48,215 nucleotides of DNA from NCBI GenBank assembly GCA_903875445.1, contig CAIQWD010000038.1:1-48215 (forward strand), in the 5' to 3' direction. The position numbers and the translations under genes are program-made. Below the pieces are notes generated by a model. It was not told the origin of the DNA and searched no databases. It saw nothing but the letters and a program-made list of their open reading frames with translations. The DNA is from an uncultured delta proteobacterium (GTDB lineage: Bacteria; Desulfobacterota; Desulfobulbia; Desulfobulbales; Desulfocapsaceae). Of this stretch, positions 1 to 48,215 are shown one piece after another (within the stretch, counting starts at the first letter, position 1; each line of letters starts with the position of its first letter).

Positions 1-120
1 GATGTCAGGAGATTGATTGCCCAAGCAGCATTGGAAAAAGATTTTCAATTGGTTTGCCCGCTTCCACGCAAATCGATAGCAAATACCTTCGCGGCCGCAA
101 TCATGAAGATCGCGGCATGA
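1..120 (+). pseudogene. Unidentified 3' coding fragment ending in TGA
   Basis: Frame 1 is open from the window edge to a TGA at 118-120 (39 residues, containing VCPLPRKS and ending in IMKIAA). I do not recognise it. It is visibly richer in G and C than the sequence that follows, and it contains a GCGGCCGC site. It is in the same frame as the downstream glycosyltransferase, so the TGA could be a nonsense mutation (for example CGA to TGA) inside one larger gene. The sharp change in base composition fits better with a recombination joint that brought two gene fragments together. Confidence 0.3.
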
Positions 121-1023
121 AACCTTTTCAGGAAACTTCAGATAGTAAATAGACTTGAAAAAATTAATATTCCGATTAAAATTTATTTACATGATTTTTT
201 CTTTATTTGTCCAACTGTATTCTTGTTGAATGAAAAAAATAAATTCTGCAACTTACCTAACACTCTTGAGACTTGTGAAAAATGTATGGAATTCCAATTT
301 GCTGTTAAATCAAGAAATATTAAAACAAAAAATGTGAGAAGTTTTAAAAGCATTGCAGCCTGGAGACAGAATTCAGAAAGACTCTTCAAATCGGCGACAA
401 TGGTTATAACAAGTTCAATGATTGTGCAAAACATATACCAAAGAGCATTTCCTGAAATTTCAAATAAAATGGTTCATTCGGATGAACTGCTGAAGTGTTC
501 TCAAAATTTTAAAAGATTAGATAGCGGTTACAATCCATTTGCCAACAAAACAATTAAAGTTGCCATGGTTGGAAACTGGGTTTTCGAGAAAGGGAAAGAT
601 ATTTTTGAAGAAATGCAAAATGTGATTGATGCAAACAATCTTAAAGAGACGATTAGTCTTTGTTTTATCGGTTATGCAGATATTAATCATTTTGATAGCC
701 GCATAGAATACCTTGGCAAATATAGCCCAGACACTCTGTCTCAAATAATAATGGAGAATAATGTTTCTATTTGTCTCATACCGTCGGTTGTTTGTGAAAC
801 ATTTTGTATTACCGCTCAAGATTGTATTGAAATTGGAATGCCATTAATTGTATTGGGAATTGGAGCAATGAAAGAAAGAGTTACTGACAACGATAAATGT
901 CATATAATTTCAAGTATTTCTGAAGAGACCATACAAAATCTCTCAGACATAGAAATGGCCAATATCATTTTATATGAAACTATCGATTTCTCAAACAAGC
1001 TAAGAAGTACTATCTACTCGTAG
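121..1023 (+). pseudogene. 5'-broken glycosyltransferase (GT4/group 1 type)
   Basis: The reading frame is open from 121, but the first usable start is a TTG at 223. Family-typical sequence lies upstream of that TTG: YLHDFFFICPT at about 187-219, followed by LLNEKNKFC and a CxxC pair, the HDY/CP segment of GT4-like sugar transferases. The C-terminal half carries the nucleotide-sugar-binding Rossmann core: VAMVGNWVFEKGKDIF, then CLIPSVVCETFCITAQDCIEIGMPLIV, the usual E-rich donor site. The N-terminal acceptor domain is missing, so the gene looks truncated or disrupted at its 5' end. It is AT-rich like the next gene, which fits a horizontally acquired surface-polysaccharide locus. A translated product from 223 (266 residues) would probably be inactive. 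Confidence 0.6.
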
Positions 1024-1042
1024 CGAGTTATATTCGTTGGTA

Positions 1043-2458
1043 ATGATTATGTCATTTTTCAAACTTCATTCAAGAAAGTATAAAGTATTCTATATCTCAG
1101 GTTTCTTGTTGATATTTTTTCCGGCATTCGTTTATTTGATAATACAAAAAGCAAATTGGGTGAGATATCCTTACAATGTAACACGCGATTATCAATATGA
1201 CTTTTCTAAAAGTGATTCGCAAATAATAAATATTAAAATAGTAAATAATTCAATTAATATTAGAAACATAAATTTTGATGATAAATCTATATTTTTGAAA
1301 TTGCAAGTCCAGGCCTCAATATTCCTTGGTTCGATATTTACACCGTATATTCATGCATCATCTGCAGGTATTCACAGTTCAACTGCGCTTGAAAAAAACG
1401 CTTCTGGGATACGATATATTAATCTCAGTAAATTTGCAAATCATGCCCTTTCGACTATTGACATCAAGCTAAAATATCTCACTCTCGATAGTCAAGACGC
1501 TCAGTTAATAATTTTTAACAATAGAGCCATTGACGAAAAGAAAATCCTTATTATTTCCCCTCATCCAGACGATGCTGAAATTGCTGCCTATGGCTTATAT
1601 AGTAATAACAAAAATTCTGTTATACTGACCATTACAGCTGGTGAGGCAGGGTTGTCGAGATATGATGAACTGTACACTGACAACTCATCAAAATATTTAA
1701 AAATTGGCCAATTGAGAACATGGAATAGTATTACAGTTCCTTTGCTGGCCGGGTTAAGACCTGATAATTTATTGAATTTGGGTTATTTTGATTCAACTTT
1801 AAAAGAAATGCATAAAGATAAATTTATTACAACTAAAGGACGTTACACCAATTCTCTTGATATAAATTTGTTTAGAAAACAAAATATTTCTCCATTATCT
1901 TCTCTGCTTGACGGTGATTCTAATTGGTCAAGTTATGTTGGCAATATGGAGAAAATACTTAACAAAGTAAAACCTGATATTATTGTAACTCCCTATCCAT
2001 TAATTGATAACCATACCGATCATAAATATTCGACACTCGCTTTATTTGAGGCGATCAAGAATATTGGAATGCACTCTGGTGAACTTTTTTTCTATACAAA
2101 TCATTATGCCTTAACTGAATACTACCCTTTTGGAGAACAAGGCGAATCGGTTACGCTACCGCCAAACTTCGATGACAACCTTTACGCTCGCCGTCTTTAT
2201 TCATTCAATGTATCGGAGTCGCTTCAAATCGATAAATTGTTAGCCTTTGATGCGATGATTGATCTGAGACCCGATACTCACTGGCGCTTTTGGGAAGATC
2301 ATATAAAAATTGCGGCTAAGATATTTGAAAGAAAGGTGCGTGACCTGGAAAAAAGCTACTTCAGGCGAGCTGTAAGAGAAAATGAGCTTTTTTATGTGAT
2401 GAGTGTTGAGGATATTTACTCCGATTCCCTAGTGAAAAGGATAATGGGAAATTTGTAA
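1043..2458 (+). CDS. Membrane-anchored PIG-L family deacetylase
   Basis: This is a predicted metal-dependent N-acetylsugar deacetylase (PIG-L/LmbE fold). A membrane segment lies at about residues 12-30 (FLLIFFPAFVYLII) and is followed by a region of about 130 residues with no recognisable domain. The PIG-L domain starts at about residue 167 with ILIISPHPDDAEIAAYG, the zinc-binding PHPDDAE signature, and continues with ITAGEAG and DNHTDHKYS, the second histidine motif. The protein is longer than standalone PIG-L enzymes because of the anchored N-terminal part. ATG at 1043 is preferred over an in-frame TTG at 1037; 1049 is also possible and no good ribosome site is visible. It is 20 bases from the glycosyltransferase and equally AT-rich, so a role in modifying a surface glycan is plausible. 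Confidence 0.75.
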   Translation: MIMSFFKLHSRKYKVFYISGFLLIFFPAFVYLIIQKANWVRYPYNVTRDYQYDFSKSDSQIINIKIVNNSINIRNINFDDKSIFLKLQVQASIFLGSIFTPYIHASSAGIHSSTALEKNASGIRYINLSKFANHALSTIDIKLKYLTLDSQDAQLIIFNNRAIDEKKILIISPHPDDAEIAAYGLYSNNKNSVILTITAGEAGLSRYDELYTDNSSKYLKIGQLRTWNSITVPLLAGLRPDNLLNLGYFDSTLKEMHKDKFITTKGRYTNSLDINLFRKQNISPLSSLLDGDSNWSSYVGNMEKILNKVKPDIIVTPYPLIDNHTDHKYSTLALFEAIKNIGMHSGELFFYTNHYALTEYYPFGEQGESVTLPPNFDDNLYARRLYSFNVSESLQIDKLLAFDAMIDLRPDTHWRFWEDHIKIAAKIFERKVRDLEKSYFRRAVRENELFYVMSVEDIYSDSLVKRIMGNL

Positions 2459-2550
2459 GAAGAAACTCTGTTTGGTAAAATATATTTGATCGACAAATAA
2501 TCGCTGTGAAAACATTTCTTGCCACAGGCTTATCCTGCCGGGAGATAGCC

Positions 2551-2575
2551 GAGCCTGCCGCTTCCGGTCAGGCTC
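2551..2575. other. GC-rich inverted repeat downstream of slyD
   Basis: GAGCCTG at 2551-2557 pairs with CAGGCTC at 2569-2575 around an 11-base loop, just past the 3' end of the minus-strand FKBP gene. Neither strand has a T run after it, so a rho-independent terminator is not shown. It marks the joint between the AT-rich glycan locus and the GC-richer backbone. Confidence 0.3.
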
Positions 2576-2601
2576 AGGGAACAATGCACTAACCGCTTCA
2601 C

Positions 2602-3036
2602 TCAGGGGGACGCAACCTCAACGAGTTCAAGGGTAAAGGTGAGATCTTTTCCGGCCAGCGGCGGATTGGCGTCGAGGGTGAGATGGGTAGCGGAAATGGC
2701 GGTCACCACGACTCGCATGATTTCTCCGTTTACACCACCCATCTCCAGTCGCATGCCGATTTCCGGATTCAGATCCTCTGGAACCTGCTCGATAGGTACC
2801 TGCATGATCAGCTCCTCGTTACGCACCCCATACGCCTTGTCAACCGGGATATGCACGACCTTTGACTCGCCGACCTCCATCCCCATTACCGCCTCGTCAA
2901 AGCCGGCAATAACCTGGCCGCTGCCCACCGCAAAGCTAAGCGGCCCGCGGTCGACGGAACTGTCAAAGACGGTGCCGTCGTCGAGCTTGCCGGTATAATG
3001 CACCTTGACGTTATCGCCTTTCATTACCTGTGTCAT
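2602..3036 (-). CDS. FKBP-type peptidyl-prolyl isomerase, SlyD/FkpB-like
   Basis: A cytoplasmic peptidyl-prolyl cis-trans isomerase and folding chaperone (144 residues). The FKBP core is split: VKVHYTGKLDDGTVFDSS near residues 10-27 and GSGQVIAGFDEAVMGM near 38-53 belong to the catalytic domain. The insert-in-flap domain begins at about residue 70 (AYGVRNEELIMQVPIEQVP), as in SlyD. LTFTLELVEV closes the fold. The histidine-rich metal-binding tail of enterobacterial SlyD is absent, as in many short bacterial homologues. A ribosome site (GGAGAG) stands four to five bases before the ATG. The gene is monocistronic and divergent from the flavoprotein gene. Confidence 0.9.
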   Translation of the reverse strand: MTQVMKGDNVKVHYTGKLDDGTVFDSSVDRGPLSFAVGSGQVIAGFDEAVMGMEVGESKVVHIPVDKAYGVRNEELIMQVPIEQVPEDLNPEIGMRLEMGGVNGEIMRVVVTAISATHLTLDANPPLAGKDLTFTLELVEVASP

Positions 3037-3364
3037 GTCTCTCCTTCAAGCCAAATGGCTTTTTTTATATTTCATCGTGTCGATCCCTCACTCTTCCGGC
3101 AGTCGAGACTGCATCGCACTGCCATGGCAGCAACGCCGCAAGAAAAGCTACTATTAAACATGATGGCTGATTATTCAACGGAAAAATCCATGTCCAGAGC
3201 TGGGAGTTTGCGCCACTTACCGATCGGATTGGTCCGCAGCTTTCTTTGGCCTTTTTCTTTCCTCGACACTAGAGTAATTTGCAGCCAGTTTTCCCAATTG
3301 CCAGCTCGTTTGCGAAACGTTTGCAAGGGCTGCTCCTCCTCTTTTCAACAAGGAAACGAACGCC
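3037..3364. other. Divergent intergenic region, slyD / flavoprotein
   Basis: These 328 bases must carry promoters for both flanking genes. A short AAGCC/GGCTT hairpin followed by seven T on the plus strand (about 3046-3066) lies in the slyD leader rather than after a gene. No convincing small gene or RNA was seen. Confidence 0.4.
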
Positions 3365-4600
3365 ATGCAGATAGGTAGAACCATCGTCATCGGCGGCGGT
3401 GCCGCCGGCCTCATGGCAGCGGGTCGAGCCGCCGAAAGGGGTGGAAAAGTCATACTCCTGGAAAAAATGGAGCGAACCGGTCGGAAGATCGGCATCAGCG
3501 GCAAGGGTCGCTGCAACCTTGGCAATAGTGCTGAACTCGCCGACTTCCTCGCCCATTTCGGTAAAAACGGCAACTTTCTCCGCCAGTGTTTTCAGCAATT
3601 TTTTACCGCCGAACTGACCGCCTTCTTCGAAAGCAGGAACTTGCCGCTGGTGATTGAGCGCGGCGGCCGCATCTTCCCCGCCGGCGGACGGGCCCTTGAT
3701 GTCGTCAGGGTTTGCAACACTTGGTTGAAGTCCTTGCGGGTGACCGTGCGTCATGGTGCGACGGCGACCAGCATCCTGGTCCGGAACGGCAAAGTTTACG
3801 GGGTACGTTGCGAAACTGAGGAATTGCCGTGCGAAAACGTCATCCTCGCCACCGGCGGCAAATCCTACCCGCGCACCGGCTCGACCGGCGACGGCTACCG
3901 ACTGGCGGCAGAACTCGGCCACAGCATCGTCCCCGTGCGACCGGCCCTAGTGCCCTTGGTAAGCACCGACCCGAAAATCCACCGCATGGCCGGGCTTGAG
4001 TTGCGTAATATCGGGGTCAGGCTCTATCTCGACGGTAAGCGCAAAGCTCAAGACTTCGGCGAGCTTGCCTTTACCGGCTTTGGCCTGAGCGGCCCGGTTG
4101 TGCTGAGTCTCAGTGGGATAGCGGTCGACGCCCTCGACCGCGGCGAGAAAGTGACCCTGGCCCTTGACCTCAAACCGGCGCTCGATAGCGACAAGCTGGA
4201 TGCCCGGCTGCTCCGCGACTTTTCCGGCCGCGGCGGTGAACCGATAGCCGGGATACTGCGCGGTCTTCTGCCCCGCGAGATGATTCCTATCTGTATGGAA
4301 GCCTGCCATCTGCCGGAAAATCAGGATACCGCCCACTTCCCCGGGAAATTGCGCAAACGCCTGGTGCAGTGGCTGAAAGACTTTCGCGTCGACATAAGCG
4401 GCTACCGCTCTTTCAACGAAGCGATTATCAGCGCCGGGGGTGTCAGCCTGAAAGAAATTGATCCCCACACCATGCAATCAAAACTGGTGAAGGGTTTGTT
4501 TATCGTCGGGGAGTTGCTCGACCTCCAGGCCGACACCGGCGGTTACAATCTCCAGGCTGCTTTTTCAACAGGTTGGGTTGCCGGATCCTCGGTGTCTTGA
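3365..4600 (+). CDS. NAD(P)/FAD-dependent oxidoreductase, BaiN/YhiN (HI0933) family
   Basis: A flavoprotein of the HI0933/BaiN family (411 residues, normal length). The N-terminal dinucleotide-binding motif is IGGGAAGLMAAGRAAERG, followed by LLEKMERTGRKIGISGKGRCN, the family hallmark. ATGGKSYPRTGSTGDGY near residue 160 and GLFIVGELLDLQADTGGYN near residue 375 complete the FAD site. BaiN acts in bile-acid 7-dehydroxylation in gut clostridia, but most members have no known substrate and nothing here suggests one. The ATG at 3365 follows AAGGAAACG. It converges on the protease gene with only 21 bases between the stops. Confidence 0.88.
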   Translation: MQIGRTIVIGGGAAGLMAAGRAAERGGKVILLEKMERTGRKIGISGKGRCNLGNSAELADFLAHFGKNGNFLRQCFQQFFTAELTAFFESRNLPLVIERGGRIFPAGGRALDVVRVCNTWLKSLRVTVRHGATATSILVRNGKVYGVRCETEELPCENVILATGGKSYPRTGSTGDGYRLAAELGHSIVPVRPALVPLVSTDPKIHRMAGLELRNIGVRLYLDGKRKAQDFGELAFTGFGLSGPVVLSLSGIAVDALDRGEKVTLALDLKPALDSDKLDARLLRDFSGRGGEPIAGILRGLLPREMIPICMEACHLPENQDTAHFPGKLRKRLVQWLKDFRVDISGYRSFNEAIISAGGVSLKEIDPHTMQSKLVKGLFIVGELLDLQADTGGYNLQAAFSTGWVAGSSVS

Positions 4601-4621
4601 CAACAGTCGGAGATACACCAA

Positions 4622-5800
4622 TTAATGCAGTACCGATGAGAACTCTTCGAAGACCTTTTCGATGGGGATGGCAAAACCAAGCCCTGCCGTGTCCCTAAGG
4701 TGCATGGTAGCCACCCCACGCACATAGCCTTTCTCATCGATAATTGGCCCACCGCTATTGCCCGGATTAATGGCCGCATCGGTCTGCAGATACACCGGTC
4801 CGTCTTTCTCCATTGTCCGTAAACCGGAAAAAATCCCGGCAGTTACGGTATGCCGCAGCCCCACAGGGCTTCCTATGGCATAGACCTTGTCTCCTTGATG
4901 AAGCTCTGCCCCCTTTGGGGGTTTCTCGAGAAAGGGGCGTTCGCCGGTGTATATGGACAGTAGAGCCAAATCATACTTGGAACTTACCAGGAAGCGATTG
5001 ATGATAAGCTCTTTGCCGTCGGCAAAGAAAATCTTGATTTCAGAGGACTGGGTCTTTCGATCTACCTTTGCCAATTTCCGTTCGTTCTCCTGAAGCATCG
5101 GCAACACCTTTTTTTGTTCCTCCTCGTGCTGATCGATGATCATGGCCAACTGGCTGCGTGAAGGACCCTTCGGTAATTCCTGGTATTTTTGCTTCCATTC
5201 ACTTATCTTCTGCTCCTCGAGTTCATAATACCGTCGATCCTTTTCAATATTGTTGCGCATCTCGGCGGCTTTTTTCTCGTCGAACTGAACCACATGGCGA
5301 TTGGTGACGATATACTTACTATTGACGAAAAAACCCGATCCAGTTCCCAACGGTGTTTCGATGGACACCGTCGCATTCCTCGCCCGTTCGATAATGTTGC
5401 CTTGTACGGCGGGCGCCTCAGGACTCGCCTGTTGCGGTGCGGGCACCTTCACGATGCGATTTTGAACCGGGGCGAGTGGAGCCGCGACAACAGAGGTGTT
5501 TCGAGCCTTGGCAACGGGGGCAACTTCAACCGGTGGCTGAACGGGGGAAGGCGTTGACTTATTGCCGGTGAAATAGTAGGTCGTGGCAGCAACGACCACC
5601 ACCAGAAGAAGCACCTGAAGAAGTTTCATCACCGAACCGGATTTCTCGGACGGGGGTTCTTCTTGCACTTTCTGCTCTTTTAATGCCTCCTCCTCCTCTC
5701 TCTTTCGTTCCTGGATTTTCTGATACTTGGCGAAAATCACCCCACAAACGTCGCATTCCACCATATTATTCTGTTCATGATTACACTTCGGGCAGCGCAT
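4622..5800 (-). CDS. Zinc-ribbon, membrane-anchored trypsin-like serine protease
   Basis: 392 residues. An N-terminal zinc ribbon has Cys3, Cys6, Cys16 and Cys19. A charged stretch leads to a transmembrane helix at about 58-77, then a Pro/Val-rich linker to about 135. The S1 protease domain (HtrA/DegP type) follows, with catalytic residues His169 (TNRHVV), Asp277 (KYDLALL) and Ser349 (NPGNSGGPI). No PDZ domain follows. Unusually, about 80 charged, helical, coiled-coil-like residues (174-252) sit between the His and Asp strands. The topology implies a cytoplasmic zinc ribbon and a periplasmic protease. It is divergent from arfB. Family assignment is firm; substrate and role (envelope quality control or regulated cleavage) are inferred. 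Confidence 0.85.
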   Translation of the reverse strand: MRCPKCNHEQNNMVECDVCGVIFAKYQKIQERKREEEEALKEQKVQEEPPSEKSGSVMKLLQVLLLVVVVAATTYYFTGNKSTPSPVQPPVEVAPVAKARNTSVVAAPLAPVQNRIVKVPAPQQASPEAPAVQGNIIERARNATVSIETPLGTGSGFFVNSKYIVTNRHVVQFDEKKAAEMRNNIEKDRRYYELEEQKISEWKQKYQELPKGPSRSQLAMIIDQHEEEQKKVLPMLQENERKLAKVDRKTQSSEIKIFFADGKELIINRFLVSSKYDLALLSIYTGERPFLEKPPKGAELHQGDKVYAIGSPVGLRHTVTAGIFSGLRTMEKDGPVYLQTDAAINPGNSGGPIIDEKGYVRGVATMHLRDTAGLGFAIPIEKVFEEFSSVLH

Positions 5801-5944
5801 ATCTCTTACCGACAGGTTATTTTTTCCAGGTGATGACTCGACAGGACCTCTTTATGCGGGTATCATAGCAAGATCCGTAACATTATTCAATTAACCGAAA
5901 GCATATCCGATTTTTTTTTAACGACCCTTTGGAGTTTTGTCGCC

Positions 5945-6364
5945 GTGCCGCTCATTATTAACCCCAGGATTTCACTTCCCGACCATGAAATCACCCTCAT
6001 TGCCATTCGGGCCCAGGGTGCCGGAGGGCAGAACGTCAACAAGGTGGCCAGTGCCATTCACCTGCGCTTTGACATCCGCGGCTCCTCCCTACCGGACATC
6101 TACAAGGAGCGCCTGCTGGCCATGAGCGACCAGCGCTTGACTGGCGACGGCATCCTCGTCATCAAGGCACAACAGTATCGAACCCAGGAGAAAAACCGAA
6201 CGGATGCCCTGGAACGATTGGCGAGAATTATCCGTCGCGTCACCGTCACGGAAAAGAAGCGAACACCGACCCGTCCCTCGGTGACCGCCCGACAAAAACG
6301 CGTAGAAAGCAAGACCAGACGCGGCAGAATCAAAACCATGCGCAAAAAAGTAAGTGATTCCTGA
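5945..6364 (+). CDS. arfB: Alternative ribosome-rescue factor / peptidyl-tRNA hydrolase ArfB
   Basis: ArfB (YaeJ) hydrolyses peptidyl-tRNA on ribosomes stalled on non-stop mRNA. The protein (139 residues, usual length) has the release-factor GGQ motif in RAQGAGGQNVNK near residues 24-35. A strongly basic C-terminal tail (RVESKTRRGRIKTMRKKV) follows; in known ArfB this tail occupies the empty mRNA channel. The start is GTG at 5945, ten bases after TTTGGAG; no ATG start exists in frame. It precedes the flavin reductase gene by 40 bases and may share its transcript. Confidence 0.93.
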   Translation: MPLIINPRISLPDHEITLIAIRAQGAGGQNVNKVASAIHLRFDIRGSSLPDIYKERLLAMSDQRLTGDGILVIKAQQYRTQEKNRTDALERLARIIRRVTVTEKKRTPTRPSVTARQKRVESKTRRGRIKTMRKKVSDS

Positions 6365-6404
6365 GCACCAATCAACCCACTATTATAACCCGAGGACTAT
6401 CGCC

Positions 6405-6905
6405 ATGCAAACCGTAGGATATCTGGAAAATGCCGACCAGATGATGGAAAGAATCAAGAAGGGAGCCTTTCTCACCGTCCAGGCCGACGGGAAGGTGAAC
6501 ACCATGACCATCGGCTGGGCCACTATCGGCTACATCTGGCAACGGTCGGTGTTGATGATCGCCGTGCGGGATTCGCGCCACACCTTTTCGCTTCTGGAAA
6601 AAACCGACAACTTTACGGTCACCGTTCCCGCTCCCGGTACCTACCAGGATGCGGTCATGACCTGCGGCACCAAATCCGGTCGCGATCTCGATAAATTTAA
6701 GGAATGCTGTCTTAAGCAGAAGGCGGCACAGCAGGTGCCGTCGCCGATAGTCGATATTCCCGGCAACCATTATGAATGCCGGATCGTCTATAAGTCGGCA
6801 ATGGACAGCACCTTTCTGCATACCGATTTGGAAAAACTGTATCCGAAAAAAGATTACCACACCCTCTACTTCGGAGAGATTCTCGCCTGTTATATAACTT
6901 CGTAG
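6405..6905 (+). CDS. Flavin reductase family protein (flavoredoxin-like)
   Basis: A 166-residue FMN-binding split-barrel protein of the flavin reductase/flavoredoxin family, which passes electrons to flavins or small redox partners in the cytoplasm. Family features are MTIGWATIGYIWQRSVLMIAV (the FMN-binding strand pair) and RHTFSLLEKTDNFTVTVP. The N-terminal sequence GAFLTVQADGKVNTMTIGW resembles proteins annotated as flavoredoxin in sulfate reducers. ATG at 6405 is chosen because CGAGGACT precedes it; an in-frame GTG at 6354 lies inside arfB and has no ribosome site. The exact partner is not known. Confidence 0.82.
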   Translation: MQTVGYLENADQMMERIKKGAFLTVQADGKVNTMTIGWATIGYIWQRSVLMIAVRDSRHTFSLLEKTDNFTVTVPAPGTYQDAVMTCGTKSGRDLDKFKECCLKQKAAQQVPSPIVDIPGNHYECRIVYKSAMDSTFLHTDLEKLYPKKDYHTLYFGEILACYITS

Positions 6906-7335
6906 TTCCGTCGTTGCCTGTGCTCCTGCGAATTGCACCCATCTGGCCGGTTTCCTTCCTAACTGCACCGGCCACAGCACCCCTCTGCATTCAACGAAGG
7001 CATCGGCAAATAACGTAAAATCACCTGCATAAAAGCATTGCATCTTTCCGGCCATCCTGGTAATAAGGCTGCTCTTCATCGTGAGTGTCAGACCAGTACA
7101 TGGAATGAGTACCTTCAAACAGAACTTTTTCCGCCTTTGGCAAAATCGTTTTTCATGAAGGTACCAATGCCGATTTACGGAATTGGGTTAATTGCGCAAA
7201 ACTGGACGGACACGGCTTATCGGCCGCCGAGAGTCATAACCGATTCTCTTTGACTTGCTGCCGATTTTTCTTTCCCGGGCAGGCTTTGCACAACAAATTC
7301 TTCTTTGGAATCAACCCTTCTGTAAAGGTATTACT
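6906..7335 (+). other. Long leader / intergenic region before the DEAD-box helicase
   Basis: 430 bases without a convincing gene. Open frames here on both strands are antisense or short and lack ribosome sites and recognisable motifs. Genes for CsdA-type helicases often have long regulated 5' leaders, so an extended UTR is possible. I see no strong terminator or clear promoter, and no cold-shock element can be named with confidence. Confidence 0.35.
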
Positions 7336-9129
7336 ATGTCCTCTCTCAATGAAACACCACCCCTTTCCTTTTCCGACATGGGCCTTGCCGCCCCCCTTCT
7401 CCAGGCTGTAAGCGACGCCGGATACGAAATCCCCACCCCCATCCAGGAGGAGATGATTCCGCATATGCTGGCGGGCAAAGATGTGGTCGGCCAGGCCCAG
7501 ACCGGGACCGGAAAAACCGCCGCCTTCGCGCTGCCGCTGCTTACCAGGCTTGCGCCCGACAAAACCAGAAGCCCGCAGATCCTCGTTCTTGCCCCCACCC
7601 GGGAACTGGCGATTCAGGTGGCGGAGGCCTTCGAGGCCTACGGCAAACACATGAAAAATCTCCGAGTGCTGCCGATTTTCGGCGGTCAGGATTACACCAT
7701 CCAACTCAAGCAGTTGCAACGCGGCGTCCAAGTGGTGGTCGGCACTCCCGGCCGGGTCATGGATCACATCCGTCGCGGTACCCTGAAGACGGAGACCATT
7801 CACAGTTTGGTCCTGGACGAAGCCGACGAGATGTTGAAGATGGGCTTTCTCGAAGACGTCAAATGGATTCTTGAGCAACTTCCCGGCAGGAAACAGACCG
7901 CTCTGTTCTCCGCCACCATGCCGAAAACCATTCGCGATATCGCCCAAAAATACCTGACCGAGCCGGTGGAAATCACCATCAGGACCAAGACCGTTTCTGC
8001 CCAGACCGTCAACCAGCGCTGCCTCATCACTAATGGTCTGGCGGCAAAACTGAGCGCACTCAGCAGAATTCTCGAGGCCGAGACCTTCGACGGCATGCTG
8101 GTTTTCGTCCGAACGAAAATTCAGACGGTGGAACTCGCCGAGCAACTGGTCGCCCTCGGCTATGCGGCGGCACCGCTCAATGGCGATATTCAGCAGAGCC
8201 AACGCCTGCGCACCGTCGAACAATTGAAGGCAAAAAAGATCGACATCCTCGTAGCCACCGACGTCGCCGCCCGCGGTCTTGACGTCGAGCGCATCAGCCA
8301 TGTCATCAATTACGATATTCCGTTCGATGCCGAGGCCTATATCCACCGGATCGGCAGAACCGGCAGAGCCGGTCGAAGCGGCGAGGCCATTCTTTTTATC
8401 AATGGCCGGGAACGATCGATGCTCAAATCGATCGAGCAGGCTACGAGGCAGAAAATCCAAATGGCCGACCTGCCTTCGACCGCAGCCATCAACAAGAAGC
8501 GGATTGATGGCTTCAAGGAAAAAATCACTACCGCCCTGCAGGGCGACACCTCCTTTTACCGAACCTTGGTGAACGAATATCTGCGGGAAAACCAGATCGT
8601 ACCCGAACAACTGGCGGCGGCACTGGCCCTGCTCGCCCAGGGCGGCCGGCCGCTGCTTCTGGAAGAACAGAAAGTCCCCGTGGCGCCTGCCCCGGAACAA
8701 CGCTACACTGCCAAGCCGAGAGCAAAGACCAGGGCCGTTGGCCGAACCTCGAACATCCAGTTACCGCCCGAGGAAGGCATGGAGCGTTTTCGCATTGAAC
8801 TCGGCAGCGAACATGGCATCAAGCCGGCAAACATTGTCGGCGCCATCGCCAACGAGGCCGACATCAGCAGCCGACATATCGGTCGTATCGCCATCTACGA
8901 TTCCTACAGCACCGTCGATCTGCCCTGCGGTATGCCGGATGACACCCTACGCTTATTACATAAGAGCCGTGTCGGCAGCAAAACCCTCCGGATTCAGAGA
9001 CTTGGCGAGGGCATTGAAACTCCCCAGCCTGCCGCGAGGCGGCAGAAGCCCGAGCGATTCAATGGCGGTAATGGCGGTTCGACCGGCAAGGGCAGGAAAA
9101 AATCGGTTCACAGCGGACCCGTCCTTTAA
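7336..9129 (+). CDS. DEAD-box ATP-dependent RNA helicase with DbpA-type RNA-binding domain
   Basis: A 597-residue RNA helicase of the CsdA/DeaD group. Visible motifs in order: Q motif (LSFSDMGL...YEIPTPIQ), motif I AQTGTGKTA, PTRELA, TPGRVMDH, DEAD in VLDEADEM, SAT in LFSATMP, ATDVAARGLDVE and HRIGRTGRAG. After a basic linker, a C-terminal DbpA-like RNA-recognition domain runs from about 500 to 575 (RFRIELGSEHGI, then RIAIYDSYSTVDLP). The product probably unwinds rRNA during 50S assembly or acts in mRNA turnover. ATG at 7336 follows AAAGGT; the frame extends 27 codons upstream without a better start. The next gene starts 11 bases after the stop, so the two are likely co-transcribed. Confidence 0.93.
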   Translation: MSSLNETPPLSFSDMGLAAPLLQAVSDAGYEIPTPIQEEMIPHMLAGKDVVGQAQTGTGKTAAFALPLLTRLAPDKTRSPQILVLAPTRELAIQVAEAFEAYGKHMKNLRVLPIFGGQDYTIQLKQLQRGVQVVVGTPGRVMDHIRRGTLKTETIHSLVLDEADEMLKMGFLEDVKWILEQLPGRKQTALFSATMPKTIRDIAQKYLTEPVEITIRTKTVSAQTVNQRCLITNGLAAKLSALSRILEAETFDGMLVFVRTKIQTVELAEQLVALGYAAAPLNGDIQQSQRLRTVEQLKAKKIDILVATDVAARGLDVERISHVINYDIPFDAEAYIHRIGRTGRAGRSGEAILFINGRERSMLKSIEQATRQKIQMADLPSTAAINKKRIDGFKEKITTALQGDTSFYRTLVNEYLRENQIVPEQLAAALALLAQGGRPLLLEEQKVPVAPAPEQRYTAKPRAKTRAVGRTSNIQLPPEEGMERFRIELGSEHGIKPANIVGAIANEADISSRHIGRIAIYDSYSTVDLPCGMPDDTLRLLHKSRVGSKTLRIQRLGEGIETPQPAARRQKPERFNGGNGGSTGKGRKKSVHSGPVL

Positions 9130-9140
9130 CAAAAGCGGAA

Positions 9141-9974
9141 ATGCTGCACCATACCTTCTGCCATCTTCCGGGCATCGGCCGAAAGGTTGAAACAAAACTC
9201 TGGGAAGCGGGTATCACCACTTGGGATACGTGGCGGGACCCGCCACCCGTCCGCTTCTCCGCCATCGCCCGTATCGATGCCGACCGCACCCTGAAGAATT
9301 CGGTCGCGGCCCTCGAAGACAATCCTAACTTTTTCACCAAGCGTCTCGACAGCTCGGAAGTGTGGCGAATTTTCCCGCACTTCCGGGAGCGCACCGCTTA
9401 CTTGGACATCGAAACCACCGGACTTGACGACTCGGCCGAGGTGACCACCATTGCACTCTATGACGGCAAGGAGGTGTTTACCTACATAAACGGCATCAAC
9501 CTGGACGATTTTGTCGACGCCGTCAACAAATATCAGGTGCTTGTCACCTACAACGGCAAGGGCTTCGATATTCCGGTTCTGGAGAGATTTTTCCGGATAC
9601 AACTCCCCCAGGCGCAAATCGATTTGCGCTATGTCCTGGCACGTCTCGGTTTCAAGGGCGGGCTGAAAGGCTGTGAGAAAATGCTGGGCATGAACCGCGG
9701 CAGTCTTGACGGGGTCGACGGCTCTTTTGCCGTCCTCCTCTGGCAACGCTACCGGGATTATAACGACGAGAAGGCCCTGCAGACGCTTCTCGCCTACAAC
9801 ACCGAAGACACGGTCAACCTCGAACGCCTGGCAATCGAGGCCTACAATCGCAACGCTTGTAAAACTCCCTTTGGCGAGGAACTCATCCTGCCGTTTCCCG
9901 AGCCGCCACCTATCCCCTTTCATGCCGATCATGGCTGTATCGAGCGGATAAGACGCTCCCTGTCTCCCTGGTGA
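9141..9974 (+). CDS. YprB-like ribonuclease H-fold exonuclease
   Basis: 277 residues. The N-terminal 50 residues look like a helix-hairpin-helix element (CHLPGIGRKVETKLWEAGI). The remainder is the YprB/COG3359 RNase-H-like 3'-5' exonuclease fold. Exo I motif: YLDIETTGL near residue 88. Exo II: VTYNGKGFDIPVLE near 135. Exo III: YNTEDTVNLERL near 220. The arrangement gives the DEDD-type acidic set needed for two-metal catalysis. It starts 11 bases after the helicase stop, so coupling to RNA or DNA processing is plausible. The substrate has not been established for this family. It converges on the metallo-hydrolase gene. Confidence 0.82.
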   Translation: MLHHTFCHLPGIGRKVETKLWEAGITTWDTWRDPPPVRFSAIARIDADRTLKNSVAALEDNPNFFTKRLDSSEVWRIFPHFRERTAYLDIETTGLDDSAEVTTIALYDGKEVFTYINGINLDDFVDAVNKYQVLVTYNGKGFDIPVLERFFRIQLPQAQIDLRYVLARLGFKGGLKGCEKMLGMNRGSLDGVDGSFAVLLWQRYRDYNDEKALQTLLAYNTEDTVNLERLAIEAYNRNACKTPFGEELILPFPEPPPIPFHADHGCIERIRRSLSPW

Positions 9975-9984
9975 GATGAAGAGC

Positions 9985-10902
9985 CTACAGGTCTATCTCC
10001 ATTCCCTCTCTGGCAAAAAACACCTCGGTGTTCCCGAATTTCCCCGGTTCACAGTAAATAGCCGACAACTCATCCAGGGTCGCATCAAATCGATCCGGGT
10101 CATGATGAAATAGCGCCAGTTTTTTTACCCCGGCGCGGTTGGCAGCGGCGATGGCATACTCCATTGCCGTGTGGCCCCAATTTATCCGCGATCCATATTC
10201 GGCGGCGGTATATTGGGCATCGTGGATAAGGAGATCGGCCCCGGCAAAAAACTGTTCAACGGCAAGATTTTGCTCGGCGGCCACCTCAGCCCCTTCAAAG
10301 GCCATAGCCTCATCGTAATCAGGGTGGTTAGGGTCGGTGATAAACAAATTACGAAACGGCTCGGTGTCGTAGCAGGTGCAGACCGCTTTGCCATCGTAAG
10401 TGAAACGGTATCCCAGGGCAGTAATAGGGTGGTTGAGCAGTTTGGTCGACAGGTGCAGACCGTTACCAAGATCGATGGAGGGAGCCTCCTTTAAGCGAAT
10501 ATATTCAATTTCCGAGGCAAGTTCACCAAGATTGACGGGGAAATAACGGTATTTCATCTGACCGCCCACCACCTCTTCCAGAGGATCATCCTCAAAGGAG
10601 ACCGGTCCGTGTACCTTTAAGGTGGTCCCCGGGATGTAAATCGGGGTGAAAAACGGATAGCCCATGATATGGTCCCAATGCGTGTGGGAAAGGAAGATAT
10701 CGGCCTTGATCGGCCCTTTGGGCAGATCGCTAGCCATCATAGAGTTGCCAAGGGAACGAATCCCCGAGCCCGCGTCAATGATGACGAGTCGATCCTCGGC
10801 TCCCACCCGCAGTTCGATGCAGGCGGTGTTGCCGCCATACTTTTGGGTTTTGGCCCCCGGACTGGGGATAGATCCCCGCACCCCCCAAAAACGAACCTTC
10901 AT
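9985..10902 (-). CDS. Metallo-beta-lactamase-fold hydrolase
   Basis: 305 residues with an MBL fold of the subgroup beginning VRFWGVRGSIPSPG...YGGNTACIELR. The metal site is HTHWDH in FLSHTHWDHIMGYPFF. Later ligands are likely at CYDTEP and LIHDAQYTAAEY, with GHTAMEYAIAAA and LALFHHDPD near the end. This subgroup includes putative cyclic-nucleotide phosphodiesterases or RNase Z-like hydrolases, but the substrate is unknown. ATG at 10902 is chosen because GGGAG lies five bases upstream; an ATG at 10914 overlaps that ribosome site. It lies 19 bases downstream of the HDOD gene on the same strand, so the two likely form a signalling pair. Confidence 0.85.
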   Translation of the reverse strand: MKVRFWGVRGSIPSPGAKTQKYGGNTACIELRVGAEDRLVIIDAGSGIRSLGNSMMASDLPKGPIKADIFLSHTHWDHIMGYPFFTPIYIPGTTLKVHGPVSFEDDPLEEVVGGQMKYRYFPVNLGELASEIEYIRLKEAPSIDLGNGLHLSTKLLNHPITALGYRFTYDGKAVCTCYDTEPFRNLFITDPNHPDYDEAMAFEGAEVAAEQNLAVEQFFAGADLLIHDAQYTAAEYGSRINWGHTAMEYAIAAANRAGVKKLALFHHDPDRFDATLDELSAIYCEPGKFGNTEVFFAREGMEIDL

Positions 10903-10921
10903 ATGGGCTCCCATTGATTTT

Positions 10922-11782
10922 TCAGAGTTTTAAAAAAACCTCAGCCTTGTGTATTTCCTCGATCACTCTTTCGCCGATCCCGCAAAACTCATCTGGAGTA
11001 AGATCAACGGCTTGACGAAGGCGCTCGACATCCTCCTCCCTGGGAAAAGGATCGCCGGCGTAACCGTGGTCAAAAATATTGGTATACATATTGCCGAGGG
11101 CTACCAAGGCCACCTTCTGACCGCTGTCCTCCGTCAGTTTCGCTATTTCATGGTGCGTGCCTATGCAGGTGGTGATGACCTCGTTGAGTTTCCATTTATC
11201 GGCAATCATCAGCCCCACCTCCTGATGGCTGATGCCCATAACATCCAGCTCCACCTCATAGAGCGGTAGTTGCTGGAATTTTGCGATATTCAGGGCCTCG
11301 ATATAGTCATCGCCAAAAGGAACCTTGCCAAGATCGTGGAGCAAACCGGCAAGAAACAGTTCCTCCCTTTCCATGACAGCTATTCCTTTCGCCTCTCCGA
11401 GGAGTTTGGCACTGACCCCGGTACCGATTGAATGGGCCCAGAATTTGGTGGTAGGGAGTGCCCTGGATTTCTTTGCTCCGGTAACGGTTCGAATAATGGC
11501 TGTGCTGAGGGCCATATTTTTTACAGTATTCATCCCCAGCATGGTAATTGCCCGGGTCAAGGAGGTTACTTTATTGATCAGCGAATAGTAGGCGGAGTTG
11601 ATGAGTTTCAATACCTGACCGGCCAGTACCGGATCAAGCGAGATAACTTTATTCAGTTCATTGGGAGAGGCATCGGTGCGGCTGCATATTTCCATGACCT
11701 TGCCGACTGTGGTTGACAGACTCGGCATTTTGGCAATGAATTTTTCAATCTCCCGTCGCTGTTTTTCCTTATGTGACGCCAT
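10922..11782 (-). CDS. HDOD domain protein
   Basis: 286 residues, essentially one HDOD domain. It opens with KFIAKMPSLSTTVGKVMEIC and then DPVLAGQVLKLINSAYYSL...ITMLGMNTVKNMALS, the classic HDOD core. An HD-like segment follows (LFLAGLLHDLGKVPFGD; THHE near residue 225). HDOD proteins are signalling scaffolds or degenerate HD hydrolases often linked to chemotaxis, motility or cyclic di-GMP. No attached output or receiver domain is present. The ATG follows CAGGGAATGT. It is the upstream partner of the metallo-hydrolase gene. Confidence 0.9.
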   Translation of the reverse strand: MASHKEKQRREIEKFIAKMPSLSTTVGKVMEICSRTDASPNELNKVISLDPVLAGQVLKLINSAYYSLINKVTSLTRAITMLGMNTVKNMALSTAIIRTVTGAKKSRALPTTKFWAHSIGTGVSAKLLGEAKGIAVMEREELFLAGLLHDLGKVPFGDDYIEALNIAKFQQLPLYEVELDVMGISHQEVGLMIADKWKLNEVITTCIGTHHEIAKLTEDSGQKVALVALGNMYTNIFDHGYAGDPFPREEDVERLRQAVDLTPDEFCGIGERVIEEIHKAEVFLKL

Positions 11783-11984
11783 ACATTCCCTGAATATTCA
11801 GTTAATTAAGAGACAAGAGGAAAGTTGAGTGTTGGTAAGGTATTGTATCGAAAGAAACTCTCCAGGTCAAGGTTCGAACATGGCGGAAAGCGCCGAGCGC
11901 CCCGGAGCAACATTCTCTCGCCATACGTCAGAAACTCGGGACGCTAGACACCAGCTCCAGCTGGACCAAGGGCTGCTTCTCCTT

Positions 11985-12767
11985 TTACCGGTTCCTGTCT
12001 TCTTCGGTAACACGGCAAAACCGTACAGCTTCTTTGTAGGTAAGAGTCGTACCGCCAAAGATATCAAGAGCGCTGCCGACGGTGCAATCCAGCCTGCCTT
12101 TTCCAGCTTCCCGGACCAACTGCAGATCCCCGATATCCCTGATGCCGCCGGCGTAGGTTGTGGGAATGGGCGTCCAAAGTGCCAGCTTTTCAACAAGCTC
12201 TTTTTCAATGCCTGAACACTTCCCTTCTACGTCGGCTGCATGAATGAGAAATTCACTGCAACATTTGGCGAGCTTAGTCAGCACCTCGGGAGTGATGGCA
12301 ACACTTGTAAATTTTTGCCAGCGATCGGTTACTATGTAATACTGGTCTTCTTTCCTTCGACAGCTGAGATCAAGGACCAATCTCTTCCTGCCCACCGCCG
12401 CCACCAGCTTGTTCAGTCGCTCGGTATCGACCACCCCATCCCGGAAAACGTAGGAGGTGACGATAACCTCGGAGGCCCCTTTATCAAGCCAACAGCCGGC
12501 ATTGTCGGCGGTTATGCCGCCGCCAAGCTGCATTCCGCCCGGCCAGGCAGCAAGCGCTTCCTCGGCAGCCTTATCGTTTCCCGGCCCGAGCTTGATGATA
12601 TGGCCGCCGGTCAGATTATCCGCCCGGTACAGTGCGGCAAACCAGGCAGGCGGTTTTTCGGCGATGAAATTGGTCTGCACCGCATCCGGCTTACCGTCGA
12701 CAAGCGTCGATCCGACAATCTGTTTCACCACGCCACCGTGGAGATCAATACAGGGTCTTAGTTGCAT
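11985..12767 (-). CDS. hisA: Eukaryotic-type ProFAR isomerase (HisA/HIS6-like)
   Basis: Phosphoribosylformimino-5-aminoimidazole carboxamide ribotide isomerase, step 4 of histidine synthesis, a (beta/alpha)8 barrel (260 residues). The first strand is LRPCIDLHGGVVKQIVGSTL, with the catalytic Asp in CIDLHGG. LDLSCRRK near the middle carries the second strand, and TYAGGIRDIGDLQLV near the C-terminus the phosphate site. The wording of these motifs (VKQIVGSTL, LGPGNDKAA, LDLSCRRK) matches the fungal/plant HIS6 type rather than ordinary bacterial HisA. ATG at 12767 follows AAGGTGAG. It is separated from the upstream ATPase gene by a terminator, so it likely has its own promoter. No other his gene is in the window. 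Confidence 0.82.
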   Translation of the reverse strand: MQLRPCIDLHGGVVKQIVGSTLVDGKPDAVQTNFIAEKPPAWFAALYRADNLTGGHIIKLGPGNDKAAEEALAAWPGGMQLGGGITADNAGCWLDKGASEVIVTSYVFRDGVVDTERLNKLVAAVGRKRLVLDLSCRRKEDQYYIVTDRWQKFTSVAITPEVLTKLAKCCSEFLIHAADVEGKCSGIEKELVEKLALWTPIPTTYAGGIRDIGDLQLVREAGKGRLDCTVGSALDIFGGTTLTYKEAVRFCRVTEEDRNR

Positions 12768-12786
12768 TTTCTCACCTTGCACTAAC

Positions 12787-12820
12787 AAAAAAAGCGGAAT
12801 GCCATGGGCATCCCGCTTTT
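12787..12820 (-). terminator. Rho-independent terminator after the RecA-like ATPase gene
   Basis: On the minus strand an 11-base stem (AGCGGGATGCC with GGCATTCCGCT, one G-T pair) closes a three-base loop and ends in seven T. It is correctly placed 40 bases downstream of the ATPase stop and lies directly upstream of hisA. Confidence 0.85.
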
Positions 12821-12860
12821 GTTCAACTCGAAGCTTTTGCCTGTATCGGCAACCGCTTTC

Positions 12861-13556
12861 TCAGCCTTTTTTGATGAGCATGGTCGAAGGATCAAGCATC
12901 AGGGTGGTCCCGGGATCGAGCTTGCAGGAATCGCATTTCAGTATATCCAGCTTCATAGCATCCCCCACCGGCTTGATCAGCAGTACCGTTTCGAAAAGAC
13001 TGTCAACCTCATGGCAGGGAGCGGGCACCCCATCGAGACTCACCCGCTTGTCGTCACGATGGCTGACAGCCGAAAACCAGATCATCTTCAGGCCTCGATC
13101 ATTCATGAAATTCCTGAGACCTTCGAGGGATTCCCTGTCATTGTTGGCAAAGTCATAGCCGTCAATTATCAGACATTCGGGTTTGTAGATATTTTGTTTT
13201 ACCAGATCATCCAGCCGCTCTTCGAGAAGGGCCTTGCTGAAGGAGCTTTCTTTGAAGGTCATGATCATCCGGTTTTTCATGATTTCCGGAATTGAGCTGA
13301 TTTTTTCCCCGTCGGTCAACAAGGAAAGGATATCATCATACCAGGTGCGGGTTTTATCCACCCCTTCGCCGATGGCTACATGCAGCACTCTATTGCCCAG
13401 CAGCATACAATCCAGGGCAAATTGCACGAGAATTGCGGTCTTGCCGAGACCGGCCCTGGCCATAACCAAGCCCATCATGGCCTGGACACCGCCCGATTTG
13501 TCCTCCAGGCCGAGTGCCCGGAGAGGATTATTTACTATCAACTCGTTGTTTCCCAT
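12861..13556 (-). CDS. RecA/KaiC-like P-loop ATPase of unknown role
   Basis: 231 residues, recognisable as a small RecA-superfamily ATPase. The P-loop is MARAGLGKTAILVQFALDC near residues 31-49, with Ala instead of the first Gly of the usual GxxGxGKT. Walker B is CLIIDGYDF near 128. RMIMTFKESSFS and an acidic C-terminal third follow. It looks like a stripped KaiC or DnaB-type ATPase core with no accessory domain. AAGGTGA lies before the ATG. It is 112 bases downstream of the EF-G gene on the same strand and closes with a strong terminator, so it may be co-transcribed with EF-G. I cannot name its function. Confidence 0.7.
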   Translation of the reverse strand: MGNNELIVNNPLRALGLEDKSGGVQAMMGLVMARAGLGKTAILVQFALDCMLLGNRVLHVAIGEGVDKTRTWYDDILSLLTDGEKISSIPEIMKNRMIMTFKESSFSKALLEERLDDLVKQNIYKPECLIIDGYDFANNDRESLEGLRNFMNDRGLKMIWFSAVSHRDDKRVSLDGVPAPCHEVDSLFETVLLIKPVGDAMKLDILKCDSCKLDPGTTLMLDPSTMLIKKG

Positions 13557-13668
13557 GGCAGTTCACCTTTTTCGATTCCTTATTCCCCCGCATGGCGCAT
13601 GCAGGTATCAAGCCGAACACCGAGTGTCCAGTCTCTTGTTCTTGTTGTAGTCAATAACGCAGGCAATT

Positions 13669-15753
13669 TCAAGCGTTCTTTCGCTCGTCCTGATAGGCCT
13701 TGATCAATTGCTCGCTGACACCCTTTGGTACCGGTTTGAAACTCGCGAATTCCATGGTAAATTCGGCCTTTCCCTGGGTAAGGGAGCGGAGAGCGGTGGA
13801 ATAGCCGAACATCTCGGAGAGAGGCACTTCAGCCTCTACCGCCGAATACGAACCTTCCTCGGTGGTACCGATGATCATGCCACGGCGCTGGTTGATGGAA
13901 CCCATGACCGACCCCTGAAACTCGGTCGGTCCTTCCACGGCTACCTTCATGATGGGCTCCATGATTATCGGCTTGGCCTTGAGATATCCCTCTTTAAAGG
14001 CACCTATGGCCGCCAGTTGAAAGGCGATATCGGAGGAGTCGACCGCATGATAGGCCCCGTCATTGATAACACAGCGAACCCCGGTAATGGCCGCACCGCA
14101 GAGTGAGCCCTTTTCCAGACTCTTTTTAAAGCCTTTATCGCAAGAGCCGATAAACTCACGGGGGATGACGCCGCCGACAATACTGTCGACAAATTCGTAA
14201 TCCCCTTCCTCCAACGGCTCCATGTATCCGCCAACCCGGCCAAACTGCCCGGAACCACCGGTCTGTTTCTTGTGGGTGTAGCTAAAAGAGGCCTTCTGGG
14301 AGATAGTTTCGCGATAGGCAACCTGAGGAGCACCTACTTCGACCACGGCGTCATATTCACGCTTCATTCTCTCGACATACACCTCAAGATGCAGCTCGCC
14401 CATCCCGGAGATAATGGTTTCACCGGTTTCATGATCAACGTAGGTTTTGAAGGTCGGATCTTCCTTGGTGAATCGGTTCAGCGCCTTGGACATGTTCATC
14501 TGCGCCTTGTTATCTTTCGGGATCACCGCCAAAGAAATAACCGGTTCGGGGATATGCATGGAGGTCATGGAGCAGCTGATTTCCTCCGAGGTAAAGGTAT
14601 CACCGGAGGCACAATCGACACCGAAAAGCGCGACGATATCACCGGAGCCGCAGGCTTCGATCTCTTCCATCTCATTGGAATGCATACGACAGAGCCGACC
14701 GATTTTCGTCTTCTTCCCGGTTCTGCTATTGAAAACGGTATCCCCTTTAGCCAATTTCCCTTGATAGGTGCGAGTGTAGGTCAACTGTCCATAACGCCCA
14801 TCTTCAAGTTTAAAGGCCAGCATGATGAGTGGGTCATCGGGACTATTGGTGACGGCAAATTCCTTCTCCTCGTTTTTCAGATCGAGGGCCATATTGACGA
14901 CGTCGGTCGGACACGGGAGATATCTTTCGACCGCGTCAAGCAGCAATTGCACGCCTTTATTTTTATAGGCCGATCCCATGAGCACCGGGGTAAATTCAAG
15001 GGCAAGGGTCCCTTTGCGAACGGCGTCGTAGATGAGTTGGGTATCAATGTCTCCGCCCTCCAGCAATGCCTCCATGAGTTCTTCGGAAAACATGGAGACC
15101 TCTTCGAGCAGGGTCTCTCTTTTGGTTTGTGCTTCGGCCTGGTACTCGGCAGGAATTTCTCTTTCGACAATGGTTTCCCCATTGGGGTCCTCAAAGTAGA
15201 CGGCCTTCATGGTAATCAGGTCGATCATTCCCTTCAGATCGCTTTCCAGCCCTATCGGAATCTGCATCATGTGGGCGTTCAAGTCCAGCTTATCGCGAAG
15301 TTGGCGGGTGACCTTTTCGGGATTGGCGCCGGTCCGGTCACACTTATTAATGAAGGCGATACGAGGAACAGTGTATCTGGTCATCTGCCTGTTTACGGTG
15401 ATCGACTGAGACTGGACTCCGCCAACCGAACACAGCACCAGAATGGCGCCGTCCAGTACGCGGAGTGCTCTCTCGACCTCAACGGTGAAGTCAACGTGGC
15501 CAGGCGTGTCGATGATGTTGATGTCAACACTTTTCCAGGAACAGTAGGTGGCAGCTGACTGAATGGTAATACCACGCTCTTTTTCAAGTTCCATGGAGTC
15601 CATTTTCGCGCCGACCCCGTCCTTGCCCCGAACTTCATGAATTGCATGAATTTTTTTTGTGTAAAACAGGATACGTTCGGTGAGCGTAGTCTTTCCCGAA
15701 TCGATATGGGCACTGATACCTATATTTCTTACTTTCGATAGATCCTTATTCAT
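13669..15753 (-). CDS. fusA: Elongation factor G, spd/mitochondrial EFG1-like type
   Basis: A 694-residue translational GTPase that drives ribosomal translocation. G1 is [16 protein letters not shown]3 is DTPGHVDF and G4 is NKCDRTGA. The switch region contains [20 protein letters not shown] followed by [10 protein letters not shown]. Domains II-V follow ([27 protein letters not shown]-like QVAYRETIS; final EF-G C region with [12 protein letters not shown]). HIDSGKTT plus [14 protein letters not shown] are typical of the spdEFG1/mitochondrial EFG1 clade rather than canonical bacterial EF-G (which has HIDAGKTT). It is not in a str operon: no rpsL, rpsG or tuf neighbours. SD AGAGGAC. It may be an additional copy beside a canonical fusA elsewhere. 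Confidence 0.92.
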
Positions 15754-15821
15754 GGCTGCTGTCCTCTACAACGTTGCCAACCGGTTAGCTTCCGGCCTCG
15801 CTTCTCACAAGCTGTGGGAAG

Positions 15822-15860
15822 AAAAAAAGTAAGGAGTCACAGCAGGCTGCAACTCCTTAC
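15822..15860 (-). terminator. Terminator or attenuator in the fusA leader
   Basis: On the minus strand, GTAAGGAGT at 15860-15852 pairs perfectly with ACTCCTTAC at 15837-15829, around a 14-base loop. Seven T follow directly. This has all the marks of an intrinsic terminator but ends about 70 bases before the fusA ATG with no ordinary gene ahead of it, so it may attenuate fusA or end a small RNA. Confidence 0.7.
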
Positions 15861-15869
15861 TCAACTGAT

Positions 15870-15932
15870 TCAATCGGTTATACCCAAAAGCCCTTCCGAT
15901 CCCGAGTAATACCAATGGGGTTGATAGTCCAT
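15870..15932 (-). CDS. Possible 20-residue leader peptide upstream of fusA
   Basis: A 20-codon frame starting with MDYQPHWYY and ending TGA, ten bases before the terminator stem. Position and size match a leader peptide of an attenuator. Against this, no Shine-Dalgarno sequence precedes the ATG and the composition (His, Trp, three Tyr) has no obvious link to EF-G. Speculative. Confidence 0.2.
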   Translation of the reverse strand: MDYQPHWYYSGSEGLLGITD

Positions 15933-16122
15933 CGTTGGGGCAAAAAAATGAAAACGTTCACTTGAAAAGATAAACACGTCTGAGTAACCCCGAAAAATAC
16001 ACTAAGCAAAATAAAAAAACTACAAAAAAAACAGTATTACTCTTTTTTCACCCAAGCAGTTCTTTTTCCGGACTTTTTGTCTTCCTCTGCAACGGGATAA
16101 AATGCGATATGCATTATTCAAC

Positions 16123-16155
16123 CAATTGCGACGTGGAGCAGCGAAGCCGCAATTG
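16123..16155. repeat. Inverted repeat CAATTGCG ... CGCAATTG
   Basis: Perfect eight-base arms at 16123-16130 and 16148-16155 enclose 17 bases. Another short inverted repeat (AATGC/GCATT) lies just before it at about 16101-16115. They may belong to a structured transcript or be protein-binding sites. Confidence 0.4.
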
Positions 16156-16225
16156 CTATATCTTTCTAAGAATCCGCCCCTTTTATGGGAGGTTAACAGC
16201 AGCACCAGGCAGTTAAAAAATCACA

Positions 16226-16270
16226 TTGACAGAGATCGGTGCGCAGATTAAATAAGAATCATTATTTATT
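16226..16270 (+). promoter_or_regulatory. Rubrerythrin promoter with Fur/PerR-like element
   Basis: A consensus -35 TTGACA lies at 16226-16231. A -10-like TTAAAT lies at 16248-16253, spacer 16. Overlapping the expected start of transcription is an AT-rich element (16252-16270) containing ATCATTATT, eight of nine matches to the right arm of a Fur box. Iron- or peroxide-responsive repression would suit a rubrerythrin gene. This is a motif match by eye only. Confidence 0.5.
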
Positions 16271-16334
16271 AATAAGGCTTACCGTAAATTCAATTTTCAC
16301 GTATCATCAGACCAATATTTTCCAGGAGGATTAC

Positions 16335-16856
16335 ATGAGTAAAACCATAGAAAATTTGCAGGCTGCTTTTGCAGGAGAATCCATGGCCCGAAACAAATAC
16401 ACCTTTTTTGCCAAGGTTGCCCGCAAGGAAGGATACCACTACATCGCCAGGATTTTCGAGGAAACCGCTGCCAATGAGATGCGGCATGCAAATGATCACT
16501 TTAAACTTCTTAATGGCATCGGTGACACTGCGGCAAATTTGAAAGAGGCCTTTGCCGGCGAAGATTACGAAACGAGCACCATGTATCCCACCTTCGCCAA
16601 AGAGGCCGAAGGGGAGGGGAATATGGAAGCGGCCATGCTTTTTACCCAGATCGGCAAAGTTGAGGCGGAACATCGCGGGAGATACAAAAAACTGCTGGAA
16701 ATGGTGGTGAATGGTACGGTTTTTAAGCGTGACAAACCAGTGAAATGGAAATGCTCCCTCTGCGGCTATTCCTACACCGGCACCGAACCACCACCCAAGT
16801 GCCCGGCCTGTAAACATCCAAAAGAATATTATGAACCGGCTGATATAGAGTTTTAA
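16335..16856 (+). CDS. rbr: Rubrerythrin
   Basis: A cytoplasmic di-iron peroxidase that reduces hydrogen peroxide in anaerobes, fed by rubredoxin or NAD(P)H:rubredoxin oxidoreductase. 173 residues. The four-helix di-iron domain has Glu ligands in AFAGESMARNKY, FEETAANEMRHANDH (ExxxxxH type) and KVEAEHRGRY. The C-terminal rubredoxin-like knuckle has Cys140, Cys143 (CSLC), Cys156 and Cys159 (CPAC). Length and domain order are typical. The ATG at 16335 follows a near-perfect AGGAGGA; the longer frame from 16239 runs through the promoter and is rejected. Confidence 0.96.
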   Translation: MSKTIENLQAAFAGESMARNKYTFFAKVARKEGYHYIARIFEETAANEMRHANDHFKLLNGIGDTAANLKEAFAGEDYETSTMYPTFAKEAEGEGNMEAAMLFTQIGKVEAEHRGRYKKLLEMVVNGTVFKRDKPVKWKCSLCGYSYTGTEPPPKCPACKHPKEYYEPADIEF

Positions 16857-16866
16857 GATTTTCCTT

Positions 16867-16910
16867 CAACCCAGCCCGGAATCTTTTCATAACCGGGCTG
16901 GGTGTTGTAC
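16867..16910 (+). terminator. Stem-loop after rubrerythrin
   Basis: ACCCAGCCCGG (16869-16879) pairs perfectly with CCGGGCTGGGT (16893-16903), a very stable 11-base stem 12 bases past the rbr stop. No T run follows (GTTGTACA instead). It is well placed to end or stabilise the rbr transcript. Confidence 0.6.
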
Positions 16911-16964
16911 AAGTCCCTTCGTGATTTTTCCTGCATTCGTAGCGGCCCCTGAGGAGAAAGAACC

Positions 16965-17981
16965 ATGCTCAGCGAAAATCCTTTCAACCTGAGGTGGCTT
17001 GCAAATCGATTTACCGCCCTATCCCTATGCTTGACTATTTGGACGCTCTTTCTTGCCGGTTGCGCCCATCCGCCTGGCAACCCATCCAATCAAACAGCTC
17101 TCTATCTCCCTCCCGCCCCGGCATCGATAACCGCCGCGCATACACCGGCATTTCTCCTCAAGGAATCGGCAAAACCATTTAATAAAATCGGGAGCCCCAG
17201 TGCCGGCACGGGGAACGGCACCGAACCTGAAATTTACGTTGATCCTGGAAAGCCTGCCGTTTACTTCGAGGCCCAGGAGTTCACCACGGCCAAAGGTCTC
17301 TACACCAATCTGATCTATCGCATCCATTTTCAAGAGGTTCCCCTCGGCTGGACGTCCCTGAACCTCACCGCCGGTCGCAACCCCGGAATCCTCTTTATTT
17401 ACACTCTTGACGAGGCTGGGACCCTTCTCCTTGTTACAACGGTGCATACCTGCGGCTGCTACCTTGCCTTCTTCCCTACCAAGGCAATGCCGCGTGCAGC
17501 CTTGCCGAATACCTGGTCGACCGAGCCCCAGTCGGTTTACGGATACACCCTCCCGAGCAGCCTGCAATTTACCGACGAACACGCCGACACTCGAATCGCC
17601 TTCACTCTGGAGAGTGAAACTCACAGAATAAGTGCCGTCACCGTAACCGACAGCCTCACCCGACAGGCTATTGCACATCAGGTACCAATGCACCTGAAAC
17701 CCATGCTTGACCTCTACTACCTCCCGTACCGAGACAAAACCGTAGCATTTTTCGAGACAGAGGGGGCGCACAAAGGATACGTTAAGGACAATATGAAGAT
17801 TTTCGAGCGGCTCCTTATCAGCTGGTGGGCCTTTGACCTCCATGTCGGTGAAGACAAGGCATACAGCGCGCATGACAAGAGTGACACAGTGTTCTATACC
17901 AGTCTTAAATTCTGGGCAAGAAAGGCCTCAGATCTTAAAAACTTCCCGGAATTCCTTAACTATTGGGGATGGCGGCTTTAA
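16965..17981 (+). CDS. Predicted lipoprotein of unknown function
   Basis: 338 residues, not recognised. The N-terminus has a hydrophobic signal (LSLCLTIWTLFLAGC) with a lipobox LAGC and lipidated Cys33, followed by a Pro/Ala-rich linker to about residue 70. The mature part is predicted beta-rich. It includes a CGCY pair at about residue 161 and an aromatic C-terminus (FLNYWGWRL). The region near 90-150 (VYFEAQEFTTAKGLYTNLIYRIHF...HTCGCY) might bind a ligand, but no family could be named. SD GAGGAGAAAG precedes the ATG. It has its own transcription unit, between the rbr hairpin and the TIR gene. Confidence 0.75.
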   Translation: MLSENPFNLRWLANRFTALSLCLTIWTLFLAGCAHPPGNPSNQTALYLPPAPASITAAHTPAFLLKESAKPFNKIGSPSAGTGNGTEPEIYVDPGKPAVYFEAQEFTTAKGLYTNLIYRIHFQEVPLGWTSLNLTAGRNPGILFIYTLDEAGTLLLVTTVHTCGCYLAFFPTKAMPRAALPNTWSTEPQSVYGYTLPSSLQFTDEHADTRIAFTLESETHRISAVTVTDSLTRQAIAHQVPMHLKPMLDLYYLPYRDKTVAFFETEGAHKGYVKDNMKIFERLLISWWAFDLHVGEDKAYSAHDKSDTVFYTSLKFWARKASDLKNFPEFLNYWGWRL

Positions 17982-18235
17982 GACACGTATGTGACATACG
18001 GGATGTTTTCAAGCATCCGATCAAATTTTTTACGGCATTATTACACATACGTGACAAAAACCTGCGGACAATTCCATGGCCGCAAGGCGTCATGTCATCG
18101 CCCTTCACCAACCTTCGTTCTTTTCTACTTCGGATACCTTTTTGCAGGTTGTTACCAGTTCTCAAACACTCTCACTGTGATGAGCACCTGTATATTTGTG
18201 AGTGATATAGCTCTTTGTGTTTGCTATACTGTCCA
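17982..18235 (+). other. Intergenic inverted repeats and promoter before the TIR gene
   Basis: CGTATG-TGA-CATACG at 17986-18000 is a perfect inverted repeat. GGATG/CATCC (about 18002-18019) followed by a run of T could end the lipoprotein transcript. An extended -10 box TGCTATACT lies at 18222-18230, about 40 bases before the TIR-protein ATG; no good -35 is seen at the right distance. Confidence 0.4.
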
Positions 18236-18267
18236 CTGAACAGTGCCACCATGTAACGGAGAACCTC

Positions 18268-19521
18268 ATGACACATCAAGAACACCTGAAAATTCTGCGC
18301 AACGGCGGTGTCGAGGCGTGGAGGGAATTCGTTCAGGAACAAAAATATATGTTCAGAGCACAACTGGAAGGAGCAGATCTCTCGGCAATGGACCTCCAAT
18401 GGGTTGACCTGCATGGCGGCAATCTGCATGGCGCCGACCTCCAAGGCACAGATCTTGTTGGCGCGAACCTTGAGGGGGCAAATCTCAAAAAAGCCAATCT
18501 TGCTCGCGCCAACCTCTTTGCGGGAAATTACATGGCAGCTGATTTTCAGGGAGCAAATCTGATGCGGGCGAATCTTCGCCGCGCCGACCTTCGCGAAGCC
18601 AACCTTTATGAAGCCAACCTTTATGAAGCCGATCTTCGGGGGGCAAACCTGTGGGGTGCCAACCTCCAAGGGGCAAATTTTCGCAAAGCGAACCTCCAGC
18701 GAGCGAACCTGCAGCGAGCCAATCTGGTAAATGCCAACCTTTGGGATGCCAATCTGCAACGGGCTCTTCTCAACGGCACGATTTTTTCCGATACCTTGTT
18801 TAAAAATACCAATTTAGAAAATGCCAGTCTTGGCGGCACAATCTTTTCCGATTGCGATTTAGGTCATGCTCTCGGCCTGTCTGAAGTTATCCATCATGCC
18901 CCATCAACGGTGGGTATCGACACGATTTTTCAGTCTCGCGGGAATATTCCGGACCACTTCCTCCGTCAAGCCGGAGTACCAAAAAACCTCATCGAAACAA
19001 TTCCCCAATTGGTTGGCGGTCCTTGGGAATATTATTCATGCTTCATCTCATATTCTGCAAAAAACCAGGACTTTGCCGATCGTCTTAAAAAGGATCTGCA
19101 GGACCAAGGGGTGCGTTGCTGGCTTGCCGGTGAAAACCTGAAAAGTGGCAGAAAAATCCGACATGAAATCGATAAGACAGTAAAAATGCAGGACATGTTA
19201 CTCCTCATTCTGTCGCAACACTCCCTTACCGGTTTCTGGATGGAAAATGAGGTGGAGGCGGCATTCGAACGAGAACGAGTGAAAAGAAATCACATCTACG
19301 ATAATCAGATCTTATTCCCGATATCGATTGACGATTCAATATTTACCAGCAAGAAAGCTTGGGCAGAAATGATTCGTACTACCCGGGAGATAAGTGACTT
19401 TAGGAATTGGCAAGATCCCGCCCTGTACCGGGTGTCCTTAGAGAGGTTTATAAAAGATCTGCGAAACAGCATCAACAAGGATTTTGCATATGGGGAAAGC
19501 AACAGCTCTCTCCAACTTTAA
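18268..19521 (+). CDS. Pentapeptide-repeat / TIR domain fusion protein
   Basis: 417 residues. After a 30-residue head, residues 30-205 form an almost unbroken A(D/N)LxX pentapeptide-repeat helix (GADL, GANL, KANL, RADL, EANL and so on). A linker leads to a TIR domain at about 255-400: YYSCFISYSAKNQDFADRL, then GVRCWLAGENLKSG, then LLLILSQHSLTGFW. Glu328 lies four residues after Trp324 (FWMENE), the position of the catalytic Glu in NAD-cleaving TIRs such as SARM1. No signal peptide or membrane span. The second ATG (18268) follows ACGGAGAA and is preferred over an upstream start at 18217. Bacterial TIRs often act in antiphage NAD depletion, but no partner defence gene is adjacent, so the role is open. 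Confidence 0.88.
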   Translation: MTHQEHLKILRNGGVEAWREFVQEQKYMFRAQLEGADLSAMDLQWVDLHGGNLHGADLQGTDLVGANLEGANLKKANLARANLFAGNYMAADFQGANLMRANLRRADLREANLYEANLYEADLRGANLWGANLQGANFRKANLQRANLQRANLVNANLWDANLQRALLNGTIFSDTLFKNTNLENASLGGTIFSDCDLGHALGLSEVIHHAPSTVGIDTIFQSRGNIPDHFLRQAGVPKNLIETIPQLVGGPWEYYSCFISYSAKNQDFADRLKKDLQDQGVRCWLAGENLKSGRKIRHEIDKTVKMQDMLLLILSQHSLTGFWMENEVEAAFERERVKRNHIYDNQILFPISIDDSIFTSKKAWAEMIRTTREISDFRNWQDPALYRVSLERFIKDLRNSINKDFAYGESNSSLQL

Positions 19522-19703
19522 GGGCAAACCAAGGCAAACCGACGATTCGCAATCCGCTAAGAGGTCGTTGTAAAATGTCTTGCACAATCTGATCCGAGAT
19601 TGGTAAGGTCGGTACGCAGAAAATCCCGACCCCAACAAGCGGGACTCTTTTTACCGAAAACCATCGAGTCTCTTCACCACCCCATCACCACCCCTTGAAT
19701 GGC

Positions 19704-20588
19704 ATGCAACCAATCCTTGAAATCCACCATCTCCGCAAACGGTTTTCGCACCTGGACGCGGTCCGTGACGTCTCGTTTCAAGTCCAACCGGGCATCTGCT
19801 TCGGTCTGCTCGGCCCGAATGGCGCCGGCAAGACGACCACCATGGAGATTGTCGAAGATATCATCGAAGCGACAAGCGGCGAGATCCTCTACAACGGCCA
19901 CCGGCGAACAGCCACCTTCCGGGAAGAAATCGGCATTCAGTTTCAGCATACGTCCCTGCTCAATTTTCTGACGATCGAGGAGACTCTCGCAACCTTTGCC
20001 GGCCTTTTCAGCACTCCTGCCGATACGGAAGAACTCTCCCGCCGCTGCAACTTGGACGGTATCAAAAAACAACGAAACGACAAACTTTCGGGCGGCCAGA
20101 CCCAGCGCCTGATGCTGGCTCTGGCCCTCATCAACCAACCTCGCCTGATTTTTCTCGACGAACCGTCAACCGGCCTCGACCCCCAATCCCGCCGCAATCT
20201 CTGGGACATCATCAGGCAATTGAAAGAGGAAGGCCGGACCCTGATCCTCACCACCCACTCCATGGAAGAGGCGGAGTATCTCTGCGACGAAATTGCCATC
20301 ATGGATCAAGGCACGATCATCGCCAACGGCAGCCCCGAGGAATTGATCCGTCAGTACGGCGGCGGCAGTTCCATCATTCTGCCCGGCACTATCAATAAGC
20401 AGCAACTCGACGGCCTGCCTTTTTCCACCCTGAAACAAAACGGCGAGATCGTCATCCACACCGATGAGATTCACCAGGGCCTGTCCAGCCTCATGGAAAG
20501 AAATATCGATCTCCGAGGTATTTCCATTCACTCAGCCAATCTCGAAGATGTCTTTCTCCATCTCACCGGGAAAAAGCTGCGGGAATGA
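19704..20588 (+). CDS. ABC-2 type exporter, ATP-binding protein
   Basis: 294 residues. Walker A is LLGPNGAGKTTTMEI, the signature motif LSGGQTQRL, Walker B LIFLDEPSTGLDP, and the H-loop LTTHSME. The closing segment (SANLEDVFLHLTGKKLRE) is typical of DrrA/CcmA-like subunits of ABC-2 exporters. ATG at 19704 is chosen; an in-frame TTG at 19695 is possible and no good ribosome site is seen. It precedes the permease gene by 37 bases. Substrate unknown; drug, lipid or polysaccharide efflux are all possible. Confidence 0.9.
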   Translation: MQPILEIHHLRKRFSHLDAVRDVSFQVQPGICFGLLGPNGAGKTTTMEIVEDIIEATSGEILYNGHRRTATFREEIGIQFQHTSLLNFLTIEETLATFAGLFSTPADTEELSRRCNLDGIKKQRNDKLSGGQTQRLMLALALINQPRLIFLDEPSTGLDPQSRRNLWDIIRQLKEEGRTLILTTHSMEEAEYLCDEIAIMDQGTIIANGSPEELIRQYGGGSSIILPGTINKQQLDGLPFSTLKQNGEIVIHTDEIHQGLSSLMERNIDLRGISIHSANLEDVFLHLTGKKLRE

Positions 20589-20625
20589 TCTCCCCCTACA
20601 ACCATTTCTCTCGATGATACACACT

Positions 20626-21666
20626 ATGAATCTGCGACGAATGTGGGCCATCTTTAAAGCCAGAAATTACGAATTTTTCCGTGATCGTGCCGCCTTTGGC
20701 TGGAATTTCGCCTTTCCTTTCCTGGTTATTATCGGCTTCGGTATTATTTTCGAGGGCAAGGAATTCAAACAATTCCAGGTCGGGATCTTCCCTCCTGGGG
20801 CCGGCGTTGATCTTCTGCAAACCACCCTGCCGCCGGCCTTTCAGCATGATCGGCATATTATTTTTTTACCGGTTGCCAATCGGGAGGAAGGAGAAGCAAA
20901 ACTCAGCCACCACAAGATCGATCTCCTCGTTGATGCCCTTTCTTCGACCCATGCTTACTGGATCAACGACTCCTCACCGAACGGCTCCCTGGCAGAAAGA
21001 GTCTTCCTTGCCTCCTTTATGGCCGGAAAAAATCCCCCGGAAAAAGGAGTGACCAGCGGCCCGCAAATCCGCTATATCGATTGGCTGATGCCGGGTGTCC
21101 TGGCAATGAATATGATGTTTTCGGCGCTCTGGGGGGTCGGCTATGTGATTGTTCGCTACCGGAAAAACGGCGCACTTAAACGACTGAAAGCCACTCCGCT
21201 GACCGCCCTCGAGTACCTTACCGCCCAGATGCTGTCGCGCATCTTTCTCCTCATGTTTACCCTCTTTGTGGTGTGGATCGGTGCCGATCTTATCTTTCAT
21301 TTCCAGGTCCACGGTTCAAAACTCCTGCTCTTCTGCGTCTTTTTCCTCGGCGGCCTTAATCTCTGTTCAATCGGCCTCATTCTTGCCGCCCGAGGCACGA
21401 GTGAAGAATTCACCAGCGGCATCCTCAACTTTATCTCCTGGCCGATGATGTTTCTCTCCGAGGTCTGGTTTTCCCTGGAAGGATCGCCGCACATAGTTCA
21501 ACTTTTTGCCAAGCTCTTTCCCCTCACCCATCTCCTGAAAGCCGCCCGCCTGGTAATGAACGAAGCGGCCACCCTCGCCGATATTCAGGTCGAGTGCGGC
21601 ATCCTCCTCATCTCGACGATCATCTTTCTCGGCATTGCAGCCCTGCTTTTTTCATGGAATGAATGA
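20626..21666 (+). CDS. ABC-2 type exporter, permease
   Basis: 346 residues. One membrane span at about 24-42 (FAFPFLVIIGFGIIF) is followed by an extracytoplasmic loop to about 160. Five further spans follow in the ABC2_membrane core, including GVLAMNMMFSALWGVGYVIV, RIFLLMFTLFVVWIGADLIF and TLADIQVECGILLISTIIFLGIAALLF. The proline-rich FPLTHLLKAAR stretch before the last span is typical. ATG at 20626 begins MNLRRMW; an in-frame ATG at 20614 is equally open and neither has a clear ribosome site. Partner of the preceding ATPase. Confidence 0.88.
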   Translation: MNLRRMWAIFKARNYEFFRDRAAFGWNFAFPFLVIIGFGIIFEGKEFKQFQVGIFPPGAGVDLLQTTLPPAFQHDRHIIFLPVANREEGEAKLSHHKIDLLVDALSSTHAYWINDSSPNGSLAERVFLASFMAGKNPPEKGVTSGPQIRYIDWLMPGVLAMNMMFSALWGVGYVIVRYRKNGALKRLKATPLTALEYLTAQMLSRIFLLMFTLFVVWIGADLIFHFQVHGSKLLLFCVFFLGGLNLCSIGLILAARGTSEEFTSGILNFISWPMMFLSEVWFSLEGSPHIVQLFAKLFPLTHLLKAARLVMNEAATLADIQVECGILLISTIIFLGIAALLFSWNE

Positions 21667-21687
21667 GATAGTCGTTTACGTGTCGAC

Positions 21688-22023
21688 TTAGGAGTTTCCC
21701 CAAATGTCGTCGGGTTCAGGCTCAAAATGCATGACAAAATTCGTCCACGCAACGCTGCATTGCTCGATTCGCCCACCGATCAACTTCTGACGATCAGCGA
21801 TGTTTTCCCATTTCGGACTGAGGCTGAGTTTAAAACGACCACCCCTGCCATTCACAATGACAGTCAATTGATCTGCATGAGAATTAACTTTTGCGGGGAT
21901 ATTTTCAAGGGCCAAACCAGATCTGGAAATATCGTGCACGATTCCGGTGAAAAAGCCCCTACCGTCAGAAATATCCGCCACCATACCGGTCAATGCAATT
22001 CGTGGATGTCTGCGCTTGTTCAT
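21688..22023 (-). CDS. PilZ domain protein (predicted cyclic di-GMP binder)
   Basis: 111 residues, a single PilZ domain. The two c-di-GMP-binding motifs are present: RRHPR near residues 4-8 (RxxxR) and DISRSG near 34-39 (DxSxxG). The remainder forms the beta barrel (LTVIVNGRGGRFKLSLSP). No output domain is attached, so it would act by binding a partner. ATG at 22023 is chosen because AGGTGATC precedes it; the alternative GTG at 22032 lies within that ribosome site. Convergent with the ABC exporter genes. Confidence 0.82.
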   Translation of the reverse strand: MNKRRHPRIALTGMVADISDGRGFFTGIVHDISRSGLALENIPAKVNSHADQLTVIVNGRGGRFKLSLSPKWENIADRQKLIGGRIEQCSVAWTNFVMHFEPEPDDIWGNS

Positions 22024-22198
22024 AGCGATCACCTGCTAAGCCGCTGTAAAATAATTTCCTGGCGGCTCCTAAAGATTTTTTCCTCTCATGGCTTCGCTTC
22101 CTGGAAAACCAAAAAAATGATATCAACCCTGAATATGGGAATCATTCTTAGTGTTTTGTAACACTGTAGGTACGAGAGTGTTTAGCGCAACGAAATTC

Positions 22199-22214
22199 TT
22201 TAGAAGTTTCTAAA
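22199..22214. repeat. Perfect palindrome TTTAGAAGTTTCTAAA
   Basis: Seven-base arms around a GT centre, in the 253-base gap between the PilZ gene and the DMT permease gene (both minus). It could be an operator for the PilZ gene, about 170 bases upstream of its start, or the remains of a terminator for the permease gene. A second weak inverted repeat (AACACT/AGTGTT) lies about 20 bases away. Confidence 0.4.
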
Positions 22215-22276
22215 CCTCAGGCTCTTTCATTAAAGATGACCTGGTAGGAGCAGCAAACTTGGAGAATGAGACTCCC

Positions 22277-23185
22277 TTAATTGACCGTCCAGGGACTGAA
22301 GATAAAAGCCACACCGAGAACAGCCAGGAATGCCCCGACCCAAGCGCCGGGTGCGGGTCTTTCCCGCGTTGCAATCCACAGAATAGGCAGTATGAGAATG
22401 GGGGAAGTGGCGGAAAGCGTTGATACAAGGCCTGCCGGACCATGCGCCAGGGCAAAAAGGAGAAAGGTCATCCCGAGCGCCATCCCGACAATACCGCTCA
22501 TCCCGGTTTGCCACATGAGCTTCCAGGTCAAAGGTGCAGCTGCCGGGTCTCGAAGGCGCCGGTGCAGTAAAAAAATAACATTCAGTGCCAGAGCCGCTAT
22601 GCCGACCCGCAATGCCGAGGCGGCCACGGCGTTGACGCCGGAGGCCATAACCGGACGGGCTATAAGAACGGAAATCGCCTGGCAAAGTGCCGATAAAAAA
22701 CCCAACCCAATCCCCAGGGCAAGGGAGCCCTGGACTTTTTCAAAGGCGTGCTTCTGCGAGGAAGTAGTGCCGCAGAAAACTGCCAAAAGAACACCGACCA
22801 TGATGAGACAACACCCAATGGTTGTCGCCATCGGCAGGGATTCTTTTAGGAAAAAATAGCCGACGATGACGGTAATAGGCGCATTGGTGGTGAAGAGAAT
22901 TCCCGATCGCCGTGGACCAAGACGTTTTAGTGCAGCATACAACAGGGTGTCACCCAGGAAAATACCGATCATCGCCGATAAAGCCAGGACCAATACCGAG
23001 TGCAGATCAAGGGTCCGCCAGCTTCCGGTAACAAAGGTGATGAAAATGAGAATTAAGGCGACAATACCTAAGCGTATGCGATTAAATCGTAGCGCCCCGA
23101 AGGCCCGTGCAGGAGTCGTGGACAACAGACCGCCAAAAGACCAACACAGGGCAGCGGTCAAAGCGGAACATTCGGCGATATACAT
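22277..23185 (-). CDS. DMT superfamily (EamA) transporter
   Basis: 302 residues with ten predicted membrane helices in two EamA repeats: first half from AECSALTAALCWSFGGLL, second half from GLGFLSALCQAISVLIARP. Signature stretches are LGDTLLYAALKRLGPRRSGILFTTNAPITVIVGYFFLKE and the paired ...SATSPILILPILWIATRE. Drug/metabolite exporters of this family move amino acids, nucleosides or other small molecules; the substrate cannot be read from sequence. SD AGGAAACG precedes the ATG. Divergent from the dehydrogenase gene. Confidence 0.9.
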   Translation of the reverse strand: MYIAECSALTAALCWSFGGLLSTTPARAFGALRFNRIRLGIVALILIFITFVTGSWRTLDLHSVLVLALSAMIGIFLGDTLLYAALKRLGPRRSGILFTTNAPITVIVGYFFLKESLPMATTIGCCLIMVGVLLAVFCGTTSSQKHAFEKVQGSLALGIGLGFLSALCQAISVLIARPVMASGVNAVAASALRVGIAALALNVIFLLHRRLRDPAAAPLTWKLMWQTGMSGIVGMALGMTFLLFALAHGPAGLVSTLSATSPILILPILWIATRERPAPGAWVGAFLAVLGVAFIFSPWTVN

Positions 23186-23542
23186 GGAATCGTTTCCTGG
23201 GCAGCAGGCCTTTTTCCGAATCTCCCGGAATGTTGCGGGCGCCGCTAAAAGAATAAATTTGCGGGAACGGGTTCAACTGTTTGTGTGGTTTGAAAAGCAC
23301 CGCGCACGCTGATCGGATCAGCTGTGTATAGAAAATACCACTTGGCATGTCAAGCAGAGAAAGCAGTTTTTCCATGCAGCACCTGTATCTCTCAGTAATG
23401 CCGCCGGAGTCAATTGCCGAGACGGTGCTGCAGAAATAACTTGCTTTTTTGTGAGCCGAAAGAATAGGATTTCCCAGGAAAGGCCTCCTCCCAAGGAGGC
23501 CAAAAAACACGCAATAGCCACTCCGCAGAGAAAGGGAAAATC
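23186..23542. other. Divergent promoter region with a GC hairpin
   Basis: 357 bases between two divergent genes. The one clear structure is GGCCTCCT (23482-23489) paired with AGGAGGCC (23494-23501), a perfect eight-base stem with a four-base loop. It lies about 40 bases before the dehydrogenase ATG. Six A follow on the plus strand, so it is not a terminator for that strand. It may be a leader hairpin. No gene seen. Confidence 0.45.
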
Positions 23543-24757
23543 ATGACGGAAACGAAAATAGGTTTAATACGAGAAGGCAAAATCCCTATAGATCGCCGTG
23601 TGGCACTTACCCCGGCCCAAGCTAAGACCGTGATGCACCGCTTTCCCGGCGTCGAGGTGGTGGCCGAAAGAAGCGACATCAGGTGCTATCCGGATAAAGA
23701 ATATGAGCGGGAAGGTATCAGGCTTGTCGACTCCCTGGAGGATTGCAAGATCATCTTGGGAGTCAAGGAAGTCCCCGTTGACAGCCTGATCCCTGCGAAA
23801 ACCTATTTCTTCTTCAGTCATACTATCAAAAAACAGCCATACAACAGGGGATTACTCCAGGAGATTCTCCGCAAGAACATCACCCTTGTGGATTACGAAA
23901 CCCTCACCGACCAGACCGGTAAACGGATCATCGCTTTTGGACGCTGGGCGGGAATCGTCGGGTCATACAACGGTATCTGGACCTTCGGCCAACGCTACAA
24001 CCTCTTCAATACCCGACGGGCCTATACCTGTTTTGATCTCGACGACCTCTGGTCTGAATTAACAAATATCAATCTTCCCCCGATAAAGATAGTCTTAACC
24101 GGCGGCGGCAGGGTAGCCAAGGGGGCAATTGAAGTACTGACGAGACTTGGTGTCCGCAAAGTCACGCCCCGGCAATTTCTCGAACAGTGGTTTGATTTTC
24201 CGGTCTTCGTCCAGCTCAATGCCCGCAATTACAACAGGAGAAAGGGCGGCCAGGATTTCAGCCGAAATGATTTCTATCGCGCCCCGCAAATGTATGAAGC
24301 CGACTTTATTAAATACGCGGCGGTGGCGGACCTTCTTATCGCCTCGGCCTTCTGGGATCCGAAGGCACCGGCCCTTTTCAGCAGAGAGGAAATCTTGAGC
24401 GACGACTTTAAAATAGCGGTGATTGCCGACATCACCTGCGATATTGAAGGCTCGATCCCCTGCACCAAGCGACCAAGCACCATTGAAGATCCGATCTACG
24501 ACTACAACCCCTGCGACAATCAGATAGAAAACCCTCTTTCGGACGAGGCAAACATCACCATCATGGCAGTTGATAATTTGCCATGCGAACTCCCCAGGGA
24601 CGCCTCCACCAGTTTCGGCAAGGACATCGTTGAAAAGGTGCTACCGGAACTCCTCGGAGACGACAGCGGAGGAGTAATCCGCCGGGCAACAATCGCCGAA
24701 GCCGGAAAACTGACCGAACGATTCACCTATTTGCAAGAATACGTTGATGGTCGGTAA
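23543..24757 (+). CDS. Saccharopine dehydrogenase / alanine dehydrogenase-like NAD(P) oxidoreductase
   Basis: 404 residues. The N-terminal IGLIREGKIPIDRRVALTPAQ is the entry motif of the alanine dehydrogenase/lysine-ketoglutarate reductase fold, close in form to yeast LYS1. FGRWAGIVGSYNG near residue 135 and the Rossmann glycine motif VLTGGGRVAKGAIEVL near 177 bind NAD(P). The C-terminal region has IADITCDIEGSIPCTKRPST. Likely reaction: reversible NAD-dependent cleavage or formation of saccharopine, or a related amino-acid dehydrogenation. It lies upstream of an amino-acid importer operon, which supports a role in amino-acid catabolism but does not fix the substrate. SD AGAAAGGGA. Confidence 0.75.
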   Translation: MTETKIGLIREGKIPIDRRVALTPAQAKTVMHRFPGVEVVAERSDIRCYPDKEYEREGIRLVDSLEDCKIILGVKEVPVDSLIPAKTYFFFSHTIKKQPYNRGLLQEILRKNITLVDYETLTDQTGKRIIAFGRWAGIVGSYNGIWTFGQRYNLFNTRRAYTCFDLDDLWSELTNINLPPIKIVLTGGGRVAKGAIEVLTRLGVRKVTPRQFLEQWFDFPVFVQLNARNYNRRKGGQDFSRNDFYRAPQMYEADFIKYAAVADLLIASAFWDPKAPALFSREEILSDDFKIAVIADITCDIEGSIPCTKRPSTIEDPIYDYNPCDNQIENPLSDEANITIMAVDNLPCELPRDASTSFGKDIVEKVLPELLGDDSGGVIRRATIAEAGKLTERFTYLQEYVDGR

Positions 24758-24895
24758 AAAACGGAAAGAGCTTGCCATCGATAATGAGAAAAGTGTAATT
24801 TTTTCTTTCTACAAAAGGGCCATGGGAAAGATTTCAAACCACTCGCGACTGAAACGATGCTCGGGGCGAACAACAAACTTAAAAGGAGAGAGCGT

Positions 24896-25912
24896 ATGAG
24901 ATTCATCAAGACATTGGCAGTAGCATCCGTAGTTACGGCGTGGATGGCCGGCAGTGCAGCAGCTTCCACTCTCGATGCGGTGAAAGAAAAAGGCTATGTG
25001 AACGCCGGAGTTTCCGGAAAGGTAATCGGCTTTTCCGCTCCGGATGCCAAAGGGAAGTGGACCGGCCTCGACGTGGATTTTGGCCGGGCCGTTGCCGCCG
25101 CCATCTTCAATGACCCGGAAAAAGCCCGCTTCACCCCGGTGGCCTTCAAAGAAGCCTTCACCGCCTTGCAGTCGGGAGAAATTGATATCCTCACTCGAAA
25201 CACCACCTGGACCTATCAGCGGGACACGAAACTCGGTCTTGAGTTCGTTGGCGTCATCTTTTACGATGGCCAAGGTTTTATGGTGAAAAAAAGCCTTGGG
25301 GTGAAAAGTGCCAAGGAGCTGAACGGTGCCAGCGTCTGTACCCAAGCCGGGACAACTACCGAACTCAATGTGTCCGATTATTTCGTTTCCAATAAAATGA
25401 CCTATAAACCCGTGGTCTACGAGTCTGCCGATGAGGCGTCAGTCATTTATGATTCCGGGCGTTGCGACGTGTATACTACCGATACCTCAGGACTTGCCGC
25501 CCGGCGAAGCACCCTGAGTAACCCCAAGGATCATCTCATCCTCCCGGAAATTATCTCCAAGGAGCCGTTGTCACCTGCAGTTCGCCAGGGCGACCAACAG
25601 TGGAGCGACATCGTTCGTTGGGTTCTGTTTGCTCTCATCAACGCCGAGGAACTGGGAATAACCTCCCAGAACGTCGACGAGATGATGAAGTCAACCAATC
25701 CGGCCATTCAGCGATTTCTCGGAGTCGATGCCAACTATGGTGAATATATGGGACTCACTGCAGACTGGGCTTACCGCATAATCAAACATGTGGGCAACTA
25801 CGGCGAGATCTACGAACGTAACGTCGGACCGGCTACCGCCCTCGGTCTTGAGCGGGGAGTCAACGCCCTGTGGACAAAAGGCGGCCTTATGTATGCACCT
25901 CCCATCAGGTAG
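24896..25912 (+). CDS. aapJ: General L-amino acid ABC transporter, binding protein AapJ
   Basis: 338 residues, the usual AapJ length. Signal peptide at about 1-22 (VASVVTAWMAGSAAAST). Mature family-3 amino-acid-binding fold: GKWTGLDVDFGRAVAAAIF, then DILTRNTTWTYQRDTKLGLEFVGVIFYDGQGFMV, then SVCTQAGTTTELN, all hallmark AapJ/BztA segments. It acts in the periplasm, delivering polar and general L-amino acids to AapQMP. ATG at 24896 follows AAAGGAGAGAG. First gene of a complete aapJQMP operon. Confidence 0.95.
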   Translation: MRFIKTLAVASVVTAWMAGSAAASTLDAVKEKGYVNAGVSGKVIGFSAPDAKGKWTGLDVDFGRAVAAAIFNDPEKARFTPVAFKEAFTALQSGEIDILTRNTTWTYQRDTKLGLEFVGVIFYDGQGFMVKKSLGVKSAKELNGASVCTQAGTTTELNVSDYFVSNKMTYKPVVYESADEASVIYDSGRCDVYTTDTSGLAARRSTLSNPKDHLILPEIISKEPLSPAVRQGDQQWSDIVRWVLFALINAEELGITSQNVDEMMKSTNPAIQRFLGVDANYGEYMGLTADWAYRIIKHVGNYGEIYERNVGPATALGLERGVNALWTKGGLMYAPPIR

Positions 25913-25944
25913 AGAGCCCAGCCACTGGCTGCCATAATTTAGCC

Positions 25945-25981
25945 ATAGCAAAACCGCAGCTATGGACTGCGGTTTTGCTAT
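25945..25981 (+). terminator. Intergenic hairpin between aapJ and aapQ
   Basis: A perfect 15-base stem (ATAGCAAAACCGCAG at 25945-25959 with CTGCGGTTTTGCTAT at 25967-25981) and a seven-base loop, 32 bases after the aapJ stop. The T run is only three. Such hairpins after binding-protein genes commonly act as partial terminators or 3' RNA-end stabilisers, raising binding protein over permease. Confidence 0.7.
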
Positions 25982-26031
25982 TTACAAAAAGCAAATAAGC
26001 CTCGCATTGTAAAGAGGCGGGGATCTGTTGG

Positions 26032-27225
26032 ATGTCGAAGAAAGTTGCCCAAAGCGAAAGCAAGGAACCACGGCCCAATCTATTGAACGATCCCCGTGTG
26101 CGGGGGTGGTTGGCACAGGTATTGGTTTTGGCACTCCTCCTTGGTGTAGCTGCCTACGGTCTCTACAATATCGCCCACAACCTCAACAAAGCAGGCATCA
26201 CCACCGGCTTCTCCTTTCTCAATCAACCTTCCGGCTTCGATATCAGCCAAACACTGATTCCCTATAACAGCAGAAACACCTATGCCGATGCCTTCCTCGT
26301 CGGACTTCTCAACACCTTGCTGGTCTCCCTTCTGGGAATCATCTTCTCGACCATTCTCGGTTTTTTCCTCGGCATTATCAGGCTTTCTCCCAACTGGTTA
26401 ATCTCGAAGATGGCCGAAGTATATACCGAAGTGATCCGCAACATTCCCCTTCTGCTGCAGATTCTCTTCTGGTACCTGGCCATCCTCGCCCCCCTGCCGG
26501 GGCCGCGCCAGGCCATGCACCTCGGCGACACCCTCTTCCTCTGCAATCGTGGCCTACAGATTCCCAAACCGCTTCTCGAATCCGGATTCCTAGCGACACC
26601 ACTCGCTTTTCTTGCGGCAATAATCCTCTCCATCTGCCTTATAGAGTGGAGCAAGAGAAGGCTGCTCAGGACGGGACGCCACTTCCCCGATTACTCGGTC
26701 GCTGCTGCCCTTCTCGTCGGTATGCCTCTTGCCGCCATGGTTCTGACCGGATTTCCCCTGCATTGGGAACGTCCTGTTCTCAGCGGCTTCAATTTTCTCG
26801 GCGGCATTACCGTGTTACCGGAGCTGATCGCCCTTTGGCTATCGCTCACCCTGTATTCGGCAACCTTTATCGGCGAGTATGTGCGTTCCGGGATCATGGC
26901 GGTGGACAAGGGCCAGAGGGAAGCCGCCTATGCTTTGGGACATAGGCCGTGGATGACCTATCGACTGATCATCATCCCCCAGGCAATGCGGGTCGTCACG
27001 CCGCCTTTGATCAGTCAATACCTGACCTTGGTTAAGAATTCCTCCCTGGCGGTAGTCATCGGCTATCCCGATCTGATCCATGTTTTTGCCGGCACGGCGC
27101 TCAACCAGTCGGGACAGGCCGTCGAGATCATCAGCATCACCATGGCGGTATATCTCGGCATAAGTCTTGCCATCTCTTTGCTTATGAACTGGTATAATAA
27201 AAAATTTGCTCTTCGGGGAGTGTAG
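26032..27225 (+). CDS. aapQ: General L-amino acid ABC transporter, permease AapQ
   Basis: 397 residues, usual AapQ length. The N-terminal span is VLALLLGVAAYGLYNIAHNL. The HisM-type permease core is divided by a hydrophilic insert. GFDISQTLIPYNSRNTYADAFLVGLLNTLLVS and the EAA loop (AAYALGHRPWMTYRLIIIPQAMRVVTPPL) identify it. The EAA segment contacts the AapP ATPase. ATG at 26032 has AGGCGGGG upstream. The stop is six bases before the aapM start. Confidence 0.94.
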   Translation: MSKKVAQSESKEPRPNLLNDPRVRGWLAQVLVLALLLGVAAYGLYNIAHNLNKAGITTGFSFLNQPSGFDISQTLIPYNSRNTYADAFLVGLLNTLLVSLLGIIFSTILGFFLGIIRLSPNWLISKMAEVYTEVIRNIPLLLQILFWYLAILAPLPGPRQAMHLGDTLFLCNRGLQIPKPLLESGFLATPLAFLAAIILSICLIEWSKRRLLRTGRHFPDYSVAAALLVGMPLAAMVLTGFPLHWERPVLSGFNFLGGITVLPELIALWLSLTLYSATFIGEYVRSGIMAVDKGQREAAYALGHRPWMTYRLIIIPQAMRVVTPPLISQYLTLVKNSSLAVVIGYPDLIHVFAGTALNQSGQAVEIISITMAVYLGISLAISLLMNWYNKKFALRGV

Positions 27226-27231
27226 GGATTG

Positions 27232-28671
27232 ATGATGCTTGCAAAATGGCGACCGAAACCATCTCTCCCGTCGCCCAACGTCGGACCGGGACTTACAGGA
27301 TGGTTCAGGAAAAACCTGTTCTCAACTCCCGGGAACGCCTTACTGACCCTCGTGTGCGCCGCCATCCTGCTCGTGACGGTGCCGCCGCTGCTCCGCTGGG
27401 GCCTCTTGAACGCCACTTGGCTGGGTGACTCGCGCGGGGTATGCGACGCTGCCTCGCAAGGAGGTTCGTCTGGGGCCTGCTGGGTTTTCATTAAAGTCCG
27501 GATGGGGGTCTTTATGTACGGCTTTTATCCGCTGGCTGAACGGTGGCGGGTGAACTTCGCTGTTCTTGTCCTCGCAAGCGCCCTTCTGCCCATTTTTGCC
27601 CCCAATTTGTTGCATAAGACCAGGAGACAAATACTGTTATCCATAGCTGCAACGCTCACCGTATTTTGTTTATTCGGCTGGGTTCCCGCTGTTTTTATAG
27701 CTTTTTACCTCTTTGCCCCCTTTGCTCTCGAACGACTCTTCCAAGGCAAACCGTTTCTCGAACTGTTCGGCAGCCAGGCACTTGCCGTAGCCATCGGCAT
27801 AGCCTTAGCTGTTGTCGGCGGGGGGCTGGTTTATTATGCTGTTCTTCTTGGCGTCGATGCTAAGGCGGCTGGAGCAATTGGCCTTATCGCTCTGGTGCTC
27901 ATGCTTTTTTTGCTCTTTGTCAGTCGACTCACTACGACCGGTTGGCGCTGGGTGCTCCTCTTTACTGTTTATCCGCTCTTTGCCTTTTTCATGCTGGTCG
28001 GCGACGTTTTCGGTCTGCCGCTGGTCGAAACCCATTTCTGGGGCGGTCTCTTCCTCACCCTGGCTGTCGCTGTAACCGGGATGGCTACGGCACTGCCCAT
28101 CGGCATCGTTCTCGCTCTCGGCAGACGTTCGACCCTGCCGGTTATAAAGACGCTCTCCGTCACCTTTATTGAATTTGTCCGGGGAGTGCCCCTGGTCAGT
28201 GTCCTTTTTATGGCCTCGGTGATGTTTCCCCTGTTTTTGCCGGAGAATGTAACTTTCGATAAACTCTTGCGGGCGCTGGTTGGTATCGCCTTTTTTTACG
28301 CGGCCTATATGGCGGAGGTGATACGGGGAGGCTTGCAGGCGATTCCCAAGGGTCAGTTTGAAGCGGCAATGGCCCTCGGCTGGCCCTACTGGAAGATGAT
28401 GGGGCTGATCATCATTCCCCAGACCGTACGTCTAGTTATTCCGGGTTTGGCCAACAATTTTCTTTCCCTGCTGAAAGATACTACCCTTGTGGCCGTAATA
28501 GGTCTCCTCGACTTGCTCGGCGTTGCCAAGGCATCCATGGCCGACGTAGAATGGCTCGGCTTTACCAAAGAGGCCTATATCTTTGCCGCCATAGTATTCT
28601 GGATCTTTTGTTTTGCCATATCCCGTTACAGCGTCTTCCTTGAAAAAAACTACCATACCAGCAGGCAATAA
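27232..28671 (+). CDS. aapM: General L-amino acid ABC transporter, permease AapM
   Basis: 479 residues, longer than rhizobial AapM. The N-terminal half holds AapM-type segments ([20 protein letters not shown]) and an extended set of membrane spans. The C-terminal half is the HisM permease core: [19 protein letters not shown]-like region, then [17 protein letters not shown], then the EAA loop [18 protein letters not shown], and [14 protein letters not shown] at 27232 is chosen (AGGG five bases upstream); 27235 is also possible. It forms the inner-membrane channel with AapQ. Confidence 0.92.
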
Positions 28672-28697
28672 GCCGGAGCGATAAAAGGATTGTCATT

Positions 28698-29468
28698 ATG
28701 CTACCAAGCGTAACACCCGAGAAAGAAACACGAGAACCGGTCATTACCATCTCCGGTTTAAACAAGTGGTTCGATACTTTTCATGTTCTCAAAGACATCA
28801 ATCTTCAGGTCGGACGAGGCGAAAAACTGGTTATCTGTGGCCCTTCAGGCTCAGGAAAGTCAACGCTCATCCGCTGTATCAACCGTCTCGAGGTTCACCA
28901 ACGAGGGACAATAATCGTCGACGGCATCGAACTCACCAACGACGTCAAACGGATCGACAAAATACGCCGGGAAACAGGAATGCTTTTCCAGAACTTCAAC
29001 CTTTTCCCGCACATGACGGTTCTTGAGAACCTGACTCTCTCGCCTATCTGGATCCGTAAGATGCCGCTCAAGAAGGCTCGGGAGTTAGCCTACCATTATC
29101 TGGAACGGGTGCGCATTCCTGATTTGGCCAATAAGTATCCGGGGCAATGTTCCGGGGGACAGCAACAGCGGATAGCCATTGCCCGATGCCTGTGCATGAG
29201 CCCGAAGATCATGCTGTTCGACGAACCGACCTCGGCTCTTGATCCGGAAATGATCAAAGAAGTGCTCGATGTCATGGTCGATCTGGCCGGTTCCGGCATG
29301 ACCATGGTCTGTGTCACCCACGAAATGGGTTTTGCCAGGACGGTCGCCGACCGTGTTGTTTTCATGGATGCGGGGGAGATAGTTGAGGAGAACGATCCGG
29401 AGACTTTTTTCAACCATCCGCAATTCGACAGAACAGCCCTCTTCCTCAGCCAGATCCTCAATCACTGA
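28698..29468 (+). CDS. aapP: General L-amino acid ABC transporter, ATPase AapP
   Basis: 256 residues of a GlnQ/AapP-type ATPase. Walker [15 protein letters not shown]-loop [15 protein letters not shown], signature [13 protein letters not shown], Walker [16 protein letters not shown]-loop VTHEMGFAR. The ending ([17 protein letters not shown]) is characteristic of the polar amino-acid branch. SD AAAAGGA. Fourth and last component of the importer. Confidence 0.95.
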
Positions 29469-29536
29469 CCTTGCCAGGTTGATGCATACAGGTACGAACT
29501 TACTCTCTTGTCGCAAATAATCTCTTTCGATTTATC

Positions 29537-30922
29537 ATGAAAAGCGCTTTTACTCTTCACGACACCCTGGCCGGACGATTGGCTGATTACAGCATCCGGC
29601 TCGATCTCGATTCCCTTCCCGACTCCGTTGCCGACCACGCCAAATACTTATTTCTCGATCTCCTCGGTGCCGCCCTGGCAGGGGTCGATACCCCTGAGGC
29701 GATAGCCGCAGGCAAGGCTGTCGCTCTTATGTCGCCCGGTGGCGGCCCTTGCACCCTGTGGGGAACGGACAGCACCGCAGCACCCACAGGTGCGGCACTT
29801 CATAACGGCATTATCGCCCATGCCCGGGAATTAGACGATTTCGGTGGAGTCGATCACACCGGCGCAGTCGTTGTACCGGCGCTTTTGGCGGTGGCTGAGG
29901 CCTTTCCCACCCTCTCCGGCCGACAGCTCCTGGAAGCGATGATCGTCGGCTACGAGGTGGGGCGCAGGGTTTTGGATAGCGCCGGCGGATATCGCCCGCA
30001 CAACCACGCCGACGGTTTTCACTCAACCGGCACCTGCGGCAGTTTCGCGGCGGCCGCCGCAGTTGCCAAGGCCATGAGGCTGGATTTCAAGCAGACTGCA
30101 TGGGCTTTGGGCCTGGCCGGCAGTTTTACCGGCGGCACCTGGGCCTTCACCATGGACGGCGCCATGAGCAAGCGTTTCAACGTCGGCCGAGCGTCCGAGA
30201 CAGGTGTAGTCGCCGCCTGCCTGGCTCGTTCCGGGTTCAGCGGCCCGACTCATATCTTCGAGGCCGAGTGGGGAGGTTTTCTTAAGACCTATGTCCGGGC
30301 CGAGCCCAACCCAGAGGCCCTCATCTGTGAACGCGAACCCGGATACGGTATCCTCCGCAGCGGTATCAAACCCTATGCGGCTTGCCGTGATATCCACAGC
30401 AGCCTCGATGTGGTTTTAGCAGCGCGGCAACTCCATCGGTTAACACCTGAGAATATCGCGACCATTGAAGTTCGGTGTATTCCCGAGATGATGCAGATGA
30501 TTGGTAAAACCAATTATCCAGCAACGAGAATTGATGCCCAGCTGAGCTTACCCTATAGTATTGCGGTGGCTTTGATTTCCGGAGAGGCCTTCCTCAAGGA
30601 ATACGAAGCACCCCTGTTGCATGACCCCAAGGTGAAAAGGCTTGCGACCCTGGTGCAATTGATCGAGAGCCCGGACTTGCCCTTCGACTCCGAGCCGTAT
30701 CTCACAATCAAAACCACCGATGGCAGAGTAATCGGGGGCCATGTGGATTACGCCAGCGGGGCTCCGCAGAATCCATTATCGCAGGAGAAAATCGTTCAAA
30801 AATTTGAGATCTTAGCCGAGAGGGTACTGCCGGTTGCCAGGGTCGAGGCGATTCGGGACAAGGTGCTTGCTCTAGCGACTCTTGCCGATATCCGCGAAAT
30901 CACCGCCTGCCTGCGTCTGTAA
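29537..30922 (+). CDS. MmgE/PrpD family protein
   Basis: 461 residues, normal length for MmgE/PrpD (2-methylcitrate dehydratase, cis-aconitate decarboxylase and iminodisuccinate epimerase-type enzymes). Family segments: LDLLGAALAGVDTPEA near residue 40, LHNGIIAHARELDDF near 95, RRVLDSAGGYRPHNHADGFHSTGT near 145, then FKPYAACRDIHSS-type sequence (IKPYAACRDIHSSLD) near 280. It lies 68 bases after aapP with the same orientation and is probably in the same operon, suggesting catabolism of an imported amino or dicarboxylic acid. The substrate is not established. No ribosome site is obvious before the ATG. Confidence 0.85.
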   Translation: MKSAFTLHDTLAGRLADYSIRLDLDSLPDSVADHAKYLFLDLLGAALAGVDTPEAIAAGKAVALMSPGGGPCTLWGTDSTAAPTGAALHNGIIAHARELDDFGGVDHTGAVVVPALLAVAEAFPTLSGRQLLEAMIVGYEVGRRVLDSAGGYRPHNHADGFHSTGTCGSFAAAAAVAKAMRLDFKQTAWALGLAGSFTGGTWAFTMDGAMSKRFNVGRASETGVVAACLARSGFSGPTHIFEAEWGGFLKTYVRAEPNPEALICEREPGYGILRSGIKPYAACRDIHSSLDVVLAARQLHRLTPENIATIEVRCIPEMMQMIGKTNYPATRIDAQLSLPYSIAVALISGEAFLKEYEAPLLHDPKVKRLATLVQLIESPDLPFDSEPYLTIKTTDGRVIGGHVDYASGAPQNPLSQEKIVQKFEILAERVLPVARVEAIRDKVLALATLADIREITACLRL

Positions 30923-30932
30923 AGTCTGCTGC

Positions 30933-33900
30933 TCATGCATCGAGCATCTCCCTGACAAGTGCGGCAAGCTGTTTTCTGGCCAGGGGTTTGAACGCGAAAC
31001 CTTTAATTCCGCAGGCTCTGGCATTTTCCTCCGAGATGAGACTGCTGTATCCCGTACAGAGGATAATCGGCATGCCGGGCCGTATCTGCAGGATTCGTCG
31101 GGCCAGCTCGCTGCCGGTTATGCCCGGCATGGTCTGATCGGTAATCACCAGATCGAACTCTTCCGGTTGCTTTTCAAAGGCAGCCAAGGCCTCTATGCTG
31201 TTTGTCTTGACAGTCACATGATACCCGAGGCGTTCGAGCATGCTCTTGCCCATATCGGCAATAATCCTTTCGTCATCAATAAAGAGGATACGTTCGCTGC
31301 CGAACTGAATCTGCTCTGCCTGGGTTTGTTCGGGCAAGGCATCACCCTCGATAACCGGCAAGTGCACATGGAAGACTGTCCCTTCTCCGGGCCGGCTGTG
31401 GCAGGAGATGAGGCCACCGGAGCCCGTCACTATGCCATGGATGATGGCCAGACCCATACCTGTTCCTTTGCCGATCTCCTTGGTAGTGAAATAGGGTTCA
31501 AAGATCCTCTCCCGTATCTCCGGCGGTATTCCTGTGCCGGTGTCGGCAATTGACAACCGCAGAAAATCTCCCTGTTGCACATGCAGTTCATTGGCGAAAT
31601 CTTCCGAAGTGGGGTTTGCCTTTTTCAAGGAAATGGAGAGGGTCCCGCCGGTTTTTTCCATGGCATGATAGGCATTAGTGCAAAGATTCATCAAAATCTG
31701 ATGGATCTGGGTTGGATCGGCCATGACGAACCCGGCTTTTGCATCAATATCCAACTGGATGTCGATGGTCGTAGGCAGGAAGGAACGCAGCAATTTTATC
31801 GTATCCCTGATGATGGTTGCCGGTTGCACGAGCACTCGCTCAGTCTTGTCCTGGCGGCTGAAGGTGAGTATCTGTTTGACCAACTCTTTTGCCCTGTGAC
31901 TGGCCTTGATCACCTGGCCGATATCTTTTTTTAACAGTGATTCCGCCGGGGATTTCTCGTAGGCCATTTCGGCATAGCCGAGAATTACCGCCAGAATATT
32001 GTTAAAATCATGGGCTATGCCGCCAGCCAAGGTGCCGATGGTCTCCATCTTCTGAGCCTGTTGCAGTTGCGCCTGCATATTCTTCCGTTCTTCTTCGGCC
32101 TGTTTTCTCTCGGTGATATCGCTGAGCGTCCCGACCATCCGCAGAACCTTGCCATCCGTATCCTTTTCAACTGCTCTCCCGCGTATTGATACCCACTTCC
32201 ATTTCCCTGATTTCATTTTCATTTTCAGATCGAGAGCAAAGCCTTTGCCAAAGGCAAAACTCTGCCGTAAACTATCTTCCGCCCTGCCGATATCATCCGG
32301 ATGCACGAGATTCCGCCACGAATCATAAGAGGCGGAAAACTCGCCATTACTATAACCCAGGATTCTATAATAGACGGAGCTGAAGGTCGCCTTGCCGCTC
32401 GGGATATGCCAGTCCCAAAGGCCTGTTTCCAAGACGGAGAGCGTTGCCGCATACCGGGCTTCACTTTCCCGCAATGCCTCCTCGGCTCGTTTACGCATCA
32501 ATGCCGCGCCGATGTGCGATGCAATTCCCTCCAGCAGTTCAATGGTCTTTACGGTGAAACAGTCCTTGCGCCGGCCATTGAGCTGGAGCAGACCAACAAT
32601 GCTGCTCTGATTGCGGATGGGCACCAAGGCAATGGACAAATAGCCCAGGTGGATGCAATAGTTGCGCGGGTTAAGTCGCAGATCTTCTTCGGGTGGGGTA
32701 TCCAGCAGCTGCGAAGAATCGTTGATCCAAAAACTTCCTCCCGCGGTGAAAAGTTCATTGGAGGAGTCTCTCTTTCCGGAAATAACCCAACCGCAGGCAC
32801 CTTCCAGCGGCAAATTACCATCTTTACTCCGGCATGCTCCGCTCTCTACACAACAATCGAGGAGCGAATTTTCCGCCTGCAGAAAATCCGTTGAAAAACC
32901 TTCCTGGGCCAAATACGGAAAATCCTCCCCATCTTGGAGACGAATACCCACCGCATCCAATCCGGTGCTCATCTTCATTACCGCAAGCAGACGCTGGGCA
33001 GCACCCAGAATACTCCCCGGTTCGTTGAGTATCTGCAGGATTTCCCTGCTCATTTCTCCATAGGTATTGGCCAGCTTACGTTCGGAGATATCGCGAATAC
33101 TTTCGATCGCCCCGATAATATTGCCGTTGTCATCGTAAAGGGGTGCCGCCTTAGTGAAAATCCATGCACCCCTATTGTCGTAAAGGGCGCTGCCGAACAC
33201 CTCGGCGGTGAGGATGTTGCCGGTACGAACAATGTGCGGATAGCTGGAAGCAACGTCCTCGGCCTTCTCAAAGATCAAGTCCAATAATCCCATTTGTGCC
33301 TCGCCGTAAAACGGCACCATATAAGCATGGTCACCTTTGCCGATCATCTCCGCCGCCGGAATGCCGGTCATCTCCTCAATGGCTTTGTTCCAGATGATAA
33401 CGCGGTGTTCTTTATCGATGGCCAGGGTGGCATTGGGCAGAAATTCGATGATGTTCGACAGCTGCTTGCGGTTTGCCCGCAGGGCCTCGTCCCTTTGCAC
33501 CAGGGTGCCCAGGAGGCGATTGAACCCACCGATCAATTCACCGATTTCGTCCTGATTGGTGATGGGTAAAGGATGTGAGGGGAGGTTGGAGTCCGCCTGG
33601 GTGGCCAGTATTTTCACGGTAGCAAGCATCGGCGCCAGTTGACGACGCAACATCCACCAGGTGAGTCCACCGGCCACAAGGGTCATGAAGATTGTCATCA
33701 GCAGCATACGTCGCTGCATCTCACGAATTGGGCCGAAGGCCTCTACTGTTGGAATTCTCACAACAATAACCCAACCTGCGGCAGGAATTCCTTTTGCCGA
33801 GGACAACATCTCAACTCCCTGAGAATCGGCGATAATACCGGAGCCCTCGAAGCCCTGCATGTACCGATCCAACAACGGGTTACTGCCGGAAGCAGGAAGC

Positions 33901-34583
33901 GACTGCATGATAAGACTCTTATCGGTACCGGTTATGAACAACCGATGTTGCGGGGCGATAAGAAGAAAGCCGCCGGTTTTGCCATAGTTGTTTTGTGCCA
34001 TTCTTTCGAGAAAATTAGGCTTGCTCAGGTCGGTTATTCCAATGAGGGCACCGATTACCTTGCCGTCGGTCGCACGAATGGGTGTTGCCGTAGCAAAAAG
34101 CGGCGCCTTCGTCTTCTTGCCTGTGACCGGTCTACTGATCGTCGTTTTTCCTTCTTTGAGCGCGGCGATCATATAATCTCTATCCATGTAATTGACGCCG
34201 ATACGTTCCGCCGAGATAGGAACATCGGCGATTGCCACACCATCGATTCCGGTGAGGAAGGTGCCGGCGTTAAAAAGACTCTGAAAGACCGTGCGCTGTT
34301 CCAGAAGTGTCTGCAAGGTAGCCGTATTGTCCTGCATACTCGGGCTCAGGTAGGCGGCAATATTTTCCAGGGACTGTAAGCGGTTTTCCAGCTCTTCATT
34401 GATTTCTTCGCCGACGAAAGAAGCGGTCGAGAACTGCTGATCGCTCAGCATCTGTTGCACATCCTGACGCAACATTTTACTGGCATAAAACGCCAACGAC
34501 CAGATACTGATCAGAAAAATGGACAAGGTAAAGAGCGTCACTCTTGTCTTCAGCGATCTCCACCTAAAAATATTAAAAATCAT
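30933..34583 (-). CDS. Hybrid sensor histidine kinase (dCache-HAMP-PAS-GAF-PAS-HK-REC)
   Basis: 1216 residues. TM1 at about 15-35, a dCache-like periplasmic sensor to about 285 (DVPISAERIGVNYMDRDYM), TM2 at about 290-312, HAMP to about 365. Then PAS (375-500), GAF (515-690), PAS_3 with PAC (705-830), HisKA with GGIAHDFNNILAVILGYAEM, HATPase (NLCTNAYHAM; DTGTGIPPEIRERIFEPYF; GTGMGLAIIHGIV) and a C-terminal receiver with phosphoacceptor Asp1149 (LVITDQTMPG). The GAF region includes a Cys pair (LLDCCVESGACRS). No response regulator is nearby, so it is an orphan kinase. SD AGAGGAAA. The signal is unknown; dCache sensors usually bind small organic molecules. Confidence 0.94.
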   Translation of the reverse strand: MIFNIFRWRSLKTRVTLFTLSIFLISIWSLAFYASKMLRQDVQQMLSDQQFSTASFVGEEINEELENRLQSLENIAAYLSPSMQDNTATLQTLLEQRTVFQSLFNAGTFLTGIDGVAIADVPISAERIGVNYMDRDYMIAALKEGKTTISRPVTGKKTKAPLFATATPIRATDGKVIGALIGITDLSKPNFLERMAQNNYGKTGGFLLIAPQHRLFITGTDKSLIMQSLPASGSNPLLDRYMQGFEGSGIIADSQGVEMLSSAKGIPAAGWVIVVRIPTVEAFGPIREMQRRMLLMTIFMTLVAGGLTWWMLRRQLAPMLATVKILATQADSNLPSHPLPITNQDEIGELIGGFNRLLGTLVQRDEALRANRKQLSNIIEFLPNATLAIDKEHRVIIWNKAIEEMTGIPAAEMIGKGDHAYMVPFYGEAQMGLLDLIFEKAEDVASSYPHIVRTGNILTAEVFGSALYDNRGAWIFTKAAPLYDDNGNIIGAIESIRDISERKLANTYGEMSREILQILNEPGSILGAAQRLLAVMKMSTGLDAVGIRLQDGEDFPYLAQEGFSTDFLQAENSLLDCCVESGACRSKDGNLPLEGACGWVISGKRDSSNELFTAGGSFWINDSSQLLDTPPEEDLRLNPRNYCIHLGYLSIALVPIRNQSSIVGLLQLNGRRKDCFTVKTIELLEGIASHIGAALMRKRAEEALRESEARYAATLSVLETGLWDWHIPSGKATFSSVYYRILGYSNGEFSASYDSWRNLVHPDDIGRAEDSLRQSFAFGKGFALDLKMKMKSGKWKWVSIRGRAVEKDTDGKVLRMVGTLSDITERKQAEEERKNMQAQLQQAQKMETIGTLAGGIAHDFNNILAVILGYAEMAYEKSPAESLLKKDIGQVIKASHRAKELVKQILTFSRQDKTERVLVQPATIIRDTIKLLRSFLPTTIDIQLDIDAKAGFVMADPTQIHQILMNLCTNAYHAMEKTGGTLSISLKKANPTSEDFANELHVQQGDFLRLSIADTGTGIPPEIRERIFEPYFTTKEIGKGTGMGLAIIHGIVTGSGGLISCHSRPGEGTVFHVHLPVIEGDALPEQTQAEQIQFGSERILFIDDERIIADMGKSMLERLGYHVTVKTNSIEALAAFEKQPEEFDLVITDQTMPGITGSELARRILQIRPGMPIILCTGYSSLISEENARACGIKGFAFKPLARKQLAALVREMLDA

Positions 34584-35187
34584 GGGGGTGTATTTCCTCT
34601 AGAGAAGTTACTGTGAAAAATAATAATATTAATATGTTCCTATCATTTATCAATCGCAATTATCCGGGGTGGCAAATTTACCTCCTAAGCCTCATGAACC
34701 ATCGTCCATGAAAACGGAGAAAGGGCGCAAATCTTCTGTCTCGTATTCCCATATATGGTCTTTCCAAATCGCCATTGAGGTTGTTTATGCAGCGACCGAA
34801 CTACAGTATAGCGAAAGTTGGCTTGAAAGGGTAATTTTGATGCATCGGATCAGATGGCCCTTCGTTGGAGGGAGCTTTTTTAGGAAGCCCGAAGAAAGCA
34901 AGCTCTTATCACCCATCACTTTTCAAGAAGGGCATAATGACGACAAGCAAAGCAAGTACCTTATTGGAAACTACCAACAGATGACACCGCTACGGAAGTG
35001 AGATTGGCGTTGTCTGGGTTGGTTGATTTTGAACAGTTATGGTTCATTTCTTGATGCAGAAGGCAATCTGCAGCAATATGCTTTAACCTGCACCGGAAAT
35101 GCATAACCTAATAAATAACAAGCCGATAATGGCATAGCCACGAACCGGTATCGAGCCTACTGTTGTCGGGAGTAAGGAAAAACAGGA
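34584..35187. other. AT-rich intergenic region before the SbmA-like gene
   Basis: 604 bases that should contain the divergent promoters of the sensor kinase and the ABC gene. A 110-codon plus-strand frame (34669-35001) has no ATG start near a ribosome site and no recognisable motif, so it is not called. Base composition drops here, marking the left edge of the accessory stretch to about 39 kb. No inverted terminal repeats of an insertion sequence were found by eye. Confidence 0.4.
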
Positions 35188-36969
35188 ATGGATTGGAACA
35201 AGGAATTGGTAGACAGTCTTTTATGGCTTGCCTCGGCATTTTGCATTTCGCTCTTTGGTTTCACTATTATCGTCGGGTTGTTGTCGCAGTACACCCGCTG
35301 GGGAGCACAAGTTTGGCGTTTGACTTGGCCATGTTTCAACCCAAAGCGAAGCCGACGTCCTTTGGTGAATTTGGCAGGTATTCTGTTTCTGACACTCTTT
35401 TCAGTACGAATGAATGTCTTATTTTCATACTGGTATAATGGTTTCTATAGCGCTTTACAGGAACTGGATACCAATCTTGTTTGGTTTTTCATCGGCCTCT
35501 TCATCGTATTGGCAACAATCCACGTCATGCGCTCGCTGGTAAATTTCTATGTACAACAAGCATTTGAAATTTATTGGCGCGTCTGGCTCAACGAACACCT
35601 TCTGAAAAACTGGTTGGACAAACAAGCATATTATCGAAGCCAGTATCTCCGAAGCCCAGCTGATAACCCGGATCAACGGATTCAGCAGGATGTTGCCAGT
35701 TTTGTCAGCATATCGCTCACTTTGTCGATGGGCTTAGTAAACGCAGTAGTTTCGATGTTTGCATTTACGGCAATTCTCTGGGGGCTCTCCGGCCCTCTTA
35801 TTGTATTCGGCTTCACTCTACCAAGGGCGATGGTCTATCTCGTTTACCTCTATGTCATCATCGCCACTTCGATAGCCTTTAAGGTGGGACGTCCACTCAT
35901 TTTATTGAGCTTTCTTAATGAACAATTCAATGCCAGTTACCGTTACGCCCTGGTCCGGTTACGGGAATTTGGCGAAAGCGTGGCCTTCTACCATGGAGAA
36001 AAAGTTGAAGCTGCAACCTTAAACAGATACTTCAATAATGTGATTGGCAACGCCTGGAACATTATATACAGGACTCTCAAACTGTCCGGGTTTAACCTTT
36101 CCATTGGGCAAGCAGCAGTGATTTTCCCTTTTATGGTACAATTACCCCGTTACCTGAGCAAACAAATCGCACTCGGCGATGTGATGCAAACAGGAAACGC
36201 CTTCGGTCAAGTACAGGATGCGCTCTCATTCTTTCGCGAATCGTATGAGGCCTTCGCCGGTTACCGTGCCGTTCTCAACCGCCTCAGCGGATTTCTCGAC
36301 TCGATACAAGCAGCCAATGCCTTGCCAAGTCTTGTCATTGAAACCAATGATAGCCGCGTGGCAGTCTCTAAGCTAACCGTCTGCAAACCCGACGCAACAC
36401 CTTTGGTGTCGGACCTGACATTGGATATTTCACAACATCAACCTTTACTGATACGTGGCCATTCAGGTGTCGGTAAGACCACACTGTTGCGTGCTATTGC
36501 CGGGATTTGGCCATTTGCCGAGGGAACTGTCATGCGACCGTTAGAAGCCGGTTCGTTATTCCTCTCACAAAAAGCCTATCTACCCATTGGTTCGCTGCGT
36601 GCAGCGATTTATTATCCGATGGCTGCTGAAAAAAACGACTGCGAGAACGAAATATTGATTCAATGCCAGCTCGGTCACCTGGTAAAACGGCTTGACGAAG
36701 AAGCCGACTGGAGCCAAAGGTTATCGCCGGGAGAACAACAGCGGCTTGCCATTGGCCGAATTCTTCTCAATAAACCGGATGCAGTTTTTCTGGATGAGGC
36801 GACATCGGCGATGGACGAGGGACTAGAAGAGTCTATGTACCGCCTTCTTCGTATGCAATTACCGGATACAGTCATTGTGAGCGTGGGACACCGTAGTACC
36901 TTAAAGCCATTTCATCGATTTGAGTTGTTATTGTTAAGCGAAGGAAAATGGGATTTAAAGGCTATTTAA
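35188..36969 (+). CDS. SbmA/BacA-YddA-like ABC transporter (fused membrane and ATPase domains)
   Basis: 593 residues. The membrane half (about 1-330) matches the SbmA/BacA fold: SRRPLVNLAGILFLTLFSVRMNVLFSYW, FYVQQAFEIYWRVWLNEHLLKNWL, YRSQYLRSPADNPDQRIQQDV. The ATPase half has Walker A IRGHSGVGKTTLLRAI, signature LSPGEQQRLAIGR and Walker B AVFLDEATSAMDE. This is the YddA/Rv1819c-type architecture, moving vitamin B12, peptides or similar. SD AGGA precedes the ATG. Its TAA overlaps the ATG of the hydrolase gene (TAATG), implying translational coupling. The gene is AT-rich relative to the backbone. Confidence 0.9.
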   Translation: MDWNKELVDSLLWLASAFCISLFGFTIIVGLLSQYTRWGAQVWRLTWPCFNPKRSRRPLVNLAGILFLTLFSVRMNVLFSYWYNGFYSALQELDTNLVWFFIGLFIVLATIHVMRSLVNFYVQQAFEIYWRVWLNEHLLKNWLDKQAYYRSQYLRSPADNPDQRIQQDVASFVSISLTLSMGLVNAVVSMFAFTAILWGLSGPLIVFGFTLPRAMVYLVYLYVIIATSIAFKVGRPLILLSFLNEQFNASYRYALVRLREFGESVAFYHGEKVEAATLNRYFNNVIGNAWNIIYRTLKLSGFNLSIGQAAVIFPFMVQLPRYLSKQIALGDVMQTGNAFGQVQDALSFFRESYEAFAGYRAVLNRLSGFLDSIQAANALPSLVIETNDSRVAVSKLTVCKPDATPLVSDLTLDISQHQPLLIRGHSGVGKTTLLRAIAGIWPFAEGTVMRPLEAGSLFLSQKAYLPIGSLRAAIYYPMAAEKNDCENEILIQCQLGHLVKRLDEEADWSQRLSPGEQQRLAIGRILLNKPDAVFLDEATSAMDEGLEESMYRLLRMQLPDTVIVSVGHRSTLKPFHRFELLLLSEGKWDLKAI

Positions 36970-37910
36970 TGCCGTGGAGGGGCGCACATCTCTATAGAAG
37001 CATATATTTATGTTTCTGCGCATTGTTTCTGACATCAGGAGTCACAATGCGCGAGCCTCACGCGCAAGCCGAAAACACCGTTGAGCCCGTCCCTGAAATA
37101 GCGAAAATCACAATCAAGGGTTCAGGATTCTTTGGCGGTGATAGGGATATGGTAACCAAAATTTTCAAACCTGGAGGCGACGGACCTTTCCCAGTTTTGC
37201 TGTTCTCACATGGTCGTGCCGGTGAGGCCGAGGAAAGGGCAAAGCTCAAATATCCAATTCCACTCGGTCATGTACAGTATTGGCTAAAAAAAGGGTACGC
37301 GGTAATCGCCCCAATTCGCCCTGGCTACGGAGAAACCGGCGGAGTCGACCGTGAAAGTACCGGCGCTCACTATGATGCAAGCGGTAAATGCGATATCCAA
37401 GGCAAAGCCGATCATGCTCATACGGTGAATTCAGCTCGAACCGTCATGCTCTCCGCAGTCGATTGGATCCGCAACCAATCTTGGGCAAGGCATGACCGAA
37501 TCCTTTTGGAGGGGCAGTCAGTGGGGGGCATCACCACGGTTGCCCTTTGCGCGACAAATCCTCCCGGTGTTGTCGGGTGTATAAATTTCTCAGGAGGATC
37601 AGGAGGCTCGCCGAAATCAGAGGGAAAAGTGTGTAATCCCGAAGTGATCGACGGGCTCATGCGCGAATGGGGGAAAACCACCAAGGTCCCAAGCATTTGG
37701 TTTTATGCTGCAAACGATCAATACTGGGGGCCTGACAACCCCAAGCAATGGCATAAATCATTTGCAGCCGGAGGGAGTGCAACAACATTCATCGGCACCG
37801 ACGTGGTTCCCACCGAGGACGGCCATCAACTGCTTCGCAAAGGAGGCAGGATGTGGAGCATTCCTCTTAATGACTGGTTGAAAAATACATGTCACACGGC
37901 AAACGACTGA
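36969..37910 (+). CDS. Secreted alpha/beta hydrolase (dienelactone-hydrolase-like)
   Basis: 313 residues. A signal peptide (about 1-34, SIYLCFCALFLTSGVT then HAQA) directs export. Alpha/beta-hydrolase features: oxyanion segment LLFSHGRAGEAEE, nucleophile elbow LEGQSVGGITT (Ser), acid in FYAANDQYWG (Asp), base in EDGHQLL (His). Acts in the periplasm or outside; substrate unknown. ATG at 36969 is chosen because it overlaps the preceding stop; an earlier in-frame ATG at 36948 lies inside the ABC gene. The last 22 bases overlap the next gene, so three proteins are tightly coupled. Confidence 0.82.
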   Translation: MPWRGAHLYRSIYLCFCALFLTSGVTMREPHAQAENTVEPVPEIAKITIKGSGFFGGDRDMVTKIFKPGGDGPFPVLLFSHGRAGEAEERAKLKYPIPLGHVQYWLKKGYAVIAPIRPGYGETGGVDRESTGAHYDASGKCDIQGKADHAHTVNSARTVMLSAVDWIRNQSWARHDRILLEGQSVGGITTVALCATNPPGVVGCINFSGGSGGSPKSEGKVCNPEVIDGLMREWGKTTKVPSIWFYAANDQYWGPDNPKQWHKSFAAGGSATTFIGTDVVPTEDGHQLLRKGGRMWSIPLNDWLKNTCHTAND

Positions 37911-38239
37911 GAATTATTGCAATAGTAATTTTAGTGGTTGGATTAGGGAGTGCGATCTCTATCTACCTGACTGCAGGACCTACACCTTTTGACCCTTCCG
38001 AATACGACCGTTTTACTTCGAAAAAATATGTACGTGAATTAGAACGCTTCGGAGGTAAATTCGCCGTTCTCTCGGCAGAATTTAGTCAATGGCTTGGAGG
38101 GTTGTGGCATGGCAAGTCACTGGCTATCACAGTCGGTATTCTCTCCCTGTCTCTGGCATTACTGCTATGGTTCGTTAGTACTCCTCTGCGAATCAACCAT
38201 GATGTTGATACTCAAGATAACACCGGTAATGATATTTGA
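37889..38239 (+). CDS. Small two-span membrane protein of unknown function
   Basis: 116 residues. Membrane helices at about 8-28 ([19 protein letters not shown]) and 78-96 ([18 protein letters not shown]) flank a soluble segment of about 50 residues rich in charged and aromatic amino acids ([18 protein letters not shown]). Not recognised. It overlaps the hydrolase gene by 22 bases and is the last gene of a likely three-gene operon with the SbmA-like transporter. Confidence 0.65.
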
Positions 38240-38385
38240 CTGGCTGTGAGACAGGGTCCGCGAAAATAACAGGCGGGTATGACCTACCCGCAAAATATGT
38301 GATTCATACTGTTGGATCAGTTTGGCAAGACGGCAACAATAATGAGCTTGAGCATGTCCTTCATGCTGCAGACCTATTCTTTTGC
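38236..38385 (+). pseudogene. Macro-domain gene remnant
   Basis: The frame encodes [19 protein letters not shown] followed by IHTVGSVWQ and NNNELE. This is the well-known macro-domain segment ([25 protein letters not shown]) of ADP-ribose-binding/deacetylating proteins such as YmdB. Both ends of the fold are missing, no proper start exists, and homology stops near 38370, where an opposite-strand ankyrin remnant begins. It is a degraded fragment about 45 codons long, starting within four bases of the upstream gene's stop. Confidence 0.6.
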
Positions 38386-38640
38386 CCCAGCTTCAATACG
38401 AATCTTTTCAATTTCCTTGTGCCCTCTGGTTTGAGCATATTGCAATGAATTGGAGGTTGGCTTAACTCCTTTTGACAGCAATAGTTTGACCATTTCAACT
38501 TGTCCTCTACCGGCAGCTAATCCTAGGGCTGCTCCACCTCCAGAGTTTACATCCATTCCGGCATCAAGAAAAAGTCATCTCCTGAAAGGCTCTTTTTTAT
38601 CTCCTCATCAAAACTTATTGCCTAGCAAAATGGAGCTATG
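38374..38640 (-). pseudogene. Ankyrin-repeat gene remnant
   Basis: Minus-strand sequence encodes DAGMDVNSGGGAALGLAAGR then GQVEMVKLLLSKGV, a clear ankyrin repeat, ending [15 protein letters not shown] and TAA. Just upstream, an adjacent frame reads EEIKKSLSGDDFF; joining it needs a frameshift near 38565-38575. No start codon or ribosome site is in place. It is a broken 3' end of an ankyrin-repeat protein, tail-to-tail with the macro-domain remnant. Confidence 0.55.
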
Positions 38641-38721
38641 ATCAACCACAGTTACTGTGTTTGCTGTAGCTTTGCAAACCATTTGGCTAGTGACCGGGGA
38701 GAGATCCACAAAAAAGAAAGG

Positions 38722-38892
38722 CTACTTGCATTGATCATGTAGATTGCCCTTGGTCCAGAAAATTCCTATTGACTTAATGTTGTCAAGACGAATAAACTGA
38801 AATAATCTTAAGTTGAACACCTCAATAGCTTCAGTGGCTGAATCTCCTGGTGGGATCCGACCGTGAAACTCTTTCTTTATGATGTTTTTTGT
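38722..38892 (-). pseudogene. Unidentified C-terminal gene remnant
   Basis: A 56-codon minus-strand frame with protein-like composition (FHGRIPPGDSATEAIEVF, then FNLRLFQFIRLDNIKSIGIF) and a TAG stop. It has no Met, GTG or TTG start and follows an in-frame TAA. It reads like the end of a real protein, but I do not recognise the family. It lies upstream of the ankyrin remnant on the same strand and could be part of the same lost locus. Confidence 0.35.
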
Positions 38893-39236
38893 TTATTCAG
38901 ATCTATGTATTTGTTTCGGTCCGGAGAGTTTGAGGTTTTTTTCCACCGAACGCAATATTATTCAAGAAAGAACTAATTGTAACATATAATTGCCCATATT
39001 CATTTTACAACGGGCAAAAGCACGATTAGCTTTTCCCGTTTTTTCACTGTAGCAAGCATCTTTTTTCGTACTCTGCAGAGGAATCCCGTCTGGGGGATTT
39101 TTTCTCTGCCAGGGAAGCATTACTTCGCTGTATGACCAACGTTGTGGCTATCATACCGGCCCGCTGCTGCTGGTAATGCTGTTGTGGATAGTCCACTCTC
39201 TTTGAACGAGTTAACCACAATAGTAAAGGAGGAAAC
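38893..39236 (+). other. Upstream region of the respiratory module
   Basis: 344 bases between the last remnant and the haem-porin gene. It contains an orphan terminator (39009-39044) and the leader of the module, including TTGTGG and CCACAA arms around 39180-39220 that could form a loose stem before the strong ribosome site. No clear -35/-10 pair was found. Confidence 0.35.
39009..39044 (+). terminator. Orphan rho-independent terminator
   Basis: AACGGG-C-AAAAGC pairs with GCTTTTCCCGTT with a single bulged C and a seven-base loop, followed by T residues. It is a good plus-strand terminator, but the nearest intact upstream plus-strand gene ends at 38239. It may be left from a deleted gene, or may end a small RNA, and it insulates the respiratory module from upstream transcription. 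Confidence 0.7.
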
Positions 39237-40538
39237 ATGAAAAAAATGTCTCTGGCTTCGTATGTGGGCATCTTGACTGGATTTTTAATGCTTCTGTCAG
39301 TTCATAACGTTTGGGCCATACCGGCATTTGCAAGAAAATACCAGACCTCGTGTGTGACCTGCCACGCCCCTTTCCCTACTCTGACAGCAGTTGGTGAATC
39401 CTTTCGACTGAATGGTTATAAATTGCCCAACGATGAACTATATGTGAAGGACAAACCGGTCAGTATGGGGGCGGAGGCCTACAAAAAAATGTTTCCCGAT
39501 TCAGTCTGGCCGTCAGATATCCCGTGGATGCCTCCAGTCTCAATTCTGGTTAACAGCAACATCACGACGAATTTCAATGGTCCGGAAACAAAGAAAACTA
39601 AATTTAATCTGCCATCAGACGCCTCAATTCTTGCTGCTGGGACTTTAGGGGACGATATATCGTTTTTTACCGAGCTTGCTTTTGATAATGCCGACAGTTC
39701 CTCAAAGGTCAACGCATGGTTGATGTATCAGGGGCTCGGCAGCAAACTTTTCGGCGATAACCATTTGAATATTAAAGCCGGAACCGTCGGAGACCAGGAA
39801 TTAGGATTGCCAAATGCTAGAAATCCCGGAAAATTTTCAAATTCCGACTATCTTTATCATCAAGCACTTGCAATCGATAGTCACCCGGGAATGGAGCTTA
39901 ACGGCTTTGGCCAAATTTGGCGATATGCCGCAGGCATAGTCGAGAGCGACACGACTCAAAATAAAAAAGATTATTATGCCGCGTTTTCATTGAAATTCGG
40001 TGGCTTGGGCTATAGTGGTATAAATAGCAAGTCGGCCAGTGAAGAAGGTATATCCAGTTCTCCGACTGGATACTGGCGGGACGATTCCATTCGCATGGGC
40101 GTCTTTGCCTATCGGGGATTTAAGGACAAGGATCCCGATAATGCAGAAACCTATGATCGTTTCGGGGGAGACATACGAGTCAACTATTCCGACTTGTCAC
40201 TGGTGGGTGGATATGCATACGGAAAAGATAGGAGCATAACTTTCAATGAGGATTTTCCCGAACAAAATATCTGGTTTGGCGAGGTTGACTATTATATCTT
40301 TCCTTGGTTGATCGGCTTCAGTCGGTATGAATCGATAACTACCTCCAACAGCGATAATTCCGATGAAAATTACAGCGATCGTGCGCGAATCGTGCCTGGT
40401 TTCATCTTACTAGCGCGTGCAAACGTCAAGGCAACCCTTGAAGCCCAATTTTATACAAAGGATAAGTTCGCAACGGCAGCCGATCATGACACGAGCTTTT
40501 ATAATAACATGTCCTTCTCACTCAACTGGGCATATTAA
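39237..40538 (+). CDS. Monohaem cytochrome-porin fusion (Cyc2-like architecture)
   Basis: 433 residues. Signal peptide to about residue 27 (VWA/IPA). Immediately after it comes PAFARKYQTSCVTCHAPFPT with one haem c motif (Cys39, Cys42, His43), then GESFRLNGYKL. The remaining roughly 370 residues alternate in beta-strand style with many Tyr/Trp/Gly and end in an aromatic residue (SLNWAY), as in outer-membrane barrels. N-terminal haem plus barrel in one chain is the Cyc2 plan known from iron oxidisers, and the motif context (FAR-x6-CxxCH-x3-P-x-L-x3-G) resembles it. A wider family of such fusions exists, so iron oxidation is not proven. SD AAAGGAGGAAAC. First gene of the module. Confidence 0.75.
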   Translation: MKKMSLASYVGILTGFLMLLSVHNVWAIPAFARKYQTSCVTCHAPFPTLTAVGESFRLNGYKLPNDELYVKDKPVSMGAEAYKKMFPDSVWPSDIPWMPPVSILVNSNITTNFNGPETKKTKFNLPSDASILAAGTLGDDISFFTELAFDNADSSSKVNAWLMYQGLGSKLFGDNHLNIKAGTVGDQELGLPNARNPGKFSNSDYLYHQALAIDSHPGMELNGFGQIWRYAAGIVESDTTQNKKDYYAAFSLKFGGLGYSGINSKSASEEGISSSPTGYWRDDSIRMGVFAYRGFKDKDPDNAETYDRFGGDIRVNYSDLSLVGGYAYGKDRSITFNEDFPEQNIWFGEVDYYIFPWLIGFSRYESITTSNSDNSDENYSDRARIVPGFILLARANVKATLEAQFYTKDKFATAADHDTSFYNNMSFSLNWAY

Positions 40539-40668
40539 GCGCCCACAACAACGCCAGACAGGAGGTCTCTTTTTATAATTAAGTACAATATGAAGTTGAG
40601 TTTCTTTAATTGTTTAATCCCAACTACAGGGATTTTCTAACAAACCATCTCTTCAAGGACTTAAATAG

Positions 40669-41307
40669 ATGAAAAAAAGACAGACTCTAAATAACTTTGT
40701 TTATGGTTTTCTGTTATTGCTGGTTCCGACGATTTTCTTTCTGATGGCCTCGGATATCCTGGCTCAGGAAGGGTCTGGCAAGATTCAGGGAGTGATTAAA
40801 AGCCCATATGTTAAACGCTTTCCAGCACTAATTTTTATCGATCATGTCGACGGAACATACCCACCACCGGCAGAAAAGGTCCATGTTAGTCAAAAGGACC
40901 TGTTATTTGCACCCCATATTAATCCTATTTTGAATGGAACGACTGTTGATTTCACCAATGATGACACAGTGGTGCACAACGTATTTACTCCGCCAGGATC
41001 GGCCTCAGGCTTCAATCTCGGCAACTACGGTCAGGGCGTTGCCAAATCGTATACTTTCAACAACCTCGGTGTTTCCACTCTTCTATGCAGCGTGCATCCG
41101 GAAATGGTTGCCTTTGTAATTGTCCTCCAGAATCCCTATTATGCCATCTCGGACAATGCTGGTAATTTTTTAATCGACAACGTCCCCCCTGGAACTTACC
41201 AAATCAAGTTCTGGAATGAAAAGCTTGAGGCGCCACCTCAATCCGTGACAGTGGTAGCGGGAAAAGCAGAAACGGTGACCTTTAACGACCTCAAAAAGAA
41301 GGATTGA
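40669..41307 (+). CDS. Periplasmic cupredoxin with C-terminal beta-sandwich domain
   Basis: 212 residues. A signal peptide or anchor lies at about 11-32. The cupredoxin domain runs from about 36 to 153, with a full type-1 copper set: His103 (VVHNVF), Cys140, His143 and Met146 in CSVHPEM. A short carboxypeptidase-regulatory-like beta domain follows (GNFLIDNVPPGTYQIKFWNEKL). It is probably a one-electron carrier in the periplasm. Its position next to a haem-porin and a bc complex resembles the role of rusticyanin in acidophilic iron oxidisers, but sequence similarity to rusticyanin is not claimed. SD AAGGA. The next gene starts two bases after its stop. Confidence 0.82.
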   Translation: MKKRQTLNNFVYGFLLLLVPTIFFLMASDILAQEGSGKIQGVIKSPYVKRFPALIFIDHVDGTYPPPAEKVHVSQKDLLFAPHINPILNGTTVDFTNDDTVVHNVFTPPGSASGFNLGNYGQGVAKSYTFNNLGVSTLLCSVHPEMVAFVIVLQNPYYAISDNAGNFLIDNVPPGTYQIKFWNEKLEAPPQSVTVVAGKAETVTFNDLKKKD

Positions 41308-41308
41308 T

Positions 41309-42121
41309 ATGGCCCGAACAACTCTCAGCCGGAAATGGCTACCGGCATGTATTCTGCTGATGGTGATGATCTCAGGGGTACCCGTTCTCGCTGACACGAT
41401 TATATTCCAAGACCCGAAAGCACAGCAGAACGGTACCGTCATCAGCGAGGACGATTCAGCCGTTACCATCCGGTTTCCTAAAACATCCATAAAATCGATC
41501 AACAAAACCTCCGAAAAAAAGCAGGTGCCGGATGCAGACAAAGTAATTCTTGAGGAGAAAGATGGTTTCCATATCTTGAGAATTCCAAATAATCTCATCC
41601 AAGTCCGGTCCACTGCCGGCCAGGGGAAAAATCCTCTCATGCAGCAGGAAACCATGCAATCATCGCCTAGTGAAGTAAAAGTACATGCGCAGACTTCATC
41701 CAGTCAACCGGAAGAGCACATGCAGTCTCCGCCCGCTGAGCCACAAGAACAGGCCCCGCGAATTCAGAATAAACTTGTTGAAGAGGAAATGGGCAAAGTG
41801 CAAGGGACGATTTTGTGGCGGGGTATGCCGTTACAGGGAAGCGTCAAAATCGTTCTGACAGAATATAAAGGATTTTCATTTGCCTCATTGAAAAAAACGC
41901 TTTCCTCCGGTTCAACGATCCAATCAGAGGAAAATGATATCGTCCTCAGCACTCACACGGACAACAAAGGGAATTATTCCTTCGCAAAGGTTCCACCGGG
42001 GTCTTACCGCCTGTACTGGCAACCTCCGGGAGAAACGGAGTTTATTCACAGATTGCGTGACAAGCCGGATTTCGAGGTTGTCACTGGTAACATGACCACT
42101 CTGAACATACCTGAGAAGTGA
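41309..42121 (+). CDS. Secreted protein with carboxypeptidase-regulatory-like domain
   Basis: 270 residues. Signal peptide to about residue 28 (GVPVLAD). The N-terminal domain (30-100) is small and mixed, with DTIIFQDPKAQQNGTVISED. A low-complexity Gln/Pro/Ser/Glu linker spans about 105-155. The C-terminal domain (160-270) is a CarboxypepD_reg-like beta sandwich (GKVQGTILWRGMPLQGSVKIVL; DNKGNYSFAKVPPGSYRLYW). It has no haem or copper motif. It may scaffold or anchor the cupredoxin or haem-porin. SD AGAAGG overlaps the end of the cupredoxin gene, so translation is coupled. Confidence 0.7.
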   Translation: MARTTLSRKWLPACILLMVMISGVPVLADTIIFQDPKAQQNGTVISEDDSAVTIRFPKTSIKSINKTSEKKQVPDADKVILEEKDGFHILRIPNNLIQVRSTAGQGKNPLMQQETMQSSPSEVKVHAQTSSSQPEEHMQSPPAEPQEQAPRIQNKLVEEEMGKVQGTILWRGMPLQGSVKIVLTEYKGFSFASLKKTLSSGSTIQSEENDIVLSTHTDNKGNYSFAKVPPGSYRLYWQPPGETEFIHRLRDKPDFEVVTGNMTTLNIPEK

Positions 42122-42158
42122 ACAGACCCAGGATAGGACAAAGATGTAAGGAGTTGAA

Positions 42159-42281
42159 ATGGCGACAAATCACTCGCAATATAATTTCATTAAGGAAATG
42201 TTGATTGCCTTTGTCGGCGGCGGCTGCTTGGGACTTGTGGTACTAATTGTCGCCCTGACTATGGTTGAGCATTTTAAATAA
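42159..42281 (+). CDS. 40-residue single-span membrane peptide of the bc complex operon
   Basis: A short gene between the secreted protein and the Rieske gene. It begins MATNHSQYNFIKEM and continues with one hydrophobic span (LIAFVGGGCLGLVVLIVALT), ending VEHFK. TAAGGAGTTGAA gives it a good ribosome site. Size, single span and position resemble the small accessory subunits of bc1 and b6f complexes (PetG/PetL/PetN-like in kind, not in sequence). A role as a bc-complex subunit is inferred. Confidence 0.6.
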   Translation: MATNHSQYNFIKEMLIAFVGGGCLGLVVLIVALTMVEHFK

Positions 42282-42327
42282 TACCTGAATTGACACGACA
42301 TTCATTGGCCAGAGCAGGAGGATTAAA

Positions 42328-42792
42328 ATGTTCATAGATCAAACGTCCAGACGCAATTTCATCAATCGCCTAGGATGGGGTGTTTTTCTAAGTACTATTG
42401 GCGGAATTATGGTGGCCTCGATCCGTCTACTGGCTCCCAATGTCCTGTATGAACTGCCGAAAGAATTTAAAGTCGGATACCCGAAAGATTACCCTGAGGG
42501 CGTTCACTTTATTCCGGCGCGTAGGATATTCGTGCTTCGTGAGAACAACCGGTTTCGGGCTGTCAGCGCCGTTTGCACCCACCTAGGATGTACGATGCGG
42601 TGGTCCGAACAGGATCTGGCCTGGAAATGCCCATGCCATGGAAGTGTTTTTAATGAGAAAGGAGGGGTAATTAAGGGCCCGGCGACCAGACCTCTCCCCT
42701 GGTATGATATATCCGTGTCGTTGGACGGCCAATTGCTTGTGGATCTGAATAAAGATGTCTCTCCAGACCACAGTGTCGTCGTCAATGTCTAA
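42328..42792 (+). CDS. Rieske iron-sulfur protein of a cytochrome bc complex
   Basis: 154 residues. The N-terminus has a twin-arginine motif (SRRNFINRLGW) and a membrane helix at about 17-37, consistent with Tat-dependent insertion. The 2Fe-2S ligands are Cys83 and His85 (CTHLGC) and Cys101 and His104 (CPCHGSVF), with disulfide Cys88-Cys103 expected. GPATRPLPWYDI closes the cluster-binding domain. It carries electrons from quinol at the P side to haem c. Strong SD AGGAGG. Next gene is cytochrome b. Confidence 0.95.
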   Translation: MFIDQTSRRNFINRLGWGVFLSTIGGIMVASIRLLAPNVLYELPKEFKVGYPKDYPEGVHFIPARRIFVLRENNRFRAVSAVCTHLGCTMRWSEQDLAWKCPCHGSVFNEKGGVIKGPATRPLPWYDISVSLDGQLLVDLNKDVSPDHSVVVNV

Positions 42793-42824
42793 CACCGTCA
42801 ATTGTTCATTGGAAAGTGGCCATC

Positions 42825-43943
42825 ATGACTGAAGAAGATACTACGACTTCACCCAGGAATCGGTTCGCAAGATCTATCCTTCGCGAAAAAATTCCCGTTA
42901 GCAGATGGGTAACTAATAGAATTCTCGGTTTGGGCGCGATCAATTTCTATCTCTTTGCTCTCCTAACCATCACCGGCACCCTGTTGATGGTGTATTATGT
43001 GCCCTCTACAACCCAGGCATACAACGACATCAAAGACCTTGGGACCACCGTCAGTTTTGGTAGTATTGTCCGCAACATGCATCGATGGTCTGCCTTTCTG
43101 ATGATCATATCCGGATTTTTGCACATGAGTCGGGTTTTCTTCACCGCAGAATATCGCGAACCCCGCGAGTTTAATTGGCTTGTTGGTCTCTTCCTCTTCC
43201 TGATGATCCTTGGGATGGCATATACCGGATACACGCTCCCCTGGGATCAAAAATCATACTGGGGATTGACGATCATGTCTCAAATCCTGGAGGCCATCCC
43301 TGGTATCGGATCAAAACTTCAATATCTGGTCCTTGGCGGGACAGAGGTTGGACAAAATACGTTAACCCGTTCCTTTGTGATGCATGTAAAACTTCTGCCT
43401 CTTCTTATGAGCATGCTCATGGCGGTACATTTCTGGCGGATTTGGAAAGACGATCACATTACTCTGACCTTCGCCGGCGAAGATCATACAGAATCCCCTA
43501 ATCAGTTGGAACAACCCTCTGTGACGTGGAGATATATCCTCACAAGAGAAACAAGCAAGTTTCTCCTAGTACTCTTGTTTGTGCTTGTTTTTTCGATTCT
43601 CTTCAATGCGCCGCTTGAAGAACAAGCTAATCCGATGGTTACTCCTGACCCGGTGAAAGCCCCATGGTTCTTTGTTGGACTTCAGGAGGTTTTGTCCTGG
43701 GGGGCACCGTTCTGGACCGGAATTGTTGCTCCCCTTCTCGCCATCGTGGCCGTTGCCGTAATTCCCTATTTTGATCATGGTCGTGAAGGCATCGGCGTTT
43801 GGTTCCATCCTAGCCGCCGCTTGTCGAACGTCCTGTTTACTGCAGCCGTTACCATTTTTATCGGCCTAATCATCGTTGGCGAATTTATGCGTGGGCCTGG
43901 CTGGATATTTTATTGGCCATGGCAACACTGGTCGGTAAATTAA
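42825..43943 (+). CDS. Cytochrome b of a bc complex (b6-type spacing)
   Basis: 372 residues with about eight membrane helices. Haem ligands are His86/His100 and His187/His202. The second pair has 14 residues between them, as in cytochrome b6, rather than 13 as in bc1. A subunit-IV-like portion follows in the same chain. At the quinol-oxidation loop the usual PEWY reads KAPWFF (residues 278-283), lacking the Glu. The C-terminus (GPGWIFYWPW) is aromatic. ATG at 42825 is chosen; GTG at 42816 is possible. It probably oxidises menaquinol. The octahaem cytochrome gene follows by 30 bases. Confidence 0.93.
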   Translation: MTEEDTTTSPRNRFARSILREKIPVSRWVTNRILGLGAINFYLFALLTITGTLLMVYYVPSTTQAYNDIKDLGTTVSFGSIVRNMHRWSAFLMIISGFLHMSRVFFTAEYREPREFNWLVGLFLFLMILGMAYTGYTLPWDQKSYWGLTIMSQILEAIPGIGSKLQYLVLGGTEVGQNTLTRSFVMHVKLLPLLMSMLMAVHFWRIWKDDHITLTFAGEDHTESPNQLEQPSVTWRYILTRETSKFLLVLLFVLVFSILFNAPLEEQANPMVTPDPVKAPWFFVGLQEVLSWGAPFWTGIVAPLLAIVAVAVIPYFDHGREGIGVWFHPSRRLSNVLFTAAVTIFIGLIIVGEFMRGPGWIFYWPWQHWSVN

Positions 43944-43973
43944 GCCGAGTTCTCTGGTGTGACTGAGGAAAAG

Positions 43974-45947
43974 ATGAGAGACATATTTCAGTGGATTTTC
44001 GGCCCCTTGGTCCTAGTAGTTATACTTCTTTTTGCCGGTCAGATCTGGAAAGAGTATCACCCTCCTTATCTGGAATACCAGAAACAGTTCAAGGCGATGT
44101 TGGTTCAAAAGGCCAATCCGGACGCAAAGTCGGTGCAATTCAACTATGGTGTCCGGCAGCGCTGGATCAAGGCACTAAACCGTGCGGACCGCTGTGAGAC
44201 CTGTCATCTGGGTGTCAGCGACCCTCGCTTTATAGACGCCAAGGAGCCTTTTAAGACGCATCCGGACTTCATGACACATGATTTTGGAAAATTCGGGTGC
44301 ACGGTCTGTCATGCCGGCCAAGGTAGAGCCGTGACCCTTGCAGCCGCACACGGACCGGTTGAAAACTGGAACGATGCACTTTACCATTCCAGCTTCATAG
44401 AAAATTCATGCCCCCAGTGCCACGGTGTACTTCCAACGAATAAGATGCCGGAATACACCCACGGGAAGTCTCTTTTTAATGAAGACGGGTGCTTGGGCTG
44501 TCATAAAGTAGAGGGGCAGAAAAGGACACAGGTCGGACCACCACTCAATATCATGGGTGCCCGGGTCAAGACCGACTGGCTGTTTCGTTGGATTCTTGCC
44601 CCAAGAGCCTATCTTCCTCATACCCATATGCCGGATTATACGTTTTCTGAGTCACAGGCAGCCAATATTGCCTTTTTCCTCACGAAGGATGGGCTTACGC
44701 AACAATTGGAATTAACCGGTTCATATGAGAACGGAAAAAGGATTTTCAATGAATCGCGATGCCTAAGCTGCCATACCGTAGGCGGAGTCGGCGGCATTAT
44801 TGGACCCGATCTGGGCAAGGTTGCTACTAAATTGTTGCCTGAAAGGCTCCTCCAGACCATAACCAATCCGCATAAGCTCTGGCCGGAAACCCAAATGCCG
44901 ATTTATGGTTTTACTGATTCCGAAGCTCTAGATGTGGCGACCTTTATAGATCAAGAATACATCGATTTTGATTTGACAGATCAACAGACTGCCCAGCAGA
45001 ACACACTTGTGAATAAGGCGGATGCCGTTGCTGGACGGAAACTGGTTCAGGAGTATGGCTGTATCGGTTGCCACGGGAAAATAAGCGGAATAAAAGATGA
45101 GGGCGAAATCGGGCCTGACCTGACGAGTATTGGAAACACCCACATCAGTCACTTTGAATTCGGGAGTGTCGATCTACCCCCGAAGGACCAGACCGTTCCC
45201 AATTGGCTATATAATAAAATGTTGGACCCCCGATTGTACAAAGTTGATCTCAAGATGCCTTATTTTTCCAATGAACCCGATAAGGCCATAGCGGTCACTA
45301 CCTATCTGCTAAGTCTGAAAGGTGAACTCCGAGTGCCTAATACCTACAAGCACCCCTTCGAACAGGCGCCGAGTACATATTCTCCCCAGGGAGAAGTTGG
45401 TATGATTATAGACAAATTCCGGTGTCTCGTGTGCCACAAGATTTACGGAAACGGCGGCACTATGGCGCCGGAATTAACATGGGAAGGGAGTCGCGTTCAA
45501 AAGGATTGGCTGTTCAGGTATATGAAAAACCCGTCTGCCCTTCGGCCTCTTCTTGTGGAGCGCATGCCCCGATTTAAAATGACCGACGCGGAAATTGAGG
45601 CTTTGTACAACTATTTTCACAGCACTCTGGTTGATAACCGGGTTGAAGACTTGGCTGTGGGAGAGGCAATGAATATGCCTCATAACCAACAGGAAATCAT
45701 CCAGGTTGGAAGCGATCTTTACTATAAGAATAATTGTGATGCGTGTCACACCATCAATCTCAAAGGTGGAGCGATTGCGCCGGACCTGACCGACAGCGGC
45801 AAACGGCTTCTCACCCAATTTGTCGAATTCTATTTGCACGATCCGAAGGCATTTGTAACACAGTCAGTTGAACCGGTTTATCACTTCTCAAAACCGGAAA
45901 TAACGGCATTAACCGCCTTCATCATAAGTCATAAGGAGGAGAAGTGA
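43974..45947 (+). CDS. Membrane-anchored octahaem cytochrome c (bc complex c-subunit)
   Basis: 657 residues. TM helix at about 8-25, then eight CxxCH motifs in order: CETCH, CTVCH, CPQCH, CLGCH, CLSCH, CIGCH, CLVCH, CDACH. The first three form a compact N-terminal block. Haems 4-8 lie in five successive class-I-like modules, each with a distal-ligand segment: HMPDY, QMPIY, KMPYF, RMPRF, and EPVYHF in the last, which lacks Met. It probably replaces cytochrome c1, forming a wire from the Rieske protein. ATG at 43974 is preferred (GAGGAAAAG just upstream) over GTG at 43959. Its stop overlaps the next start (TGATG). Confidence 0.92.
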   Translation: MRDIFQWIFGPLVLVVILLFAGQIWKEYHPPYLEYQKQFKAMLVQKANPDAKSVQFNYGVRQRWIKALNRADRCETCHLGVSDPRFIDAKEPFKTHPDFMTHDFGKFGCTVCHAGQGRAVTLAAAHGPVENWNDALYHSSFIENSCPQCHGVLPTNKMPEYTHGKSLFNEDGCLGCHKVEGQKRTQVGPPLNIMGARVKTDWLFRWILAPRAYLPHTHMPDYTFSESQAANIAFFLTKDGLTQQLELTGSYENGKRIFNESRCLSCHTVGGVGGIIGPDLGKVATKLLPERLLQTITNPHKLWPETQMPIYGFTDSEALDVATFIDQEYIDFDLTDQQTAQQNTLVNKADAVAGRKLVQEYGCIGCHGKISGIKDEGEIGPDLTSIGNTHISHFEFGSVDLPPKDQTVPNWLYNKMLDPRLYKVDLKMPYFSNEPDKAIAVTTYLLSLKGELRVPNTYKHPFEQAPSTYSPQGEVGMIIDKFRCLVCHKIYGNGGTMAPELTWEGSRVQKDWLFRYMKNPSALRPLLVERMPRFKMTDAEIEALYNYFHSTLVDNRVEDLAVGEAMNMPHNQQEIIQVGSDLYYKNNCDACHTINLKGGAIAPDLTDSGKRLLTQFVEFYLHDPKAFVTQSVEPVYHFSKPEITALTAFIISHKEEK

Positions 45948-46423
45948 TGCCAAGATCCTCCCCCACACTTGTGATCATCATCTTAGTATTTCTGTTGGAA
46001 TCCGGTTTGATGTTCTCGACCGGTATGGACCCAGCGTATTCCGATACCTCAGGCGTTGTGTCCAGAAAAAAATTTGTCCTGCCCCCAAATAATGAAACCG
46101 GGTTGGCGCGCAACCTGAAAAATGGCAAAGCGCTGTATCACTACTATTGTGCCACATGCCATGGTGAAACCGGGAACTCTGACGGTTTCAACTCATACAG
46201 TTTGACACCTCCCCCCCCGAAACTTAGTGACGGAAGATTTATGATACCCCTGTCCGATACTACCATAAAACGTGTCATCAAAGAGGGAGGTGCCAGTCTT
46301 AGTCTTTCCCCTCATATGCCGTCTTGGGACGGGGTTCTAACCGATCAGAATATTGCAGATATTACCTGTTTTGTACGCACTTTGGTTGTGGTAAACCCAA
46401 CATTTGTACAACCTAGTTTATAA
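45947..46423 (+). CDS. Monohaem cytochrome c
   Basis: 158 residues. Signal or anchor helix at about 8-25 (VIIILVFLLESGLMF). A class I cytochrome domain runs from about 60 to 150 with YCATCHGETGNSDG and a downstream Met ligand in SPHMPSWDGVLT. LTDQNIADITCFVRTL is the usual C-terminal helix. It probably carries electrons between the octahaem subunit and another partner. The ATG overlaps the octahaem stop (TGATG) and AAGGAGGAGAAG is a strong ribosome site, so production is coupled to the complex. Confidence 0.93.
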   Translation: MPRSSPTLVIIILVFLLESGLMFSTGMDPAYSDTSGVVSRKKFVLPPNNETGLARNLKNGKALYHYYCATCHGETGNSDGFNSYSLTPPPPKLSDGRFMIPLSDTTIKRVIKEGGASLSLSPHMPSWDGVLTDQNIADITCFVRTLVVVNPTFVQPSL

Positions 46424-46441
46424 AAACCAAGGAGAATGTCC

Positions 46442-48115
46442 ATGTCCATGTTCTGCCATCAATGCCAGGAAACCGCTAAAAACACCGGCTGTACCATCCA
46501 GGGTGTCTGCGGTAAAAAGGAAGAAGTGGCCAACCTGCAGGATCTTTTCATCTGGACGCTGAAAGGGATTTCGGTCTGGGGCGTCAAGGGGAAGGAGTTT
46601 GATATCTATGATGAAGCGATTGGTTTCTTCATTACCAAGGGCCTTTTCTCAACCATAACCAACGCCAACTTCAGCCGAAGCGATTTCATAAACTTCATCA
46701 AACAGGGCCTCGTCCTTCGTGAGCGCCTGAAGGGACAGGTTCTTGAGGCATATCAGAAGGCGCAGGGGAAGGCCTTTACCGCAGACGTTCCCGCATGTGC
46801 AACCTTTACCTGCAAAGACGAAGCGGAGATCCTAGCCAAGGCTGCAAGCGGGGCCGGCGGCTGGCTGGAGATAGTCGATGAAGATGAGCGTTCACTCAAG
46901 GCCACCATCCAGTATGGCCTGAAGGGTATGTCGGCCTATGCTGAACATGCCTATCAATTAAAAAAACACAGCCGGAAGATCTTCGAGTTTCTGATGGAGG
47001 GACTCAACGCCCTGGTCGATCCTACGCTTACCCAGGACGATCTTCTGACCATGGTCCTGAAGACCGGGCAAATGGGCGTCGAGACCATGGCGCTGCTCGA
47101 CAATGCCAATGCCGACGGCTATGGCGTCCCGAAGATCACTATCGTCAATCTCGGGGTCGGCAAAAATCCAGGAATCCTTGTCACCGGCCACGATCTGGTT
47201 GATCTGCACGACCTCCTGGAGCAAACCAAAGACCAGGGGATCGATATCTACACACACAGTGAGATGCTGCCGGCCAATTATTATCCAAAATTGCACCAAT
47301 ATAAACACCTGATCGGCAACTACGGCAATGCCTGGTGGATGCAGAAAACGGAGCTTGAATCCTTTCACGGCCCGATCCTCTTTACCTCGAACTGTATAGT
47401 TCCTCCCAAGCAGGAACACATGGACAGGATCTTTACCACCGGGGCAGTCGGTTTCGAGGGCTGTGTTCATATCCCTGACCGTGCGGACGGGAAGTCAAAA
47501 GACTTCTCACAGATTATAGAGAAGGCCAAGACCTGCAAACCTCCCGAGCAGATCGAACAGGGCTCCATTGTCGGCGGATTCGGCCACAGTCAGGTGCTGG
47601 AACTGAAAGACAAGATTATTGAGGCGGTAAAATCGGGAGCCATCAAACGCTTTGTCGTCATGGCAGGTTGCGACGGCCGCCATAAGACTCGCGACTACTA
47701 TACGAAGGTGGCCGAGTTGCTGCCCAAAGATGCCGTCATCCTCACGGCTGGATGCGCCAAGTATAAGTATCTGAAGCTTCAACTAGGGGATATCGGCGGC
47801 ATCCCCCGGATCCTCGACGCCGGTCAATGTAATGATTCCTATTCCCTGGCTGTGATCGCCATGGAACTGCAAAAGGCCTTCGGCCTCAAGGATATCAACG
47901 ACCTGCCGCTTTCTTTCGATATCGCCTGGTATGAGCAGAAAGCAGTCCTTGTTCTGCTGGCTCTCCTTTCTTTAGGAGTAAAGGGAATTCGGCTGGGTCC
48001 GACCCTCCCTGGATTTCTCTCCCCCAATGTCGGTAAAACCTTGATCGAAAAATTCAATATCAAAGCGATCACCACCCCTGAAGAAGATGTCGCTGCTATG
48101 ATGGCAGGTCATTAA
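46442..48115 (+). CDS. hcp: Hydroxylamine reductase / hybrid cluster protein Hcp
   Basis: 558 residues at most. The N-terminal 4Fe-4S site is CxxC-x8-C-x5-C (Cys5, Cys8, Cys17, Cys23), the pattern of Hcp from strict anaerobes. Hybrid-cluster ligands lie in GHDLVDLHDLLEQT, FTSNCIVPP, GAVGFEGCVHI, LTAGCAKYKY and DAGQCNDSYS. Known activities are NO reduction and hydroxylamine reduction, with a role in nitrosative stress. ATG at 46442 is chosen because AAGGAG lies eight bases upstream; ATGs at 46436 and 46448 are in frame. It starts 18 bases after the cytochrome c stop, so it may share its transcript. No hcr reductase gene is visible in the window. Confidence 0.95.
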   Translation: MSMFCHQCQETAKNTGCTIQGVCGKKEEVANLQDLFIWTLKGISVWGVKGKEFDIYDEAIGFFITKGLFSTITNANFSRSDFINFIKQGLVLRERLKGQVLEAYQKAQGKAFTADVPACATFTCKDEAEILAKAASGAGGWLEIVDEDERSLKATIQYGLKGMSAYAEHAYQLKKHSRKIFEFLMEGLNALVDPTLTQDDLLTMVLKTGQMGVETMALLDNANADGYGVPKITIVNLGVGKNPGILVTGHDLVDLHDLLEQTKDQGIDIYTHSEMLPANYYPKLHQYKHLIGNYGNAWWMQKTELESFHGPILFTSNCIVPPKQEHMDRIFTTGAVGFEGCVHIPDRADGKSKDFSQIIEKAKTCKPPEQIEQGSIVGGFGHSQVLELKDKIIEAVKSGAIKRFVVMAGCDGRHKTRDYYTKVAELLPKDAVILTAGCAKYKYLKLQLGDIGGIPRILDAGQCNDSYSLAVIAMELQKAFGLKDINDLPLSFDIAWYEQKAVLVLLALLSLGVKGIRLGPTLPGFLSPNVGKTLIEKFNIKAITTPEEDVAAMMAGH

Positions 48116-48215
48116 CAGATGTAAGCTTGTACAGGGGTTGTACAAAACTGATAAAAAGTGTCTTTTCGGCAAGCCTGCCATGACACCATAAAAGTGATCT
48201 GCTACAATCGGTACC
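48116..48215 (+). other. Region downstream of hcp
   Basis: Two close copies of TTGTACA(A/G) (48127-48134 and 48138-48145) are followed by a compound inverted repeat (GTGTC ... GACAC with GGCA/TGCC inside, about 48158-48184). No T run follows, so termination is not shown. Confidence 0.3.

Follow-up and report, generated by a model that had tools for sequence, protein, structure and literature searches.

The locus at 39237-46423 of the window (the whole 48,215-nucleotide stretch of DNA analysed) raises the question of whether a haem-porin, a blue copper protein and a Rieske/cytochrome b complex encoded side by side could act together as a single path for electrons between quinone pool and cell exterior. 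A first-pass annotation had described eight co-directional and tightly spaced genes here, and all of these parts were located on the + strand, in the order given in Table 1.

Layout of the gene cluster

Seven of the eight genes appear in the list of open reading frames, which had a minimum of 60 aa, while the gene for the 40-aa peptide falls below this minimum. When computed with ATG starts at 42825, 43974 and 45947, the successive intergenic gaps were 130, 1, 37, 46, 32, 30 and -1 bp, the last value meaning that the start of the monohaem cytochrome gene overlaps the stop of the octahaem gene. The arrangement is not due to chance, since the same order recurs in other phyla.

Table 1. Genes of the cluster, in order of their position in the window.
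Product	Position	Strand	Remark
Putative Cyc2-type fused monohaem cytochrome-porin, 433 aa, signal peptide	39237..40538	+	motif, 16-strand model
Type-1 (blue) copper protein (cupredoxin), 212 aa, C-terminal CarboxypepD_reg-like domain	40669..41307	+	ligand set
Secreted companion protein, 270 aa, CarboxypepD_reg-like C-terminus	41309..42121	+	homologues by porin
Single-TM (membrane) peptide, 40 aa	42159..42281	+	homologues at corresponding place in related loci
Rieske iron-sulfur protein, 154 aa	42328..42792	+	Pfam PF00355, 49.3 bits
Cytochrome b, b6-like and subunit-IV-like parts in a single chain	42825..43943	+	alternative GTG start 42816
Octahaem c-type cytochrome, 662 aa, N-terminal anchor	43974..45947	+	alternative GTG start 43959
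Monohaem cytochrome c	45947..46423	+	Cytochrome_CBB3, 40.9 bits

The first gene product resembles Cyc2 porins

Cyc2 has been defined by the motif AXPXFAR[Q/K][T/Y], which precedes the one CXXCH, by PXL four residues after this CXXCH, and further by a length of at least 365 aa, a signal peptide and a 16-strand porin (PMC8406198). The haem region of the window porin, AIPAFARKY-QTS-CVTCH-APF-PTL, contains all three motif elements. Its length and signal peptide, as read from the sequence, also agree with this definition, as does the structure model, a 16-strand barrel (pLDDT 77.9, pTM 0.81) with an OprP/OprO-like fold. Among 58 porin ORFs, the strict Cyc2 pattern fitted 25 and a loose pattern 54. 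No Pfam or NCBIfam match was obtained at 1e-3, the only library match being DUF2490 at 0.028, below cut-off, and a profile built from five porins found no PDB match by sequence. The porin is therefore identified from its fold and from the published motif, which support a Cyc2-type haem-porin. The haem-porin fusion proposed by the first-pass annotation, and the barrel modelling that it had suggested as a check, are thus both borne out.

With the Cyc2 porins of Acidithiobacillus, Mariprofundus PV-1 and Leptospirillum (Cyt572) the window porin shares a signal peptide, one haem, the motif marks, a length of more than 365 aa and a 16-strand barrel near OprO/OprP. It differs from them in lying in one cluster with a cupredoxin and a Rieske/cytochrome b complex. 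No such clustering of Cyc2 was met in the available portions of PMC8406198 and PMC7029218. The Cyc2 authors themselves warn that a Cyc2 homologue need not be an iron oxidase, and the module gives the same warning.

A cupredoxin with conserved ligands, a secreted protein and a small peptide

The assignment of the second gene product as a type-1 copper protein agreed with its four ligands H103, C140, H143 and M146, which were conserved in 88, 93, 93 and 92 of 93 homologues, respectively. Against the Pfam Copper-bind cut-off of 21.2 bits the window protein scored 19.2, whereas its homologue in L032 scored 27.7 and was above it. Homologues of the secreted companion adjoin or lie near a porin in L032, L035, L054, L104, L111, L117, L120 and L125; its own structure model was weak (pLDDT 66.6) and gave no Foldseek match at 1e-3. 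The 40-aa peptide has homologues at the corresponding position in L032 (= locus L052), L053 and L055, and is a possible small subunit of the Rieske/cytochrome b complex.

A Rieske/cytochrome b complex with a putative octahaem c-type subunit

In agreement with the earlier description of a complete bc complex, we found a Rieske protein, a cytochrome b with two haem-binding His pairs (spaced x13 and x14) and an octahaem subunit with eight CXXCH motifs and Pfam and NCBIfam cytochrome c domains. Rieske/cytochrome b complexes are expected to have a quinol site of the PEWY type; the window cytochrome b has KAPWFF at this position, and no Cys. The pattern KAPW[YF] was present in 14 of the 15 loci examined, L116 being without a match. 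A haem c_n Cys directly before the MGG/LGG stretch was found only in L117, L063 and L123 among the aligned rows, where the L032 row represents the other complex of that locus, its module copy being without this Cys.

The first-pass annotation had likened the cluster to the pathway of acidophilic iron oxidisers. Acidithiobacillus ferrooxidans, an acidophile not known to have an octahaem subunit, has the same classes of parts in its rus and pet operons, namely Cyc2, a blue copper protein and a bc complex. These are separate operons, however, with pet arranged as cycA-sdrA-petA-petB-petC and containing cytochrome c1 (PMC10654088). The likeness held for the classes of parts, but the bc part is closer to other systems: the best PDB matches of the window Rieske were 9rk4 and 9rk3, the nearest solved structures being those of anammox Kuste4569 and Kustd1480, and cytochrome b scored best in NCBIfam with ExtP, below cut-off.

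The Kuenenia complexes Kuste4569-4574 and Kustd1480-1485 resemble the window in their b6-like cytochrome b, subunit IV and a multihaem c replacing cytochrome f. Their published description includes haems c_n and an NAD(P) oxidoreductase, whereas the window cytochrome b is free of Cys and no flavoprotein gene accompanies it. The anammox type is marked by a clustered gene for an NAD(P) oxidoreductase, and a search of the window for an NAD(P)-type flavoprotein gave no match at 1e-60. Such a flavoprotein was found in 18 of the 22 bc-bearing cupredoxin loci (it was missing from L052, L055, L057 and L123), and three of the flavoprotein-bearing loci showed the Pfam domains Pyr_redox_2 and Fer4. The available portions of PMC12954380, on the Kuenenia complexes, mention neither a porin nor a cupredoxin and note the lack of a proposed favourable reaction for the high-potential arm of Kustd1480-1485, for which the module would offer a candidate partner.

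Linkage of a porin gene to Rieske and cytochrome b genes has been described before, in the Geobacter cluster extHIJKLMNOPQS, which also contains subunit-IV-like and c-type subunits (PMC5877670). This shared organisation, together with NCBIfam matches of cytochrome b to ExtP and ExtQ and of the octahaem protein to ExtS among others, would fit a cluster that is a form of the ext operon handling selenite or tellurite oxyanions. We regard this as very improbable. Membership was rejected because ExtP (229.1/290 bits), ExtQ (61.3/150) and ExtS (81.5/100) all stayed below their curated cut-offs. The ext rhodanese, its different porin, reported to have no haem fusion, and its several extra multihaem proteins are moreover missing from the window cluster, while no cupredoxin or other blue copper protein is mentioned in the available description of ext (PMC5877670).

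The gene order recurs in distant groups

Searching for this gene order in other genomes, as the first-pass annotation had proposed, showed it to be kept in distant groups. Among 80 cupredoxin loci in named genomes, 12 were flanked by a porin upstream and by Rieske and cytochrome b genes downstream, and these spanned six groups as named in the sequence records. A similar gene set occurs in the sulfate-reducer lineage, some anammox bacteria, Ignavibacteria, Acidobacteria including cultured Geothrix, and others. The porin and bc halves also occur apart: of 22 bc-bearing cupredoxin loci, 12 had an adjacent porin and 10 had none within 1.5 kb (three of these being short of upstream sequence and seven having it), and 22 of 34 porin-cupredoxin loci were without bc genes, some being cut by contig ends.

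Within the genus Geothrix (47 genomes), porin and octahaem protein occurred together in 9 genomes, the porin alone in 2, the octahaem protein alone in none and neither in 36 (Fisher 4e-8, uncorrected for kinship). The full order lay on one contig in seven of the nine genomes with both, the other two being cut by contig ends. Distance matrices of five proteins from 11 loci gave pairwise correlations of 0.75-0.93, a level that for every protein pair was reached by 0 of 5000 permutations, though correlated distances could simply reflect common descent.

The earlier interpretation had been tied to a first protein that models as a barrel, which it does well, and to porin and copper genes lying beside the bc genes in close relatives. 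On the second point the outcome was mixed. The module had been expected in close relatives, but none of 14 other same-genus genomes, searched for cytochrome b only, had a cytochrome b of more than 38% identity, so that the porin/bc link was examined in the distant genomes described above. In a phylum sample, three same-family and ten same-order genomes yielded no porin at 1e-3 and no octahaem protein at 1e-20. Since no close cytochrome b was present in the 14 same-genus genomes, the module has a patchy distribution and was perhaps acquired.

A probable route between the quinone pool and the cell exterior

The proposed surface-to-quinone module is a widespread variant of known extracellular electron-transfer systems, of which we found no description in the literature. 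We consider it reasonably probable that the products of the cluster form a single electron route linking the quinone pool with the cell exterior. This reading is favoured by the Cyc2 marks and fold, the conserved cupredoxin ligands, the clustering at the 12 cupredoxin loci, the shared presence and absence in Geothrix, the correlated distance matrices and the precedent of the Geobacter ext cluster. We infer the order of the electron steps, their use as one path, the membrane sidedness, the direction and the substrate as follows. Menaquinol would be oxidised at the b6f-like Rieske/cytochrome b complex. Its high-potential electron would leave the Rieske centre for the octahaem cytochrome c, which is anchored, and would then reach the Cyc2-type barrel and its haem by way of the cupredoxin, the monohaem cytochrome or both. 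This haem may exchange the electron with a small or soluble outside partner, candidates being metal species of high potential, for example Mn or chelated Fe. As it has no NAD(P)-type flavoprotein, the window copy would be a plain quinol branch. For the net flow we lean slightly towards the outward direction. Potentials of relatives are +303/+335 mV for Rieske and +208 mV for Cyc2 of PV-1; if these hold, the porin lies below the Rieske centre, so that electrons would have to move uphill for export, with poor prospects for ferrihydrite.

The host genome carries reductive-type dsrABD, in line with the Desulfobacterota-like host suggested earlier, and an aa3-type oxidase cluster, which could take the electrons instead and thus counts against the one-route reading, as does the separate occurrence of the porin and bc halves at other loci. 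A search of the host for MtrB/PioB gave no match, its controls being equally silent.

The oxidase would also serve an inward route, in which Fe(II) or some other reduced compound is oxidised by the porin. Cupredoxin and cytochromes would relay the electrons to the aa3 oxidase and also, uphill through the bc complex, to quinone, and further to NAD(P)H in carriers with the flavoprotein. Consistent with this, Fe(II) oxidation has been shown for Cyc2 of Mariprofundus and, by citation, two others (PMC8406198), the dominant first neighbours of Leptospirillum bc1 are Brocadiales, Desulfobacterota and Nitrospinales (PMC10654088), and anammox enrichments were reported with nitrate-dependent iron oxidation (PMC10732223). 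We nevertheless think it rather unlikely, given the reductive type of the host dsrABD and the absence of an oxidase gene from the window module. Further arguments against it are that iron oxidation with sulfate is expected to yield no energy and that the Geothrix and Ignavibacteria carriers are mainly heterotrophs.

A further alternative is an ordinary respiratory bc complex that feeds the aa3 oxidase via the monohaem cytochrome or cupredoxin, for O2 respiration or defence, with the porin serving otherwise. The module copy is the sole Rieske detected in the host genome (one match), the CuA subunit of the oxidase is without haem c, so that a periplasmic donor is needed, and the two halves occur apart at some loci. 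This alternative seems improbable to us, however, as the oxidase genes lie on contig C102 and the module on C38, porin and octahaem presence or absence agree in 45 of the 47 Geothrix genomes, and the gene order is kept across groups.

If the route between quinone and exterior is real, it would be a compact link made by a single-haem porin and a copper protein, and not by large multihaem conduits. More tentatively, the locus may represent a respiratory module, not described before and spread horizontally, that connects a Rieske/cytochrome b complex through a cupredoxin to a Cyc2-type haem-porin of the outer membrane. With the NAD(P) arm of most carriers it could act as a quinol-bifurcating generator of NAD(P)H that is coupled to the cell exterior, the window holding a reduced form without this arm in a sulfate reducer. 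Geothrix oryzisoli SG189 is a cultured carrier and has congeners without the module, which makes the system open to testing.

Boundaries and base composition

An hcp gene starts 12 bp past the last gene of the cluster. It was left out as a ninth member because tblastn detected no hcp in the available sequence of 100 related loci (L032-L131). The G+C content of the module is 0.469, and since one of 64 equal-sized stretches of 1-39000 was equally low, it was dropped as proof of transfer. In the region 38600-48215, 10 terminator-like sites were observed, compared with 10.1 in shuffles.

Gene layout and predicted proteins

On the plus strand of the window, eight genes were read from the sequence in the order haem-porin, cupredoxin, secreted companion, 40-aa transmembrane peptide, Rieske, cytochrome b, octahaem c and monohaem c. 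Their intergenic gaps, in this order, are 130, 1, 37, 46, 32, 30 and -1 bp, which bears out the first-pass annotation of eight tightly spaced, co-directional genes. ATG starts predicted for the last three genes are preferred over the alternatives (table). The hcp gene (hybrid cluster protein, hydroxylamine reductase family) begins 12 bp past monohaem c; no hcp was found in 100 related loci (L032-L131).

Coordinates of the features discussed
Feature	Sequence	Start	End	Strand
Eight-gene module	window	39237	46423	+
Cytochrome b, favoured ATG	window	42825		+
Octahaem c, favoured ATG	window	43974		+
Monohaem c, favoured ATG	window	45947		+
hcp	window	46436	48115	+
Host aa3-type oxidase cluster	L149 (G000:C102)	4886	9958	
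Different Cyc2-type porin	L055	5048	6442	-
Second Rieske/cytochrome b cluster	L032	1	2520	+
Asn-type porin-cupredoxin pair	L033	7483	13033	
Asn-type porin-cupredoxin pair	L034	2759	7961	

The window porin matched nothing in Pfam or NCBIfam at 1e-3. Excerpts of PMC8406198, on Cyc2 of Mariprofundus, give as marks of Cyc2 the motif AXPXFAR[Q/K][T/Y] upstream of CXXCH, PXL four residues past it, a single haem, a length of 365 aa or more, and a 16-strand porin near OprO/OprP. The window protein reads AIPAFARKY-QTS-CVTCH-APF-PTL; among 58 porin ORFs (profile-search matches scoring at least 85 bits), the strict pattern occurred in 25 and a looser one in 54. The barrel that had been proposed for modelling was obtained with AlphaFold2 from 47 aligned porins (16 strands, pLDDT 77.9, pTM 0.81), certainty being lowest in the loops and at the junction of haem domain and barrel. 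In Foldseek comparisons of this model, PorB ranked top by E-value (3.5e-12), while the top query TM-scores among the 50 matches listed were those of OprP (0.60) and OprO (0.59). Judged by motif and modelled fold, the protein has the sequence and fold marks of Cyc2, as first proposed, and a role in iron oxidation is only putative.

The cupredoxin has copper ligands H103, C140, H143 and M146, the last three forming a C-x2-H-x2-M loop. This spacing is that of amicyanin, itself a weak PDB match (E 0.067). Its Pfam Copper-bind score lies slightly below the cut-off, and that of the L032 homologue above it. The assignment as a type-1 copper protein agrees with the conservation of all four ligands across 93 homologues, a set omitting L052 and L127 as copies (H103 in 88, C140 and H143 in 93, M146 in 92). 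In the remaining five (L033, L034, L094, L113 and L128) the first ligand His is Asn, and all five sit in porin-cupredoxin pairs where no bc genes (Rieske and cytochrome b) were detected. The L033 and L034 pairs lie next to HAMP-PAS and Cache-HAMP histidine-kinase proteins, a setting that suggests they may act in sensing.

Cytochrome b has both halves fused in one chain, with His pairs spaced x13 and x14, zero cysteines, and KAPWFF at the position where canonical complexes have PEWY. KAPW[YF] was present in 14 of 15 loci checked, the pattern having no match in L116. NCBIfam ranked ExtP top for cytochrome b, whose C-terminal part matched ExtQ; the octahaem protein matched ExtS among others. Every one of these scores was below cut-off. 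The Rieske is nearest in the PDB to anammox complexes: its best matches, 9rk4 and 9rk3, are Kuste4569 and Kustd1480 of Kuenenia (excerpts of PMC12954380). No other Rieske protein was detected in the host genome (95% complete).

Occurrence of the module across genomes

Of 395 genomes from the phylum, 38 gave porin matches (1e-3) and 26 gave octahaem matches (1e-20). Around the better porin matches, 20 neighbourhoods were taken, one of which, L032 in genome G083, has the complete eight-gene order; on the same contig lies another Rieske/cytochrome b cluster, which includes a three-haem cytochrome. L035 lacks bc genes and has those for porin, cupredoxin, companion and octahaem protein. At L054 (Desulfatitalea) porin, cupredoxin and companion were seen without bc genes, and this genome has no octahaem match at 1e-20. 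L055 (Syntrophobacteraceae) combines bc genes with the 40-aa peptide and the cupredoxin, and a different Cyc2-type porin of FARQTG form lies just upstream there on the opposite strand.

A cupredoxin-profile scan of named genomes yielded 435 relatives, the best 80 of which were analysed. A same-strand porin lay at most 1.5 kb upstream in 34 (31 of 65 loci with at least 2.2 kb of upstream sequence), and Rieske plus cytochrome b followed in 22 (22 of 62 with at least 3.5 kb downstream). Both were present in 12 and neither in 36, so that the gene order, whose conservation the first-pass annotation had proposed to search for, does recur, and its halves also occur apart. By record title the 12 comprise five Ignavibacteria/Ignavibacteriae, Geothrix oryzisoli SG189, and one each of Deltaproteobacteria (L052, the same locus as L032), Nitrospirae, Bacteroidetes, Scalindua, Brocadiaceae and Polarisedimenticola. 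These titles span six phylum-level groups, or five with Ignavibacteria placed in Bacteroidota; since 11 of the 12 are metagenome bins, any single title may reflect a binning error.

At L035, L059, L108 and L120, porin and cupredoxin adjoin an octahaem- or multihaem-type protein without intervening bc genes, some contigs being cut. Brocadia-type loci (L068, L071, L072, L075-L078 and similar) carry a same-family cupredoxin with neither porin nor bc genes detected nearby; at L075 the genes that follow look, by eye, like isoprenoid-synthesis and envelope genes.

Close relatives had been expected to share the gene set; the order recurs in distant genomes, and no cytochrome b above 38% identity was found in 14 other genomes of the genus. 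Transfer into the host or loss in relatives may explain this patchy occurrence. Low G+C (0.469 in the module, mean 0.52) was not taken as proof of transfer, one of 64 equal stretches being equally low.

A flavoprotein of ~570-660 aa was encoded at 18 of the 22 bc-bearing loci, being missing from L052, L055, L057 and L123 and from the window; three of the 18 showed pyridine-nucleotide oxidoreductase and iron-sulfur domains (Pfam). Among 47 Geothrix genomes, the octahaem protein occurred in nine (1e-50) and the porin in 11 (1e-10): both in nine, porin alone in two, neither in 36 (Fisher 4e-8, kinship ignored). Seven of the nine carriers have the entire order plus flavoprotein on a single contig; in G446 and G441 contig ends interrupt it. 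The cupredoxin is present in both porin-only genomes, one of which has a contig that stops within the flavoprotein gene; the 8.7-kb contig of the other showed neither flavoprotein nor bc genes. When distances across 11 complete loci were compared among porin, cupredoxin, Rieske, cytochrome b and octahaem protein, the matrices correlated at 0.75-0.93, and in each of the ten protein pairs no permutation out of 5000 reached the observed value. This fits joint inheritance, and common vertical descent predicts the same.

Relation to anammox complexes and published work

At L117, a haem-porin and two cupredoxins precede a Rieske matching Kustd1480 at 7e-61. L083 and L125 start likewise; in L111, whose record title is Alphaproteobacteria, the arrangement is similar, with a single cupredoxin. 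Cupredoxin and Rieske also occur at six loci (L063, L081, L082, L096, L100 and L101) where upstream sequence is present and no porin lies within 1.5 kb, which speaks against a general rule. A tie between the module and the Kustd1480-1485 complex is best taken as a lead; according to PMC12954380, nothing has been proposed as the favourable reaction by which this complex would drive NAD(P) reduction.

Among the matches listed from open-licence papers, none described the module in its title or abstract opening. The text of PMC12133095 does not mention Cyc2, cupredoxin or Rieske, that of PMC6295460 Rieske, bc1 or Cyc2, and that of PMC7029218 cupredoxin. Excerpts of PMC7188810 propose a porin-cytochrome complex in anammox bacteria, and those of PMC10732223 report Cyc2 genes in Planctomycetota MAGs; neither text mentions cupredoxin or Rieske. 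In a Cyc2-bearing iron oxidiser, cupredoxins lie in a separate cluster (PMC12016527, in part).

Proposed electron route

We propose that menaquinol electrons would enter the Rieske, pass to octahaem c and then to the cupredoxin and/or monohaem c, and could leave through the porin haem to the cell exterior. Measured potentials, as given in sections of the respective articles, are +303 mV for Kuste4569 and +335 mV for Kustd1480 (PMC12954380), and +208 mV for Cyc2 of PV-1 (PMC8406198). If these relatives' values carry over, the route would suit high-potential acceptors, be poor for ferrihydrite and permit Fe(II) uptake too. Metal-oxide respiration and nitrate-dependent iron oxidation are both reported for anammox bacteria (PMC10732223, in part).

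The host has dsrA, dsrB and DsrD in order (DsrD 94.5 bits) and therefore a reductive-type sulfite reductase. Its aa3-type oxidase cluster comprises SCO1, COX1, COX2 and ctaB-like genes, COX2 being without haem c. We lean towards outward electron flow, because the host carries this sulfite reductase and the Geothrix and Ignavibacteria carriers of the module are mainly heterotrophs.
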